DNA of 64,000 nt from Branchinecta lynchi (taxonomy: Eukaryota > Arthropoda > Branchiopoda > Anostraca > Branchinectidae), in NCBI GenBank assembly GCA_023053575.1, contig JAKZAP010000008.1, forward strand, positions 5,846,715-5,910,714, given 5' to 3'. The notes under the pieces were generated by a model, which worked only from the letters and a program-made list of their open reading frames with translations, searched no databases and had not been told where the DNA came from. Shown here piece after piece: positions 1-64,000 of this stretch. Numbering within the stretch: position 1 is the stretch's first letter; each line of letters begins with the position of its first letter. A program made the position numbers and the translations under genes.

Positions 1-135
1 TTCCTGATGTGCTAGGACGATGAAACTTGGTAGGCCTGTCAAGGACCCGAATAGATTGACTTGAGAATCATCGTTTCCTTGGTCCGACCATCGTGGGAGG
101 AGTGCAGGGATTGTAAATCCGCAATCCAGTGGCAT
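1..135 (+). repeat. Family A internal module, fragment
   Basis: This stretch carries the module typical of family A bodies (gctaggacgatgaaacttgg, then a Thr/Pro-like 'gacccga', then 'ccgaccatcgtgggagg'). No family A head precedes it inside the window. A second complete family A element begins at 147, so this is probably the body of an older copy into which the next one inserted. I see no gene here. Confidence 0.7.
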
Positions 136-146
136 GGGCAGTTTTT

Positions 147-2829
147 ATGGCACTTACCCTTCGGCCAAGTGCCATATAGCGATTGTAATTTCTGTCCGTC
201 AGTCGGTCTATCGGTCCCGGTTTTGCTAGTTCGGGCACTTCCAGATAAGCCAGGACGATTGAAACTTGGCAGGCATATCAGGAACTGGACCAGATTAAAT
301 TAGAAATAGTCGCTTCCCCGACCCGACCATCTGGAGGGGAGTGGAGTGAGGGGGAATCCGGAAAAATTAGGAAAAATGAGATATTTTTAGCTTACGAACG
401 GGTGATCGGATCTTAATGAAACTTAATATATGGAAGGACTTCGTGTCTCAGACCCTCCATTTTAAATCCATACCGGATCCGGTGATATTGGGGGGAGTTG
501 GAGGGGGAAATCTTGGTGGAAAGTACAAGAAAAAGTCCTAGATACGTGACTGATATAACCGGAACGGATCCGCTCACTTTGGGGGAGTTGGGGGGGGGGA
601 GGAGTCCGAATTTCTAGTGATCCCGCGAGTTCGGTGCTTCCTGATGTGCTGGGACGATGGAAATTGACAGGCATGTCAGGGACACGACCAGATTAAATAG
701 GAAATCGTCAATTCCCCGATCCGATAACACTGGGGGGAGTTGGAGGAGGGAACCGGAAACTTTGAGAAACGCTTAGAGTGGAGGGATCGGGATGAATCTT
801 GGTGGGAAAAACAAGCACAAGTCCTAGACACGTCATTGACCTAACCGGACCGGATCAGGGCACTGTGGGGGAGTTGGGGTGGGGGTCCGGATTTCTAGCG
901 ATCCCGCGAGTTCGGCATACTTCCTGACGTGCTAGGGCGATAATACTTGGCAGGTATGTCAGGGATCCGAACAGATTGACTTGAGAACAGCCGTTTCCCC
1001 GACCCGACCATCGTGGGGGGAGTGGGTGGATGGGGAGTCCGGAATGTAGTGGCGTGCATAACTTTTGAACGGGTGATCGGATTTGAATAAAACTTGTCTG
1101 GTGAGCTATCGCCTCGGATGTTCAGTGTCAAATCCGGTTCGGGTTCGATACCTGTGGGTATGGGGGGAGGGGGGACTCAGGAAACTCTAAAAGCAGAGGG
1201 ATTGGGACGGACCTTAACGGATGGAACAAGCATTAGGCCTAGATGAAATTGACGGAGCCAGATGGTTTCGGGTCTCTGTGGGGGGAGTTGGAGGGGGTTT
1301 CTTGGAATTCCTGTAGTCGTGAGTTAGAATAGTTCCAGATGTAAAATGACAACGAAACTTTGCAGGCATATTAGCGACCCGAATTATCTTGACTTAAGAA
1401 CCTGACACAACATACCCCCCGAAACTTCTGTTTCTAGATCCGAGCATTTTTGGGGGAGCAAGAGAAGAGAAATATGGAAATTGACTTCTATAAATTGCGA
1501 ACGAGTGGTCTGATTCGAGGGAAATTTAATGGGTGATACGAATCGATGGCCTCGACATGTAAAACATGCGTTCGAACTATATGCGACCACGATTAGGGGA
1601 ATTGGGGGGGGGGGGGGTGACTTTTGACATGCACAAAAAACAAACGGATGGACCGAATGAGATGCAAATTCGACAGGGCCGAGTTTATGCGGCCTAGATT
1701 TGTTATTTGGCGTCCGGGCCGGATTCGGCCGAGGTAGGGGGGGGGGGGCTACTGGAAACTTGCAGATAGGCTATGCTCCAATTTCAGTAAAACTTGATGG
1801 ACAGGAAGAGGGAATTAAGAGATATGACGTTTATGTTTTCAAGTCCTGTTGTACCACAGTAGGGGGAGTTGGATCGAGATTGCCGGAAACTTTGAGGCTC
1901 GCATAGGGGTCAAACGAGTGCATCAGTTTAAATGAAACATGGAACATAGAGAGCACATACCCTAGATGAGATATTTTGGGCACGAACAGGATCCGACAAC
2001 GTTGGTGGGAGGGGGGGGGGGTACCGGAATTTTCCAAAAATGCTCAGATTCGAGTGAAACTTGATAGATGGTATAAAAGAAGATACTTTAGGTGGTCGAT
2101 TTTTTTATTCCGAACCAGATTCAGCCACGGTAGGTGGAAAGCGCCGCAATTTTTCGTAAAAACAGTTATTTTTTCGAAAAATAGTAGGTAAAAGTTACCA
2201 GCCACTCGGTAAAAATATCTAACCCCCAAAAAACTTTTTGGCTAGTGATGCCTCTGCTGGTAATATTAGAGTTTCGGCGATCAAAAATTTATTCAGGTAA
2301 TATTTTGAAAATACAGAAAAAACAGATTTTGGTACCTTCGCGTACCCCTTGCAAGGGTCTCGCGTACCCCTTTGGGTACGCGTACCACCGGTTGGGAACC
2401 ACTGACCTAGATGACATATTTTAAGGTTCGAACCGGATCCGACCACGGTGGGAGGGGGGGGGGGATTTTACCGGAAGTTCCCCCCAAAATGCTCAGATTC
2501 GACCGAAAGATAGGTGGTCAGAGAAAATGCTTCTGATTATACAGTAAGGAGTCCGGAGCAGGTTCGGCCGAGGAATATGGGAGTTGGAAGGGGGTACCGG
2601 AAATCGTGGTCACGTCTAGGGACATAGCGAGTGGATTTCTTGGGTTGAAACTTGGAAGGTTGGCGATAGCTTGGTGGTTATATCGGAAATGTTCAGACTT
2701 GAGTGAAACTAGATATCCTAATTCTAGGTCCGAAACGCATTTTTGGATGATGGGGTGTTTTGTGAAGTTCTCTTCTACTTACTTGTACCACCTGCTTGTA
2801 ACAAGTGCCATATGAGCTCATAACTCTTG
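147..2829 (+). mobile_element. Family A repeat element, full-length copy A1 (Helentron/HINE-like)
   Basis: The element follows a TTTTT run. It begins with a hairpin head (atggcactt...aagtgccata) and a GTCCGTCAGTCGGTC microsatellite. The body has about ten diverged modules of roughly 100-150 bp, each with 'gatgaaacttgg', 'caagtcctagat' and a long G run. The tail is aagtgccatatgagctcata followed by actCTTG|TT. The copy at 44365-47081 has nearly the same sequence and length. There is no credible coding frame; the open frames on both strands are periodic products of the modules. The plan (subterminal inverted repeat, tandem modules, 3' stem, TT target) resembles HINE/DINE-1 elements; that class assignment is inference. 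Confidence 0.75.
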
Positions 2830-3006
2830 TTGTTGTAATATTTTCTTTAAATGAACAGGATACACGTACTGTTCAAAGTTAAATAGAAGATATTTGACGG
2901 TGCAAAAGCTACATTCTGTAAATAAAAGAGTATTTGTCTGAATTTGGACTGACTGAGCCATATCCTCCGACTTGGTGGCGTTGTTAATAGGCTTTCTCTT
3001 TTGCAG

Positions 3007-3216
3007 CCAAATATGTATCGGTTGATGCAGCTAAGTCGGACTCCAATCCCTCTTGCGGTGAATTCGACACATCTGTTCTCTTCCTCGAGAAATCGAGTGG
3101 AACTGATCAACGACTTTCCCGTTGGGAACGACGCGGAGGTTATCAGCTCCCTTCAAATCCATCCGCAGGGCTGGTGTGCCCTTAGTAGGAATACCAGTAG
3201 TGACGACCAGTCTGAG
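3007..3216 (+). CDS. DCAF10: DCAF10 penultimate coding exon
   Basis: The acceptor is tttctcttttgcag (ending 3006) and the donor is gag|gtaagt (3217). The 210 nt encode 70 residues in phase 0 at both ends. The exon holds the LQIHPQGWCAL strand of the WD40 propeller and the linker SSDDQSE, which aligns with NSDDEE of the vertebrate protein. The upstream half (PNMYRLMQLSRTPIP) probably corresponds to the region after the preceding WD repeat. Confidence 0.85.
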
Positions 3217-6200
3217 GTAAGTCGTAAGGTCAATCTTTATGTACTTAAAGGTAGGGATTGATCAAATCAAATCCTCAAACCGGCTCATTCTATCAGTTAA
3301 TCTTTATTGATCAGAAACCTTTGTACGGTATTAAAAACAAAGAAGAATTTGTTCTCTCGTTATACATAACTATAGGCTATACAGTTACGCTTTTACATAG
3401 TAAAGTATTCATTAATTACACAAAAGAAATAGTAACAATTTAAAATAACGAGAAATGAAAATGATTTACTTAAAATTTTGTGTCGTAAAAACTCACAAAG
3501 GAAGGGACAAAACTTCTTTTGTACCGCGCATGAGTTGCCCTTATGGGTTGGATGTTAGGAACTGGTTGCGCTGCCAGTCTCCATGGTGTGATACGGTCGG
3601 GAATCTGGTGAGGGGGAAGTATGTGACGATGGATGGGGTCTTCCAGTAGTTGGTCTAGAAAGTAGAAAGTTGGTGTCTAAGGGTTGATAAAGATGTGAGG
3701 CCGAACACGTTAAGAAGGGAATGTGCGGGATCTTCCTAAGTGATTTTCCGGATATTGGATCAGAAGCAGCTGCATCCAGTTGCTTCAGTAGCGTATATTC
3801 CGATTATTTTCGGGAGGGGCGACAGCTCGGTGAAAAAATGCGGCAAAAATACCTGTAGGTGCAAAAAACACCTTTTAATCTTGTAATCATGCACACTACG
3901 ACTCAAAAACTGTTTCTAAAATCAGCTACTGAACCATACTGTAAATAATTTCGATTTCGCTTCTCAATTTGTATTTTCGCGTACGTTTTTCCTGTAAAAA
4001 AACTCCTTTTCCGAGAATTTTGGATGAAGATCGCCCCTGTCGCCCGCATTTCGCACACGTTTTTCAAATTAAAAACCCTTTTTTCAAGAATTTCGGAGGG
4101 GGCGATCGCCCCTGTCGCCCCCCCCCCTAATATACGCTACTGAGTTGCTTGAACCTATAGCAAAAGTTAATGCGCTTAAGTTTTTCCGTAGTTGTCTTCC
4201 ATTAGTTGGTCTAGAAAGTAGAAAGTTGGTGTCTAAGGTTTGACAAAGATGTAAGGCCGAACTCGTTAAGAAGGGAATGTACGGGGTTTTCCGATGTGAT
4301 TTTTCGGATAGCGGATCAGGCGCAGCTGCATCCAGTTGCTTGACCCTGGAGCAAAAGTTGATCCGCTTAAATTTTCAGTATAGGCTAGCAGCCAGGCTTC
4401 ACCTGCACAGATTCCTAGGTACCTAGCGCTTCCGGACAGTCAAGCCAACCCTTCCGGATTTTTGTGACGGTGATAGCTAATTTTGATCTTCAACATTTCT
4501 GAAAATGTAGAGCAGAGTTGTTTTAAGCAGCGGAAACAGCGTATTTTTAAACCGTCTTAATCTGACTGAATCTTAAATTTGGGCGTTTAGCTTGCTGAAG
4601 AGCCTGTCGATCCAGTTTCCGGACTCGAGCATACTGCTGCTGCATTTCAGTTTGACGTCGGGGAAAAATGCAAATACACACGTTGGGTCCTCACTGAAAG
4701 GATTACGCTACTGCTACACTGTCAGAAGTTTCGCAACAGATTGTCAGATGTTTTCTGTTGTGTTTGAAAACTTTATGCATGAAATGTTATGCATAACAAG
4801 CTTTGTTAAGAAAAGCCAAAAAAGCATCTACTGACTTATGTCGGAAAACTCAGCAGGTACTCTTTGGCGGTTTTTCAGTTCTTCTTGATGGTAACGCTTA
4901 TTATGCATAACATTTTGAAACACAACAGATAACATCCGAAGTGTTATCTGTTACGCATTATCTGCTGAAACCGCGCATCCTCGTGTTATCTGTTATGAAA
5001 CTTCTGACATTGTAGTACTGCTATCTTATCTTTTACGCTTTACCTTGACCAACTTTGTCAGCAGATATGTGGTTAGTTTCCGTCGTTCGCGCCTCCGCTT
5101 CAACCAAGCCACAGACCACGCGATAGCCGGGACTCAACTTCGGGAACAGTCTCCGACTCTCCGTGGAAAGATTGCACTTGGCTTCAGAGCGAAAGCGTGA
5201 GCCCGTCCGCGAAAGGACTATGGCGCTGCCGGTTGATATGTGGAATAGTAGGGGCTCCAGTTCTGCTTTGAAAACGATGAGGTTTCCTTCATTCCACAGT
5301 TCTTCGAGTTGTCAGGATTTTACTATCAGCCTTGTACTTTTGGGGGCTTGTTAGGGGCGCTGTCTGTCACTTTGTGTTTGTCTGTGTCCGATGCACTATC
5401 TGCAAATAGGTGGGCTACTGTTTAGATTTTAGTTTTTTGTATAGCCGTATCATGGCACTTGCAGCCTTTGGCCAAAGTTCCACGGACGGATCGCATTTCC
5501 GTTGGTCGGTCTGCTCATCACGAGTTGGGGTATTTCCAGATTGGCTATAACGATAAAACTTGCCAGGGGTATTAGGGATCTGAGTAGAGTTAACTGGAAA
5601 TTGTAAGATTCGACCATCCGTAGGGGAGTGGAGAGCATAACTCTTGAACGAGTGATCGATCTAGATTGAACTTCATGTTTGGCAAGGGCACATGCCCTAT
5701 AAGTTCTGTTTGCAAGCTCGAATGGGATCCAGCCATAGTGGAGCGTTAGAGGTTAGGAGTTTAGGACCCAGACATTTTTTTCGCACGCTGGGGTGGAGGG
5801 TAGAGACGGAATTTGGCAGGCAGGACGATCAGAACTCTTAGATGTATCGATTATAGATCTGGAGTGGTTCCGGACACTGTGTGGGGAGTAAGAATGAGGG
5901 ATCCCAGAAACCTTGTTGCATTCAGTTCAAGTTAGTTTATTTTCAAAAGTTCGTTCACGGACGAAGCCGAACATCGAATTTTTTCCGTGATGTATAACTT
6001 AACGATTAAAAACAACTATAACTAATGTTATTCAATTGGTCAATGTACATGTGTCTCACAATAAAACTCTGAGTAAAACCTTTAATTATACGTAACATGT
6101 CAACTAATCAAAACATCTATAAGTAAAAATCATAATTTGGTCAAATTCGCACCGAACTAAAAACTAGATAATATCAACAAATATTATATCAACAATTCAA

Positions 6201-9200
6201 TAACAACACAACAGAAATACGATTAATTTATGGACGTGATTCGGAATGACCGTTAAAAAGGTCAGTGAACGAGGGAACACAACTTTTTGTGTATTGGTCA
6301 TGGGAACTTCTTAGCTGTCAAACGAGTGATCCGATTCAGTTGAAACCTGATAGTGAGCAAGATATCCTACATCTTCTTTTGACAGGTCGGAGCCGTATCT
6401 TGGGGGATTTGGATCCTGGAAACCTTGCGGCACGCTTTATTAGGACATTTATAGATGCAAGCGGGATCCAGCAACTGTGGGGAGTTGGAGTGTGGAGTCG
6501 TGGAATTCCTGTGGCACACTGAGGTCGAAGGAACTTGGCGAGCAGGACGGTCGAAGCCGTAGATCTGCAATTTATATATCTAGGTTACACCCGGCTGATG
6601 CTGTAGGTAATCGGAGAAGGGGGAGGAGAGCACCTTGACAACTCAAGCTTTTGCTGATGACGTGGTAACTACCAAAGTGCCATATGAGCTTTCAGCTCTT
6701 GATAAAATGAAATATCGTTCACTACAGAGAGGAAAGCAAATAAAACGACTATTGGTTACGAAAAATTATTTAGTTTGGCCTGCAACAACTTTGATTTGAC
6801 TGTCAATCACTAGCATAAGCCCATTATTCCCCTCACTTCCCATTGTTCCAGCATCATTTTTAACTATTAAATACTGGCATAGAGCCATTATGACGGTTGC
6901 TGAAAGACAGCAGAAGCGTTTCCTCCTTCCCCGTATATTCTGCGGAGAACCTGCCCTGTTCGCTTCTTGTATTTCCATCCCCTAGTGACCTTTAGGCAGT
7001 TCGTGTTCCATTCCATTCCGAATAGGATGTTGGGACGGGAGCTGATGGCAGGGCGTGGGAACGCCACATTTTGGCCATTACGCCGCTGTACTATCGATCC
7101 GGGGATAGCAAGGTGTATTTACTTCTCCTCGCATCGCATGTTTGTAATTCGGAAAGGAGAATTCAAACGCTAAGCCTGGCAGAACAGAACAGATGTAATC
7201 TGGGTTTTCCGCGAGCATTTAGCGGGGTTCCCATCAGGACCACCATAGAATAATCGAGAAATATCATTTGTTTTTCTACTGCCGTTGAGCTCAGCCACCG
7301 ATAGTCTACGAGGGCTCTCGCAAACGTAGTCTGCCACAGATGAGCTGAGAGGGCTGCCTCATTCTTTGTCTCATTGGTATTGACTGTGTCATCGTTATAC
7401 TTCTTGAAGTAGTCCCACCATGCTGCTTCCGATTTTTAGAATCTAACTAATCGTCGCGAATTCGCGCAGTGCAACCCCAACACTCTTAGGACTCGTCCCG
7501 ACCGCGACTGTGAATGTCACCTGAAGGGCACTACAGGCTATCCCCAAAATTAGGAGCTAGCAGATCTCTGGTCCTCGAAAACCACAAAAGAAAACAGAAA
7601 TCCTCCTCTTTAATTTTTATTTTTATCTTTTGTCTGTTTTGAGTAGCTTAGCAAATAAACTGCGATCCGAGATTGGTTCAAGTGCGGCACGTCACTTCAC
7701 AATAATACTGTATGTTGAAGCGGATTTGTAGAAAAGGAAATGGTAGAAATTAATTCAATTCAATTCAATTTCTTTTATTTAACGGTTTTTGAAAACCATA
7801 AAAAACAAAACAAAAATAAAACACTCGAAACGAACAGTACACTAAACTAAATCAGTCAGGTCGAACGGGCTCCAGGTGGAACCTGGGTCACACGCAGAGA
7901 CCGCTCCCATTCCAGCCACACAGGCAGAGACAACCTCAAAAGCAAATTGCAAAGCAATTTGCTGAATGAACTATAATAAATGAGATGTAAGAGAAAAGTC
8001 ACCGTTTTGATCTAGCTGATATTTCGTGAATTGGGGAGGAGGGGGGGGGGACACGAGCAAAAAGCTTCTGGCGAAAATTTCGCAGCAAAGGGTTTGGGGA
8101 TTAAACGCCAAGGAAACGCTGGCTGCCTGCTGAACCTACCGCAAAAGTAAAACCGCGCCATGAGAAAATCGTGAAAGTTACTACGCTGGCAGTCAGAAAC
8201 CCGACAGCAAGAAACTGCATCTGGTCAAACCGGGACTGACAAACAAATGCTACCCTTACAATGCCGTGAGACGAGGACTTCTGACTAAAGCATTGAAAGA
8301 AAGAATTAAAAGGTGTTTTTTGCTTTCATACCAATATTTCGTTTATTTTTTGTTGGGCTCCTTTACTTCTGTGTTGGGGATCTCAAAATTTCGAATTGCT
8401 GTTTTCACCTCTGCTGTCTAGTCTTCGTAAGGTTTGGCCGGAGTTCCCCCAGCTTTTTGTTTTTTCCACTTCAAGTTTGAGAAAGACGAGCGCGTTCGTT
8501 ACAGAAGTTAATGAGAGGAAAAATCTCATGGATAACTTGGTGGGAAATATATATATATAATAAAAAGAAATATATAATAATACACAGTATAAATGTACGG
8601 GGGAAGTCCTCAAGGGAAATTCGACTGCCAGATTGCCGTAAGACTAATTTTTTTGTTTCCAGAGAATATTATACCGCCGACACGCATACGCATCCATCGT
8701 AAGACGCAAAATGAAATCTGTGCGTATCACTGGTAGCCATGGCACACTTGATTTTATATTCTTCAGTAATTTGTTATTGGAGGCAGTACTCCCTGCTGTA
8801 TTCCCCGTATCTTGTTCCCACATCAAATAGATCGATTGCCTGCGGAAATACTTAAGCTTCAATGGATAATGATGCGGAGTGGTTTCTTGCCAAGTTTCGG
8901 TGTTTACTCAACTTGGGAAGATATCCTCCCTTATCGATTGCCCCCTAAGTACGTGAAGAAAGGCCTTTGTTTCCATATTTTTAATGGGACTAGTGCTAAG
9001 TAGGTCTTGAGTAAGACTTTCCGTCTTGTCCGTGCATCCATCAGGGCGAGTTTGGTCATACAGTCGACGCGGATAGGCTTTCTAGGAATTTGAGAGTGTT
9101 CTCTTCGCTAGAATATCCATGCTAAAAGACGCGAGACTGGACGTGACTAAACCAGTTTGGTTGATCCAGGATTATGTCGTTCAGTACTTTCGTTCGTTCG

Positions 9201-12094
9201 GTACTTTTGGTTAAGGGAACTCTGTGTTTGTCCCTCTATTTTCTTATGGGACTTGGTGCTAAAGAACTCTTGAGCAAGATTATCCGTCCTCGACCCGTCA
9301 CTGAATTTCATCAGGGCAATTTTGGTCATAAAGGCGACGTGGTTTGGCTCTCTAGGAATTTGTTCTTGTTCTCTTAACTAGGAGACTTTTTCTAGAAGAC
9401 GTGAGACTGAATGTGAATAAACTAGTTTGGTCGATCCAGATTGGTTCGCTTTTCTGTACCTTGATCTTGCAATTTGTTTGTAACTTATTACGCAGTTAAT
9501 AGAGTACTTAAATTTTTTACGACTTGTCCATGATTCTAAAAAGCTCCAATTTGTCATATCGGTTTAGGACGGTCGCAACTTTATGGTGTGATCAGTTGAA
9601 CATGGGCCATTGTCGGTTTACGGCAATAGCCGAAGCCCGGGCCGCACATTAGTTATAGTTGTTTTTAATCATTAAGTCATGTTACCAGAGTATGTATGAC
9701 GAAAAAAATTCCATGTTTGTCCTCGTCCGTGAAAGAATTTTTCAAAATAAACTGAGTTGAATTGTAACTTTATGGTGTGATCAGTTGCACGTGACCCATT
9801 ATTGGTTTACGGCTATTATCGAAGCGTGGGCCGCTCCATTTCTCCGGCTTGTAATCTCGACGCGAAGTTCAGATTTTCGATTTTCCAGTCGACTTTCCAA
9901 AGCGGATTAACTATGATTGGAAAGACTACTCTGAATTGACTATCTTACCAATCATCTAGCTTTGTCAGTTCTTGAGTTTTCATATTTTTTTATTTTTTTT
10001 TGACGATGATTTTTACGCGTCAGCTTGGAGTAGCGCCTTGTAATCGGAAAAGGGGGAATTGTGTTTATTATGGTGTTCCCTGTATAAAAGAGAATAGTAC
10101 TGCCGTTTTGCTTTGCACCATTCGCGGAATGTAGGGATGGTAGAATTCATCAGTCAGTTTTGGTGCTTTGCCGGTTATATACGCGCTCTCTGTTCAGCGA
10201 GTTGCCTCGCCTGGGTACAAACGGTGGACAAATTAAAGTTTTCTTTCAGTGGACCTGCGTTCATGACATTCAAGATCTCCCACCTCCTTCTAAATCGTCC
10301 AAACGAAACCGCGACGTCGCCGAGGAGTGCGAAGAGGGCTTGCCGAAAAGAGCCAACATAAGCATAGCCCCCGCAACAAGTGGCGTAGCACCCGAGCCAG
10401 TTCTAAGAATAGGCCCAAACTTGGGCAACTCTCGATCTCTGATCGACGATAGTCTTAGTGATTCTGAACATGAGTCCGATGGAGACTATGAAGACTATGA
10501 AAGTGAGACCCCGAGTCCTTTGCTATTGGAAGACTCCGATCCGACTTTCGACGAGCCTGGACTGCCACGTGGCTTAGTTTCCTTGCGAGAGCGACTAGTC
10601 AGTGGACGAGAGGAAGAACATGCGAGATTTTCTCCTGTGATTCCACCTTTGCGGTCGTTTGGACCGTCTTCCGTTGTTGGTACAGTGGGAAGTAATGATA
10701 GTATTGGCCTGCCGTCTCCGGACTATCGAAACTATTCTCCGGATAGGGAGTTGCAAGCTTCTTATGATCGGGTCGAGCAGACTTCTGCCCCTGCATCCCC
10801 CGACCGAAGGCATGTGTCAAGAAGTGGCGGTAATGATCAGCTGGATGGGATAGAGATTAGGAGAGTTGACGAACGGCGGTCTGTCTCTCCGCACAGATTA
10901 CAAAGGGTCCGGGGAATTGTGGACTTGGATATGATTCGTGGTTCTCCCACTTCTGCGCCTGCATCGCCAGATTTGGAGACTGTTGCGAATAATCGTCGTG
11001 TCAGAGGAGACGTTGACATTGACCTGATTCCGGAATCTCCATCTTACGCCCCCGCATCCCCTGACCCTGAAACTAATTCAGGAACCACGCCCATTTCAGA
11101 TCAGTCATTTCCGCTTCATGAAAGAAACGATCCATTTGATATCCCAGAGCCATTACGGACCCGCCCAGATGGTCTGCCCCAGCTGGAAACTGAGACACTT
11201 AGTGCCGTGTTCCAGGATGCGAACTCTGCTACTGGCCCATCAGATCGCAGCAGTAGTAGTGGTCCTTCGACGGCTGACGAAAGGCAGCAGTTGAATATTA
11301 GACGGATTGAAGAGCCAGTTCGAAGCAACCTGTCTACTAGAGCGGTCCAGGTTAGGATTCGGGCTCCACTGAGTTGGGGAGAAGGACCTGACGGTGGTTT
11401 TGGCTTCCAGTTACGATCCAGCACCGACCCTGAGCCACAAGGGCGTGAGATTGAAGTTCGACTTCCAAGTCTTGAGATCCTAGAAGCCCTGCAGACTATC
11501 AGAAACAGAAGGGCCCGTCTTCGGGACGATAATCCTCTGCCCTTCCGAGTTCGGACGAGCAGACCGCTAGGGAGGCCTCAGCGACGTGCTCAGTCAGTTG
11601 ACATCTCAGGGGCATCCACATCTGCCGTATTTGTCCAAGCTGCTTCGGACTTTGCTGCACGCACTGTGATTTATCAAAGGGACCCACGAGTGAGAGGAGA
11701 ACTCCCAGACGTTAGTAGCCGTGTAAGGAGACCTAGGGCTACAGAGCGGTCTACTTCTTATACCATTCACGAAAATGTTCCGAGGTTAACGCATTTCCGC
11801 GAGGAACCTAATATGGGAAGAGGCTTTATAAAGGAGTTATGTTTCTCAGCGGACGGTAGACTAATAGCCTCCCCTTTCGGCAATGGTGTCAGGCTACTTG
11901 CCTTTAATCAGGACTGTTCGGAGATGTCAGATTGCATGGAAGCCTGGAACAGTAGTCCAGTGAAGCTGTACGAATTAGCTGCGTCTATGTGTCATACCAA
12001 CGTTGTGGTATCAACGAAGTTTTCCCCCACCCATTGTATGTTGGTGTCAGGGTGCTTGAATGGTAAAATCGTATGGCACCAGCCTATTTCTTAG
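3007..12094 (+). CDS. DCAF10: DCAF10 (WDR32)-like CUL4-DDB1 substrate receptor, last two coding exons
   Basis: Two exons are spliced in phase 0: 3007-3216 and 10250-12094, separated by a 7-kb intron. The first contains SSLQIHPQGWCAL followed by an acidic SSDDQSE. The second starts WTCVHDIQDL and ends with GRGFIKELCFSADGRLI, TKFSPTHCMLVSGCL and a final WHQPIS. These match, in order, the C-terminal part of vertebrate DCAF10 as I know it (LQLHPKGW, CTCVYEFQEG, GRGYIKELCFSPDGR, TKFSPTHCQIASGCL). DCAF10 is a WD40 protein thought to present substrates to the CUL4-DDB1-ROC1 ubiquitin ligase. The N-terminal exons must lie upstream of the window. Compared with the vertebrate protein, about 500 extra residues sit between the two WD segments. 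Confidence 0.88.
3651..4343 (+). repeat. Direct duplication in DCAF10 intron, split by a hAT MITE
   Basis: About 135 bp beginning ttggtctagaaagtagaaag at 3651 recurs at 4205 with roughly 90 percent identity, ending in the shared gcagctgcatccagttgctt. The first copy is interrupted by the MITE at 3786-4142. The 4151-4204 stretch between them looks like the continuation of the first copy. Confidence 0.75.
3786..4142. mobile_element. hAT-like MITE with 8-bp target duplication
   Basis: Terminal inverted repeats CAGTAGCGTATATT and AATATACGCTACTG match perfectly over 14 bp. They are flanked on both sides by AGTTGCTT (3778-3785 and 4143-4150). An 8-bp duplication with CAG...CTG ends is the hallmark of hAT transposons. 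At 357 bp with no coding frame, this is a non-autonomous element. The interior has C/G-rich 'gcgacag' and 'cctgtcgcc' stretches, also inverted. Confidence 0.88.
4714..5015. mobile_element. Palindromic MITE with CTACACTGTCAGAAG ends
   Basis: The ends ctacactgtcagaagttt and cttctgacattgtag are inverted repeats, flanked by TACTG at 4709-4713 and 5016-5020. The inside is rich in 'gttatctgtta' and 'tatgcataac' palindromes. The same family recurs at 54454-54838, and a loose end is visible near 29800 (cactgtcagaag). No coding sequence. Superfamily not resolved; the 5-bp duplication is tentative. Confidence 0.7.
5452..6701 (+). mobile_element. Family A element, degenerate copy A6
   Basis: The head atggcacttgcagcctttgg at 5452 lacks a perfect hairpin. 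The body has family A modules (gataaaacttgccagg; gaacgagtgatcgatc; gggagttggagtg). The tail aagtgccatatgagctttca ends in gctctt at 6700. It is more diverged than A1 and A2, so older. A reversed LINE 3'-end fragment lies inside it at about 5925-6010 (similar in reverse complement to 9655-9765), and an AT-rich insert extends to about 6240. Confidence 0.65.
6702..7756. other. DCAF10 intron, no feature recognised
   Basis: I see no conserved exon, RNA gene or clear repeat boundary in this stretch. Short open frames on both strands have no recognisable motif. Confidence 0.4.
7757..7985 (-). mobile_element. LINE 3' end with (GAATT)n tail, reverse orientation
   Basis: Read on the minus strand, the segment ends in aataaaagaaattgaattga and further GAATT copies. 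A poly-adenylation-like signal plus a short simple repeat is typical of LINE 3' ends. The LINE at 47097-48735 has a similar ttgaat-rich tail. No coding part is recognisable here. Confidence 0.45.
8955..9445 (+). repeat. Degenerate tandem duplication in DCAF10 intron
   Basis: Two blocks of about 200-230 bp, beginning near 8960 and 9215, share landmarks in the same order: tttgt, 'gggact(agt/tgg)gctaa', 'cttgag(t/c)aaga', 'tttggtcat', 'ctctaggaatttg', 'gttctct', 'gcgagactg(g/a)a' and 'agtttggt(t/c)gatccag'. The copies are strongly diverged. No coding function is apparent. Confidence 0.65.
9586..9840 (+). repeat. Tandem duplication flanking a LINE-like 3' fragment
   Basis: A block starting aactttatggtgtgatcagt at about 9589 recurs at about 9766, continuing through 'ggtttacggc' to 'gggccgc'. 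Between the copies (9655-9765) lies a dispersed sequence also present in reverse complement at 5925-6010. It contains 'cgtccgtgaa' and ends in 'aaaataaactgagttgaa', like a LINE 3' end. The duplication could be a large target-site duplication or an unequal exchange. Confidence 0.55.
10250..12094 (+). CDS. DCAF10: DCAF10 terminal coding exon with giant disordered insertion
   Basis: The acceptor ttttctttcag ends at 10249; the first codon is Trp (WTCVHDIQDL) and the stop is at 12092-12094, giving 614 residues. Residues of about 10-510 are rich in Ser, Pro, Arg, Asp and Glu and look disordered. They include a nuclear-type basic patch (SKSSKRNRD), an acidic run (DSEHESDGDYEDYESE) and a repeated unit of about 32 residues with VRGxVDxDxI followed by SPxxAPASPD (codons near 10780, 10960 and 11050). 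The last 105 residues are the closing WD40 strands (FIKELCFSADGRLIAS; TKFSPTHCMLVSGCL). The frame stays open for 1.8 kb without stops, unlike its surroundings. An upstream ATG in the same frame (10160) is intronic. Confidence 0.88.
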   Translation, partial: WTCVHDIQDLPPPSKSSKRNRDVAEECEEGLPKRANISIAPATSGVAPEPVLRIGPNLGNSRSLIDDSLSDSEHESDGDYEDYESETPSPLLLEDSDPTFDEPGLPRGLVSLRERLVSGREEEHARFSPVIPPLRSFGPSSVVGTVGSNDSIGLPSPDYRNYSPDRELQASYDRVEQTSAPASPDRRHVSRSGGNDQLDGIEIRRVDERRSVSPHRLQRVRGIVDLDMIRGSPTSAPASPDLETVANNRRVRGDVDIDLIPESPSYAPASPDPETNSGTTPISDQSFPLHERNDPFDIPEPLRTRPDGLPQLETETLSAVFQDANSATGPSDRSSSSGPSTADERQQLNIRRIEEPVRSNLSTRAVQVRIRAPLSWGEGPDGGFGFQLRSSTDPEPQGREIEVRLPSLEILEALQTIRNRRARLRDDNPLPFRVRTSRPLGRPQRRAQSVDISGASTSAVFVQAASDFAARTVIYQRDPRVRGELPDVSSRVRRPRATERSTSYTIHENVPRLTHFREEPNMGRGFIKELCFSADGRLIASPFGNGVRLLAFNQDCSEMSDCMEAWNSSPVKLYELAASMCHTNVVVSTKFSPTHCMLVSGCLNGKIVWHQPIS

Positions 12095-12765
12095 CCTAGT
12101 GATACAAAGCGTGATCCTTGTAGACTCTCTGATTGTACCCCGGAGTTTTAATCTCGATATAGACATTAAATCTTGTTATTATTTGAAATCGTCCTCTATT
12201 AACGTTTGGCTCTTAAGCTACGTGCACATACAGTCTGAGAATATTTCACGTGCGAAAACCCGCATTCAAAATTCGCGTCACGATGGGGGAAACCTGCATG
12301 CGATGCTTCTAAAGTTTAAGGTTAAGTAGGCAATTCGCATCCCACTGCGAAAATCGCATTGTGTGCACTACCATTTATATTTGAAATTGCAAAATCGAGG
12401 TAGAGGCACCTCTATTTTCGGACACTTAATCAGTTTAGTTTTAACCCTAATAGCACCAGGCTAACGCGGGTGGAAATTAGAAAAACAAAAACCTAAGAGT
12501 AAGCCGACTCTTGCTGCTGCAAGAACCAGACCTGCGAAGAGAACTTACACCTTGCCTTCGGTCTGTATTTCCTTTCATATTGTTTTTTGGTGCCATAAAA
12601 GTTACTTTTTGATGTACCATAAGCCATTCGACTGTTGGTCGAAAACTGCCCAGGTTGGCCATGTTTGTATGTTTGATTTAACTCAGGTGGACGAGGTCAC
12701 CGAAACATCTCTCTAAGATTAACTTGGTTCTCATAACGTGGGAACCGATCTGCGAAGCTTGTTTG

Positions 12766-12960
12766 TGTTGATGGTGCTAAACGGATTAGTCAGCTGACTT
12801 TTTTCAGCCCTTCTTGGCAAGGGTCTCGTCCAGCCGTAGCTAAAAAAAAATTGAAGATTCACGTTAAAATAACCTTAGCTTCCGAACTTGGGCTATTAGC
12901 TACAGTGTGAAGAGGACCCTTGCCAAGAAGTGCCAGGATCAGCTGATAAATCCGTTTAGC
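12766..12960. repeat. Family D hairpin MITE (CTTGGCAAGGGTC core)
   Basis: An imperfect palindrome. The left arm has gctaaacggattagtcagct and 'cttcttggcaagggtctcgtc'-like sequence; the right arm has 'gaggacccttgccaagaag', 'cagctgataaatccgtttagc'. The same core occurs at about 16205-16310, 20960-21112, 29098-29165, 33783-34086 and 41320-41375. It has no coding capacity of its own. Confidence 0.65.
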
Positions 12961-13078
12961 ACCAACAGACAACATCCACAGTCAGCTTGGACTTGAAGTG
13001 TATTGAAGCTCGTTTGTCTTTGTAAGTTTCCCCTCTGTTGTCATGAAAATTCGTTACCGTAAGCTGAATGCGAATCAT

Positions 13079-13185
13079 ATTTGACACTGCAAAACGGATA
13101 CCTCAGCTGAAATTTTATGATATAAACAAAATTTCAGAAAAGAAATAAAATTTCAGCTGACATAACCGTTTTTCACTGTCAAATA
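13079..13185. mobile_element. Short palindromic MITE (TTTGACACTGCAAAACGG ends)
   Basis: About 107 bp with inverted arms: left atttgacactgcaaaacgga and cagctgaaattttat, right ataaaatttcagctga and ccgtttttcactgtcaaat. A related copy is at 18326-18410 and one loose end lies near 2886. The flanks end in TA, suggesting a TA target; the superfamily is not resolved. Confidence 0.7.
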
Positions 13186-13189
13186 TCCT

Positions 13190-14100
13190 CCGTTGTCATT
13201 TTCTGGCAGAGACTCTCTCTTCTGGAAGTCATTCTTCCATGTTCTTTCTCTGTTGTTTTCTTTTAGGTCTCCGTTCTCTCAAGTCTGGAGTCACTTGAGG
13301 CTTCGTGATTTACCTTGGAAGGGGAAGTTTATTTTGTTGTTAGCTCCTTCGTCTTTTCACGGAGCATGTTTTTTCTCTGTCGTAGGGTCTTTTCTACTGC
13401 GCAGGAAGACTTGCGTTTCCCGCTGGAAGTTCGACTGCTGGAAAAGAAAAGATCTCCAGTTAGAGAGAAACTGGAAGTTATTGTAACAAAGGATATTGAC
13501 TAGAGCTTTTGTTGGACCAAAGGATGTGGAATGGGTGCGTTTCTGGAGGCCCTGTGAATTAGTAAGTTTTTTCTTTCATTTTAGTTCCCGACGGATTATT
13601 ATTGATCGGGAAGGATTTATTAGTGTGTCGTGTATCGTTTCTATGATTTTTTGTGCTTTGCCAGTTATGACACTAAAAAGTAGGCTGCACCAAGCTAGTT
13701 AAGAGAAAAAATTGTAGTTACATCATATAGTTTATATTGCCCATGCTCATTTCTAGCTTTAAGTTTGTGTCGTATACGTCTGTTTGAAGTAGAAATTTCC
13801 GGATCCGTCAACGAAAGAAAACAGCAAACCGAAAACATTAGTTTACACTACTACATAGTGTCACGAGAAATGTACAGAGGCGGAAGCTTTTTTGTTGCAG
13901 TTATATTATTCTTATCATTATCATTAAAATCAGTAGCTCTTTCTCGAGCCAGCTTGGTGTCTGAAGGGCATTTTAGGACGTAGTCTTGGAGGCCCGAATC
14001 CGTTTCTTCATGATGTTCTGTGAAAAAGTAAAGGAGTGAGGAGGAACGAATGTCTGGTAAAAAGGTTTGGGGACAAATCTTACAATGCTGAAGTTGCATT
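13190..14100. other. Intergenic, nothing firm recognised
   Basis: The stretch lies between DCAF10 and the Ly6 gene. A 62-residue frame ending at 13503 (RLLEKKRSPVREKLEV) begins after an acceptor-like tctgtcgtag, but I recognise no family and no partner exon. It may be 3' untranslated or non-genic sequence. Confidence 0.3.
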
Positions 14101-14112
14101 ACTGGCCTCCAA

Positions 14113-14300
14113 GGCCGTATACAGGGTGGTGGGGGTGGTTAGGGGGTTGGAACCCCCCAACCCCCCCCCCCCTGAAACATACAAAAATAACGATTTCTAT
14201 AGGCTTTTCCCTCTGATCTATGTGTTTTTTGTGCTTTTTTGTCCGACCAGCAGGCAAACCCCCCGCCCCCCACGAAATAAATTCCTGGATACAAGCCTGC
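14113..14300. mobile_element. G/C-rich palindromic MITE
   Basis: The left end is ggccgtatacagggtggtgg followed by G runs. The right end has C runs and then 'cacgaaataaattcctggatacaagcc'. The GTATaCAGG and CCTGGATAC ends are inverted repeats. The whole element is about 190 bp with long homopolymeric G/C tracts flanking an AT-rich centre. No coding sequence. Confidence 0.5.
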
Positions 14301-14555
14301 TGGTCTCACAGGGAGCGCTTCTTCCAAGTCTTCCCCTTTGTGTTCTTCGTATTTTTGCCCGGGGTTTACCTTAGAAGGTGTTGCTTTAAATGTCAATAGA
14401 CAACGCCAATAGACACGTACTGTAACAATGGGACATGAAGGGCCATATTCAGTTTAAATGTACTAGTGACAACATAAATGATTGTTTGCTAGCTGCGTTC
14501 TTTACGGTCGGGGTTTTCGGTCGTATAAATTCACTGCTGACTGCTTCTTAATTAG

Positions 14556-16206
14556 CAGGGGCGTCACAAGCCTTTTACCTTTGGGGGGGGGGCGTCCGGT
14601 TTGTGCCAACGGACGCAAAAATGTGCCGTTGCCGCTTTGCGGCAACGGTGCACATTTCCCGCAGGAATCGGGGTAAAAGTAACTATACTGCATCCGTATA
14701 GATTAATCCTTTGATGTAATTTCGTATGTTAAAGTTCACATACTTGGCTTTTCATTTTAGCTTTCACTAAAAAGCGAAACTTCCAACGACTGTACCAAGA
14801 TGATTGATTGATTGATACAAGTTCTAGCTTTTAACGGGTTTCTGACCCCCAAGCATTTCAATCCTAAAACGCCAGTTAAATGAAACACCGTTCTTACTAT
14901 CAAAGAATACTACAAAATGCGTAATTTTCTGTAAATTAACTGAAATGCATCACTTGAGATTATTCCTTTGATATAATCTCGTATTTGAAGTTCACCTGCT
15001 GTTCATCTTTGCTTTCGCTAAAAAGCGGTGGTTCTGACGGCTGTACCAAGACAAGATAAACCAAGCGCCTCAGGTGAAATTTTTTAAATCTGCTTTTTTC
15101 CGCAAAAATTTAGTTATAGTGCTAAACAATTTCCGGCTTTTTACGTGTTTCAAACCCCAAGAATTTATATCCGAAAACGAAAACTAAATGACATACCGTT
15201 CTTCCAAATAGAGAATACTACAATATGCGCCGCAGGCGAAATTTTTTGTAAAACTAACTGTATTGCCTCAGTTGAGGCTGTTCCTTTGATGTAAATTCAT
15301 ATATTTAAATTCACATATTCGGATTTTCGTTCCAGCTTTCGCTAAATAGCGAAGCTTCTGAGCAGCGCCGGCGAAAAATTTTTAAATCTGTATTTTTTCC
15401 AGAAAAATTTGCGCCCGACAAATGTTTGCAGAATTTGATTTCTTACGTATAAAAACACCCGATGTGCCGAATACCGACGCCCGACAAAAGCATTCGTACT
15501 TTGATTTCTTCTGTGTTTTGCCCGACAAGACTGTAAAGACTATGTTTTTCACGTGTAAATAGAAGGCGACGTACCGACGAGACTTGAACTTTCGGCATGC
15601 GCCTAATAAAAATTCACACAATTTGATTTTTTTTTTTTTTTTTTCGTGTAAAAGAACCAGATGTGCCGACGAGAATACCGACGCCCGGCAAAGGCGGCAA
15701 AACCATCGAGCATTTGATTTTTTCTGTGTTTTGCTCGACTGGACTGTACAGAACTTGTAAAAATAACCCCTTGTGCCGATGAGACTTGAACTTCCCGAGT
15801 GCGCCCGACAGAGTTTGTAAAACCCTATGTGCGGACGAGAATACCGAGGCACGACATAAGCATGCAGTTCTTAAGTGTTTTGCCCGACAAATGTTTGCAG
15901 GATTTTACTCTTGCGTAAAAAAAACCCGATGTGCCGATGGGTCGACCGACGCCCGACAAAAACATAAACAATGTATCTCTTCTGGATCCCCCCTGTATAA
16001 AAAAAAATGTGCCGATATGACCAATGCACGACAAAAGCATGCAGAATTCGATTTCTTCAGTGTTTTGCCCGACAAATATTGCAGGATTTCATTTCTTGCG
16101 TATAAAAAGAACCCGATGTGCCGGCGAGTCGACCGACATCTGACAAAAGCCCGACGAAGTACTTTCTCAAGACCTTTGGGGGGGGGGCCCCCATAGTGAC
16201 GCCCTC
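14556..16206. mobile_element. hAT-like non-autonomous element with CAGGGGCGTCAC end
   Basis: The left end CAGGGGCGTCACAAG is followed by a G run. The right end has a G/C run and GTGACGCCCTCAG, an imperfect inverted copy. It belongs with 21872-23220 and 49259-50950, which have similar ends, terminal G/C runs and several internal copies of 'gccgcaggcgaaattttt'. The last third is a tandem array. I cannot find a matching 8-bp duplication, so the right end may be damaged. The long open frames on both strands come from the array. Confidence 0.6.
15400..16150. repeat. Tandem array of about 100-125 bp units inside the 14556 element
   Basis: Units alternate between 'cccgacaaa(t/a)g(t/c)(t/a)tgcag(a/g)att', 'gatttctt(c/g)(t/c)gt' and 'aaaa(c/a)acccgatgtgccgacgag'. 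At least six irregular copies are visible. Open frames of 136 to 156 codons on both strands follow this periodicity and are not genes. Confidence 0.7.
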
Positions 16207-16669
16207 AGCAAGGGCCGAAACATCGCTGAAGGACATCCTAGCTGACTTACCGGTTTTAAACCATCTTTTAAATAGGATTCTCGGTCAGCTTGGGCCAAAG
16301 GAGCATTTCAAGGGTTTGTGGCTCGGAAAGAGCGTTCCGTGGTCGTTTATTTGGCCCACAAGTGTCTTGTGTGCTTACGAAGCTTTTGTGGCTCGCTTGG
16401 TGACTTGACTTCGACAAACAACTGTCATGCGATTTTGTGGCACTAGTTTGGCGGGAAGTTTAAATTTTAAATGTAAATTATAATAAAATTTAACTATTTT
16501 ATCAAGCAGATTTGTCTGGATTTTAATTCACGCATTTGAAAATACCGCCAAAACAGAGGCAAAAGAGCGTTTCCGCTAGTTTCAACGCATAGGTCGTAAT
16601 AATTTGTCAGACCCGCAGGCAATTGTCTGCGGTGCGCCACAGGGAACAATCTTAGGTCCGCTGCTTTTT

Positions 16670-17802
16670 GGGATCCCAAAACGTGGTGGTGGATACCTAT
16701 GACATCGCGAAAGTTGTCCGTCTGTCCGTCCGTCCGTCTGTCAGCACGATAACTGTCGAAGGAATGAGATATTTTGATGAAACCTGATACCTATGACATC
16801 GCAAAAGTTGTCCGTCTGTCAGCACGATAACTGTCGAAGGAATGAGATATTTTGATGAAACCTGGTGTGAGGACTCTTCCAGTCAAGGGAAAGGTCGAGT
16901 TCGTAGATGGGCCCGATAGCTGCATATTTAGGGGAGGGGGAGGGGTTTCAAATTAAGGGGCGAAAACAAAATATTTTTAAAAGTTAATGAGATAGTTGAT
17001 TAAGAGGTAAGACGACATGCTGAATCAGAATATGAAAATGATTTTCTCGTCGGATAAGTAGATCAGCCGGAATCCGGCGAAAACCGATAAGTTTGTCGAA
17101 AAGAAAAGACTAATCTGAAGTTGATTAGAGGTTCGATTTAAGGACAGTGAGACTTGCTGAATCCGAATATGGAAATGATTTTCTCGTCGGATAAGTAGAT
17201 CGGCCGGAATCCGGCGAAAACCGGGAAGTTAGACTAATCTTAAGTTGATAAGAGGTTTGATTTAAGGACAGTGAAACATGCTGAATCCGAATATGAAAAT
17301 TATTTTGTCGCCGGACAAGTAGATTGCCCGGACTCCGGCCATAACCGGAAAATCTGTTAAAAGTAAAAGTTTTATATGAATTTCATTAGGTGTTCGATTT
17401 ACGGGTAAGAATGCCTGCTGAATTCGTGTATGACAATCATTTTATACCTGGACACATCTCACCACGAATCCTGCTGAAACTGGAAAATTTGTTAAAACTT
17501 GAAGTTTTACGTAAAGTTGATTATGGAGATATGGATGGTATGGAGATACGCTGAATCTGTTTTTGAACTTCAATTTTTTGCAAGACAAGTAATTCGCCCG
17601 GAATCCGGCCGAAACCGGAAATTTGGCAGAAGCTAGGCAGGAACTTTCGTCAAAGTAGACATGACGCAGGCTATAGTGGTAAACTCACATGCTGAATCCA
17701 TATCTGAACTTCGTCTTCTCCGACGATTACAACTGAACCGCTACAAGACCGATTGTCTGTAAATATTAAATTTTTGGGATCCCATCGGAACCTTTGGTCT
17801 TG
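16670..17802 (+). mobile_element. Family X element X1, inserted in LINE
   Basis: It follows TTTTT (16665-16669) and begins GGGATCCCAAAACG, then gatacctatgacatcgcgaa and a GTCCGTCTGTCC microsatellite. The head segment is duplicated (16690-16860). The body has about five modules with 'gttgatta', 'gacatgctgaatccg', 'ttttctcg(t/c)cggacaagtag' and 'cggaatccggc(c)gaaaccgg'. It ends tttgggatcccatcggaacc, then tttggtCTTG followed by TT. Removing it restores the LINE reading LGPLLF-LVMIN, which fixes both boundaries. Confidence 0.82.
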
Positions 17803-18170
17803 TTCTTGTAATGATTAACAATACAGCTTCTGACAGACCAGAAAGATGGAAATACGTTGACGACTTTTCTCTTATTGAAATATGTGGAAAAGGACAAAGT
17901 AGTGGCGTCCAATAGAATTTCGCAGATACAAGCCGAAGCTTTAAATTCAGACATGGCTGTGAATGAAAAGAAGTCTGCAATTCTTACAATTTCTTCCCTG
18001 AAAGAAGGGCCGATTTTTTAACCTCATATTCCAGGTACTTTGCGTGTAAACCTAATTAAAGTCCTCGGTCATATTATATCAAACGATTTAAAATGGGAAC
18101 TTCAAACGAAGGAAATGGTAAAGCGTGGACACACCGGCCTTCAAATGCTGAAACTACTTGCTAACAAAAA

Positions 18171-19224
18171 CGAAGGTTTCGATGGGATCCCAAAATTTTA
18201 ATATTTGCTCCCGACAATTTGGTCTTGTAGATATTCGGTCTTGAACAGGCTTCTTAAACAATTTTACTTTTAACATTTACAAACAGGTTAAGGCCAATGG
18301 TAACAATCGGAAAAGACCAAGTACGTATTTGACGGTGCAAACCGGACACGCCAGCTGAATTTCAACAAGTTCAGATATTTTTCAGATATCCGGTTTGCGC
18401 TGTCAAATATCCAAATATGGATTCAGCATAGGGTTTACCCTATAGCCTACGTCGTATCTCCTTCCTTACTTACTTCTGCACAACTTCCGATTTCGGCCGG
18501 ATTTCGGACAAACTACTTGTCTGGCAAAAAACTAAAGCTCAAACACGAATTCAGTATGTCTCCTTACCCCTACATTCAAGCTCTAATCAACTTCATATTA
18601 AACTTATACTTTTAACCAATTTTCCGGTTTCAGCCGGATTCCGAGCGATCTATACATCCGGTGAGAAAATGATTGTCATATGCGAATTCAGCGTGTCTTC
18701 TTACCCGCAAATCGAACATGTTATAAAATTTAAATAAAACTTTTACTTTTAACAAATTCTCCGGTTTTGGGCGGATTTCGGCCGAACTAATTGTCCGGCG
18801 AGAAAATAAATTTCATATTCGGACTCAGCACGTCTCCTTGCCCCTAAATCGAACCTCTAATCAACTTCATACTAAACTTTACTTTTCGTAAATTTTTCCG
18901 GTTTTCGCCGGATTCCGGGTGAACTGTTAGTCTGGCGAGAAAATAAATTTCATATTCGAATTCAGCTTGTCTCCTTACCCCCAAATCAACTATCTCAATA
19001 GCTTTCAAAAAATATTTTTGTTCGCCCCTTAATTTGAAACCCCTCCCCCACCCTCAAATATAGGGCTACAGAGCCCATCTGCGAACTTGACCTGTACTTT
19101 TACCCAAAGGATCCTCCCACCAAGTTTCATCAAAATATCTCAATCCCTTCGAGAGTTATCGTCCGGACAGACGGACAACTTTTGCGATGTCACAGATATC
19201 CCTCCACTTACGTTTTGGGATCCC
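18171..19224 (-). mobile_element. Family X element X2, reverse orientation, same LINE
   Basis: On the minus strand it begins GGGATCCCAAAACGTAAGTG at 19224 and ends ccatcgaaaccttcg near 18171, with the same modules in the body (ccggattccg(g/a)g, gtctccttaccc in plus orientation). Its removal joins 'ctaacaaaaa' to 'atagttccctc', continuing the LINE. Together with X1 it forms a large inverted pair about 370 bp apart. A palindromic MITE lies within it at 18326-18410. Confidence 0.8.
18326..18410. mobile_element. Short palindromic MITE nested in X2
   Basis: The ends tatttgacggtgcaaaccgg and ccggtttgcgctgtcaaata are inverted repeats over about 85 bp. It is the same family as 13079-13185. Confidence 0.7.
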
Positions 19225-20219
19225 AAAAATAGTTCCCTCAACAAGATTTGCTCCGTTTTTATGTTTCTTTTATGTGTTCGGGGCTAGATACCTGGTGGAA
19301 TCTTGGCACTTTGCCTTAATGAAGACCAGGCTTATCGGATCGAAAAAATACAGAAACGTGCCGTACTATGTCACGATCCCCCAAAATTCCTTACAATGAG
19401 CTCCTTCAGAAATTTAAACTCGAGTCCCTTGAGTCCCGTAGGTTGAAACTGTGCATGGCTTCCGGTAAGAAAATGCTTGAGCACCCTATCCATAAGCATG
19501 TACTTCCGCCACCATTCAATACTGCTCGCGAACGACCTGCAAGAGCGGCCTCAGTGGTGATCACAAAACTCCAACACGTAAAATGTGACCATGTACGGTG
19601 TGAAAAGACGTTTGTACCGTCTTTTGTTAAAATTTTTAATCTTATTTAGTGTTTACTTTTATATGACGTTGACATAATTATATACGAGTGTCTACATGTA
19701 TATATGACGATTTCGACAGATTCAGATTTCACCACGATAATTCGAAAAGAAGAAAAGCGATGTCTATCTGTCTGTCAGAAAATAACCTAGTGTTATACAC
19801 CGTTTTCGGACTTGCCACTGTCTAGTTTTACCTCACCAGTGCGGATTCTCCAGAACCTGGTTGGGAGTCACTGGGAAATGATGAGACCAAAGAACTCCCT
19901 ATAGAGGAGTGTAAAAAAAAAACAAAAAAAATACTGTCACCGTGTCGAATGCGCCTACTTTCTGACCCCTTCGTGATCATTCCAACCAGGGGAATTGCAA
20001 TATCGCATGCTTTTGTACTGCATCAAAATACGCTCTTTCTGATTGGAACCAGATGTGGGTTTTTCTTGCTTGTACATGCAAGCTATTTCTTCCCTCTATG
20101 CGTCACAAATAATGACGCAACTGCAAACATGTTCACTCCCTTTAGGTTGTTAATGGCAGACTTAATGCTCACTTCCCATTATTCTGTTCCGTTGCCCTAC
20201 GACACCGGCATTCCGTAAT

Positions 20220-20503
20220 TCCCTCAGCATTTTCCCTGTAAGGCCACACTGGGCGGGGCTGATGTCCGATACCCTGCCTTCAGGCAGGAAGGGTGATGGG
20301 AGTTTAGGGACAAGCCACCCTAGTGCCTTTGCACACCCTTCCTGTTACCTTCCCAGATTTCTCGAGGTACCCACTTGAAGCTGGGCGGACTTGGGCTTGC
20401 CTTACAGGGTAACGCTACTGACCCCCGCCCCAAACGCATTCGCGGTCGGTGCCACCGCGACTCGAACGACCCTAGCACGCTAACCATTCGGCGAGGACGG
20501 ACA
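20220..20503 (-). repeat. tRNA-derived SINE
   Basis: On the minus strand the 5' part reads ctcgccgaatggttagcgtg (an A-box-like segment) followed by gtcgttcgagtcgcgg (B-box-like GTTCGAGTC). This is the internal promoter of a tRNA. A non-tRNA body follows with aagtgggtacctcgagaaat and ctgggaaggtaac. It is too divergent to be a working tRNA gene. The downstream end near 20220 is uncertain. Confidence 0.65.
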
Positions 20504-20959
20504 AATCATAAATGAATAATTAGTAATGAAATGTTCGTGAGCTTTGATGTCGTTATGTTAATACTTCAGTATTACGAATATTTGGAATGCCTCTTTCGTT
20601 TGTATTATCTTCCTTACTCAAAGACTTCTTGCTATTTAGGGTGGGGTAGGCATGACCGTGGATTATAATAGAGGGATCATTTTTACGAAGCAAAAGCCGA
20701 ATGTTACATTATGGATAAAACAGCCCAGCCTTGAAACAGACTTGAGCGTTACGCCACGCAGGACACGCTAGAAAATGCGCGAACTCAGACATTTTCTTTA
20801 CTGTTTTATGGTAATAACGCAAATTTATTGAGTTTGTTTAATTGACGTAAGTACAACGCGGAAAATGCGATAAGTACCTGTAAAAGCTGTTTGTTTAAAG
20901 GCTAAGAGGATACTAAGCGTTTGCGAAACTAACAGGAAAACATAACTGTGATTATTTTT
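20504..20959. other. Intergenic, nothing recognised
   Basis: AT-rich stretch without a recognisable exon or repeat. Confidence 0.35.
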
Positions 20960-21112
20960 GATGACGCTAAAAGGATAAATCAGCCGACGTTATTCTAGTG
21001 ATATTTCGGCACTCCTTGGCAAGGGTCCTCTTCAGGCCCCGGCTAGATCAACGAAATCGCTAGAACACATCTCAGCTGACTTACCCGTTTAGGCATCAAA
21101 TATGATTCGCTC
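20960..21112. repeat. Family D hairpin copy upstream of the Ly6 gene
   Basis: It contains gatgacgctaaaaggataaa, 'ccttggcaagggtcctcttcagg' and the inverted 'cagctgacttacccgtttaggc'. It is an imperfect palindrome of the same family as 12766-12960 and 33783-34086. Confidence 0.6.
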
Positions 21113-21406
21113 AGCTTGGGCTATAGGCATACTTATCGTGGCATGGCATACAGAAAAATAAAGAACAAAAGTAGATTCCAATTCCTTTCTATTCACTGAT
21201 CATATAAAATATGGGCTGCTGCTTGCTCTTTTTAATCAGTGGGTGACTCACTTTTCCGGCATATCCACCATCCTTTTTTTGCCGTGAAAAGACGCTTCAT
21301 GCTCTCTTAGGTCTGGAGGAGATTAGAATGGAAGTGCATGGCTTACCCAGTGTGAAACTGACCTTGATTTCCCAAGTTTCAGGTCATAAAAGAGAAGTGA
21401 GCCACC

Positions 21407-21464
21407 ATGGCAACAGGAAGTTACGTGCTAACGATTCTTGTATTATTCTCTGCATTTGTTTACG
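21407..21464 (+). CDS. Ly6 gene exon 1 (signal peptide)
   Basis: It encodes MATGSYVLTILVLFSAFVY, the signal-peptide core, and ends in phase 1 at tacg|gtatgt. The longer frame that reads through the donor is intronic. Confidence 0.85.
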
Positions 21465-24400
21465 GTATGTTTCCCTTTATTTTATTTAGCAGGAATTTAC
21501 AACCGATAAGTGGACATACGGGCTTGGGAATTCATTTACAATTTTTACTTACTTTAGTTGACCGTCCCATACGTTTTCGGTGGCCGTCTGGGGGCCATTT
21601 TCCTCGCCAACACATGAATACGCTATCTGTAGGCTACTATGCTCTTCGGCTTTCTTGAGCTTGTCCGAGAAGACGGGTGAGATGATGTTTTTCGATCGTC
21701 TCATATATTGTGGATGCGATTTTAAAACTAATAAAGATATTCGTATATGTTTATTAGTAATAAATATATTCGTATATGTTTGTATATGAGGTATTCAGAA
21801 AATAAAATAAAGGTTATTTATCAATGATTGGGTTAAAGGACCCCTGAATGAACAGTACCAAGTATCATCCCCAGAGGCGTCACAAGTGCATTTTCGGTGG
21901 GGGGGGTTGCAGAGCAAAAATATTACCGAATCTTTCAAAAATTTTACCGAATCCTAGAACTAAGAATTTGAGCTTTAAATTATGGAACAGAGACGATTAC
22001 GTAGGAAGAGTAACAATAAAGGGCAGCATGAAAGACGATAAGCCAACTATTAGGCAGCGTTCTGGCGAAGGTCACGTGGAGAATATACTGCCGGGCGTGA
22101 TTGCAGTAACATCTTCTACCTCTTATAGCCAATAGAAAATTAAATCGAGCGCCGCAGGCGAAAATTTTCGAAATCATTTTTTTTGCTGTAGGCTAAAACT
22201 AACTACTTTCAAATTCTATCATTTACCGTTGATTAAACACCGAGACTCCAAGAAGTTCCCGAAACCGGATGGAGCGACGTTCCGTCAGTAGCAGTAACTG
22301 TAGTCTAGTCAATATACTACCCATAATCACATAAAGTGAGGGCCGCAGGCGAAATTTTTGTTTGCTTTTAATTTTAATCTTAATTTCCATCCAAATTCTA
22401 GCTTTTATTCTTTCGAAATCTCAATCCTAAAACTGGCTTAAAATAGAGAGTATTACGAAAAGTGCTGCAAGCGGATTTTCGAAATATTTATGAATAGATT
22501 TTCTTTTTGGAATCCAAAATAAAAGTAAGGACTATCGATGATATCATAGATCATCCCTTTTGTCTGTGACCAGTGCTTCACTCGACGTCTTCTGAGTTTC
22601 GAGGTTCGTGGTAACTTCCGAATCCTGGTAATTATAACGAATAAATCACCGAATTCCACTTATTATACCGAATAAGTTTAGGCCGATAGCATGTTCGGGA
22701 TTCTGTATAACTAGCGTATCGCGGTTATTATACCGAATTGTTTCGGTATCGAAAGACTACCGAACAATATTCATATTCGGTATACTTTCGTCGAAACCGG
22801 AACAAATCGTGGTTAACTTGCTAATCCTGGAAAGTATACTGAATAAATTACCGAATCCTAATCATGATACCGAATAATTTTGAACCAATAGCTTATTCGG
22901 GGTTCTGTGTAACTACGGTATCTCCATAAATATACCGAATAGTTCCTGCATCGAAAAATTACCAAATGATTTCAGTAAGTTCTCTCACCAAATTCGTGAT
23001 AACTACCGAATACTGACAAATATACCGAATCCCGATCATTATACCGAAGAGATTTGTACAGATTGCCTATTTATTATTCTATATAACTATCGAATCCCCT
23101 TAAATATATTGAACAGTTCTGCTATCGAAAAAATACCGAACAACCGGCCCAAAATTTTACCGAATCTCAAATTCGGTAAAAGGGGGGGTGCTGCACCCCC
23201 CCCCCCTTGCGACGCCCCTGGTCATCCCTATCTGTATGACTTCCGTTAACATTGCCTGAAAACCCAATCTAAATACGAAATAGGGTTTCCAAGCTATGAT
23301 TTTTGCTCCATTTTGCACCTTTCCTTATTCCAGTACCGAACAGTTTTAGAAAGGAACAAATATCTCCAATCCCCCCTTCTTCTGGAATATTTTTTAACAA
23401 GTTAAGCCCAAACGTGTATCTAGAAGAAATTGCAATACGATCCTGCCAGCGCTGTACAAGATTTGAATGAATTGCGCTTTTTGTCTTGGAGTCTCCATGC
23501 GCAAACCTCCAGAAACGAAAATCCCTATTTTGAAAACGTCACGCTCAGGAGAAGAATGCTCTCCGTGGCCATGTCTGTAAATGCATTCTCCATGGTGTGT
23601 TCAAGTATGGTTTGATCGTTCAGGTGTCCTTTAAGGATTGAATATATAGTAGTATTGTATTTATAGTAGCCAAGTAGAATGGTTTTATAAGCAAACGCAG
23701 TGAAGAGTTTGTGAAGAGCATATGTATAGCTTCGACTTGTTAACTCGATTATTTGTAACTAAATGAGAGATGTTTATGAAATAAAAGGTTATTTACTTAT
23801 GATAGTTGAGGATGGAGTTTTGACCTTCGGTTAATGAACTTGATTATACTTTCACAATATATGTGAGCGCTTGGGCATTTTTTTCAAACTTGTTCATCTG
23901 CAACGCTCAGTTTCAACACTTATGCAAAATGTGATTAGGGTAGAGCTTCTCTATTTTGGACACAGTGAAATGAAGCGCCTCTGGTTCTCCCCTCCCCATT
24001 CTAATAAAAGTCGTCGTTATGGGACTGATAGGAAACCTAAATCTTTACTTTGAGAAAACCATTACAAAACTTGCTAGGGTGTGTAGGCCTACCTAATAAT
24101 GTACGTTACTAGGTTACTAGAAGTCTTGAACCGTTTTTATGGCACTTGCAGCTCCGCTCAAGTGCCATATTCCGATCACTTTTCGGTCGGTCGATCCACT
24201 GTTCTCGAGTTAGGGTACTTCCAGAAGGGCTAGGACGATGAAACTTAGCAGGCATATTAGGGACCTGACCAAACTAACTTGGAAATAGTCATTTGCGCGA
24301 TCCGACCACCGTTGGAGGAGGGGAAGTAGGCGGAGTCCGAAAAATAGGGGCGTGCATAACTTTCAAATGTGTAGTAGGATCTTAATGAAACTTTATATCT

Positions 24401-27400
24401 GGAAAGACCTCGTGTCTCAGATGTCTCAGTTCAGGTCCGGACCGGATCTGATGAATATGGGGGGGGGGGGGGGTCTGATGAATCTCAGCTAGTGGAGCTA
24501 TCGTGATGAAACTTCGTGGGAAGAACAAGCACAAGCTCTAGATCCATAACTGACAGAACTAAATCGTATTCGGACACTTACACTGCGGGGGGAGTTGGAG
24601 GGGGGTTCCGGAATTCCGGTGATCCGTAGTTAGTGTACTTCCAGGTGGGCTAGGACGATAAAACTTGGCAGTTATATCAGGGATTCGAACAGATTAACTT
24701 AGAAAGAGTCGCTCGCCTGATCCGACCATCGTGGGGGAGCGGGATACGGCGGAATCCGGAAATTAGTGGCATGAATAACTTTCGAACGGGTTACTGGATC
24801 TTACTGAAACTTCATATCTTGAAAGACTTCACGTCTCAGATGTACCATTTCTAGTCCGGACCGGATCCGATGAACGGTGGGGGGGGGGGGGGGTCGGAGG
24901 GGAGAACCGGAAATCTTGTGACATGCATAGAGTGGAGCGATCAGGAGGAAACTTGGTGGGGTACAGGCACAAGTCCTAGGTGCATTAGTGACAAAATCGA
25001 ACAGGATTCGGGTAGCTGTAGGGGGGTGTCCGGAATTCCGATGATCGTGACTTAAGGTACTTCCAGGTGTGCTAGGACGATACAACTTTGCTGAAGCATT
25101 AGAAACTTGACCATTGGTTAGACATCGTCACTTCTCCAATCCGACCATCCCTTGAAGAACTGGCAAAACACAAAAAGTACTTTTTAAGCAAAATTTACTT
25201 TTTCACGATCTCCATGAGCACATGATCCTTTTTGCCTCAAGGGTTTTGCTTAGAAATTATTTTTAAGCACCCTTAAAGGGCACATCTTAACCGAAAAGTG
25301 AAAAAAATATCTCCATCACTTCCATCTGATTCGGCCTTGCAAGTGCCATATGCGCTTCCAGCTCTTGTTGTTTAGCGATTTTTGTGTTCGATTTCTGATC
25401 TTTGTTTCAGTGCCGAACTGATTTCTCAGAATTTAATCAGCAATGTAACCAAGCTGAAACTAGCGTTCCGGCTCAGTTGTCAGCCTCTATGTTGAAACTA
25501 AATAGACGGATTGTTCTCTACCCATCGAAATGGATGCGAATCAATTGGCAGTATTGACCAGTTATAAGGCTAGGCTTTGACTCGAAGGTGCGAACCGACT
25601 AATAGGATGCGAGACTTATTTTGTTGTAAAAGTCTGAAACCTTTATGATCCCGTTTCTGAGTGAACTTCCTTTCATTTTTTTCAAACAAAATTTTTTACC
25701 GTTGATGTTTTAGGGTTGGTTCCTCACAGGTTAGCTTCTGGCCAATGAAGATACTGCTGATTAAAAAAGTTCTTATTGGTCGAACTGATCGGAATGTCGG
25801 ATTTTAGGATTTGAAATATTTTGGTTGATTGCGGAATAGCTTTATTTCACGAGTGTGGGAAGCGGTAAAAGATTTGCATTATTTTTCACGCCAGTAGACC
25901 AGCTGAGCGAGTCAAGATATGTTGTTATTTTTCTCTGACGATGAATAATTCCCAAAATTTCAGAACCGACAAAATTCATGCATGAGCTAATCAAGTGATC
26001 AGCGGAGGGCACATAACTTGTTTATTCGGATATTTTGTTGTGGTTTACTTCGATGAATAGTTCGTTCGTAATCCGGTGAAAAGCGGTAAGTCAAGAACGA
26101 GCTGGTTGCGTAAATGCAAGTGAATAAAGGGAAAACAAAGTGCAAGACCCAGCGATCAAGCTGTTTTCGCCTAGAGCGATCAGTTTTCTCGAACGCCCTC
26201 GAAAATATGGATAAACGTTCCTTGCGAATCATATTTGATCGCTATAAACCAATAAGCTAGCTGAGATTTATTCTGTCGATATCTCGGCCCTCCATTTATT
26301 TCGACCCAAAATTTATTGTTACTGCATGTTACTGCTGTTTGACTATTTGGCGTTTTCATGACACCCAGTGTCCGATGATACCGAGGACTTTTACCATGAC
26401 GAGTAAACCAGAAAGCAATTTTTTCTATTTACAAGTCTAGGACTACAATCAAGAAGAAGAAGGATTTATGACGCACTGCCCAAGGGCATAAGTTCAGTAG
26501 AAAAGGACAAGGAAATATAAAACAATCACAAAACACTGAAAAATATTTTGTTGGAATCAATGTCGAATCAATGTCTTTTCCGTCGGTCGGTCGGTCGGTC
26601 GGTTAGTCCGGTGTTTGCGAGTTAGGGTACTTCCAGATATGCTAGGACGATGAAACTTGGCAGACGTATTAGGGATCCGACCAAACTAACTTGGAAATAG
26701 TCACTTGCCCGATCCGACCATCGTGGGGGGAGGGGGAGGTTGCGGAATCCAGAAAATAGGGACATGCGTAACTTTCGCATGGGTGATCGGATCTTAATGA
26801 AACTTGATACATGGTAAGACCTCGTGTCTCAGATGTCTCATCTCATGTCCGGACCGGATCCGATGAATCTTAGGGGGAGTCGGAGGGGGAGCCGGAAATC
26901 GTGTGAACTCTCGGAGTGGAGCGATCTGGATGAAACTTGATGGGAAGAACTAGCACAAGCTCTAGATAAATAACTGACAGAACTGGACCAGATTCGGACA
27001 CTGTGGGGGGAGTTGGAGGGGGGTTCCAGAATTCCGGTGATCCGTAGTTGATGTACTGCCAGGTGGGCTAGGACGATAAAACTTGGCAGGCGTATCAGAG
27101 ACCCGACCAGATTAACTTGGAAACAGTCACTCGCCCGATCCGACCGTCGTGAGGGAGGGGGAGACGGCAGAATCCGAAAATTAGTGGCATGCATAACTTT
27201 CGAACGGGTTATCGGATCTTAATGAAACTTGATATCTTGAAAGAACTCCTGTCTCAGATGTACCATTTCAAGTGCGGACCGAATCCAATGAACTGGGGGG
27301 GGGGGGGGTGGAGCCAAAATCTTGTGATACGCGTAGAGTGGAGCGATCAGGATGAAACTTGATGGGACGTACAGGCAGAAGTCCTAGGTGCATCAGTGAC

Positions 27401-30400
27401 AGAATTGGATCGGATTCGGGTACCGAGGGGGGGGGCTGTAGGGGGGTGTCCGGAATTCCGGTGATAGTGAGTTAATGTACTCCCAAATGTGATAGGACGA
27501 TAAAACTTTGCTGGAGCATTAGAACCTTGACATCGTCACTTCTCCGATCCGACCATTCCTTAAAAAACTCATCTTAACCGCAAAATACAAAAAATACTTT
27601 TAAGCAAAATTGATTTTTAGCACCCTTAAAGTGCGCACCGGAAAGGGAAAAAAAACTTTTGACCGTCACTTCCAATCTCAGACCCAGCCTTGCAAGTTTG
27701 GCGCATCTTAACCGAATACTCCCATCTGACACAGCCTTCCGGGTTTTTGTTTTCCTTCTTGATTCCTTTTGCTTTCTGTCTCCTATTTTTATATTTAAAG
27801 TGAACCCATAGGTTGAATTTTCAGCCCCCTTAATTTTTTTCTTGCTGGGGTATTTCTTACAACATATGCTTGCAAGTGCCATATGAGCTTACAGCTCTTG
27901 TTTCTGGTTTATTTTTTTTCTGGTTTATTTGTCATGGCCGTAAATGTCCCTTGTATAAGTTCCATCATCACATGAATGTCTAAACTAATAAGACTAATTT
28001 CGAGGAAACGGCACAACCCTTTTCTGTACAGCAATACTCATGTCATTTGTTACAAACGCAAAATCTAATCATGAAGAATATACATGTAACAAAGAAAACA
28101 AAATAGAATACCGTAGTCTTTTATTAATGCCCAAATCGTGGACACGCCAAATAGGGGGTACTCGTCAAACAACAGTAAAATAAATCTTGTCAAACTAATT
28201 CATCTTTTGTCATCAAACTAATAAATACAAAGAAAAAACAATTTAAAAAATATAAAATAAGGTACGGTAAACACACACGTACAACAAATATTGCAGCCCC
28301 AGAAGCTATAGGCTTGCGAGGTGCTTAATTACGATAACGTACCCAGTCGCGCTTTAGCCAGAACATAATTAACGAACTGCTAAACGCTAAAAATGCGAAG
28401 GAAAATAAGGAAAAAACAAAAAAAGAAAATGATCTGGCTACCCTGTAGGCACGTATCCGCTAGTTATCCGCCGAAGCGTTAGCGTTAATTATCTTCTTTC
28501 GTAGTTGTTGTCGCTATCGATTGCTTCAAATGTGTTTCTGTTAATGGAGACAATCCCGCCTGCGAGGACCCGTTTCACAATAATTACACGACGGACTTGC
28601 TAGAATCCTCGTGCATGGGCGGGAAGAAAGGAAGGAATGGTCTTTTTCCTGCTAGCTCCTGTCTTAAATTAGCTGGCGTTTATGGTGAGTCTTTTTTAGT
28701 CTGTGTCGAAGCTAAGGATAACATGACAATGGTGGCGCCAGTATAAACTCGTTAGCTAGGTTGTGTCCAGAATACACTCCTTTTTTAAAGGAATTGCCCC
28801 AGTAGCTAAAGTTAAAAATAGGCAACAAAGGAAATGACCAAAAAAGGATAGCTACACCCTCAGATTTTTGGTAACGTATAATACATGGATGGCCGCCCGT
28901 TCGTTAAATTTTATGTCCGATGACGGAATATTGATTTATGAACATTTTATGTGTTATTTTCACGAATTATAACACTGAAAGCACCTATACACTTGCCGGA
29001 ATGTAAGTCACAACCCCTCCGGCGTCTAAGTGAGTGCACTTGCGGTTACTAGCTATAATTAGTGTGAACGTTGACGCAGGTTCATATTTCTCTCTACGCC
29101 CTGAAGAGGACCCTTTCCAAGAAGAGACGAAGTAAAATTTCACCGTCGAATCGTTTAGCGTCATCAGACATGATTTGCAGTTAGCTTGGGCTAAAGAAAT
29201 ACTGTACTTGTACTAGCGAGCAGTCTCTACGAAGATCCCATTATTCCAGTACACTGTCGTTACCAAAAACTGTTGAAATTCTAAATATAGCCGTCGACCA
29301 CGTACTATTAAATGTAACTGTAATCTTGACAAATGTGTGCATGTCAGTAGCCTACTCACCAATTTTTGTTTTGTTACCATATTTGGCAGAGCAAAAGAGT
29401 GTGGTTTATCAGCCTACTATTTACAGTGCATTACAGTTGATTACAGTGCGGTTAAATTACTATTCTAGCTCTAGATACTTTGATTAAATTAAGATTCTTA
29501 GTTCGTTTTATCATTTCCGTCTGTGAGCATTCAATCAGCATCATAAAGTACCTATAATCTCTCTTAGCTGACACACGGCAGTCCCTTACTATCAGAAGCT
29601 GTTCGATGGACAGTGGAACTTTGACTTTGGACACGGAACTTGTCAGAATGTCGCATTGTGGAAGTTTTATACTTGACGGAAGGTACCGGAGATAGAAGTT
29701 ATAGATGATAAGAAAGTTATAAATGATGCATGTAGATGATGATATCATAGCTGATAGTTGCTTTCAATCTATAACCTGCTGAGCTGTCTGTCGATCGGCC
29801 ACACTGTCAGAAGCGTTGTAACATGTATGTCGTGATATGGGTAATTTCTTTATGAAATCGCTCATAACGATGAGTGATTTCAACAGATTTTGAGCATTAT
29901 TTTGTTAGTGATGCAGACAATTTTTCTTATGAGGTTATGTTTTATTAACCCCTATGCATTATGTTTGCGTAAGACGTTAAATTAAAAATGGTTTGCAATG
30001 TTGCTTGTAAAGAAAAGATAACACTTACAGGCCATACTGAATAGTGATGTTCTCTTTAGTCCAATTCAAGTATTTGGGAATGATTATTGATGAAATGATT
30101 ACATGGAAAGATCATGTGAGAGCTCTTTCTATTAAAATGTTACGTGGAGCAGGTGCTCTGAGCAGATTAAAACACATTATTCCACAACAATCGCTCAAAA
30201 CTTTATACTACACCCTTATTTCATCATATCTGGAGTATGGATGTTCTCTTTGGTCCAATTCATTTAAATATAACACACACAAAATCCAAGTAATCCAAAA
30301 CCGTGCGATAAAAACATTATTCTTAAATCAACATTCAACAATTGAATCATTTCGTCTTGCGAGCGTTTTGAATGTTTACAAAATGTCAAAGTTTCAGGTA

Positions 30401-33400
30401 GCAACTTTAGTTTATTCATGTATTAATTCATTAGCACCTTTAGGAAGAAGAGAACTAAATATGTTTCATGTGACCTCGGAGTACCATTCATACCCAACTA
30501 CTTCTTCTCAGAGAAATATACTCCTGTCAGAAATACGCCATAGTCATCGAGGAGCTCTTTCATTACGACATGTTGGCGTAGAAATATGGAACGTGTTGCC
30601 GTGCTGTGTAAAAGAATCAGTGTCTTTGAGCGCTCTCCAGAAAAAGATGAAAAACCATCTTCTTGATTCTTGAAAGTTAGTGTTATTTATTTTGTTCTCT
30701 TGTTCTCTTTTAATATGGATTTGTTGTCGCGTCATACGCGGATAGGGTTGTCACAACTCACAATTGATTTTCGTAAGAGATGAAATTTGTCTTCTTTAGA
30801 GGTATTAATTCGTTTGAGTTCCTGAACTGGCCATTTTAGAGCCTTTGGCATGTTGGTAGTTCCGGGATTCGTCTGTTGATTTTTTTTTTTTTTCGTTTTT
30901 ACAAAAAATAAAGTATGGACCCCTAGCGGATAGCATCCAAAGTCTTAATTGTTGAGATTGCAAATCATTGTGTTAAATATCGCCGAACCTCTGACAGTGC
31001 TGCTACCTGCTCGAAACTAAAAGAATGTCATGGCAGAACATTGACTGACAACGTTTTTACTTTAATCGACCGGTTTATCAGGTTAAAGATTTGCACATTG
31101 ATTGCATGGATGGTGTTCATGTTAGTTTTCAGATCATGTGTTATGGTGGAAGGATTTTGTAGTTTTAGTACTCGTACCTGTTTCTTTTCTAGACGACACC
31201 GGTGAAACTTTGTTCATCCGAGGTTGTGCTTTAGATAGTGGGACATTAACCACAGATACTGAGATAACCCGGATGTCACATTGTGGAGGCTTTATCTACA
31301 ATGACAGGTTGTGTTTACTCTTTTTTTTTTTTGGTTTTGTTGGCGTTGGTGTCAGGAATGGAGTAGGAGGTGTGGTAATTTTTGTCGCTTGATGAAAAGA
31401 ACGGAGGCTGGATTACCTTTTCGAAATGGCAGGCACTGTCTAGGGAACCGGGAGCCGTAATTTATGTCCTACGGGCTACGGAACCGGTGGTTCTCACGGA
31501 AACTAAACCATATGAGCTACGATTCCGGGATCTGACGTCATTAACTAACGGAAACTTGTATATTCTGGCTCCCGTTCCGGTAGTAAGTGGAAATAGCTCA
31601 CGGAAACTTCATCGCACCAGCTTCTCGTCCGGTAGTCTCACGGAATTGTGTACTCAGAAGCTAGGGAGCCGGTAGTTCATACCGGAAACTGTATAATTGG
31701 AGCTTCTGTTCCGGTAGTGTCTACGTGGCATATAGAACTCACGGAATAGTTTGGATGAGAGCTAGGATGCCGGGATTTTCACTGTCTTAGAGAAAATAGC
31801 ATGGGAAAAAATCAACTACCGGAACCCATATATTGAGAGCTAAGGTACCGGTAGCAACTACTATTTGGTTGAAAATGACCAGCTCACGGACACAGACGGC
31901 TATGGGCTAGGGACAAAAATAAATAAAATTGAAGTCAAGGACCCATGTCACTGCAGACTAGGAAGCCGGGAGTGAATATTTTTAACTCACGGAACCCAAC
32001 TTCTGCGGGCTAAGGTTCCGGTAAGGCCAAAAAATTAAGATTTTTGAACTGGATTCCGTGAGCTGTAACGGACTCAAAATCCATATTGACACATGTCCGT
32101 GAGCTTATAATATTAATTTTTGGCACTACCGGAGCCCCAGCCCGCAGGAGTTGGGTTCCGCAAAAATATTCACTTCCGGTTTTCTAGTCTGCACTGACAT
32201 GGGTCCGTGAGTTCATTTTTTTTTTTTTTTTTTTGGCATTACCGGAACCCTAGTCCATAGCCATCTGTGTCCGTGAGCTGGTCATTTTCAACCAAATAGT
32301 TTTTGCTACCGGTACCTTAGCTCTCAATATATGGGTTCCGGTAGTGCTTTTCCCATGCTATTTTCTCTAAGTCAGTGAAAATCCCGGCATCCTAGCTCTC
32401 ATCCAAACTGTTCCGTGAGCTCTATATCCCATGTTGACAATACCGGAACACAAGCTCCAATTATATAGTTTCCGGTATCACCTACCGGCTCCCTAGCTTC
32501 TGAGTACATAATTCCGTGAGACTACCGGACGAGAAGCCGGTACGATGAAGTTTCCGTGAGCAATTTCCATTTACTACCGGAACGGGAGCCAGCACATACA
32601 AGTTTCCGTTAGTCTATGACGTCACATACCGGAATCGTAGCTCTCATGGTTTGAATTCCGTGAGAACTACCGGTTCCGTAGCCCATAGGCCATAAAGTAC
32701 GACTCCCGGTTCCCTAGACAGTGCCTTTCGAAATTGTGACCTGATACTTGGCACAGGCGACGAGATTCGCCATCCCTCATGTAGCTGTAATAGTTATTGC
32801 CTTGGCCTTGTGTCAGCTCATCATTCTTTGTGGTACTCTTAATGTTTTTCCCTGCTATGAGTCAATTTTAGAAATTTCATTCAATCCCTTGTAAGGTATC
32901 AGGAACATAGCTTCACCGGCATGGCGTGTTGAGATTAGTATTTGTTCAGTCTCTTCGAGATAGGGATTGTATTTACTAACTCGGTAACTGCCATGAATGT
33001 CTTTATAAACGTAAGTTAAACCCCAATTCCAGTTTTCTAAATTAAATCCCAAACAATTCTTGTCCTTTACTTCCAACTCTTGCCAACTCACCAACTACTT
33101 CCCCCGATTCAAATCAGGAGGAGTATATCCAGGATAAATAGAAGGAGGACTTTCATATGCCGCTATTTTGACACAGCGCCGCCACTGGCCCCACGAATGA
33201 GGATGTACAGTGAGGAAACCGGTTTTATACAGTGTTAACTGTGGTGTGGCTGAAGCTAGCGCGTTTTTTTTATGCTGAGGGTATTGGTGAATGGTCACAT
33301 CTTTTTGGGATCCCAAAACGTAAGTGGAGGGATACCTATGACATCGCTAAAGTTGTCCGTCTGTCCGTCCGTCAGTGAGCACGAGAACTCTCGAAGAGAT

Positions 33401-35170
33401 TGAAATATTTTGATGAAACTTGGTGTGACGATTCTTTGGGTCAAGAGTAAGGTCGAGTTCGTAGATGGGACCTGTAGCCCTATATTTGGGGGTGGGGGAG
33501 GGGGTTCAAATTTAAGGGACAAACAAAATATTTTTAAACAGCTAATTTGATAGTCCATTATGGGGTAAGAAGACATGCTGAGCACGATGGTGAAAATCAT
33601 TTTCTCGCCTGACAAGTAGTTCGTCCGGAATCCGGCAATACCGGAAAGTTTGTTAAAAGTAAAACTTTCAATTGAAGTTGATTAAATGTTTGATTTAGGG
33701 GTAAGAAGACATGCTGATCATGATGGTGAAAATTATTTTTTCGCCGGACAAGTAGTTTGTCCGGAACCCGGCAAAAACCGGAACATTTATTCAAACAATG
33801 TTTACACGGATACGTCAGCTCTGATTTTTCATCAGCGATATTTCGGCCCTTCTTGGCAAGGGTCCTCGTCAGGCTGTCAATCTTCTTGTTCAACTTCGGG
33901 GAAGGAAACAAACCTGGGTTTGACAGGTGAGGAAACAAACCTGGGTTTGACAGGTTTGTTTCCTTCCCCGAAGTTGAACAAGAAGATTGACAGCCTGACG
34001 AGGACCCTTGCCAAGAAGGGCCGAAATATCGCTGATGAAAAATCAGAGCTGACGTATCCGTGTAAACATTGTTTGAATAAATGTTTCAAAGTCAGCTTGG
34101 GCTCAAAGAATATTTAAAAACCGGAAAGTTTGTTAAAAGTGGAAGTTTCATTTGAAGTTGGTTAAATGTTTGATTTAGGGGTAAGAAGACATGCTGAACA
34201 CGAAGGTGAAAACTATTTTCTCGCTGGACAAGTAGTTCGTCCGGAATCCGGCAAAACCGGAAAGTTGGTTAGAAGAAAAAGTTTCATTTGAAGTTGATTA
34301 TGGTGAAATCCATTTTCCGTCAAATCCATCCGACGGTGAAAACCATTTTCTCGCCGTACAACTAGTTCGCCTGGAATCCGGCCAAAACCGGGAAATATGT
34401 TAAAAGCAAAACTTTTATCTGAAGTTGATTAGATGATAGATTTGGGTGTAAGAAGAGACGTAGAGACGCTGTGTCCGTATATGACAATCATGTTTTACCC
34501 GGACAAATAACTAGTCCGGAATCCGGTTGTACCCGCATTTTTTTGTAAGTCAAAGTTTTATTTGAAGTTGATTAGATGTTTCCTTATAGGGATAAGGATA
34601 TACGTTAGATTCGTTTCTGAATTTTCTTTTGTTGCTGGAAGTAAAGCAGGAAGTTTCGGTCAGTATCGTCAAAATAGATATGGCTTATAGAGGTATGGAT
34701 AGATTAGATAGAATATCTGAACTTGGTTTTCTCTAATGATTAGCATGGCGAAGAATGGATCTGGCGAAGACAGACCCAATTGTCTGGATCAAATCTTAGA
34801 TTTTTGGGATCCCATCGACACCTTTGGTCTTGTTTCATTCTGACGCGCAGCAAGTAAGTCCAACCAACCCTTTAACTCCACTTTCCGTCTTGTCAGTTCT
34901 AACCTGGTTTTATTCGATAAACTGGATCCCGTGGATTTAAATTCTTAGTAATTTTGTTGTTTCAGTGGTATCATTAAGTCGCATTGCGTATAAATATGAC
35001 GTCTTGTTTTGCAGTCTCATCGAAAAGTTCTGATAATGACTTTACTATTTAGGTATGTGTATGGCTGTCTGCAGAGCTGTGATGACGTAGATGGATGCAA
35101 TGATAGTTCAGTGGTCCATCCCGTCTTAAGTATATTACTCCTCTGTGTTTTGAAGATCATATTCATATGA
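21407..35170 (+). CDS. Ly6/uPAR three-finger GPI-anchored protein with alternative third exons
   Basis: Exons: 21407-21464, 28505-28684, 29568-29682 (3a) or 31193-31307 (3b), 35053-35170. Phases are 1, 1, 2 and all sites are GT-AG. The product is 156 residues: signal peptide 1-23, ten cysteines at 26, 29, 39, 56, 72, 91, 110, 123, 127 and 133 (the spacing of the Ly6 fold, ending Cys-Asn), sequon N46-Y-T, and a hydrophobic tail 138-156 after NDSS suited to GPI attachment. The motif ACEDPF is common in arthropod Ly6 proteins of the Qvr/boudin type. Such proteins act outside the membrane, often trafficking or modulating channels or septate junctions; which role applies here is not visible. The ATG has a strong Kozak context (gccaccATGg), and a ttcag acceptor at 21382 suggests an upstream non-coding exon. 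Confidence 0.88.
21872..23220. mobile_element. hAT-like non-autonomous element with ACCGAAT array
   Basis: Left end CAGAGGCGTCACAAG and right end CTTGCGACGCCCCTG are inverted repeats. The flanks aTCATCCC (21864-21871) and gTCATCCC (23221-23228) give an 8-bp duplication with one mismatch. G/C runs sit just inside each end. 'gccgcaggcgaaa' occurs near 22152 and 22330, and the right half is dominated by irregular 'taccgaat' repeats. It lies in Ly6 intron 1. No coding frame. Confidence 0.8.
23229..24138. other. Ly6 intron 1, nothing firm recognised
   Basis: A 61-codon frame at 23430-23615 has no recognisable motif. An aataaa with an AT-rich context lies near 23780. No clear repeat boundary. Confidence 0.35.
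24139..25367 (+). mobile_element. Family A element A3
   Basis: It follows TTTTT. The head is atggcacttgcagctccgct followed by caagtgccatat, then a GGTCGGTCGATCC microsatellite. The body has G-run modules with 'gatgaaacttagcaggcata'. The tail is caagtgccatatgcgcttcc followed by agctCTTG|TT. A stretch of 'aaaaagtactttttaagca' near the 3' end is shared with A4 but not with A1 or A2, so A3 and A4 form a subfamily. Confidence 0.78.
25368..26574. other. Ly6 intron 1, nothing firm recognised
   Basis: AT-rich sequence with a degenerate palindromic MITE-like piece near 26226 (catatttgatcgctataaac). A frame after a tttcag at 25410 (CRTDFSEFNQQC) resembles a cysteine-rich exon but does not fit the phases of the Ly6 gene. 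Confidence 0.35.
26575..27900 (+). mobile_element. Family A element A4, head incomplete
   Basis: It starts at a GTCGGTCGGTCGG microsatellite without the hairpin head. The modules match A3 in order, and the tail is caagtgccatatgagcttac followed by agctCTTG|TTT. A clear relative of A3. Confidence 0.75.
27901..28504. other. Ly6 intron 1, nothing recognised
   Basis: AT-rich stretch up to the exon 2 acceptor (cttctttcgtag). I see nothing specific. Confidence 0.4.
28505..28684 (+). CDS. Ly6 gene exon 2
   Basis: Acceptor cttctttcgtag and donor tatg|gtgagt; 180 nt, phase 1 to phase 1. It encodes residues 20-79, including DCFKC, ACEDPFHNNYTT and five of the ten cysteines, with the sequon NYT. No shorter frame explains this conserved spacing. 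Confidence 0.9.
29098..29165. repeat. Family D fragment
   Basis: The text ctgaagaggaccctttccaa and 'gaatcgtttagcgtcatc' is one arm of the dispersed family D hairpin. Confidence 0.5.
29568..29682 (+). CDS. Ly6 gene exon 3a (alternative)
   Basis: Acceptor ctctcttag, donor ggaag|gtaccg; 115 nt, entering in phase 1 and leaving in phase 2. It encodes ADTRQSLTIRSCSMDSG and then TLTLDTELVRMSHCGSFI. It aligns without gaps to exon 3b (24 of 39 residues identical), keeping both cysteines (91 and 110) and RMSHCG. It has no stops and intact splice sites, so it looks functional. Confidence 0.82.
30044..30675 (+). pseudogene. 5'-truncated LINE, reverse-transcriptase C-terminal region
   Basis: An open frame of 209 codons with the motif series FKYLGMIIDEMITWKDH, ISSYLEYGCSLW and IQNRAIKTLF. 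This is typical of the C-terminal thumb region of jockey/CR1-type non-LTR retrotransposons. The catalytic domain is missing. At the 5' junction, 23 bp at 30048 (gatgttctctttagtccaat...) repeat an internal stretch at 30240 with one mismatch, suggesting template switching at insertion. The stop is at 30673. The frame is intact, so the insertion is young. It sits between exons 3a and 3b of the Ly6 gene. Confidence 0.82.
31193..31307 (+). CDS. Ly6 gene exon 3b (alternative)
   Basis: Acceptor tttcttttctag, donor gacag|gttgtg; 115 nt with the same phases as exon 3a. It encodes DDTGETLFIRGCALDSG and then TLTTDTEITRMSHCGGFI. Since 115 is not a multiple of three, splicing 3a to 3b would shift the frame of exon 4, so a mature mRNA should contain only one of them. 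Confidence 0.85.
31432..32725. mobile_element. Foldback element, copy 1 (1.3-kb inverted repeat)
   Basis: Almost the whole 1294 bp is one inverted repeat: it begins GGCACTGTCTAGGG and ends CCCTAGACAGTGCC, with arms of about 620 bp. TTTCGAAAT flanks it (31419-31427 and 32726-32734); four extra bases (ggca) sit at the left junction. The arms hold regularly spaced 'ccggtag', 'ctcacgg' and 'accggaa' motifs. It starts 125 bp after Ly6 exon 3b. A 9-bp duplication suggests a Mutator-, Rehavkus- or Merlin-type transposase (inference). No coding frame. Confidence 0.88.
33307..34832 (+). mobile_element. Family X element X3
   Basis: It follows TTTTT (33302-33306) and starts GGGATCCCAAAACGTAAGTG, then the GTCCGTCTGTCC microsatellite. 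The body has modules with 'gacatgctgaacacgatgg' and 'cggacaagtagttcgtccgg'. The end is tttgggatcccatcgacacc, then tttggtCTTG|TT. The flanks read cacatcTTTTT and TTtcattc, again a T-run target. A 300-bp hairpin is nested inside (33783-34086). It lies in Ly6 intron 3b-4. Confidence 0.82.
33783..34086. repeat. Near-perfect 300-bp hairpin (family D) nested in X3
   Basis: The arms from aacatttattcaaacaatgt to its inverted counterpart match almost without change, around a centre with two copies of 'ggaaacaaacctgggtttga'. Each arm carries the family D core (cttcttggcaagggtcctcg). The arms translate to the same peptide on both strands (SLTRTLAKKGRNIADEKSEL, then PCKHCLNKC), which shows near identity rather than coding use. 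Arm identity implies recent formation or gene conversion. Confidence 0.8.
35053..35170 (+). CDS. Ly6 gene exon 4 (last cysteines and GPI tail)
   Basis: Acceptor ctatttag (ending 35052). It encodes YVYGCLQSCDDVDGCNDSS, then a hydrophobic segment (VLSILLLCVLKIIFI) to the stop at 35168-35170. The CN dipeptide is the signature last cysteine of the Ly6 fold, and the tail suits GPI addition near NDSS. Confidence 0.9.
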
Positions 35171-35244
35171 TCTCCGCCACAACCACTGGCGCATATGAAC
35201 ATATTTTTTAGTATTTACTTGCATTCAGTGAATTTTTAAGGATT

Positions 35245-35250
35245 AATAAA
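35245..35250 (+). terminator. Poly(A) signal AATAAA of the Ly6 gene
   Basis: gattAATAAAagttttgtatttg lies 75 bp after the Ly6 stop and 400 bp before the NAGK start, which fits cleavage between the two tightly spaced genes. Confidence 0.6.
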
Positions 35251-35651
35251 AGTTTTGTATTTGTATTGCGAAGGTTGGTCAGTTATTTGTTATTTTTACT
35301 GCCGTTCCTAATGATGTAAGTCGAATCACGTCCAAGAGTCTGGAAGAATTCCGTCTTTCATTGTTTGTTTCGTGAATGTGAAGTGGTAGATCACAGAACC
35401 AGTTTGTTCCACTACAGTTTTTTTTTTCACTTTGAACTTAAAATAAGACAAGATTGTTTATCCGGTCACCGTCGGTAATCTGCGAGACACTGTCAGTGAA
35501 TTGAAGCCATTTCCTCTATCGATTTAGATTACGAAGAGAAAGGAGAAAATTTTGGACTCGCCCGATGTAGTCAAGGCTAGACACTGCAAGGAGTCGGAGA
35601 GCTTTTGTCGTAGATGAAAAACTGTTAGTACAATTCACGCATTTATTTGAC

Positions 35652-35680
35652 ATGGAAGAGATATACGGTGGAATTGAAGG
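35652..35680 (+). CDS. NAGK: NAGK exon 1
   Basis: It encodes MEEIYGGIE plus two bases of Gly; the donor is gaagg|gtaagc. The ATG is the only one that places YGGIEGG at the N-terminus, as in other NAGKs. Confidence 0.9.
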
Positions 35681-38600
35681 GTAAGCGGTATTCATCTTTT
35701 GCTCAGAAGGTTGGGTTCGCAGCCAATTTATGGACCGACGTCCCAACAAGTATTAGATAGATAGATATTTTTATTGATCTGACTCGTAGAGCCGGCATGG
35801 CACTAAATACGTCGACCATTACAATAAAGTGTTAAAATACTTGAATATGTACAGTTATTACATACAAGAAAACAAATCACTTGGAATTCACTCTTCTTCT
35901 TTTTTTTTTAAGTCGTCTTTTCAACGAGTTGGTTAGTCACCATCGTGTCCAGAGTTGACATTAGTATTTTAAATAGATAGTAGCCTAATTACCGAAGGGT
36001 TTCCAATTCAATTTTTGTGTAGACCAAGCGTCCGGTGCCGGCACCAGTTGTCACGTGTTACTCGTGTTAGAATATTGAAATCAGCATATTTAGAAGCGTC
36101 GTAATATGAATCGCTTAATTCGTTGACGGTACCGGGAAAAGGGTTCCACCAATTGGCGGGGAGTGGGTAACTTTTCGGTTAGGCACTGTCTAGGGAACCG
36201 GGAGTCGTACTTTATGTCCTACGGGCTACGGAACCGGTAGTTCTCACGGAAACCAAACCATATGAGCTGCGATTCCGGGATCTGACGTCATTAACTAACG
36301 GACACTTGTATGTGCTGGCTCCCGTTCCGGTAGTAATTGGAAATAGCTCACGGAAACTTCATTGCACCAGCTTCTCGTCCGGTAGCCTCACGGAATTGTG
36401 TATTCAGAAGCTAGGGAGCCGGTAGTTGATACCGGAAACTGTATAATTGGAGCTTCTGTTCCGGTAGTGTCTACGTGGAATACAGAACTCACGGAATAGT
36501 TTGGATGAGAGCTAGGATGCCGGGATTTTCACTGACTTAGAGAAAATAACAGGGGAAAAAAGCCACTACCGGAACCCATATATTGAGAGCTAAGGTACCG
36601 GTAGCAACTACTATTTGCTTGAAAATTACCAGCTCACGGACACAGACGGCTATGGGCTAGGGTTCCGGTAGTTACGAAAACAAAATTGAACTCACGTACC
36701 CATGTCAGTACAGACTAGGAAACCGGAAGCAAATATTTTTAACTAACGGAACCCAACTTCTGCGGGCTGGGGTTCCGGTAGGGAAAAAAAAAATAAGATT
36801 TTTAACTGGATTCAGTGAGCTTTACCAGACTCAAAGTCCATATTGACACGCGTCCGTGAGTTTGTGATTTTAATTTTTGGCACTACCGGAACCCCAGCCC
36901 GAAGGAGCTGGGTTCCGTGAGTCAAAAATATTCACTTCCGGTTTCCTAGTCTACACTGACATGGGTCCGTGAGTTCAATTTTTTTTTTTTTCGTCACTAC
37001 CGGAACCCTAGCCCATAGCCACCTGTGTCCGTGAGCTGGTCATTTTCAAGCAAATAGTAGTTGCTACCGGTACCTTAGTTCTCAATATATGTGTTCCGGT
37101 AGTGAATTTTTTTTCTCTAAGTCTGTGAAAATCCCGGCATCCTAGCTCTCATCCAAACTATTCCGTGAGTTTTATATTCCACGTAGACACTACCGGAACA
37201 GAAGCTCCATTTATACAGTTTCCGGTATCAACTACCGGCTCCCTAGCTTCTGAGTCCACAATTCCGTGAGGCTACCGGACGAGAAGCTGGTGCGGTGAAG
37301 TTTCCGTGAGCTATTTCCAATTACTACCGGAACGGGAGCCAACACATAGAAGTTTCCGGTAGTTAATGACGTCAGATCCCGGAATCGCAGCTCATATGGT
37401 TTGCTTTCCGTGAGAACTACCGGTTCCGTAGCCCGTAGGACATAAAGTACGGCTCCCGGTTCCCTAGACAGTGCCTTTCGGTTATATTACCAAATATAAA
37501 ATATAAATCTGTTTTCGTGCATTTTAGGGTCGTAAATATTTGTGAACTGTTTCACGGAAAAGTAACTGACAGTCACCTTAGATAATTTGAAGATTATTTC
37601 AGTGGCGGGTCTCATTCAGTGATTCATCTTTATGACAAACATGGAAAGCTGCTCGTTGAAGTAGAAGGGCCCTCCACCAGCCATTGGGTAAGCGGAATGT
37701 ACCTTTACAACTCTTTCTGATATTATGATGGCACCAACTGGTGTAATATGCGCGTTAACTCTTGTTGAGAACGTTTATTTGCTGTATAACATCTTTGCAG
37801 ATAGCTATGCACAGCTACCTGGACAGCTACACATATAAATAAATAAACATGCAAGTTTCTTACACAGTCATAATAATTGGCGATTTCATTGCGATTTGTC
37901 ACTCTCTACTTATGCCTACATGTTCGTGTAAATGAACCGGCGATTGATTGCGCTAGCTGGTGTGTTTTCTTAGGAGATCTTCGTACTGATAGTATGTTTT
38001 GGTTGGGGCGAATCCGCCTAGTAGTCCCAAGTTATCTCAGCAAATATACACCAGGATCCTTATACCACTTGATTTCGCTTTGTTTTGGGTTCTCGTGCAG
38101 GAGATCTCGGCGACTGAACACATTGAACGTGTCCGAAAGCTTTTTGGTGCTGCAAATGTTGCATTAATGCTGCATTTTCTTTATTTTTTTTGTCCGAAAG
38201 ATCTTTCCTTTTTTCTTCTCTGACACTTCTAGAATACGAAAATTTAAGTCAGGAAGAAGAAGAAGAAAAAAGAATGAGCTGCATAAAGCTGACAAAATGG
38301 ATCAGCTACTGATATCCAACCTTCTTATCTTCTTATCTTTCCTTTCTTCGTTGGCCAGCCCATGATCACCAGTTTTCTTAGAATTTGGAATGTTTGCCGA
38401 ATTGTCAGTTATCTTGTTGAATTTATTTTGTTTGCCCCCGAAAATACTGAGAGAATCGCCGTACTCCCCAGTTTCATCTTGAAAATTCAGCATAAAATTT
38501 AGCATTCTTGCTGAATTTTGTTATGAATCTTAATGCTGCATTAATTGAGCGAAAATTTAAGTCCGAAAGCAAAATGCTGAATTAATTCAGCATTTTCGTT

Positions 38601-41600
38601 CGTTTCGGAGCTTTCGGATACGTTCATTAGCATTTCTGTTTTCTTACGATCCTCTCATATATTGAACGCATGTTTGTTTCTAGCGTCGCGGGATGTACGA
38701 GTGTCAGAGATGATTGTTCCAGATGGTCGGAATATTCTAAAATCAAGGCATGGTATTCCCATTGACCAAATGCGTTAGTATTGATCATATACTTTGTTTC
38801 TAGCTTTGCGGGATGGATGAGTGTCAGAGGCGACTGTTCCAGATGGTTCAAGATGCGAAAAGCAAGGCAAATTTAAGCCAGGATCTCAAACTGAAAGCAC
38901 TTGTAAGTCTGTCCTGTCCCTAATAAAGTTATAGCTAATCTGGAAAAAACATGTGTAAATATTAAACTACTAGCCCATTGAACAGCTAAGGCGGAATAGA
39001 CTTCGCCAAGATATGCGGAAGTTTTCTCGGAATTGATAATAATCTAAAACTAAAAGGAGACTTGAATGATCACATAAATACCTTTATGATAGTGTTGTTG
39101 TCAAATCTGTCCTGAAGTGAGTGATAAGGATTTCTTAGTACTGTCTGTCACGTCAACTGACGTGCTAGCAGAGCAAACAAACCACCGATAGTGAGAGACG
39201 GAACTACTGTCCTGGCCTCTGTGAAAGAAAATGCAAACATGACACAGCTATGTTTCCTTCCTTAATCCGAAAGTAAACAAAAAGAAAAGTTATGATGCCG
39301 ATGTCTATTTTTTACATAAACTAAGACTTTCATCTGTAGTGATCCAGGCAAGGATCCTAGATGCACTACAAAACGTCAGTGCACTTGGAAACCCTCAGCT
39401 AGGTGGTTAGGGTTTTTGCGGTAATGTTCGCCCCGTTGTGACCCTGTTCGCCTGGGTGGGGGGGGGGAGGGTTTACCGACCATTTCCAAAGTATAGAATA
39501 CTCTTAAGACTCGTTTAGACGTGGAGTGAAACAGCAGCTGGCGTGACCCGGTATTACATCACCGACCGATAATTTGAAAGTTTTTGACAGGGTTTTGGAA
39601 ACGGTTGCTGCTGATCACGCTCGAAAGAAGTATATTTATGACGCCGCTGTCTTGGTCCGACCGTGGTTTGGACGGTTACGTTTGGATGGATTACTTACGA
39701 GTGTACACGCGCTCTTGCACCCTTTCCACTTCTTATTCCTCATCGACCTTCTTAGCTTAATGCTTGACCGATAATTGAACTGGTTGCTGGTCTGTTCCGT
39801 CCCCCGCTGCCCACGTCATAGCTTTCGAAAATCTCCGCCGCCGGCGGATGGGCCATACCACCCTGGCAAGTGGCCGAAACATAAACAAACACTTCGTTCT
39901 TCAGGGGCTGTCGTTAAGTGGATGTGAAGAAGAATGTACAAACAGAGAGCTTGAAGAAGGCCTTCGCAGCAAATATCCTGGTCTGGCACACACATACAGC
40001 GTTGAAAGTGATTCTGTCGGATCTATCATGACTATGAGTGACAAAGGTAATGCATAAGTTGAACCAATCCCCGATCCGTCGTTTTCCCCTATGGTTGTCT
40101 GCGACTGGTTCGCACACTCAAAGACAGTAAAAGTGGGAAAGACCGGAAACTCCCGTAAGCCCCATGAGTCGCAACAATCAGCGCCGTTTAGCGGTTGGAC
40201 TTGGTACAATTTCGGCTGGTAGATGATTCATGTAATCAAAGCAAGAGGGCGAGATTCGGGTGGATCCTGTTCACACGGACTGAAACAGCAGCCAATTCTC
40301 GATCAGCGGCTGATTTACGTGCGTAAATAGCAGCTAAAAAAAAAAAATCAGCCGCTAATCCTGCAAATAGGCGCATATTTGTATCGCGGCACCGATCGAG
40401 ATACAGTAAATTCTTTGGAATGTGACCTTTGATGATTCTTGGGACAGTAAACAAACCGTAATTAGGGGAATTAGGTCAAGCTTGGCGAGTTTTATTAGGC
40501 CAATCCAGTTCAAACTTTGTCAGACCAATGTGAACATAGTAGAATTTTTACATTAAGCATCCCAGGATTAATAAAAGATCTAAGAAAAGGTAGAATAATT
40601 TTCAATTTCAACAGTGTGTGTTCTGTTTATATTCGTTTCCGTTGTTTTTCTTTTAAAAGTAATACTTAATATAATAATACGACAACACTAAATTATATCA
40701 TTCTGTTCTTGTATTATTTATATTTATTACCAATTATATTTTATGTTCTCATTTAAAAACAAATATTTTTAGATGAATTTTATTTGTTTTAACTTAAATG
40801 CCGAGGCGCCTGAAATCTATCAACATTCAATTTGTGACTTTTTTCTAGTCTGACGACTATACAAGTCAACTATATTTGACTTCAACAAACTCACAAGATG
40901 TTTCTGTTACTTTTTAATTCTGTTTTTAATTCACCCGTAAACCTCAAACAGTCGTCTGAACAGATCAGCCGCTGTTTACGCGCTTGTTTCGGTCCCGTGT
41001 GAACAAGCTCAACAGTTCAGTTGTTCTAAAAAAAACTCTAATCCATTTTTACGATTAAAAACTCTCCCCTTAGCCTACAGAATGGGATTATGCTGTAAGT
41101 TGCTGTGTACCGTATCCTTGAATTTGTTTAAGTATTTTCTTGCTTTCACCAATTTAGCAAGTAACCTATCTGAGCTTCTATTAAACTTCGCACAGACTGA
41201 ATCATTTTTGGCCAAATTCGGCGTTTGCAGTAACGAATCGCTAAATATTTGCAACTGCATAAGTTTGTCAGTCGCTTACTATATTTTTCCCAGTAAGCTT
41301 GGCCTTCAACAGCCAAACAAAGACCCTTGCCAAGAAGAGCCGAATATCGGTCGCAAACACTGTAGCTGACTCCGAATTTAGCAATCATTTATGAAGAGCA
41401 TGCTTTCTTCCTTCAGATTTCCTCTTTAACTGAAATAAAAGCAAGTAGGAACACAATTAATCACTTTTTTTTTAGTAGAAGAGTGCTGAACTCACGGGCA
41501 ACCACTAATTTAAAGTCAACTAATATTGACAGACACTGTGGATTCGTACCCTCTTGCTTTGATTATATGAATCATCTAGCTCGAAATTGGACAAAGTCCA

Positions 41601-44600
41601 AACGCTAGGCAGCGTCCCAATCGATTTTCATCGACGCGGTTTTAGCAGAGTTGCCGGTCTCTCCCACTATTATTGTCTTTGCGCATACTGACCGCTCTTC
41701 TGGGCAAAAAGCTCTGCCTCTGCGCTCTGCGTAAAGAAGGAGCGTCTGCGGAAAAACGTGACGCAATAGACACATTTTGGTTGAATCAAGAGGTGTTTGG
41801 TCTGTCACGATGTCAAACCTTGACAGTTCATCAAAGCCGATGATAGTACTCTTCTCGCTAATATCACCAGAAAACCTGCATTCTGACTTTCTTGTTTGAA
41901 AGCTTATTTGCAGCTGGAGGATTCACAGAAGCTTTTATTTTTTAGGTGGCATGGTTATCATTGCTGGGACTGGCTCAAACTCCCTTCTTTACAATCCAGA
42001 CGGTTCAGTAGCCCGATGCGGAGGATGGGGGCATATGCTTGGAGATGAAGGAGGAGGTAAGTGCTGGGTTTGACATATTTTGTCGCATAAAGCCCAGCAT
42101 GCGAAGGCAGGGTCGATCGCTGTTCGCTGCTTCTTCTCGTTTAAAATCAATCACAGAGAAAATAAAGTCTGAACTCGAAGATCGGACAAGAAATACTTGA
42201 TTATTCCTATCAGTTTGTGTAAAGATATTGTGTTCCAGAGTAGGTCATCAAGATCTCGGAAAGAGTTAAAATATAAAAATTACTAAAACAAGTCATTTTT
42301 ATAGAGGATAAATCCAATGAATATTGCTGTACTACAAAAAATAAACTAAGCCCTTACTTGTGGGGGATCCAGTCCCACCACTCCAGGGCGTGCCTCTAGC
42401 GGGAATCTTTAAAATGGAGGAGGAGTCAGCTTTATTTTCGTTCCAGTCCCTCGCAGAATGCCGTCGTGTCTGTTTATCGGTCTCATTTCACACGCCTTTC
42501 ACCGAAATTTTTGTTTTTTACTCAAAGATCGCTGTTGGCATCGTTTTTTATAGGACTTGCCTTCCCGCCAAGTGCCGTATACCGATCACCTTTCCGTCGG
42601 CCGGTCGATCTGGTGATCGCGAGTTAGGGTACTTCCAGATGTGTAGGACTGAAACTTGGCAGGCGTATTAGGGACCCGATTAAACTAGCTTGGAAATAGT
42701 CACTTCCCCGATCCGACCATCGCGGTGAGAGCGGAAGGGAGGGGGGTCCGGAATATTGAGGTGTGTATAACATTTGAACGGGGTGTCAGATCTTAATGAA
42801 ACTTTAAGTTTGGAAAGACCTCGTAACTCAGATTTCCTACTTCAAGTCCGGAAAGGATCCGTTGACTTTGGGGGGAAGGTGGAGGGGGGGAGGGTCGGAA
42901 ATCGTGTGACACGTTCAGAGTGGACTGCTCGGGACGAAACTTGGTCGGAAGAACAAGCACAAGCCCTAGATATGTAGCTGACAAGAGCGGACCGGATCCG
43001 GGCACTATGGGGGGAGTTGGAGGGAGGGTTCCGAAATTCTGGTGATCCGAAGTTAAGGTGCTTTCAGATGGTTAGGGCGATGAAACTTGGCAGGCATATC
43101 AAGGTCTCGACCGTGTTTATTTAAGAATTGTCGTTTTTCCGATTCGAACATCGTGGGGGGGAGGGCCGGGAGGGGTAATCCGGAATCTTGATGTATGTGT
43201 AACTTCAGAACTGATGATCGGATCCCTATGAAACTTTACATTTGGAAAGACCTCCTGTCTCAGAAGTCTCATTTTAACTCCGGGACGGATTTGGGGGAGT
43301 TAGAGGGGGGATATTGTGAAACGCTCAGAGTGGAGGGATCGGAATTAAATTTAGTGAGAAGAATTAACAAGCACGAGTTCTAGATACATCGTTGACAGAA
43401 CCGGACCGGATCCAGGTACTTTCGGGGAGTTCAGGAGGGGGTCTAGAATTCCGGCTATCGCAAGTTAAGGTACTTCCGGATGTGCTAGGACGATGAAATT
43501 TTGCTGGCACTAGAGATCCGACAAGATTGACTTTGCTTACAAATGAATTTCTAGCTGCTTCAGCTGCAGCTTAACCACTTAGTAAAAAAAAAACTATTTT
43601 TCTGTGGGCTACCCCTTAAGGGCCCATAATCATTTGTGCCGCAACGACGTTGCTTACACAGGAACACCTGGCTCCCTTAAAGTGCGCATCATCATCGAAA
43701 AAAACAACTATTTTTCCATGGGCTACTCCTCAAGGGCCCATAATCATTTGTGCCGCAACGGTGTTGCTTACACAGGAACACCTGGCTCCCTTAAAGTGCG
43801 CATCATCATCGTAAAGTGCAAGAACAACTTACGACTAACGATACACTTTCGTGGTCCCCAAGGCAAAATGAGCACTCATGACTCGAGGTTTTGCTTACAA
43901 AGGATAAAGATAATCCCGCGAGTTGACAAATTCCCACAGTTATCTTCTGTCCCAGCCTACCAGCCTTGCGACCAGCCATATGAGCTTACATCTCTTTTTG
44001 TTAGAACGAAGTCTAACCTCACGTTTATTTCTCAGCATGGTGGATATCACACAGAGCCATCAAGACAGTAATTGATGAGGACGACAACCTCCGAACGCCA
44101 CCACATGACACCTCTTTCATACGTAAAGCGATCTTCGAGCACTTCAAAGTACAAAACAGGTAGGCTACTTTGGGTCTGTTCGAACCTCCCTTACTTGTAT
44201 TCACCAAAGCTACTCCCGTCGTCCCACCCTGTGTATATATACTGAGTGTGTTCCACCCGTCTAACAGTAGTAACTATTAGTTAGTATTTTCGTCCCAACC
44301 TTGTGAAAAGTTACTACGTTGATCGTTCCAACCTTCTGAGATGTAACTAATATCTTTCCTTTTTATGGCACTTGAGCTTACTCAAGTGCCATATAGCGAT
44401 TGTAATTTCTGTCCGTCAGTCGGTCTGTCGGTCCCGGTTTTGCTAGTTCGGGCACTTCCAGATAAGCTAGGACGATGAAACTTGGCAGGCATATCAGGAA
44501 CTGGACCAGATTAAATTAGAAATACTCGCTTCCCCGATCCGACCATCTGGAGGGGAGTGGAGGGAGGGGGAATCCGGAAAAATGAGGAAAAATGAGATAT

Positions 44601-47600
44601 TTTTAGCTTACGAACGGGTTATCGGATCTTAATGAAACTTGATTTATGGAAGGAACTCGTGTTTCAGACACTCCATTTTAAATCCAAACCGGATCCGGTG
44701 ACATTAGGGGGAGTTGGAGGGGGAAACCGGAAATCTTGAAAAACACTTAGAGTGGAGGGATCCGGATGAAACTTGGTGGAAAGTACAAGCACAAGTCTTA
44801 GATACATGGCTGATATAACCGGAACGGATCCGCTCACTTTGGGGGAGTTGGGGGGGGGGGAGAAGTCCGAATTTGTAGTGATCCCGCGAGTTCCGTGCTT
44901 CCTGATGTGCTGGGACGATGGAAATTGACAGGCATCTCTGGGACCCGACCAAATTAAATAGGAAATCGTCAATTCCCCGATTCGACCATCTGGGGGGGGG
45001 GAGTGGAGGGAGGGGGAAGCCAAAATTTGAGGTATTTTTATCTTGCGAACGAGTCATCGGATCTTGATGAAATTTTATATTTAGGATGACCTCGTGTCTC
45101 AGACGTCCCAATATAAATCCGGACCGGATCCGATGACACTGGGGGGAGTTGGAGGAGGGAACCGGAAATCTTGAGAAACGCTTAGAGTGGAGGGATCGGG
45201 ATGAAACTTGGTGGGAAGAACAAGCACAAGTCCTAGATACGTCATTGATATAAGCGGACCAGATCCAGGCACTCTGGGGGAGTTGGGGGGGGGGGGGGGT
45301 CCGGATTTCTAGCGATCCCGCGAGTTCGGCATACTTCCTGATGTGCTAGGGCGATGAAACTTGGCAGGTATGTCAGGGACCCGAACAGGTTCACTTGAGA
45401 ACAGCCGTTTCCCCAATCCGACCATACTGGGGGGAGTGGATGGATGGGGAGTCCGGAATCTAGTGGCGTGTATAACTTTTGAACGGGTGATCGGATCTTG
45501 ATGAAATTTTATATTTAGGATGACCTCGTGTCTCAGACATCTCACTTTAAATCCGGGCCGGATCCGATGACACTGGGGGGAGTTGGAGGAGGGAACCGGA
45601 AATTTTGAGAAACGCTTAGAGTGGAGGGATCGGGATGAAACTTGGTGGAAAAAACAAGCACAAGTCCTAGACACGTCATTGACATAATCGGACCGGATCA
45701 GGGCACTGTGGGGGAGTTGGGGTCGGGGTCCGGATTTCTACCGATCCCGCGAGTTCGGCATACTTCCTGATGTCCTAGGGCGATGAAACTTGGCAGGTAT
45801 GTCAGGGATCCGAACATATTGACTTGAGAACAGCCGTTTCCCCGACCCGACCATCGTGGGGGGAGTGGGTGGATGGGGAGTCCGGAATCTAGTGGCGTGC
45901 ATAACTTTTGAACGGGTGATCGGATTTGAATGAAACTTGTCTGGTGAGCTATCGCCTCGGACGTTCAGTGTCACGTCCGGGTCGGGTCCGATACCTGTGG
46001 GGATGGAGGGGGGGGGGGGGGAACTCGAGAAACTCTAAAAGCAGAGGGATTGGGACGAAACTTAATGGATAACAAGCATTAGGCCTAGATGAAATTGAAG
46101 GAGCCAAATGGTTTCGGGGCTCTGTGGGGGGAGTTGGAGGGGTTTCCTGGAATTCCGGTAGTCGTGAGTTAGAATAGTTCGAGATGTAAAACGACAACGA
46201 AACTTTGCAGGCATATTAGCGACCCGAATTATCTTGACTTAAGAACCTGACACAACATACCCCCGGAAACTTCCGTTCCTAGATCCGAGCATTTTTTGGG
46301 GAGCACGAGAAGAGAAATATGGAAATTGACTTCTATAAATTGCAAACGAGTGGTCTGATTCGAGTGAAACTTTATGGGTGATACGAATCGATGGCCTCGA
46401 CATGTGAAACATGCATTCGAACCATATGCGACCACGATTAGGGGAATTGGGGATGGGGGGACTTTTGACAAGCACAAAAACCAAACGGATGGACCGAATG
46501 AGATGCAAATTCGACTGTGCCGAGTTTATGTGGCCTAGATTTGTTATTTGGCGTCCGGGCCGAATTCCGTCAAGGTAGGGGGGGGGTACTGGAAACTTAC
46601 AGATAGGCTAAGCTCCAATTTCAGTAAAACTTGATGGACAGGAACAGGGAATTAAGAGATTGGGCCCGAACCGGCTCCGACAACGTTGGTGGGAGGGGGG
46701 GGGGTACCGGAACTTTCCAAAATTGCTCAGATTCGAGTGAAACTTAATAGATGGTATAAAAGAAGATGCGTTAGGTGGTCGATTTTTTTTATTCCGAACC
46801 AGATTCGGCCACGGTAGGTCGAGATAGAGTGGGTACCGGAAATCGTGTCGCACGTCTAGGGATCAAACAAATGGATTTATTGGGATGAAAGTTTGAACAG
46901 TCATGTGCATTTGCTACAGACAATCGAGACGACGCCGGAACTGCTCAGAAATGAGTGAAACTAAATATCCTATTTCTATTTCCGAACCGCATTTTTGGAT
47001 GGCGGTCGTATTTTGTGACGTTCTCATCTACTTTCTTGTACAGCCTACTCGTACAAGTGCCATATGAGCTCGTAGCTCTTGTTTAAAAAAGGAAACACCA
47101 ACGATTGAATCAACAGCGTTACAGCATGTCAAAAGCGCCAAAGTTCTTGGCCTGACAATTGAAAATGATCTGAAATGGGACAATCTCGTGAACTCCATCT
47201 GTCAGAAGGCTAACGGTGCCATATCTCTCTTTTCAAACCTGACACGATTTGGTTTTTGGGATCCCAAAACGTCCGTCTGTCCGTCTGTAAGCACGATAAC
47301 TCTCGAAGGGAATGAGATATTTTGATGAAACTTGGTGTGAGGATTCGTTGGGTCGTCGGACCAGTCAAGTTCGTAGATAGGCTTTGTAGCCCTACATTTA
47401 GGGGTGGGGGTTCAGTTTAAGGGGCAAACAAAATATTTTGAAACAGCTAATTTGATAGACGATTATGAGGTAAGAAGACATGCTGAACACGACGGTGAAA
47501 ACCATTTTCTCGACGGACAAGTAGTTCGCCCAGAATCCGGCCCAAACCGGAAAGTTTGTTAAAATTAAAAGTTTTATTTGGAGTTGATTAGATGTTCGAT

Positions 47601-50600
47601 TTAGGGCAAGAAGACATGCTGAACACTTGTGTGAAAAAAAATTCTACCTGGACATTTAGTTCCCCCCGAATCCGGCCAAAACCGGAAAATTGTTAGAAGC
47701 TTAAGTTTTATTTCTATTTGATTAGATAACCGATTTAAGGGTAAGAAGAAATGCTGAATCAGTGTTTGACAATCATATTTTACCCGGAAATTTAGTTCGA
47801 CCGGAATCCGGCTGGAGTCGGAAAATTTGTTTATAAGTTAAATTTTTATTTGAAGTTGATTAGATGTTCATTATTGGTGAAAGAAGATACCCTGAGTTCG
47901 TTTTTGAGCTTTCTTTTTTCGCCGGACAAGTAGTTCTTGAGTTCGGCCGAAACCAGGAAATTGGCAGAAGTGGCAGGAAGTTTTCGTCAAAACAGATATG
48001 ACTTATAGGGGTAAACACACATGCTGAATCCATCTCTGAACTTGGTTTTCTCAGATGACTAGCTATTTGGCCTTAATCTGCTTCTGAATTTTAATTGTAA
48101 AAATGTTCAAGGAGTCTGGCAATGACTATATCAGGCCCAGTTGTCTGGATCGGATATTGAATTTTTGGGAACCCATCGAAACCTTTGGTCTTGTTCTACA
48201 AAGGTATTATTACAGTGCTACCTACTCTTTGTTCGTCCACTTACCGAATACGCCTGTCAAGTTTGGCACCCTGGCCTAACCCAGAACCAGTCTCGAGGAT
48301 CGAAAAAATTCAAAAGCGTGGTCTCCGAATCATCCTTGGGGACAAATACTTGGACTATGACTCGGTTCACTGGCGAAGCTAAGCCTAACATCCCTTGGCG
48401 ATAGAAGACATGCACTAACTGTGAAATTTGGTCTCCAGCGCCTCGAGTCCGATCAACACCGCACCATTCTACCAAACTTTAAACCGAATTGTTACATATG
48501 AAATTAAGACCAGACGTAATTGTAAATTTAGTTCCGTGCATAAATTTGACAAGCCTCCTGCCAATTCATCTGAGCAATTTTTAAAAACATTTGTGCCGTA
48601 TTTTACTAAGTTTATAACGAAAAGCCGTGAATTTGAAATATTTCTTGTTCGTGTTGTAGTGTGTCGACGTGCCAATGTTATAACTGCTATGCTTTTATAT
48701 TATGGTGAATAAATCTGAATTGAATTAAATTGAATAACTATTTGCTTACCACGCTTGGTAGCGTGGTAAATACGATCTCTTGACGGGATTGGCCGATTAG
48801 CCCGTGGCACGATGCTTTGCCGAAAAGAGAAAAATGTGTTCCAGTCGCCATGAAGCCAGAAGCTGTGACACCATGCGTAGTAACTATGGTAAGTAGGGTG
48901 GAATACCACCAGTAAATAGGGGTTGGAATCTTGAATGACAATTGTGGTGGGCACTGGCAGAGCGTCCAGTCAAATAAATAAGCTAAAGTGGGCGCTCACA
49001 GAGCCTGTTGCTTATCGTAGTAACTACGCAGGCCGTCACGACTTCTTTGCGTCAAGGCTGGAACGCATTTTTCTACTTTGGGCAAAATATCCCGCCACGT
49101 GCTAATCGCACCAATGGTATCACAGAGGTTACGACGCTATCGAGCGTGATCAGAAAATAGTTTATATTAGCAAGAACAAATAGCATAGACACTAATTGAA
49201 CTGATCCAGAGGTACGTGCAACAGACGTGCTGACCCGGTCTGCAGCGCGTCACATGTGCAGGGGCGGTTCGAAGGGGGGTCTAGGGGGTGACTCACTCCC
49301 CCATGCTCCAGAGAATCTACTCTCAGTCGCATGTTTCTAGCTTGTCAGTACGACAATCGTATGTTTTTAGCTTTTCAGAATGACATGCAGGCAGTTACCA
49401 AACGTGAATTTCACCCACAGATCACACTTTTTAGTTGTATGGCTGCGAAGAAATTTGTATTCGTATGTCTATTCAGGTTCACAGTTGTGTGTTCTGAGTT
49501 TTCCAGCATGATAAGTCGAATGTTTCAGCTTGCCAGAATGACATCTACCGCAAATTTCGCCTGAAAAGACCCGTTTCTTGTCGTACTTTACGACGGGATT
49601 TTCTAGTCGTAAATTAGAGACAGTCGTAAGCTTTGGCCTTGCCAGATAAAGGCAGACACAGCAGCTAGTTTATCGTGAATTTGCCTTCAAATTGTCTGTT
49701 TCTGGTCGTATTGCTCCATATAGATCTTAGTAGTATGTTTTAAGTTTGTCAGATTCACAGTTTCTTGTTCTCATTTTGTCAGAATCAGTCGTATGGAACT
49801 TGCCAGAATAACATCAACCGCGAATTTTCCCTGAAAATGACCCGTTTCTTGTCGTGTTTTATGAAGAGATTTTCTAGTCGTCTATTAGAGACAGTCGTAA
49901 GTTTTGAGCTTGCCATATAAGGAGTCATGACGTTAAGGCTTATCGTGTGTTTTGAGCTTGTTAGAATGAAAGTCGTATGTTCGAACTTGCCAGAGTGACA
50001 TAAATGCCATTACCAGTCGTGATTCTCACTCTGATGCGCTGAAAACAGGCTGATTTTCGAAAATTTCGCCTGCGGCGCGACGTTTCAACATTATCCTACC
50101 TGATGTTGTGCAAAAATCTCCTTATCTTAAAAAGAAACAGGCACAACCGCCTGATGATTGCACTATTTTTTGTGCAGTCTAAATTCAAAGCGGAAGTGGA
50201 ACCACGTACCAACTTCCGGGAAAATATCCCACTCCGTTTGCGAGTTATCGGAGCACTAACAAATATGTCAGTGCACATCGTAGTAGGCAGCCTTTAAAAT
50301 GTTGCGCCATCTTTCATAGCCGCCTACTCGCTATCTGATTGAACGGCCTGTAATTTAGGTAAGGTGTTATAGGCCTAAAATTTCAGCCACCCTAAAAGCT
50401 AGAAATGCCAGAAAAAGGTTGGATTACAATAAAATCGCCTGCGGCACTGAGTTTAAATTTGTCTTAGGCACATATGGTAAAAGCTGCTACTTGGGATCTG
50501 AGCCATGTTTAAGGCAAGAGTTTGTGTGGGAAGTAGTCGAATATTGCCGACTAACAAATTTTGCCTGCGGCTCTTTCGTAGCCCTACTCTGTTTCTAATT

Positions 50601-53600
50601 AGTTGAAGTGTGAATCATTTATGTGCGGTTTTAAGCTTGAGATTTGGAGTCTAAGCTACATTAAAAGGTAGTAGTTGTTAAGGAGTAGTTGAATTCTGCT
50701 CGGATTGAAAAAATTTCTCCGGTGGCGCTCACTTTAGTTTGTCTTGAGTACTTCGCTTGACAAAACCGATTTGTCCAGCTTATATACTTATTTGTTTATT
50801 ATTTATTGCTACAATGGCATTTTCCGTAACATTTTAGAACTTATAATTTTAATATTTCTTGGGCCTGCGGGTGCTGTGTTTTTAGCCAGTCGTATATTTT
50901 GAAGTCCTCCCCCCCCCCCCCCCATGCCCAAGCCCTTCGAACCGCCCCTGCACATGTGACGTCACAGTGGTAGACCACCAATCGGCTTTTACTTTCGAAA
51001 TTTCTTCTCTAGGGATTTACTGCGATATAGCTGTTTGTAGAGGTAACGAGTTGTGATGTTCCACGTAGCTCCTACCCTGCGCTCGTTTGCATCGGCAGGG
51101 TATCGGGAATCTATTCAACTCTGTATGGTCCTATTACAGAGATAGGGAGACGAATGTTCTTGTGCTTATTTTAGAAACGCCTCTGACTAGAAGTTGTATG
51201 TAGCAATGATCATTTCTTTGTTCCGAAATGCCGTCGAGATTTTGGATTAAGTAATACAGTTTGACTTTTAATTGACCCTGTTGCATTTGCAGATTCGGAC
51301 TCCTTGACCCATGCTACAACAACTTCTCAAAGACAAAATTCGCTGCTCTCTGTTCCAAGCTCGCTGAAGGTGCCGAACAGGGGGACGCCATGTGCCTGGA
51401 TTTATTTCAGATTGCGGGTGTTGTCCTTGGCGAACATGTCGCTGCCCTCGTCCCCTCCGCACATAAGGTTAGTACCATATAACCCGCCAACACCCTTAGA
51501 AACTGAACCCTCCGAAACCACCTGAAAAAATTGGCCGGTGTTCATTCGTCAATAGGGTAACTGGACCGTGGAAGAGTTTGCCAGCAGAAGTTGTTGATTC
51601 AGGCAGTATCCAAATGTTTAAGCGTGGTATAGCCAACCACCCATTTTACTCAGTTGCTTTTTGGGATACCTATGACATCGTAAAAGTTGTCCGTCTGTCC
51701 GTCTGGAAGCACGAGAACTCTCGAACGGAATGAGATATTTGATGAAACTTGGTGTGAGGATTCGTTGGGTCGTCGGACCAGTCGAGGATGGGCTTTGTAG
51801 CCCTACATTTAGGGGTGGGGGAGGGGGTTCAAATTATGGGGCAAAAAATATTTTGAAACAGCTAATGTGATAGTCGATTATGGGGTAATAAGACATGCTG
51901 AACACGATGGTTAAAACCATTTTGTCATCGGACAAGTAGTTTGCCCGGAATCCGGCCGAAACCGGAAAGTTTGTTTAAAGTAAAAGTTGTATTTGAAGTT
52001 AATTAAATATTCGATTCAGGGGTAGGAAGACATGCTGAAGACGATGGTGAAAACCATTTTCTAGACGGACAAGTAGTTCGCCCAGAATCCGGCCCAAACC
52101 AAAATTAAAATTTTGTATTTGGAGTTGATTAGATGTTCGATTAAGGGTAAGAAGACATGCTGAACACTTATGAGAAAACAATTTTCTACCCGGACATGTA
52201 TTTCGCCCGGAATCCGGCCGGAAAATTGTCAGAAGTTAAAGTCTTATTTCTGGTTAATTAGATAACCGATTTAGGGGTAAGAAGAGATGCTGAATCCGTG
52301 TGTGATAATCATATTTTACCCGGACATATAGTTCGACCGGAATCCGGCTGGAGTCGGAAAATTTTTTATAAGGTCAATTTTTATTTGAAGTTGATTAGAT
52401 GTTCATTATTGGTGAAAGAAGCTTTTAGCTTTCTTTTTTCGCCGGACAAGTAGTTCTGGAGTTCGGCCGAAACCGGGAAATTGGCAGAAGTGGCAGGAAG
52501 TTTTCGTCAAAACAGATATGACTTATACGGGTAAGACAAGACAAGACCCAGTTGTCGGGATCAGATATTGAATCTTTGGGATCCCATCGGAACCTTTGGT
52601 CTTGTTTAGTTTGAAAACTTGTTTACTTTTGTAGTGTGTCAGTTTTTGCGTGTAAAGTGTATCTAACCCGTTTGTACCCGTGTCGGAATGGCGACAAGTA
52701 ATGATAAATAAATAAATAATGCTCCTCATGCTTACTTTACCCACGCTCGTCAGGAACAGAACATTCAATAGCTGCCTTCTAAGCGATACTCGATTCTCAG
52801 GGCTTATCCTCTCCCCCCCCCCCGCCCTCCGTACCCGCAACCCTTATCCGTCAGCAACACAATTCTTTCCATCACACCTGTGGTCACGTCGTTTTTTTTT
52901 ACTCTCGCTCGAAGATTTAGGGAAATGATTTTCCCAAGAAAAGAGCTTGAAACCTAATTTCCTCCCCCCCTCCCCCGCTCCCTGATGAAATATCGGCGAT
53001 TTATCATACCAAAGGCGACCATTCCTTCGTCTGTCTTGGCCTACAGCCAAATCCATAATTTCTCTGCTACATCATGTTAACACTGACATCTAGTAGCAAC
53101 TTTTAGGAGTACATGGGGAGGAATTCCGAAGAAAGTTGTCCGGCGTTTCACCAAAAATAATACCGTCAAGAAGACGGGAACCAGGCTTTGCGAGGCGTAA
53201 TGTCCCTAGTAAACTACCACAAGCCTGTGTTTGGGATTCCGAAATGTAAGTGACAGGATACCTATGACGTTGTGAATGTTGTCCGTCTGTCAGCACGATT
53301 ATACTCTCGAAGGGACTGAGACATTTTGTCAAAGTTGGTGCGAAGATTCTTTGGGTAAAGTACAGGTCAAGTTCCTAGATGGGCTCTGTTTGAGATATTT
53401 TGGTGAAACTTGGTGTGAGGATTCGTTGGGTCGTCGGACCAGTCAAGTTCATAGATGGGCTTTGTAGCCCTACATTTAGGGGTGGGGGAGGGTGTTCAAT
53501 TTAAGTGGCAAACAAAATATTTTGAAACAGCTAATTTGATAGTTGATTATGGGGTAAGAAGACATGCTGAAGACGATGGTGAAAACCATTTTCTCGACGG

Positions 53601-56600
53601 ACAAGTAGTTCGCCCAGAATCCGGCCCAAATCGGAAAGTTTGTTAAAAGAGGGAGGAATTCCGAAGAAAGTTGTCCGGCGTTTCACCAAAAATAATACCT
53701 TCAAGAAGACGGGAACCACGCTTTGCGAGGCGTAATGTCCCTAGTAAACTATCACAAGCCTGTGTTTGGGATCCCAAAATGTAAGTGACAGGATACCTAT
53801 GACGTTGTGAATGTTGTCCGTCTGTCCGCACGATTATACTCTCGAAGGGACTGAGACATTTTGTCAAAGCTGGTGTGAAGACTCTTTGGGTAAAGTACAG
53901 GTCAAGTTCCTAGATCGGCTCTGTTTAGGTAAATAGTTACTTACTTAAGGGGTCTGAGGAAGACAGAAAATCTAAAAGACCCGGTTGTCTGGATCAAGAA
54001 GTCCAATAACAATTCCATTTTTCTTATCTCATCGAAACTTTTCGTCTTGCGAAACGTTTTGTTGGTGCTTCACAGTTTCTGAAGCCCGTTTGTCTCTTTC
54101 CATGCATTAGTTTAGAGCTTGTTGGACAAAAAATCCATCACAGTTGAAATGGCCTTTCATTACCTGCCTTTTCCTATTTCCTTATTTGTTACGGAACAAG
54201 GAATAAAAGGAAACTGGAGAACGAAGAGGCGTTATTAAGCCTAATTAGGATGTGGCAGACTGGTGGAGGTGGAGTAGAGATAAAAGCAAATAATGTACAC
54301 AAGTAGAAGTTTTGCGAAACGAAGAGTTTGGAACTGAAATCTTTGGCCTTAAAGGACCCGTGGTAGCAGTAATGGTTATTCATTTTCTCCTGTTCCTTTG
54401 TCTATTCGTAACCGCTAGACACTCCTAGCTTATGCAGCAACCGGTGGCTACTGCACTGTCAGAAGTTTCATAACAGATTGCGCATAACACTTTCAAGAAT
54501 AACACCTTTTCACTTATAAATAAAGTGTTATGACCAATTAAGTTTATACTATTTCGTGCCTAGATCTCCAACAACACCTTCAATAGGTAAAAATACTATA
54601 CTGTCAGAAAATACATAACGACAACAGAAGGATGCGCGGTTTCAACAGATAACACTTTGGGATGTTATCTGTTATGTTTCTTTCGTTCCCGTTAGTATTT
54701 TTACCAATTGAAGGTGTTGTTGGAGATCTAGGCACGAAATAGTGTAAACTTAATTGGTCATAACACTTTATTTCTAAGTGAAAAGGGGTTATTCTTGAAA
54801 GTGTTATACGCTATCTGTTATGAAACTTCTGACAGTGTGCACTATATCCTGCTTCAGCAGGATGTGTAAATGCAAAATTGCACCTGGAATGGAAGCCATG
54901 GCACGCCGAGAGCAGAGCGAAATAACACTAGGGAGCAGCGCCAAGACCTATGCTTTCCAATCATCGAAAACGGGCCTTACTTGTAGCACCACCCACTACA
55001 CTCACGAGATTCAGAGCGAAAAAAACTCGCGGACTTAAAAAATTCGAGTACATTAAAATGCGATATGCACACGGTCGAGTAAAGAGTGGAGGTTGTATCT
55101 TCTTTTTTTTTTATGTCTTCACAATACGGAGTTATTGGAGGCAGCACAGTGCATGGCTGATTGAGTTTCAGCAGGGACGTTCCTATCGCTAGCGGGGCTA
55201 GTTTCGCTGCTAGTGTGTGTCACTTTTTTCAAGTCTTTGCGCTACTTGGTAGAGTTATTTTGCTCTGGCCGCGAGTTTAGGGTCAAACCTCGCGGTTCCT
55301 ATCTACTATCTGATGCTAGAAGTGCAAAAGCATTACGTAGTTGTAGATGCCGATTACTTACTATTTCAGCATTCTTAGGGCATATTTCTTTCTTTCCGCT
55401 GATTTGTTCTCGTCCTGTTGCTTATTTTCACACGAAACTCACTGATTAACACATTAGATACGCTTCTAATCCAAGTAAACGAAGTAGAGGGCTTATCGGT
55501 CGGTCTGATTACGACTGGCGTTTCTGGGAATAGGCGGGAATTATGTGTCATCAAAGTGTTAATTTTGCAGTACTTCCACTGCCCAACCAATGCGTCCTGT
55601 CCAAAATTTGTCCGTTTCTATTTACCTGGGTAGAAATTATGTTGACCAAGTTAATTATGGCTTGTGATCTAAAACTGACTAATCAAACTGTCCTAATTAT
55701 TTTGCACTTCTCTGTCCGAAAAGCAATAAAATTAAACTGTCAATTACAATAAAATGCTGCTAATCTTGCCGTCACTTGTGACGTCATCTGCTTCCAGACC
55801 CGAGTTAGATCCTGATGGGGACTAAACATTTTGCTCAAAATGGGAATTTTTTCAACCATAAATGTCTATCTTGGTTCAAGCGCTAAATGATAGTAGACAT
55901 AGACATAGTTGCTGCCCAGTGATACCTCAACTGACACTCCAATGAGGACGTCGATTGAGGATGGAATAATGTTGAAATATTGGGTCCGTAGTGGCTCGAA
56001 GCAACTCATCTTGGCCCCTCAGATTCATCTCCGAAATTTACAGCTTAATAAGTTTGTCTTGTTTCGGCATAGTTTATGTTCTGGGGGGAAAGCGTCAAAA
56101 AAAACGATTATGAATCCGTTACAGCCCGATAAAGTTTTGCAACTGATTTTCGCGTCCGTATGGGGAAACCTGAAAGCGATGCGTCAAAGTTTTGGAGCTG
56201 AGGAGAAAATGCTCATCCGGCTGCGAAAATCGGACTGTGTGTGCACATACCTTTGATAGTTAAATCTGGTCACAATCTGGTGCCATTTGTTTGTCAGTTG
56301 GTTCAGTTGCGTTTTCAGCAATTAGCGTGTTGAGCTCGAATCCTAAAACATTGCTCTGTTACCCGTTGTCAGCGCCCGTGTTTTGCATAATAGAACCTGG
56401 CACAGGATTTGATACTCTACAGAGTCTGTTTGAGTTTGGATTCGATGTTGAACTCGAAAGAAACACGGGAGCTAAAAACGCTTCATTGTTTCTGGCTGAA
56501 CTGTTCTCGCAGCCAAAACCTATCATCATGTCTTATTTTGCAGACCGTGATCGATGCTGAAGGTGGAATTCCTATTGCTTGCGTTGGATCTGTTTGGAAG

Positions 56601-56813
56601 AGCTGGAAATTTTTGAAGGATGGGTTCATTAAAGGGACACAAAGACTGGATGTAGGTAAAAAGCGAGTTCAGTTACCGATTCAGAGGTTTACCTTACATT
56701 TGTTAGAAACACGGCTTGCAGCTGGAGCTGCATACCTTGGTGCTAAGAAAGCGGAATATCACTTGCCGAGGGATTATTCAAAAAACAGCACCGTGTTATA
56801 CCGTTACCAGTAG
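35652..56813 (+). CDS. NAGK: N-acetyl-D-glucosamine kinase, complete, eight exons
   Basis: Exons: 35652-35680, 37603-37687, 38804-38902, 39905-40046, 41946-42056, 44036-44159, 51293-51467, 56544-56813. All junctions are GT-AG and all phases agree, giving 344 residues, the length of the human enzyme. NAGK phosphorylates GlcNAc with ATP in the cytosol, salvaging amino sugars for UDP-GlcNAc. Visible motifs: phosphate loop YGGIEGGGSHS (residues 5-15), STSHW, the SD(107)SVGS base region, AGTGSN (125-130), C143 in RCGGWGH, GD(152)EGG, and CVGSVWKSW near the C-terminus. Residue 131, Cys in human NAGK, is Ser here. Introns 3-7 hold transposons (see separate entries); other intronic stretches show nothing recognisable. 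Confidence 0.97.
35755..35880 (-). mobile_element. LINE 3' end with (ATCT)n tail, reverse
   Basis: Read on the minus strand it ends aataaaaatatctatctatc, a poly-adenylation-like signal followed by a tetranucleotide tail as in CR1/L2-type LINEs. Upstream is 'gtgccatgccggctctacga'. It lies just downstream of NAGK exon 1. Confidence 0.55.
36182..37475. mobile_element. Foldback element, copy 2 (1.3-kb inverted repeat)
   Basis: 1294 bp, the same length as copy 1, with the same ends (GGCACTGTCTAGGG, CCCTAGACAGTGCC). It is flanked by a perfect 9-bp duplication TTTCGGTTA (36173-36181 and 37476-37484). It is about 90 percent identical to copy 1. It occupies NAGK intron 1 and ends 127 bp before exon 2. 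Confidence 0.92.
37603..37687 (+). CDS. NAGK: NAGK exon 2
   Basis: Acceptor gattatttcag, donor cattgg|gtaagc. It encodes [20 protein letters not shown] and EGPSTSHW, completing the phosphate loop and the substrate-binding STSHW (STNHW in human). Confidence 0.95.
38664..38750 (+). pseudogene. Decayed tandem copy of NAGK exon 3
   Basis: Exactly 120 bp upstream of exon 3, the sequence repeats its acceptor and first half: tgtttgtttctag at 38671-38683, then gcgggatgtacgagtgtcag and gttccagatgg. In the exon frame the copy reads RRGMYECQR and then stops (TGA at 38711-38713). Similarity ends near 38750, so the donor is lost. It looks like a tandem exon duplication in decay. It could still act as a decoy or poison exon, since the acceptor is intact. 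Confidence 0.8.
38804..38902 (+). CDS. NAGK: NAGK exon 3
   Basis: Acceptor actttgtttctag, donor gcactt|gtaagt; 33 codons, phase 0. It encodes [19 protein letters not shown] and then [14 protein letters not shown], aligning with the human segment after STNHW (LIGTDKCVERINEMVNRAK). Confidence 0.93.
39905..40046 (+). CDS. NAGK: NAGK exon 4
   Basis: Acceptor cgttcttcag, donor acaaag|gtaatg. It encodes [19 protein letters not shown] to [16 protein letters not shown], including the conserved aspartate 107, the expected catalytic base. Confidence 0.95.
40268..41005. mobile_element. DNA transposon-like element with TGTTCACACGG ends
   Basis: Inverted ends tgttcacacggactgaaaca and 'gtttcggtcccgtgtgaaca', with a further inner inverted pair 'atcagcggctgatttacgtgcg' and 'cagccgctgtttacgcgc'. 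738 bp, AT-rich centre, no coding frame. I could not find a clean target duplication. A partial relative (gtttagacgtggagtgaaac) lies near 39515. It lies in NAGK intron 4. Confidence 0.65.
41320..41375. repeat. Family D fragment
   Basis: The text agacccttgccaagaagagc followed by 'cgaatatcgg' and 'gtagctgactc' is one degenerate arm of family D. Confidence 0.5.
41946..42056 (+). CDS. NAGK: NAGK exon 5 (ATP-binding GTGSN)
   Basis: Acceptor attttttag, donor ggaggag|gtaagt. It encodes [18 protein letters not shown] then [14 protein letters not shown], the most conserved NAGK block. Ser replaces the Cys that follows GTGSN in the human enzyme. Confidence 0.97.
42550..44000 (+). mobile_element. Family A element A5 abutting NAGK exon 6
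   Basis: A T6 run precedes the diverged head ataggacttgccttcccgcc followed by aagtgccgtat; then a CGTCGGCCGGTCGATC microsatellite and G-run modules. The tail is agccatatgagcttacatct followed by ctttttG|TT. The 3' end is about 35 bp upstream of exon 6. Its last part contains a tandem pair of about 130 bp (43601-43830). Confidence 0.72.
43601..43830 (+). repeat. Two-copy tandem repeat of about 130 bp
   Basis: 'gggctaccccttaagggccc', 'cataatcatttgtgccgcaa', 'cacaggaacacctggctccc' and 'ttaaagtgcgcatcatcatc' occur twice in the same order (from 43609 and 43728). The copies are over 95 percent identical. They explain the repeated peptide in one open frame here. Confidence 0.85.
44036..44159 (+). 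CDS. NAGK: NAGK exon 6
   Basis: Acceptor tatttctcag, donor aacag|gtaggc. It encodes [18 protein letters not shown], then [24 protein letters not shown] matches APHD in human NAGK. Confidence 0.95.
44365..47081 (+). mobile_element. Family A element, full-length copy A2
   Basis: Head hairpin with a 13-bp perfect stem (tatggcacttgag, loop ctta, ctcaagtgccata) after a T5 run, then GTCCGTCAGTCGGTC. The module order and much of the sequence match A1 (147-2829). The tail is caagtgccatatgagctcgt, then agctCTTG|TTT, where gagct-cgt-agctc forms a small 3' stem. It lies in NAGK intron 6 and directly abuts a LINE fragment. Confidence 0.82.
47097..48735 (+). pseudogene. LINE remnant interrupted by family X element X4
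   Basis: The left piece encodes [19 protein letters not shown] and [16 protein letters not shown]; the right piece, from 48194, encodes (with frameshifts) [19 protein letters not shown] and [20 protein letters not shown]. Both are C-terminal reverse-transcriptase region motifs of a jockey/CR1-type element. The 3' end is aataaatctgaattgaatta, with an imperfect ttgaat tail. The copy is 5'-truncated and broken by shifts besides the X4 insertion at 47258-48193. Confidence 0.8.
47258..48193 (+). mobile_element. Family X element X4, inserted in LINE
   Basis: It starts GGGATCCCAAAACG after TTTTT and loses the 'taagtggagggatacc' part of the head. The microsatellite and body modules are present, and the end is tttgggaacccatcgaaacc followed by tttggtCTTG|TT. 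Taking it out joins ggTTTTT to ctacaaagg of the LINE. Confidence 0.82.
49259..50950. mobile_element. hAT-like non-autonomous element with 8-bp duplication CACATGTG
   Basis: Perfect inverted ends CAGGGGCGGTTCGAAGGG and CCCTTCGAACCGCCCCTG are flanked by CACATGTG (49251-49258 and 50951-50958). A G-rich and a C-rich run lie just inside. The left half is an irregular array of 'gtcgtatgtttt(t)agcttg(t)cagaatgac'. The right half has three or four 'cgcctgcggc' blocks, the complement of the motif shared with 14556-16206 and 21872-23220. NAGK intron 6. No transposase frame. Confidence 0.88.
51293..51467 (+). CDS. NAGK: NAGK exon 7
   Basis: Acceptor ttgcatttgcag, donor cataag|gttagt. It encodes [35 protein letters not shown] and [17 protein letters not shown], matching the helical part of human NAGK (CRKIAEGAQQGD). 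Confidence 0.95.
51545..52735 (+). pseudogene. LINE 3' end split by family X element X5
   Basis: The left piece encodes [18 protein letters not shown], then [10 protein letters not shown], the usual end of a jockey/CR1-type reverse-transcriptase frame (typically W-x-SLPxEVV...F). The right piece from 52605 ends tgataaataaataaataatg, a poly-adenylation-like simple tail. It begins only about 80 bp after NAGK exon 7. Confidence 0.75.
51663..52604 (+). mobile_element. Family X element X5, inserted in LINE
   Basis: After TTTTT (51658-51662) the head reads gggatacctatgacatcgta; about 22 bp between the first GGGAT and the second have been lost, probably through the repeated 'ggga'. The body and end (tttgggatcccatcggaacc, tttggtCTTG|TT) are typical. 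Confidence 0.8.
53114..54050 (+). repeat. Segmentally duplicated family X fragment
   Basis: A block beginning gaggaattccgaagaaagtt at about 53118 and running through a degenerate X head ('gtttgggattccgaaatgta', 'gttgtccgtctgtcagcacg') to 'gatgggctctgttt' recurs from 53653 with over 95 percent identity. Between them is the middle of an X body (53395-53650). The 3' end near 54030 (tctcatcgaaacttttcgtc then ttg) is the X tail. The pair arose by tandem duplication of about 535 bp. Confidence 0.75.
54454..54838. mobile_element. Palindromic MITE with CACTGTCAGAAG ends, long arms
   Basis: Ends cactgtcagaagtttcataa and its inverted counterpart (ttatgaaacttctgacagtg). The arms of about 140 bp also share 'aataaagtgttatgaccaat' and 'ctagatctccaacaacacct' in inverted order. 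It is the same family as 4714-5015. No coding frame. Confidence 0.8.
56544..56813 (+). CDS. NAGK: NAGK exon 8 (C-terminus)
   Basis: Acceptor cttattttgcag at 56543; the stop TAG is at 56811-56813. It encodes [35 protein letters not shown] and [13 protein letters not shown], matching human [16 protein letters not shown] and MDYSANAIAFYSY. In-frame sequence upstream of the acceptor is intronic. Confidence 0.97.
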   Translation, partial: TVIDAEGGIPIACVGSVWKSWKFLKDGFIKGTQRLDVGKKRVQLPIQRFTLHLLETRLAAGAAYLGAKKAEYHLPRDYSKNSTVLYRYQ

Positions 56814-56840
56814 TGATTGTGCGAATTATTTTGTTTTGTA

Positions 56841-56846
56841 AATAAA
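56841..56846 (+). terminator. NAGK: Poly(A) signal AATAAA of NAGK
   Basis: AATAAA, followed by a T run, lies 28 bp after the NAGK stop; the 3' UTR would be very short. Confidence 0.7.
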
Positions 56847-56849
56847 TTT

Positions 56850-57830
56850 TTTCAAAGAGGATGTAGCTTACAGTGGCTTTTGTGATTTTTACCGTCATTA
56901 CCGTTTCATCGTCGGCTAAAAGCGAGGCTTCACCTTCCAGATTTTTCTTACGGATTCTAGACAGCCGTTTTCGTCGAGACGGATCTGGAAGGTGGAGCCA
57001 GGCCAAAAACGTATGGAAGTCCGGGATGTTGGACACCCCAGATTCCGGATGTCTGGAAGGCGCCATAGAGGCAACCCGTTCGAGAGACACCAAAAATATG
57101 CAAATGGGGGAAGAAAAGGGAAAGTGATTGACAGTTGTGACTGGGATGCAAGAGATATTTGAAATGTAATTGGGACATCTAGGAAATGTTGAAGAACAGC
57201 AAAGTTAGCTTTCATCTTTACCATGAAAATCTGGAAGGGTCGGCTTGACTATGCGGAAGCCCCGGACGTCTGGTAATCTGTAAGGTGAACCCTGGCTTTA
57301 ACAGCTAAAATGCTGTTGCGACTTCAACAAGTCTCTCCCTGTTAAGCGCTAGTTTGAAAAAAAAATTTTTTAGCTCTAGCTGTTTGGCCAGTCGAAGTCC
57401 CCAAAGTCCAAAGTCACACGTTTCCACCTGAAGTACTTGCAGTTTATGCTGGATTCCCAACCGACAAGAACTGGGTTACAGTTTTGAGGATAAAAGGTAC
57501 AATTTCCAAAGGAAAAGCAAATTCAGATCGGTCGTCGAAGATACTGGAAAAAAGGGAAAAATGATGTTACTGTTAGAAATAGGTTATTGGAATTGTGAGA
57601 GACATGGAAGAACTCCACCTCTTGATATGAGATACAAACGTTCAGAGTTAAATCTGGGTATTCAAAATTGGGTATTTCAAAAAATCTTGCATGATTAAAC
57701 CAGGGATCACAAAGTGTTTTCAGCTGCTTTGGCAGCCTCGACTAATCTGATTTTCGCTTTACTTTTCTTGGAAATACTTATTTATTTAAAAAGAGCTTGA
57801 ACAGTATATCTGCCAATTTTTGCGTTTTTG
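56850..57830. other. Intergenic after NAGK, nothing firm recognised
   Basis: Open frames of about 100 codons on both strands near 56900-57200 have no recognisable motif, and one overlaps the NAGK end. I see no clear repeat. Confidence 0.35.
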
Positions 57831-58310
57831 GGACCCCAAAACGTAAGTGGAGGGATACCTATGACATCGCAAAAGTTGTCCGTCTGTCTGTGTTTCCGTC
57901 CCTCTGTCTGTCTGTGAGCAGTGACATTGGGGGGGGGGGTGGAGGGGGAACCGGAAATCTTGGAAACGCTTTGAGTGGAGGGCTTGGAATGACACTTGGT
58001 GGGAAGAACAAGCACAAGTCCTAGATACTTGAATGACATAACCGGACCGGAGCGGTTATTGCGGGGGAGTTGGGGGGGGGGGGGGGGGGAGGATCTGAAT
58101 TTCTAGTTATCCCGCGAGTTTGGTACTTCCTGACGTGCTACGACGATGAAACTTTGCAGGTATGTCAGGGACCCGAACAGATTGACGGAAGAACGTAGTT
58201 TCTCCTATCCGACCTTCCTGGGTGGAGTGAAGGGATTGGGAATCCGGAATCTAGCGGCAAGCTCAGCTTTTGAGCGGGTGATCGGATTTGAATGAAACTT
58301 GATATTTAGA
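57831..58310 (+). mobile_element. Chimeric element: family X head joined to family A body
   Basis: It begins like X (tttttgggaccccaaaacgt, 'gagggatacctatgacatcg' and the GTCCGTCTGTC microsatellite) up to about 57920. It continues with A modules: 'gacattgggggggg', 'gaaccggaaatcttgg', 'aagaacaagcacaagtccta' and 'tgaaactttgcaggtatgtc'. No X module follows. The array at 58311 follows directly, so it may be the rest of the same element. Confidence 0.75.
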
Positions 58311-59915
58311 AGGGGCAGTGTTTATCGTTCCCCTAACTGGGATTCGGTACTCCACGCGCTATTGTTCCCCGTTTGTCGGGGAATCGATGTGTCAGGAGCT
58401 AATGTTCCCCGACAGATCGGGGAATCCACGTGCCCAGGGCTGATCTTCCTCGCCAATTTGGGGAATCGATGTGCCCTGCCCTGGGCTAAAATCCCCCGAG
58501 TACTCGGGGAATCGAAGTGTCCAGAGCTAATTTTTCCTCAATATCAAATAATCGATTTAGAGATCGGGGAATCGAAGTGTGAGGGGCTAATGTTCCTCGA
58601 CATGCAATTATTGCTTTTGTTGAGTTGAGGTCGGGGAATCCAAATGCCAGGGCATAATGTTCTCCGACATGCAAATAATCGATTTTCAGGTCGGGGAATT
58701 CAAGTGTCAGGGGCTAATTTTCCCCGAAAAGCAGTTATGGTTTTTGAGGTCCTGGAATCGATATGTCCAGAGCTAATGTTCCCTCATAATCAATAATCGA
58801 TCTTGAGGTCGGGGAATCGAAGTGTGAGGGGCTAATGTTCCCCGACATACAAATATTGATTTTGTTGAGTTCAGGTCAGGAAAGCCAAAGTCCAGGGAAT
58901 AATGTTCCCTCATAATCAAATAATCGATTTTGAGGTTGGGGAATCGAAGTGCCAGGGGCTAGTGTTCCCCGAAAGCAGTTATGGTAACATTTTTTAGGTC
59001 GGGGAATCGGAGTGTCATTGGCTAATGTTCCCCGACATGCAAACACTGATTTTGCTGAGCTGTGTTCGGGTAATAATAAAAATATGTTCTTATATATATA
59101 TATATAATATATAATAAATAATGTTCTCCGACATTCATGTATTGATTTTGTTGAGTTGAGGTCGGGGAATCGAAATGCCAGGGCCTGATGTTCCCTCATA
59201 ACCAAATAATCGATTTTGATATAGGGAAATTGAAGAGTGAGGGGCCAACGTTCCCCGACCTGAAAGCATTGATTCTGTTGAGTTGAGGTTGAGGAATCCA
59301 ATTGCCTAAGGCTAATGTTCCCGAATGAGCAATGATGATTTTTTAGGCCGGGGAATCAAAGCATCCCGAGCTAATGTTCTCGCATAGTCAAATGGCCAGG
59401 CACTTGGATTCCCCCGCCTCAACTCAGCAAAATCAGTATTTGCATGTCGGGGAACACTAAGCCAATGATACTTCGATTCCCCAACCTCTAAAACGATAAT
59501 TGCTTCTCGGGGAACATTAGCCCCCGGCACTTGGATTCCCCGACCTGAAAACGGATTATTTGACTATGAGGGAACATTAGCCCCTGGCATTTGGATTCCC
59601 CGACCTCAACTCAACAAAATTAATATTTGCTTATCCGGGAACGTTAGCCCATGGCACTTGGATTCCCCGACCTCAAAATCTATTATTTGATCATGAGGGA
59701 ACATTAGCTCTGGACACTCCGATCCCGGACCTCAAAAGCCATTATTTCCTATCGGGGAATATTAGCCCCTGACACTTGGATTCCCCGACCTCAACTCGAC
59801 AAAATCAATATTTGCATGTCGGGGAACATTAGACCCTTGAATTTGGATTCCCCGACCTCAACTCAACAAAATCAATATTTGCAAGTCGGGGAACATTAGC
59901 CCCTCACACTTCATA
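58311..59915. repeat. Array of about 70-80 bp units that reverses orientation midway
   Basis: Units carry 'ggtcggggaatcgaagtgtc', 'aggggctaatgttccccgac' and 'atgcaaatattgattttgtt' followed by 'gagttga'. From 58311 to about 59385 they run in plus orientation (roughly 14 units, with an AT-rich interruption near 59080-59115). From about 59395 to 59915 they run in the opposite orientation (seven or eight units). Each unit has its own inverted pair GGGGAA and TTCCCC. Only repeat-driven open frames are present. Confidence 0.88.
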
Positions 59916-59962
59916 GACGTATTAGTGAACCGAACATATTGATTTGAAACTGAAATACAAAA

Positions 59963-60040
59963 ATGCCCTTCAGCCAAGATTTGGGCCCAGGACCTCCGAC
60001 TTTCAATGTCACTACTCTGCCACTGGTGTACAGCGGGGCT
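59963..60040 (-). repeat. tRNA-like (SINE-related) sequence
   Basis: On the minus strand: accagtggcagagtagtgac (A-box-like) and ggaggtcctgggcccaaatc (B-box-like, with CC in place of the usual TT), then an acceptor-like ggctgaagggc. The B box is damaged, so a working tRNA is unlikely; probably the head of a SINE or a tRNA relic. Confidence 0.5.
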
Positions 60041-60249
60041 TTTGAACACAGCTCGGAAACCACTGTAATAGCTTGATAATAGTCACGAAGAAGCGGGCCA
60101 TAGGAACAGTGATCCCGCCGAAGACAAATTTATTTAAACACTCCACATCCTCATGTCACAAGGCTAGATAGGTATTATGTAGATATAATTTTATACAAGG
60201 GACAAGTACCGTGAAAAATAAACAAGCTTATTTCTCATGGTAAAGTCAC

Positions 60250-60640
60250 TTGAAACTTGAATTGTATTATATTTCCATCTACGTAGTTTTCGTCGTATCC
60301 GTCCCAGACCTCGAATGGCATATCCGGTCCATGACTTTTGTACCGTCCAAGTTTCTTCACTTTCTCTTTTTGGTCCCTATGCGGACCAACAAATCTCCGG
60401 AACCCCCCCTCCACCGTGTCCACATGCGGTTCGGACACATAAATATCAGATTCAGGGCATTTGCTCCTGTCAACCACCGAGCACTTCCGGGTCTTGGACA
60501 CATGACCATGTTTCATCCCATTCCCTCCGTCCGTTTGGTCCCTATGATCTCTGTGTTGTCCAAATATCATGCCAATTCGACTCCCCCCCCCCCTCTGTGG
60601 TCATCGTATCTTTTTGCTCCCACAACACATAAAGATTACT
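60250..60640 (-). repeat. Family A-related modules, reverse orientation
   Basis: On the minus strand the sequence has 'gaaacttggacggtacaaaa' and 'gtcatggaccggatatgcca', with C runs in place of G runs (60402, 60585). This is a diverged relative of the family A body. The 185-codon plus-strand frame here is a by-product. Confidence 0.5.
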
Positions 60641-62209
60641 TTGACTCGGATCATCAGGTCGCAAGTTTCCGTGTTCCCCCTTCCTCCATTCCCCCCACGA
60701 ATTATCGGATTAATCCGCGAAAGATGGTTTCACTGGGCATTCAGTCGAGTCCTTCAGAAGTTTGTCAAGCTTCACCGTTTTACTTTACGTGGAAGTGCCC
60801 GAACTAGCAAAAGTGACGAAGACGGACCACCAATAAGATCGCAATATGTCACTTTCCGAAGGCTAATGCAGTAATACAAGAATAACTTAGCAACACTAAC
60901 GATTTATGTAAAAAAAATTGAAAAAATTAGCTTGCAAAATGCTATACACACCTTATAAATGCTAAGAATAGAGCAAACACCGATAAATTCTTGCCCCCCC
61001 CCCCCGAATTTAAATTCGCTTCGGGAACTACTCGCTGGCCGCTCGGCTATCTAGATACAAATATTTCTTCTGCAATATTTAGTTTAGTAGAATTTCTCTA
61101 TTTCTTTCAAGATATCACAAAAAAATCACGGGCCGCGTAGAGTAGGCTGAGGTAGAGCTTAATCACACTGGGCTTATTTCCAGGCTTTTTGGGTTGCAAA
61201 AGTAGAAAAAAAAGAACAAGATACAACTAAGAGCAAAACAGCGTACAATTATGTTAACGGAACCCTACTTGACCCCTAATACTCTTGATGACTAACTGTT
61301 CTTGCCGATGCGAAATCGCGGGTACCTAGCAGAAGAGCCAGAAGCAGTGTTCCCTCGGGTATCAAGCTACTCCGAAGATCTCTGTGATTGGTTGAGACAG
61401 GATTTGACTTGTTGAGTTTGAGTCGTTGGTGACACGTTTTCTCGTTCTTCCTGGGGATCACTGGCGTGTTTTGGACTTAGTCATATAGTGTATTGCAGTA
61501 TGCTCATGATCCCCAAGCTGCCACAATGCCCATCAAATCTCACGTTCCTTAGGGATTTTCAGTTGTTTGTCGAATAGGCGGCTTTTTGAGCCCTTTGTGA
61601 TCGAGCCCGTAGAGTAGCACCCAGAGCCTCGTTTTTGTTGCATGCTGCAGGTGCGCTTCTCGCCCGATTCCCGACTGATTCTTTCTACATCCGTTTTTGC
61701 ACTGCAGCGCCTCCGAGGAAGAAGGCAGCGCGTCTCGAGAATCACGCACTTGCTCACCGACCAAGTCCGTGCTTCCCTGCAAGACGCTGCAGCGCTGCCG
61801 CTTCAACCAAGAAGAAAGTGAATCAAAGACTCTCAGTTGTTTGTCGGTAGCACCGGTAGTGTTGCCAACAGTTACATTTCAACTCTGCTGGTACAATATG
61901 GCACAATCACACATTTTTGGTAAGTTTGTACAAATGGTACATTGACATTTTTTTGTGTATTTATGTCAAGGAAAACCGACCGACTGAGCAAGCAGAGATA
62001 TATTTTTTTGTATTATGCGCATAGTAACTTGTTTCGATCAAGCTATTTGTTGGGTGCATTTTAAATTCCATCCCCGGTAGATGCGCTGAAGAATTTAATT
62101 ATTTCGCGGAAGGTCAGAATTATCTAGTAACTAGGCTTAGGCTTAACTACACCTAGTGCTATTCGGGGGTGCAACGATAGTTGCTATCAGCGACTGGAAG
62201 CTTCCATGA
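60641..62209. other. Intergenic between NAGK and PQBP1, unassigned
   Basis: A locally GC-richer block with several Arg/Ala-rich open frames lies at 61630-61830, and two copies of 'cagttgtttgtcg' flank it (61561 and 61838). I recognise no family and no splice partners. Regulatory sequence for PQBP1 is possible but not shown. Confidence 0.3.
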
Positions 62210-62509
62210 AGGGGCGATTCGAAGGGGTTGTTCGGGGGGGGGAGGGGGAAGGGGAACCCATATTCTACTAATTTTGGGGCTGAACCCAATCCAACCTCGG
62301 TTGGGGAAATAAGGGTATTTTCAGCCAAAATGGGTAATAAAATGTTCTATGGTGTACTGTTCGTCGAAAACGATCCCCGTGTTTTTTTGGACCTGGTACA
62401 ATTTTTTGGTCAGTTGGTACATTTTTCGGCCGTTTTTCGGTACCTTTTCTTTCGAAGCGTTGACAACACTAACCTGCAGTAAGCACGCAGAAGATTTAAA
62501 AAACAGAAA

Positions 62510-62579
62510 ATGCCTCTTCCTCCTGCTTTAGCTGCCAGACTTGCAAAGAGGGGCCTTGTTTCTAAAGTGCCCGAAGCTG
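62510..62579 (+). CDS. PQBP1: PQBP1 first coding exon (partial gene)
   Basis: It encodes MPLPPALAARLAKRGLVSKV, then PEA, with the donor gctg|gtaaga after one base of the next codon. The start MPLPxALxxRLAKRG is the conserved N-terminus of polyglutamine-binding protein 1, a WW-domain nuclear protein of the spliceosome (it binds U5-15kD through its C-terminus and polyproline/RNA pol II through the WW domain). The WW domain and C-terminal exons are not in the window and should lie downstream. The ATG is preceded by aaacagaaa; the 5' UTR is not delimited. Confidence 0.78.
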
Positions 62580-62969
62580 GTAAGATTATTCAGGGATTTC
62601 TTATCAATAAATATTCCTAAGCTAGTTCTGGATGCCATAGTCAGCCTAGAATTTCAGGCATATACAAGATGGATATGGATGGGTATCCAATATCAGACAA
62701 GATTTCAAAGCTCCAGAAAAGTCTTTCCTTCAGAATAATCTATCTGGCTTAAAAAGGAACCGTCAGGTATGACAAACATAATAGATTGAAGCTAATTGAA
62801 TGGTTGACGTAGGTGGACGTAGGCTATTGGATAAATAAATATTGAAGCCTTCAGTATTTCTAATTAAACATGTTTTCTTTTCAAACAAGATCACTTCGTT
62901 CTATCCTCACCTCGATTGTCTTGCAAAATGATGAGGAAGGTAGGAGCAGTAAGTCAGTCTACCACAAAC

Positions 62970-63703
62970 GGCATCAACTAAAAGCAGGAAAGGAAAGGCA
63001 AGAGAAAAGCAGGAAAGAATACTAAAACCAGGAGGGCAAACTAAAGCAAGGAAAGAATGACCAGGAATCGAGGATTAAAAAAACTGGCGAGCCTTTCCTC
63101 TGTCGGCAACTTCCATTTGTTAAAGTTCACCTTTTCCTCCTTTTAGTATTCGAAAAAACTGGAAAGCCTTTCCTAGTATCCAGTGAGGGAGTAAAAGGAG
63201 GAAAAGGTGAACTTTTACAAGCGTAAGTTGCCCAAACCTCACGAGATACTAAACAGAGGAAAAGCACGGCACAGCTTGCCAGTTTTTTTCTAATACTAAA
63301 ATTCGAACTTTTACAAATGTTAGTTGCTGACCCCTCACGGGATACTAAATAGAGAAAAGGCTGCCAGTTTTTTAGAATTCCCAATTTCTTTCCTCCTTTT
63401 GGTACTCTCCGTGACAAGCTACTAAAACCAGGAAAGAAATGGTGGACTTGAAATATCTTAGTTGCCGACCCCTCGCTGGACTCATGATCGCGTACCGACA
63501 AGGTACTAAAAGGAGGAGAAGGTGAATGGTTACAAATGTAAGTTTCCGACACCTCACTGGATACTAAACAGAGGAAAGGCTTGCCAGTTTTTCGAATCCT
63601 CGATTCCTGGTAATTTCTTTTGTCGTTTTAGTTTGCCCTTCCAGGTTTTAGTATTCTTTCCTGGTTTTCTCTTGCCTTTCCTTTCCTGCTTTTAGTCGAT
63701 CCC
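62970..63703. mobile_element. Foldback element with 9-bp duplication ACCACAAAC
   Basis: Inverted arms begin ggcatcaactaaaagcagga (left) and end tcctgcttttagtcgatccc (right); both arms continue with 'aggaaaggcaagagaaa' and several 'ggaaaggc' blocks. ACCACAAAC occurs on both sides (62961-62969 and 63704-63712). 734 bp, no coding frame. It lies in PQBP1 intron 1. Confidence 0.85.
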
Positions 63704-63844
63704 ACCACAAACCCCTGATTTTGGGAAAGCCTATGACAAACGCTGGGTATATCTAGCGGAAACATAGTGGAAACAGAGGCATCACGACTGGGGAGGGGAG
63801 GGGGTGGGACGGCGCCCGCCAATGCTGTCGGCCAGTCGGTTAAA

Positions 63845-64000
63845 ACTACCGATTCAGCTTTTTTTTTGGAATTTTTCGTAAAAACGGTTGATTTTTTGCA
63901 TGAAAACGGTCATTTTTTCTGAAAATTAGTAGATTTTTTTCGAAATTGTTGTTTATTCTGAAAATCAGTAGATTTTTTTCGAAATTGTCCTTTTTTGTTG
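63845..64000 (+). repeat. T-rich short tandem repeat at window end
   Basis: Units of about 40 bp with 'gaaaatcagtagattttttt' and 'cgaaattgt' repeat at least twice and continue past the window. A similar motif (cgtaaaaacagttattttttc) occurs in A1 near 2155. Confidence 0.55.

Follow-up and report, generated by a model that had tools for sequence, protein, structure and literature searches.

A QVR-type Ly6 gene on the + strand of a Branchinecta lynchi contig (CDS 21407-35170) harbors two homologous 115-nt exons (3a and 3b), and comparisons of genomic and protein sequences make it probable that its exon 3 was duplicated in tandem in early Pancrustacea or earlier and that both copies were kept as alternatives, with a productive transcript taking one of them. 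The analysed window comprises 64,000 nt of the assembly GCA_023053575.1 (JAKZAP010000008.1, 5,846,715-5,910,714, forward strand), and all coordinates are relative to it. A first-pass annotation had proposed a mutually exclusive exon pair within a single Ly6 gene: the notion that 3a and 3b are alternatives of one gene agrees with the D. pulex flanks and the five isoform labels described below, while strict mutual exclusivity is deduced from the reading frames and from isoform labels that were assigned automatically.

Gene architecture and the two versions of exon 3

The coding part of exon 1 (21407..21464, + strand as are all features below; the 5' untranslated part falls outside these coordinates) contains the start codon (directly preceded by GCCACC) and encodes a hydrophobic leader, judged by eye to be a signal peptide, that is in frame with exon 2; it leaves in phase 1 through the donor ACG|GTATGT. 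Exon 2 (28505..28684; acceptor TTTCGTAG, donor ATG|GTGAGT) covers the LU domain up to its middle, including cysteines 26, 29, 39, 56 and 72, and shares 47 of 55 residues with the Artemia homologue P0031. It is succeeded by the alternative exon 3a (29568..29682), an intron of 1510 nt (29683..31192) and the alternative exon 3b (31193..31307), which encode the same segment (residues 80-118, assigned to finger 2 from its tip down the descending strand, and to finger 3), 3b being the type of most listed homologues. The coding part of exon 4 (35053..35170) supplies the last three LU cysteines, the CN motif and a hydrophobic GPI-type tail, and ends in a TGA stop codon (35168-35170), with an AATAAA at 35245.

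A tblastn search of the window with the full-length 3b-form protein gave matches below E 1 to exons 1, 2, 3a, 3b and 4 only, with an E value of 2.4e-13 for the 3a locus, and no third copy of exon 3 was recovered in the window at this threshold (E <1). Tandem clusters are frequent for Ly6 genes (PMC6600238, in the part available), and one could envisage that 3a and 3b derive from two tandem or nested genes, or from transcripts with their own starts. We regard this as exceedingly improbable, as exons 1, 2 and 4 occur once each in the 64 kb (at matches below E 1), neither 3a nor 3b has a start, signal peptide or last cysteines of its own, and the same flanks surround the 3a and 3b products in Daphnia and Penaeus.

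As claimed in the first-pass annotation, the exons are both 115 nt long with AG and GT at their borders, enter in phase 1 and leave in phase 2 (matching exons 2 and 4), encode segments with 24 identities per 39 aligned residues, and have in common cysteines 91 and 110 and the RMSHCG motif. The proposed clustering of substitutions at 83-93 and 112-117 accounts for 11 of the 15 differing residues (80, 83, 84, 85, 87, 90, 92, 93, 100, 104, 105, 112, 115, 116 and 117). At the nucleotide level (66/115 identical) the 49 differences over 38 codons are distributed 16/6/27 among codon positions 1/2/3, and in comparison to one third each, position 2 is depleted (P 0.0007) and position 3 enriched (P 0.0014), a pattern expected with both copies under selection for their protein. 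Furthermore, 3a is closer to Artemia isoform X2 (31/39 identical) than to its own 3b (24/39).

Exon combinations and splice sites

Translation of all four exon combinations indicated that a full-length protein arises solely from single inclusion: either exon alone with exons 2 and 4 gives an open frame and a complete protein (156 aa with 3a, 156 aa with 3b), skipping of both yields 91 aa, and joining of both yields 121 aa, as the frame runs into a stop within 3b, some 105 nt upstream of the final junction. The earlier statement that double inclusion shifts the frame of exon 4 is correct in that the frame is disrupted, but translation already stops inside 3b. A stop at about 105 nt upstream of the last junction is expected to trigger nonsense-mediated decay (NMD), by which double-exon transcripts would be removed.

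The splice sites had been considered intact, which holds for the GT-AG borders of both exons but less so for donor strength. When every GT on the window's + strand was scored with a donor matrix, 30% reached the score of the 3b donor (CAG|GTTGTG), which is thus weak, and 10% that of the 3a donor, which is better than that of 3b yet only middling; the corresponding shares are 0.3% for exon 2 and 1.8% for exon 1. Exon choice may be regulated by cell type or stage, through weak donors together with trans-acting factors.

Devices that could enforce exclusion were searched for at the locus. Competing complementary 9-mers in the introns, as expected under docking-site/selector control (Dscam type), were absent in each of three layouts (0 found; null means 0.07, 0.14 and 0.065), in a scan that covers one locus and is a weak test. 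Incompatibility of U2 and U12 sites was rejected, as GT-AG borders are found throughout and a U12-like branch motif is absent in the 60 nt before all four acceptors; steric exclusion by a short middle intron was likewise rejected on the length of the 3a-3b intron (1510 nt).

In two other species, i.e. the springtail Orchesella (P0021) and the prawn Macrobrachium (P0072), automatic gene models place both exons, 3a then 3b, in one transcript, which at face value contradicts exclusivity. These models, the empty scans and the position of the double-inclusion stop would all suit a scenario in which 3a and 3b are alternative without being strictly exclusive, and in which a sizeable share of transcripts contains both exons, as a non-productive form whose removal by NMD adjusts how much protein is made. 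However, 3a is truncated in the Orchesella model and appears frame-shifted in the Macrobrachium one, so that both look like annotation artefacts, and we consider this scenario unlikely.

Homologues and the age of the duplication

Homologue searches covered the best 120 of 464 and the best 120 of 538 matches. Of the 160 listed proteins, 137 are of the 3b type, and 16 bear the 3a signature (Artemia, Daphnia, one mantis shrimp and four decapods), or 17 when classed by alignment score, the extra one being a mixed Hyalella sequence. Daphnia and Penaeus also possess the 3b type, and the comparison with related species, put forward as a check in the first-pass annotation, thereby recovered both types in proteins of other crustaceans. 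None of the winged insect and chelicerate sequences among the 160 listed proteins was classed as 3a, and within this listing 3a is not universal. Column counts of the 3b type were made with the two amphipods set aside. A 42-residue search, which relies on exact shared words, returned 11 candidates. The predominance of 3b and the middling 3a donor might be taken to mean that B. lynchi splices 3b alone and that its 3a is a duplicate without use or in decay; we judge this very improbable, given that 3a is open, phase-matched, identical to the Artemia isoform at 31/39 residues and provided with a better donor than 3b, and that the differences between the two exons avoid codon position 2.

Five 3a-type proteins carry isoform labels (Artemia X2, D. 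pulex X3, Oratosquilla X2, Homarus X2 and Palaemon X2, the last taken from a UniRef name); such 'isoform X' labels are automatic predictions, and among the isoform-labelled 3a loci both isoforms were never seen under one locus name. The 3a and 3b proteins of D. pulex (P0122 and P0077, which carry different gene names) are identical in their flanks (55/55 and 18/18) and share 23/40 residues in exon 3, and the same is true for P. monodon P0135 and P. vannamei P0070 (flanks 55/55 and 18/18, exon 3 21/39). A comparison of constant parts across the homologues left 18 of the 160 proteins unparsed. As the 3a flanks of D. galeata are identical to the 3b flanks of another species, D. pulex, flank identity by itself would also fit two recent paralogues. 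Five read-through ORFs (P0124-P0128) contain a Daphnia-type 3a segment with unrelated sequence on both sides at the exon boundaries. In three mayfly sequences (P0025, P0098 and P0116) we observed the 3b residue at position 100 and the 3a residue at position 115. The top-scoring match in one homologue search, Mythimna P0001, repeats part of exon 2 and not exon 3.

In a tree built from 41 proteins out of the 160, among them 8 of the 16 with the 3a signature (P0121 and P0124-P0130 omitted as near-copies or fragments), ten 3a segments fell on one side of a branch with 98/98 support, and the ten 3a-labelled rows, of which the Orchesella one comprises 28 residues excised by eye, required a single change (0 of 500 shuffles were as low). 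Taken together, the shared 3a types, the single 3a branch and the springtail and prawn models argue for a duplication as old as early Pancrustacea, and from these sequences it looks to date to that time or before. Retention since the pancrustacean ancestor would correspond to several hundred million years. A recent duplication was ruled out, since the regions flanking 3a and 3b have no more than short matches in common (the best 15 nt, E 0.33) and the 3a-type segments of branchiopods, malacostracans and a springtail cluster together.

Protein fold and predicted consequences of the exon choice

In Pfam, both forms of the protein matched the Quiver family alone (u-PAR/Ly-6-like domains, PF17064), covered from first to last position (1-86 of 86), with 22.9 bits (3a form) and 26.7 bits (3b form) against a curated cut-off of 27.3; among seven homologues scanned, two passed, four scored at most 2.3 bits below the cut-off and P0119 had no match at E 0.01. 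The framework comprises ten cysteines (26, 29, 39, 56, 72, 91, 110, 123, 127 and 133) and ends in CN, with one additional cysteine in the tail (hydropathy 3.07; the tail was judged hydrophobic by eye and GPI anchoring is predicted). The sleep regulator quiver/sleepless of Drosophila (QVR/SSS, PF17064) likewise has a single LU domain, a signal peptide and a hydrophobic tail, and the Branchinecta product matches the entire family profile; its score just below the cut-off, however, sets it apart, and the likeness is drawn at family level. Within the available text of PMC4735452 on QVR/SSS the word 'exon' does not occur.

A typical LU gene encodes its signal peptide in one exon and the domain in two, with the domain-internal intron at the loop 2 tip (PMC6600238, accessible portion). 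The Branchinecta gene shares this intron, in phase 1, and differs in that a further, phase 2 intron splits the second domain exon, whose first part occurs in two copies. On the basis of structure models (mean pLDDT 64.2 and 60.7 for the two forms, i.e. low confidence) and this intron position, exon 3 is the modelled segment from the tip of finger 2 onward through finger 3. The proposal that the swap would change one finger was amended accordingly, as two fingers would change. Fold searches with the models returned TGF-beta and BMP receptor ectodomains intermixed with LU proteins, the 3b-model search being uninformative, and a Rieske protein, the sole match among solved structures by sequence (E 0.24), was discarded.

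The swap would preserve the cysteine core and alter finger 2 at its tip and along its descending strand, together with the end of finger 3. To form a complex with Shaker or with Dalpha3, SLEEPLESS needs its loop 2 (PMC4735452, part available), and the finger 2 changed by the exon swap is the one that SLEEPLESS requires for binding. The outcome would be two GPI-anchored isoforms with different targets which, by analogy with SLEEPLESS, would most likely be ion channels or nicotinic receptors, and the choice between 3a and 3b is probably an old means of altering the binding of the protein. More tentatively, the pair may act as a switch between two specificities of a QVR-type prototoxin: the exon that encodes the target-binding half of the domain may have been duplicated in the pancrustacean ancestor, have persisted in crustaceans and springtails and have been lost toward winged insects, with each isoform possibly acting on channels or receptors of its own, in its own set of cells. 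If this were true, work on Drosophila would see only half of an ancestral system. Ly6 diversity is usually ascribed to gene duplication, to which a conserved splicing choice would add a second route; by varying the finger tips and keeping the disulphide core, it could give a surface modulator different targets in different cells. The presence of 3a and 3b in Daphnia and of 3a in Artemia, both with RNA data and genetics, renders these ideas directly testable.

The first-pass annotation knew of no described case of this arrangement, and among titles and abstract openings (a literature with most subscription papers outside it) none was found for invertebrate Ly6 genes. Six crustacean locus names appeared in 0 papers in a literature search covering few subscription papers, and the main text of a Daphnia magna isoform paper (PMC11061156), as far as available, contains no quiver, sleepless, Ly6, locus name or 'mutually exclusive'. 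The comparative evidence for 3a and 3b across Pancrustacea is new. Tandem-duplicated mutually exclusive exons, as characterized in the accessible part of PMC6071210, resemble the pair described here in their equal length, homology, same phases and predicted use of one per productive mRNA, and human LY6G5C is listed there among the annotated clusters of three mutually exclusive exons, whereas the clusters of two exons are given there without gene names. Other cases of mutually exclusive exons are nAChR alpha6, Mhc and Dscam.

Gene organization and homology of exons 3a and 3b

In the five-exon gene on the forward strand, exon 1 (21407-21464) carries the start and the signal peptide, and exon 2 (28505-28684) encodes the first half of the LU domain. 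Exons 3a (29568-29682) and 3b (31193-31307) are two versions of the segment that follows, and exon 4 (35053-35170) supplies the last three framework cysteines and a hydrophobic tail. Whichever exon 3 is used, the protein is 156 residues long and contains ten framework cysteines, and Quiver is the sole Pfam family that it matches (PF17064; whole profile covered, 22.9 and 26.7 bits, cut-off 27.3); among seven homologues scanned with this profile, two scored above the cut-off, four just below it and one had no match. The equality of length and phase put forward in the first-pass annotation was borne out, boundaries included, together with its 24 identities over 39 aligned residues (DNA identity 66/115), and the 3a locus was matched by the 3b-form protein at E 2.4e-13 (tblastn). 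The 49 nucleotide differences are distributed 16/6/27 over codon positions 1/2/3, and their shortage at position 2 (P 0.0007) and excess at position 3 (P 0.0014) suggest that both copies were selected for their protein. Moreover, a comparison of the introns around 3a and 3b revealed no clear shared similarity, which points to an old duplication of exon 3.

All splice sites are GT-AG, no U12-like branch motifs were found at them, and a scan for competing intron pairings found none; the intron between 3a and 3b spans 1510 nt. The donors of 3a and 3b score 0.27 and -2.81, as compared to 3.62 for exon 1 and 5.94 for exon 2, and low-scoring donors are common for regulated exons.

Distribution and age of the two exon types

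Searches with the 3b form (best 120 of 464 proteins), the 3a segment (11 proteins) and an alignment of 3a-type proteins (best 120 of 538) yielded, among the matches listed, 160 different proteins, the organisms named being arthropods. A typing scheme with L100 and L115 as its two diagnostic residues assigned 16 of them to 3a, 137 to 3b and 6 to a mixed class, with 1 lacking the motif (gene models P0021 and P0072, which hold both exons, being counted under 3b and mixed, respectively). The 3a type comprises Artemia franciscana (P0031, isoform X2), three Daphnia species (P0121, P0122 (isoform X3) and P0129), a full-length protein of Daphnia type (P0123), six read-through ORFs with a Daphnia-type segment (P0124-P0128, P0130), the mantis shrimp Oratosquilla (P0131, isoform X2), Cherax (P0132), Homarus (P0133, isoform X2), Palaemon (P0134, isoform X2 by UniRef name) and Penaeus monodon (P0135). 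The 3b type is present too in Daphnia (P0004, P0014, P0077) and Penaeus (P0070, P0108); none of the listed matches from winged insects and chelicerates was classed as 3a. In the constant parts (142 of the 160 listed proteins parsed), Artemia is nearest to the window protein (63/73), followed by Daphnia and one further protein (60/73), which suggests that the window comes from a branchiopod or some other crustacean.

The comparison of the locus with related species, proposed in the first-pass annotation and run here on proteins, showed both types recurring in other Pancrustacea. The window's 3a is identical to Artemia 3a at 31/39 positions, as against 24/39 for its own 3b. In a tree built from 44 segments of exon 3 (only 39 columns, 3a labels assigned by the analyst), the ten 3a rows (window, Artemia, two of Daphnia type, Oratosquilla, Cherax, Homarus, Palaemon, P. 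monodon and an Orchesella fragment) fall on one side of a 98/98 branch, a grouping matched by 0 of 500 label shuffles. Furthermore, there is no overlap between the types at position 100 and very little at positions 114, 115 and 117. On these sequence grounds, we consider that 3a and 3b trace to a single old split.

D. pulex P0122 (3a) and P0077 (3b) are identical in the exon 2 part (55/55) and exon 4 part (18/18) and share 23/40 residues in exon 3, and for P. monodon 3a and P. vannamei 3b the corresponding counts are 55/55, 18/18 and 21/39; since D. galeata 3a and D. pulex 3b have the same flank identity as the pair within D. pulex, flanks alone do not separate one gene from recent paralogues. 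A single gene with both exons is favoured by the isoform labels and by two models holding both: springtail Orchesella P0021 has most of a 3a-type segment and then a 3b-type segment, and prawn Macrobrachium P0072 the first 17 residues of the decapod 3a segment, approximately 20 others (which fit, by hand and from the protein alone, a frame-shifted reading of the remaining 3a) and then a 3b-type segment. Both models keep the window's order, 3a then 3b. The range of the pair thus takes in Collembola, Branchiopoda and Malacostraca.

Amphipod P0138 (Hyalella) and P0148 (Trinorchestia) have a mosaic exon 3 (3b-like TTDTEI core, 3a-like KLEGK or KLDGK end), perhaps through gene conversion, or merged function after one copy was lost. 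Mayfly P0025 (Neocloeon), P0098 and P0116 (Cloeon) combine the 3b residue at 100 with the 3a residue L at 115. Part of exon 2 is repeated in the P0001 model (Mythimna loreyi), through either partial duplication or an artefact of annotation.

Predicted consequences of the exon swap

Inclusion of 3a alone or 3b alone gives a complete protein, and skipping both leaves 91 residues. The first-pass annotation had held that using both would shift the frame of exon 4: the product is indeed not full, but the stop lies already inside 3b, approximately 105 nt upstream of the last junction, a distance at which NMD is expected.

The swap had also been thought to change one finger, a view amended here. LU genes are described, in a passage of PMC6600238, as having an intra-domain intron at the tip of loop 2. 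In two weak structure models (mean pLDDT 64.2 for Artemia 3a and 60.7 for Daphnia 3b) the same strands, 69-77 and 83-90 (Artemia numbering), flank the exon 2/3 boundary, and 107-113 and 116-125 are further common strands. The swap is thus predicted to alter two fingers, changing finger 2 at its tip and descending strand and finger 3 at its end. According to PMC4735452, it is on loop 2 that SLEEPLESS depends to form complexes with Shaker and Dalpha3 and to inhibit nicotinic receptors; by analogy, target choice would be the most likely consequence of the swap.

The first-pass annotation knew of no such exon pair in the Ly6 family, and in the literature searched (mostly titles and abstracts) we likewise came across no invertebrate Ly6 gene described as having a mutually exclusive loop exon; a passage of PMC6071210 lists human LY6G5C with the annotated clusters. 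Mutually exclusive exons are well known; what appears to be new, as far as we have seen, is a pair that would swap fingers of a Quiver-type Ly6 protein and is conserved across species.

Repeats and open reading frames in the window

The intron between 3a and 3b contains an ORF of 209 aa (30044-30673, forward strand; no Pfam match), which resembles the terminal part of a polymerase from a non-LTR retrotransposon. Long inverted repeats, probably foldback elements, occupy 31431-32741, 33782-34085 and 36166-36999, partly within the last intron and partly past the gene. One set has 379-nt arms at 92% and a related copy further downstream; in another pair the arms are 135 nt long and show 100% complementarity. 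Lastly, a 644-aa ORF (10160-12094, forward strand) matches WD40 weakly in its C-terminal part (18.8 bits, under the cut-off) and resembles a DCAF10-type gene.
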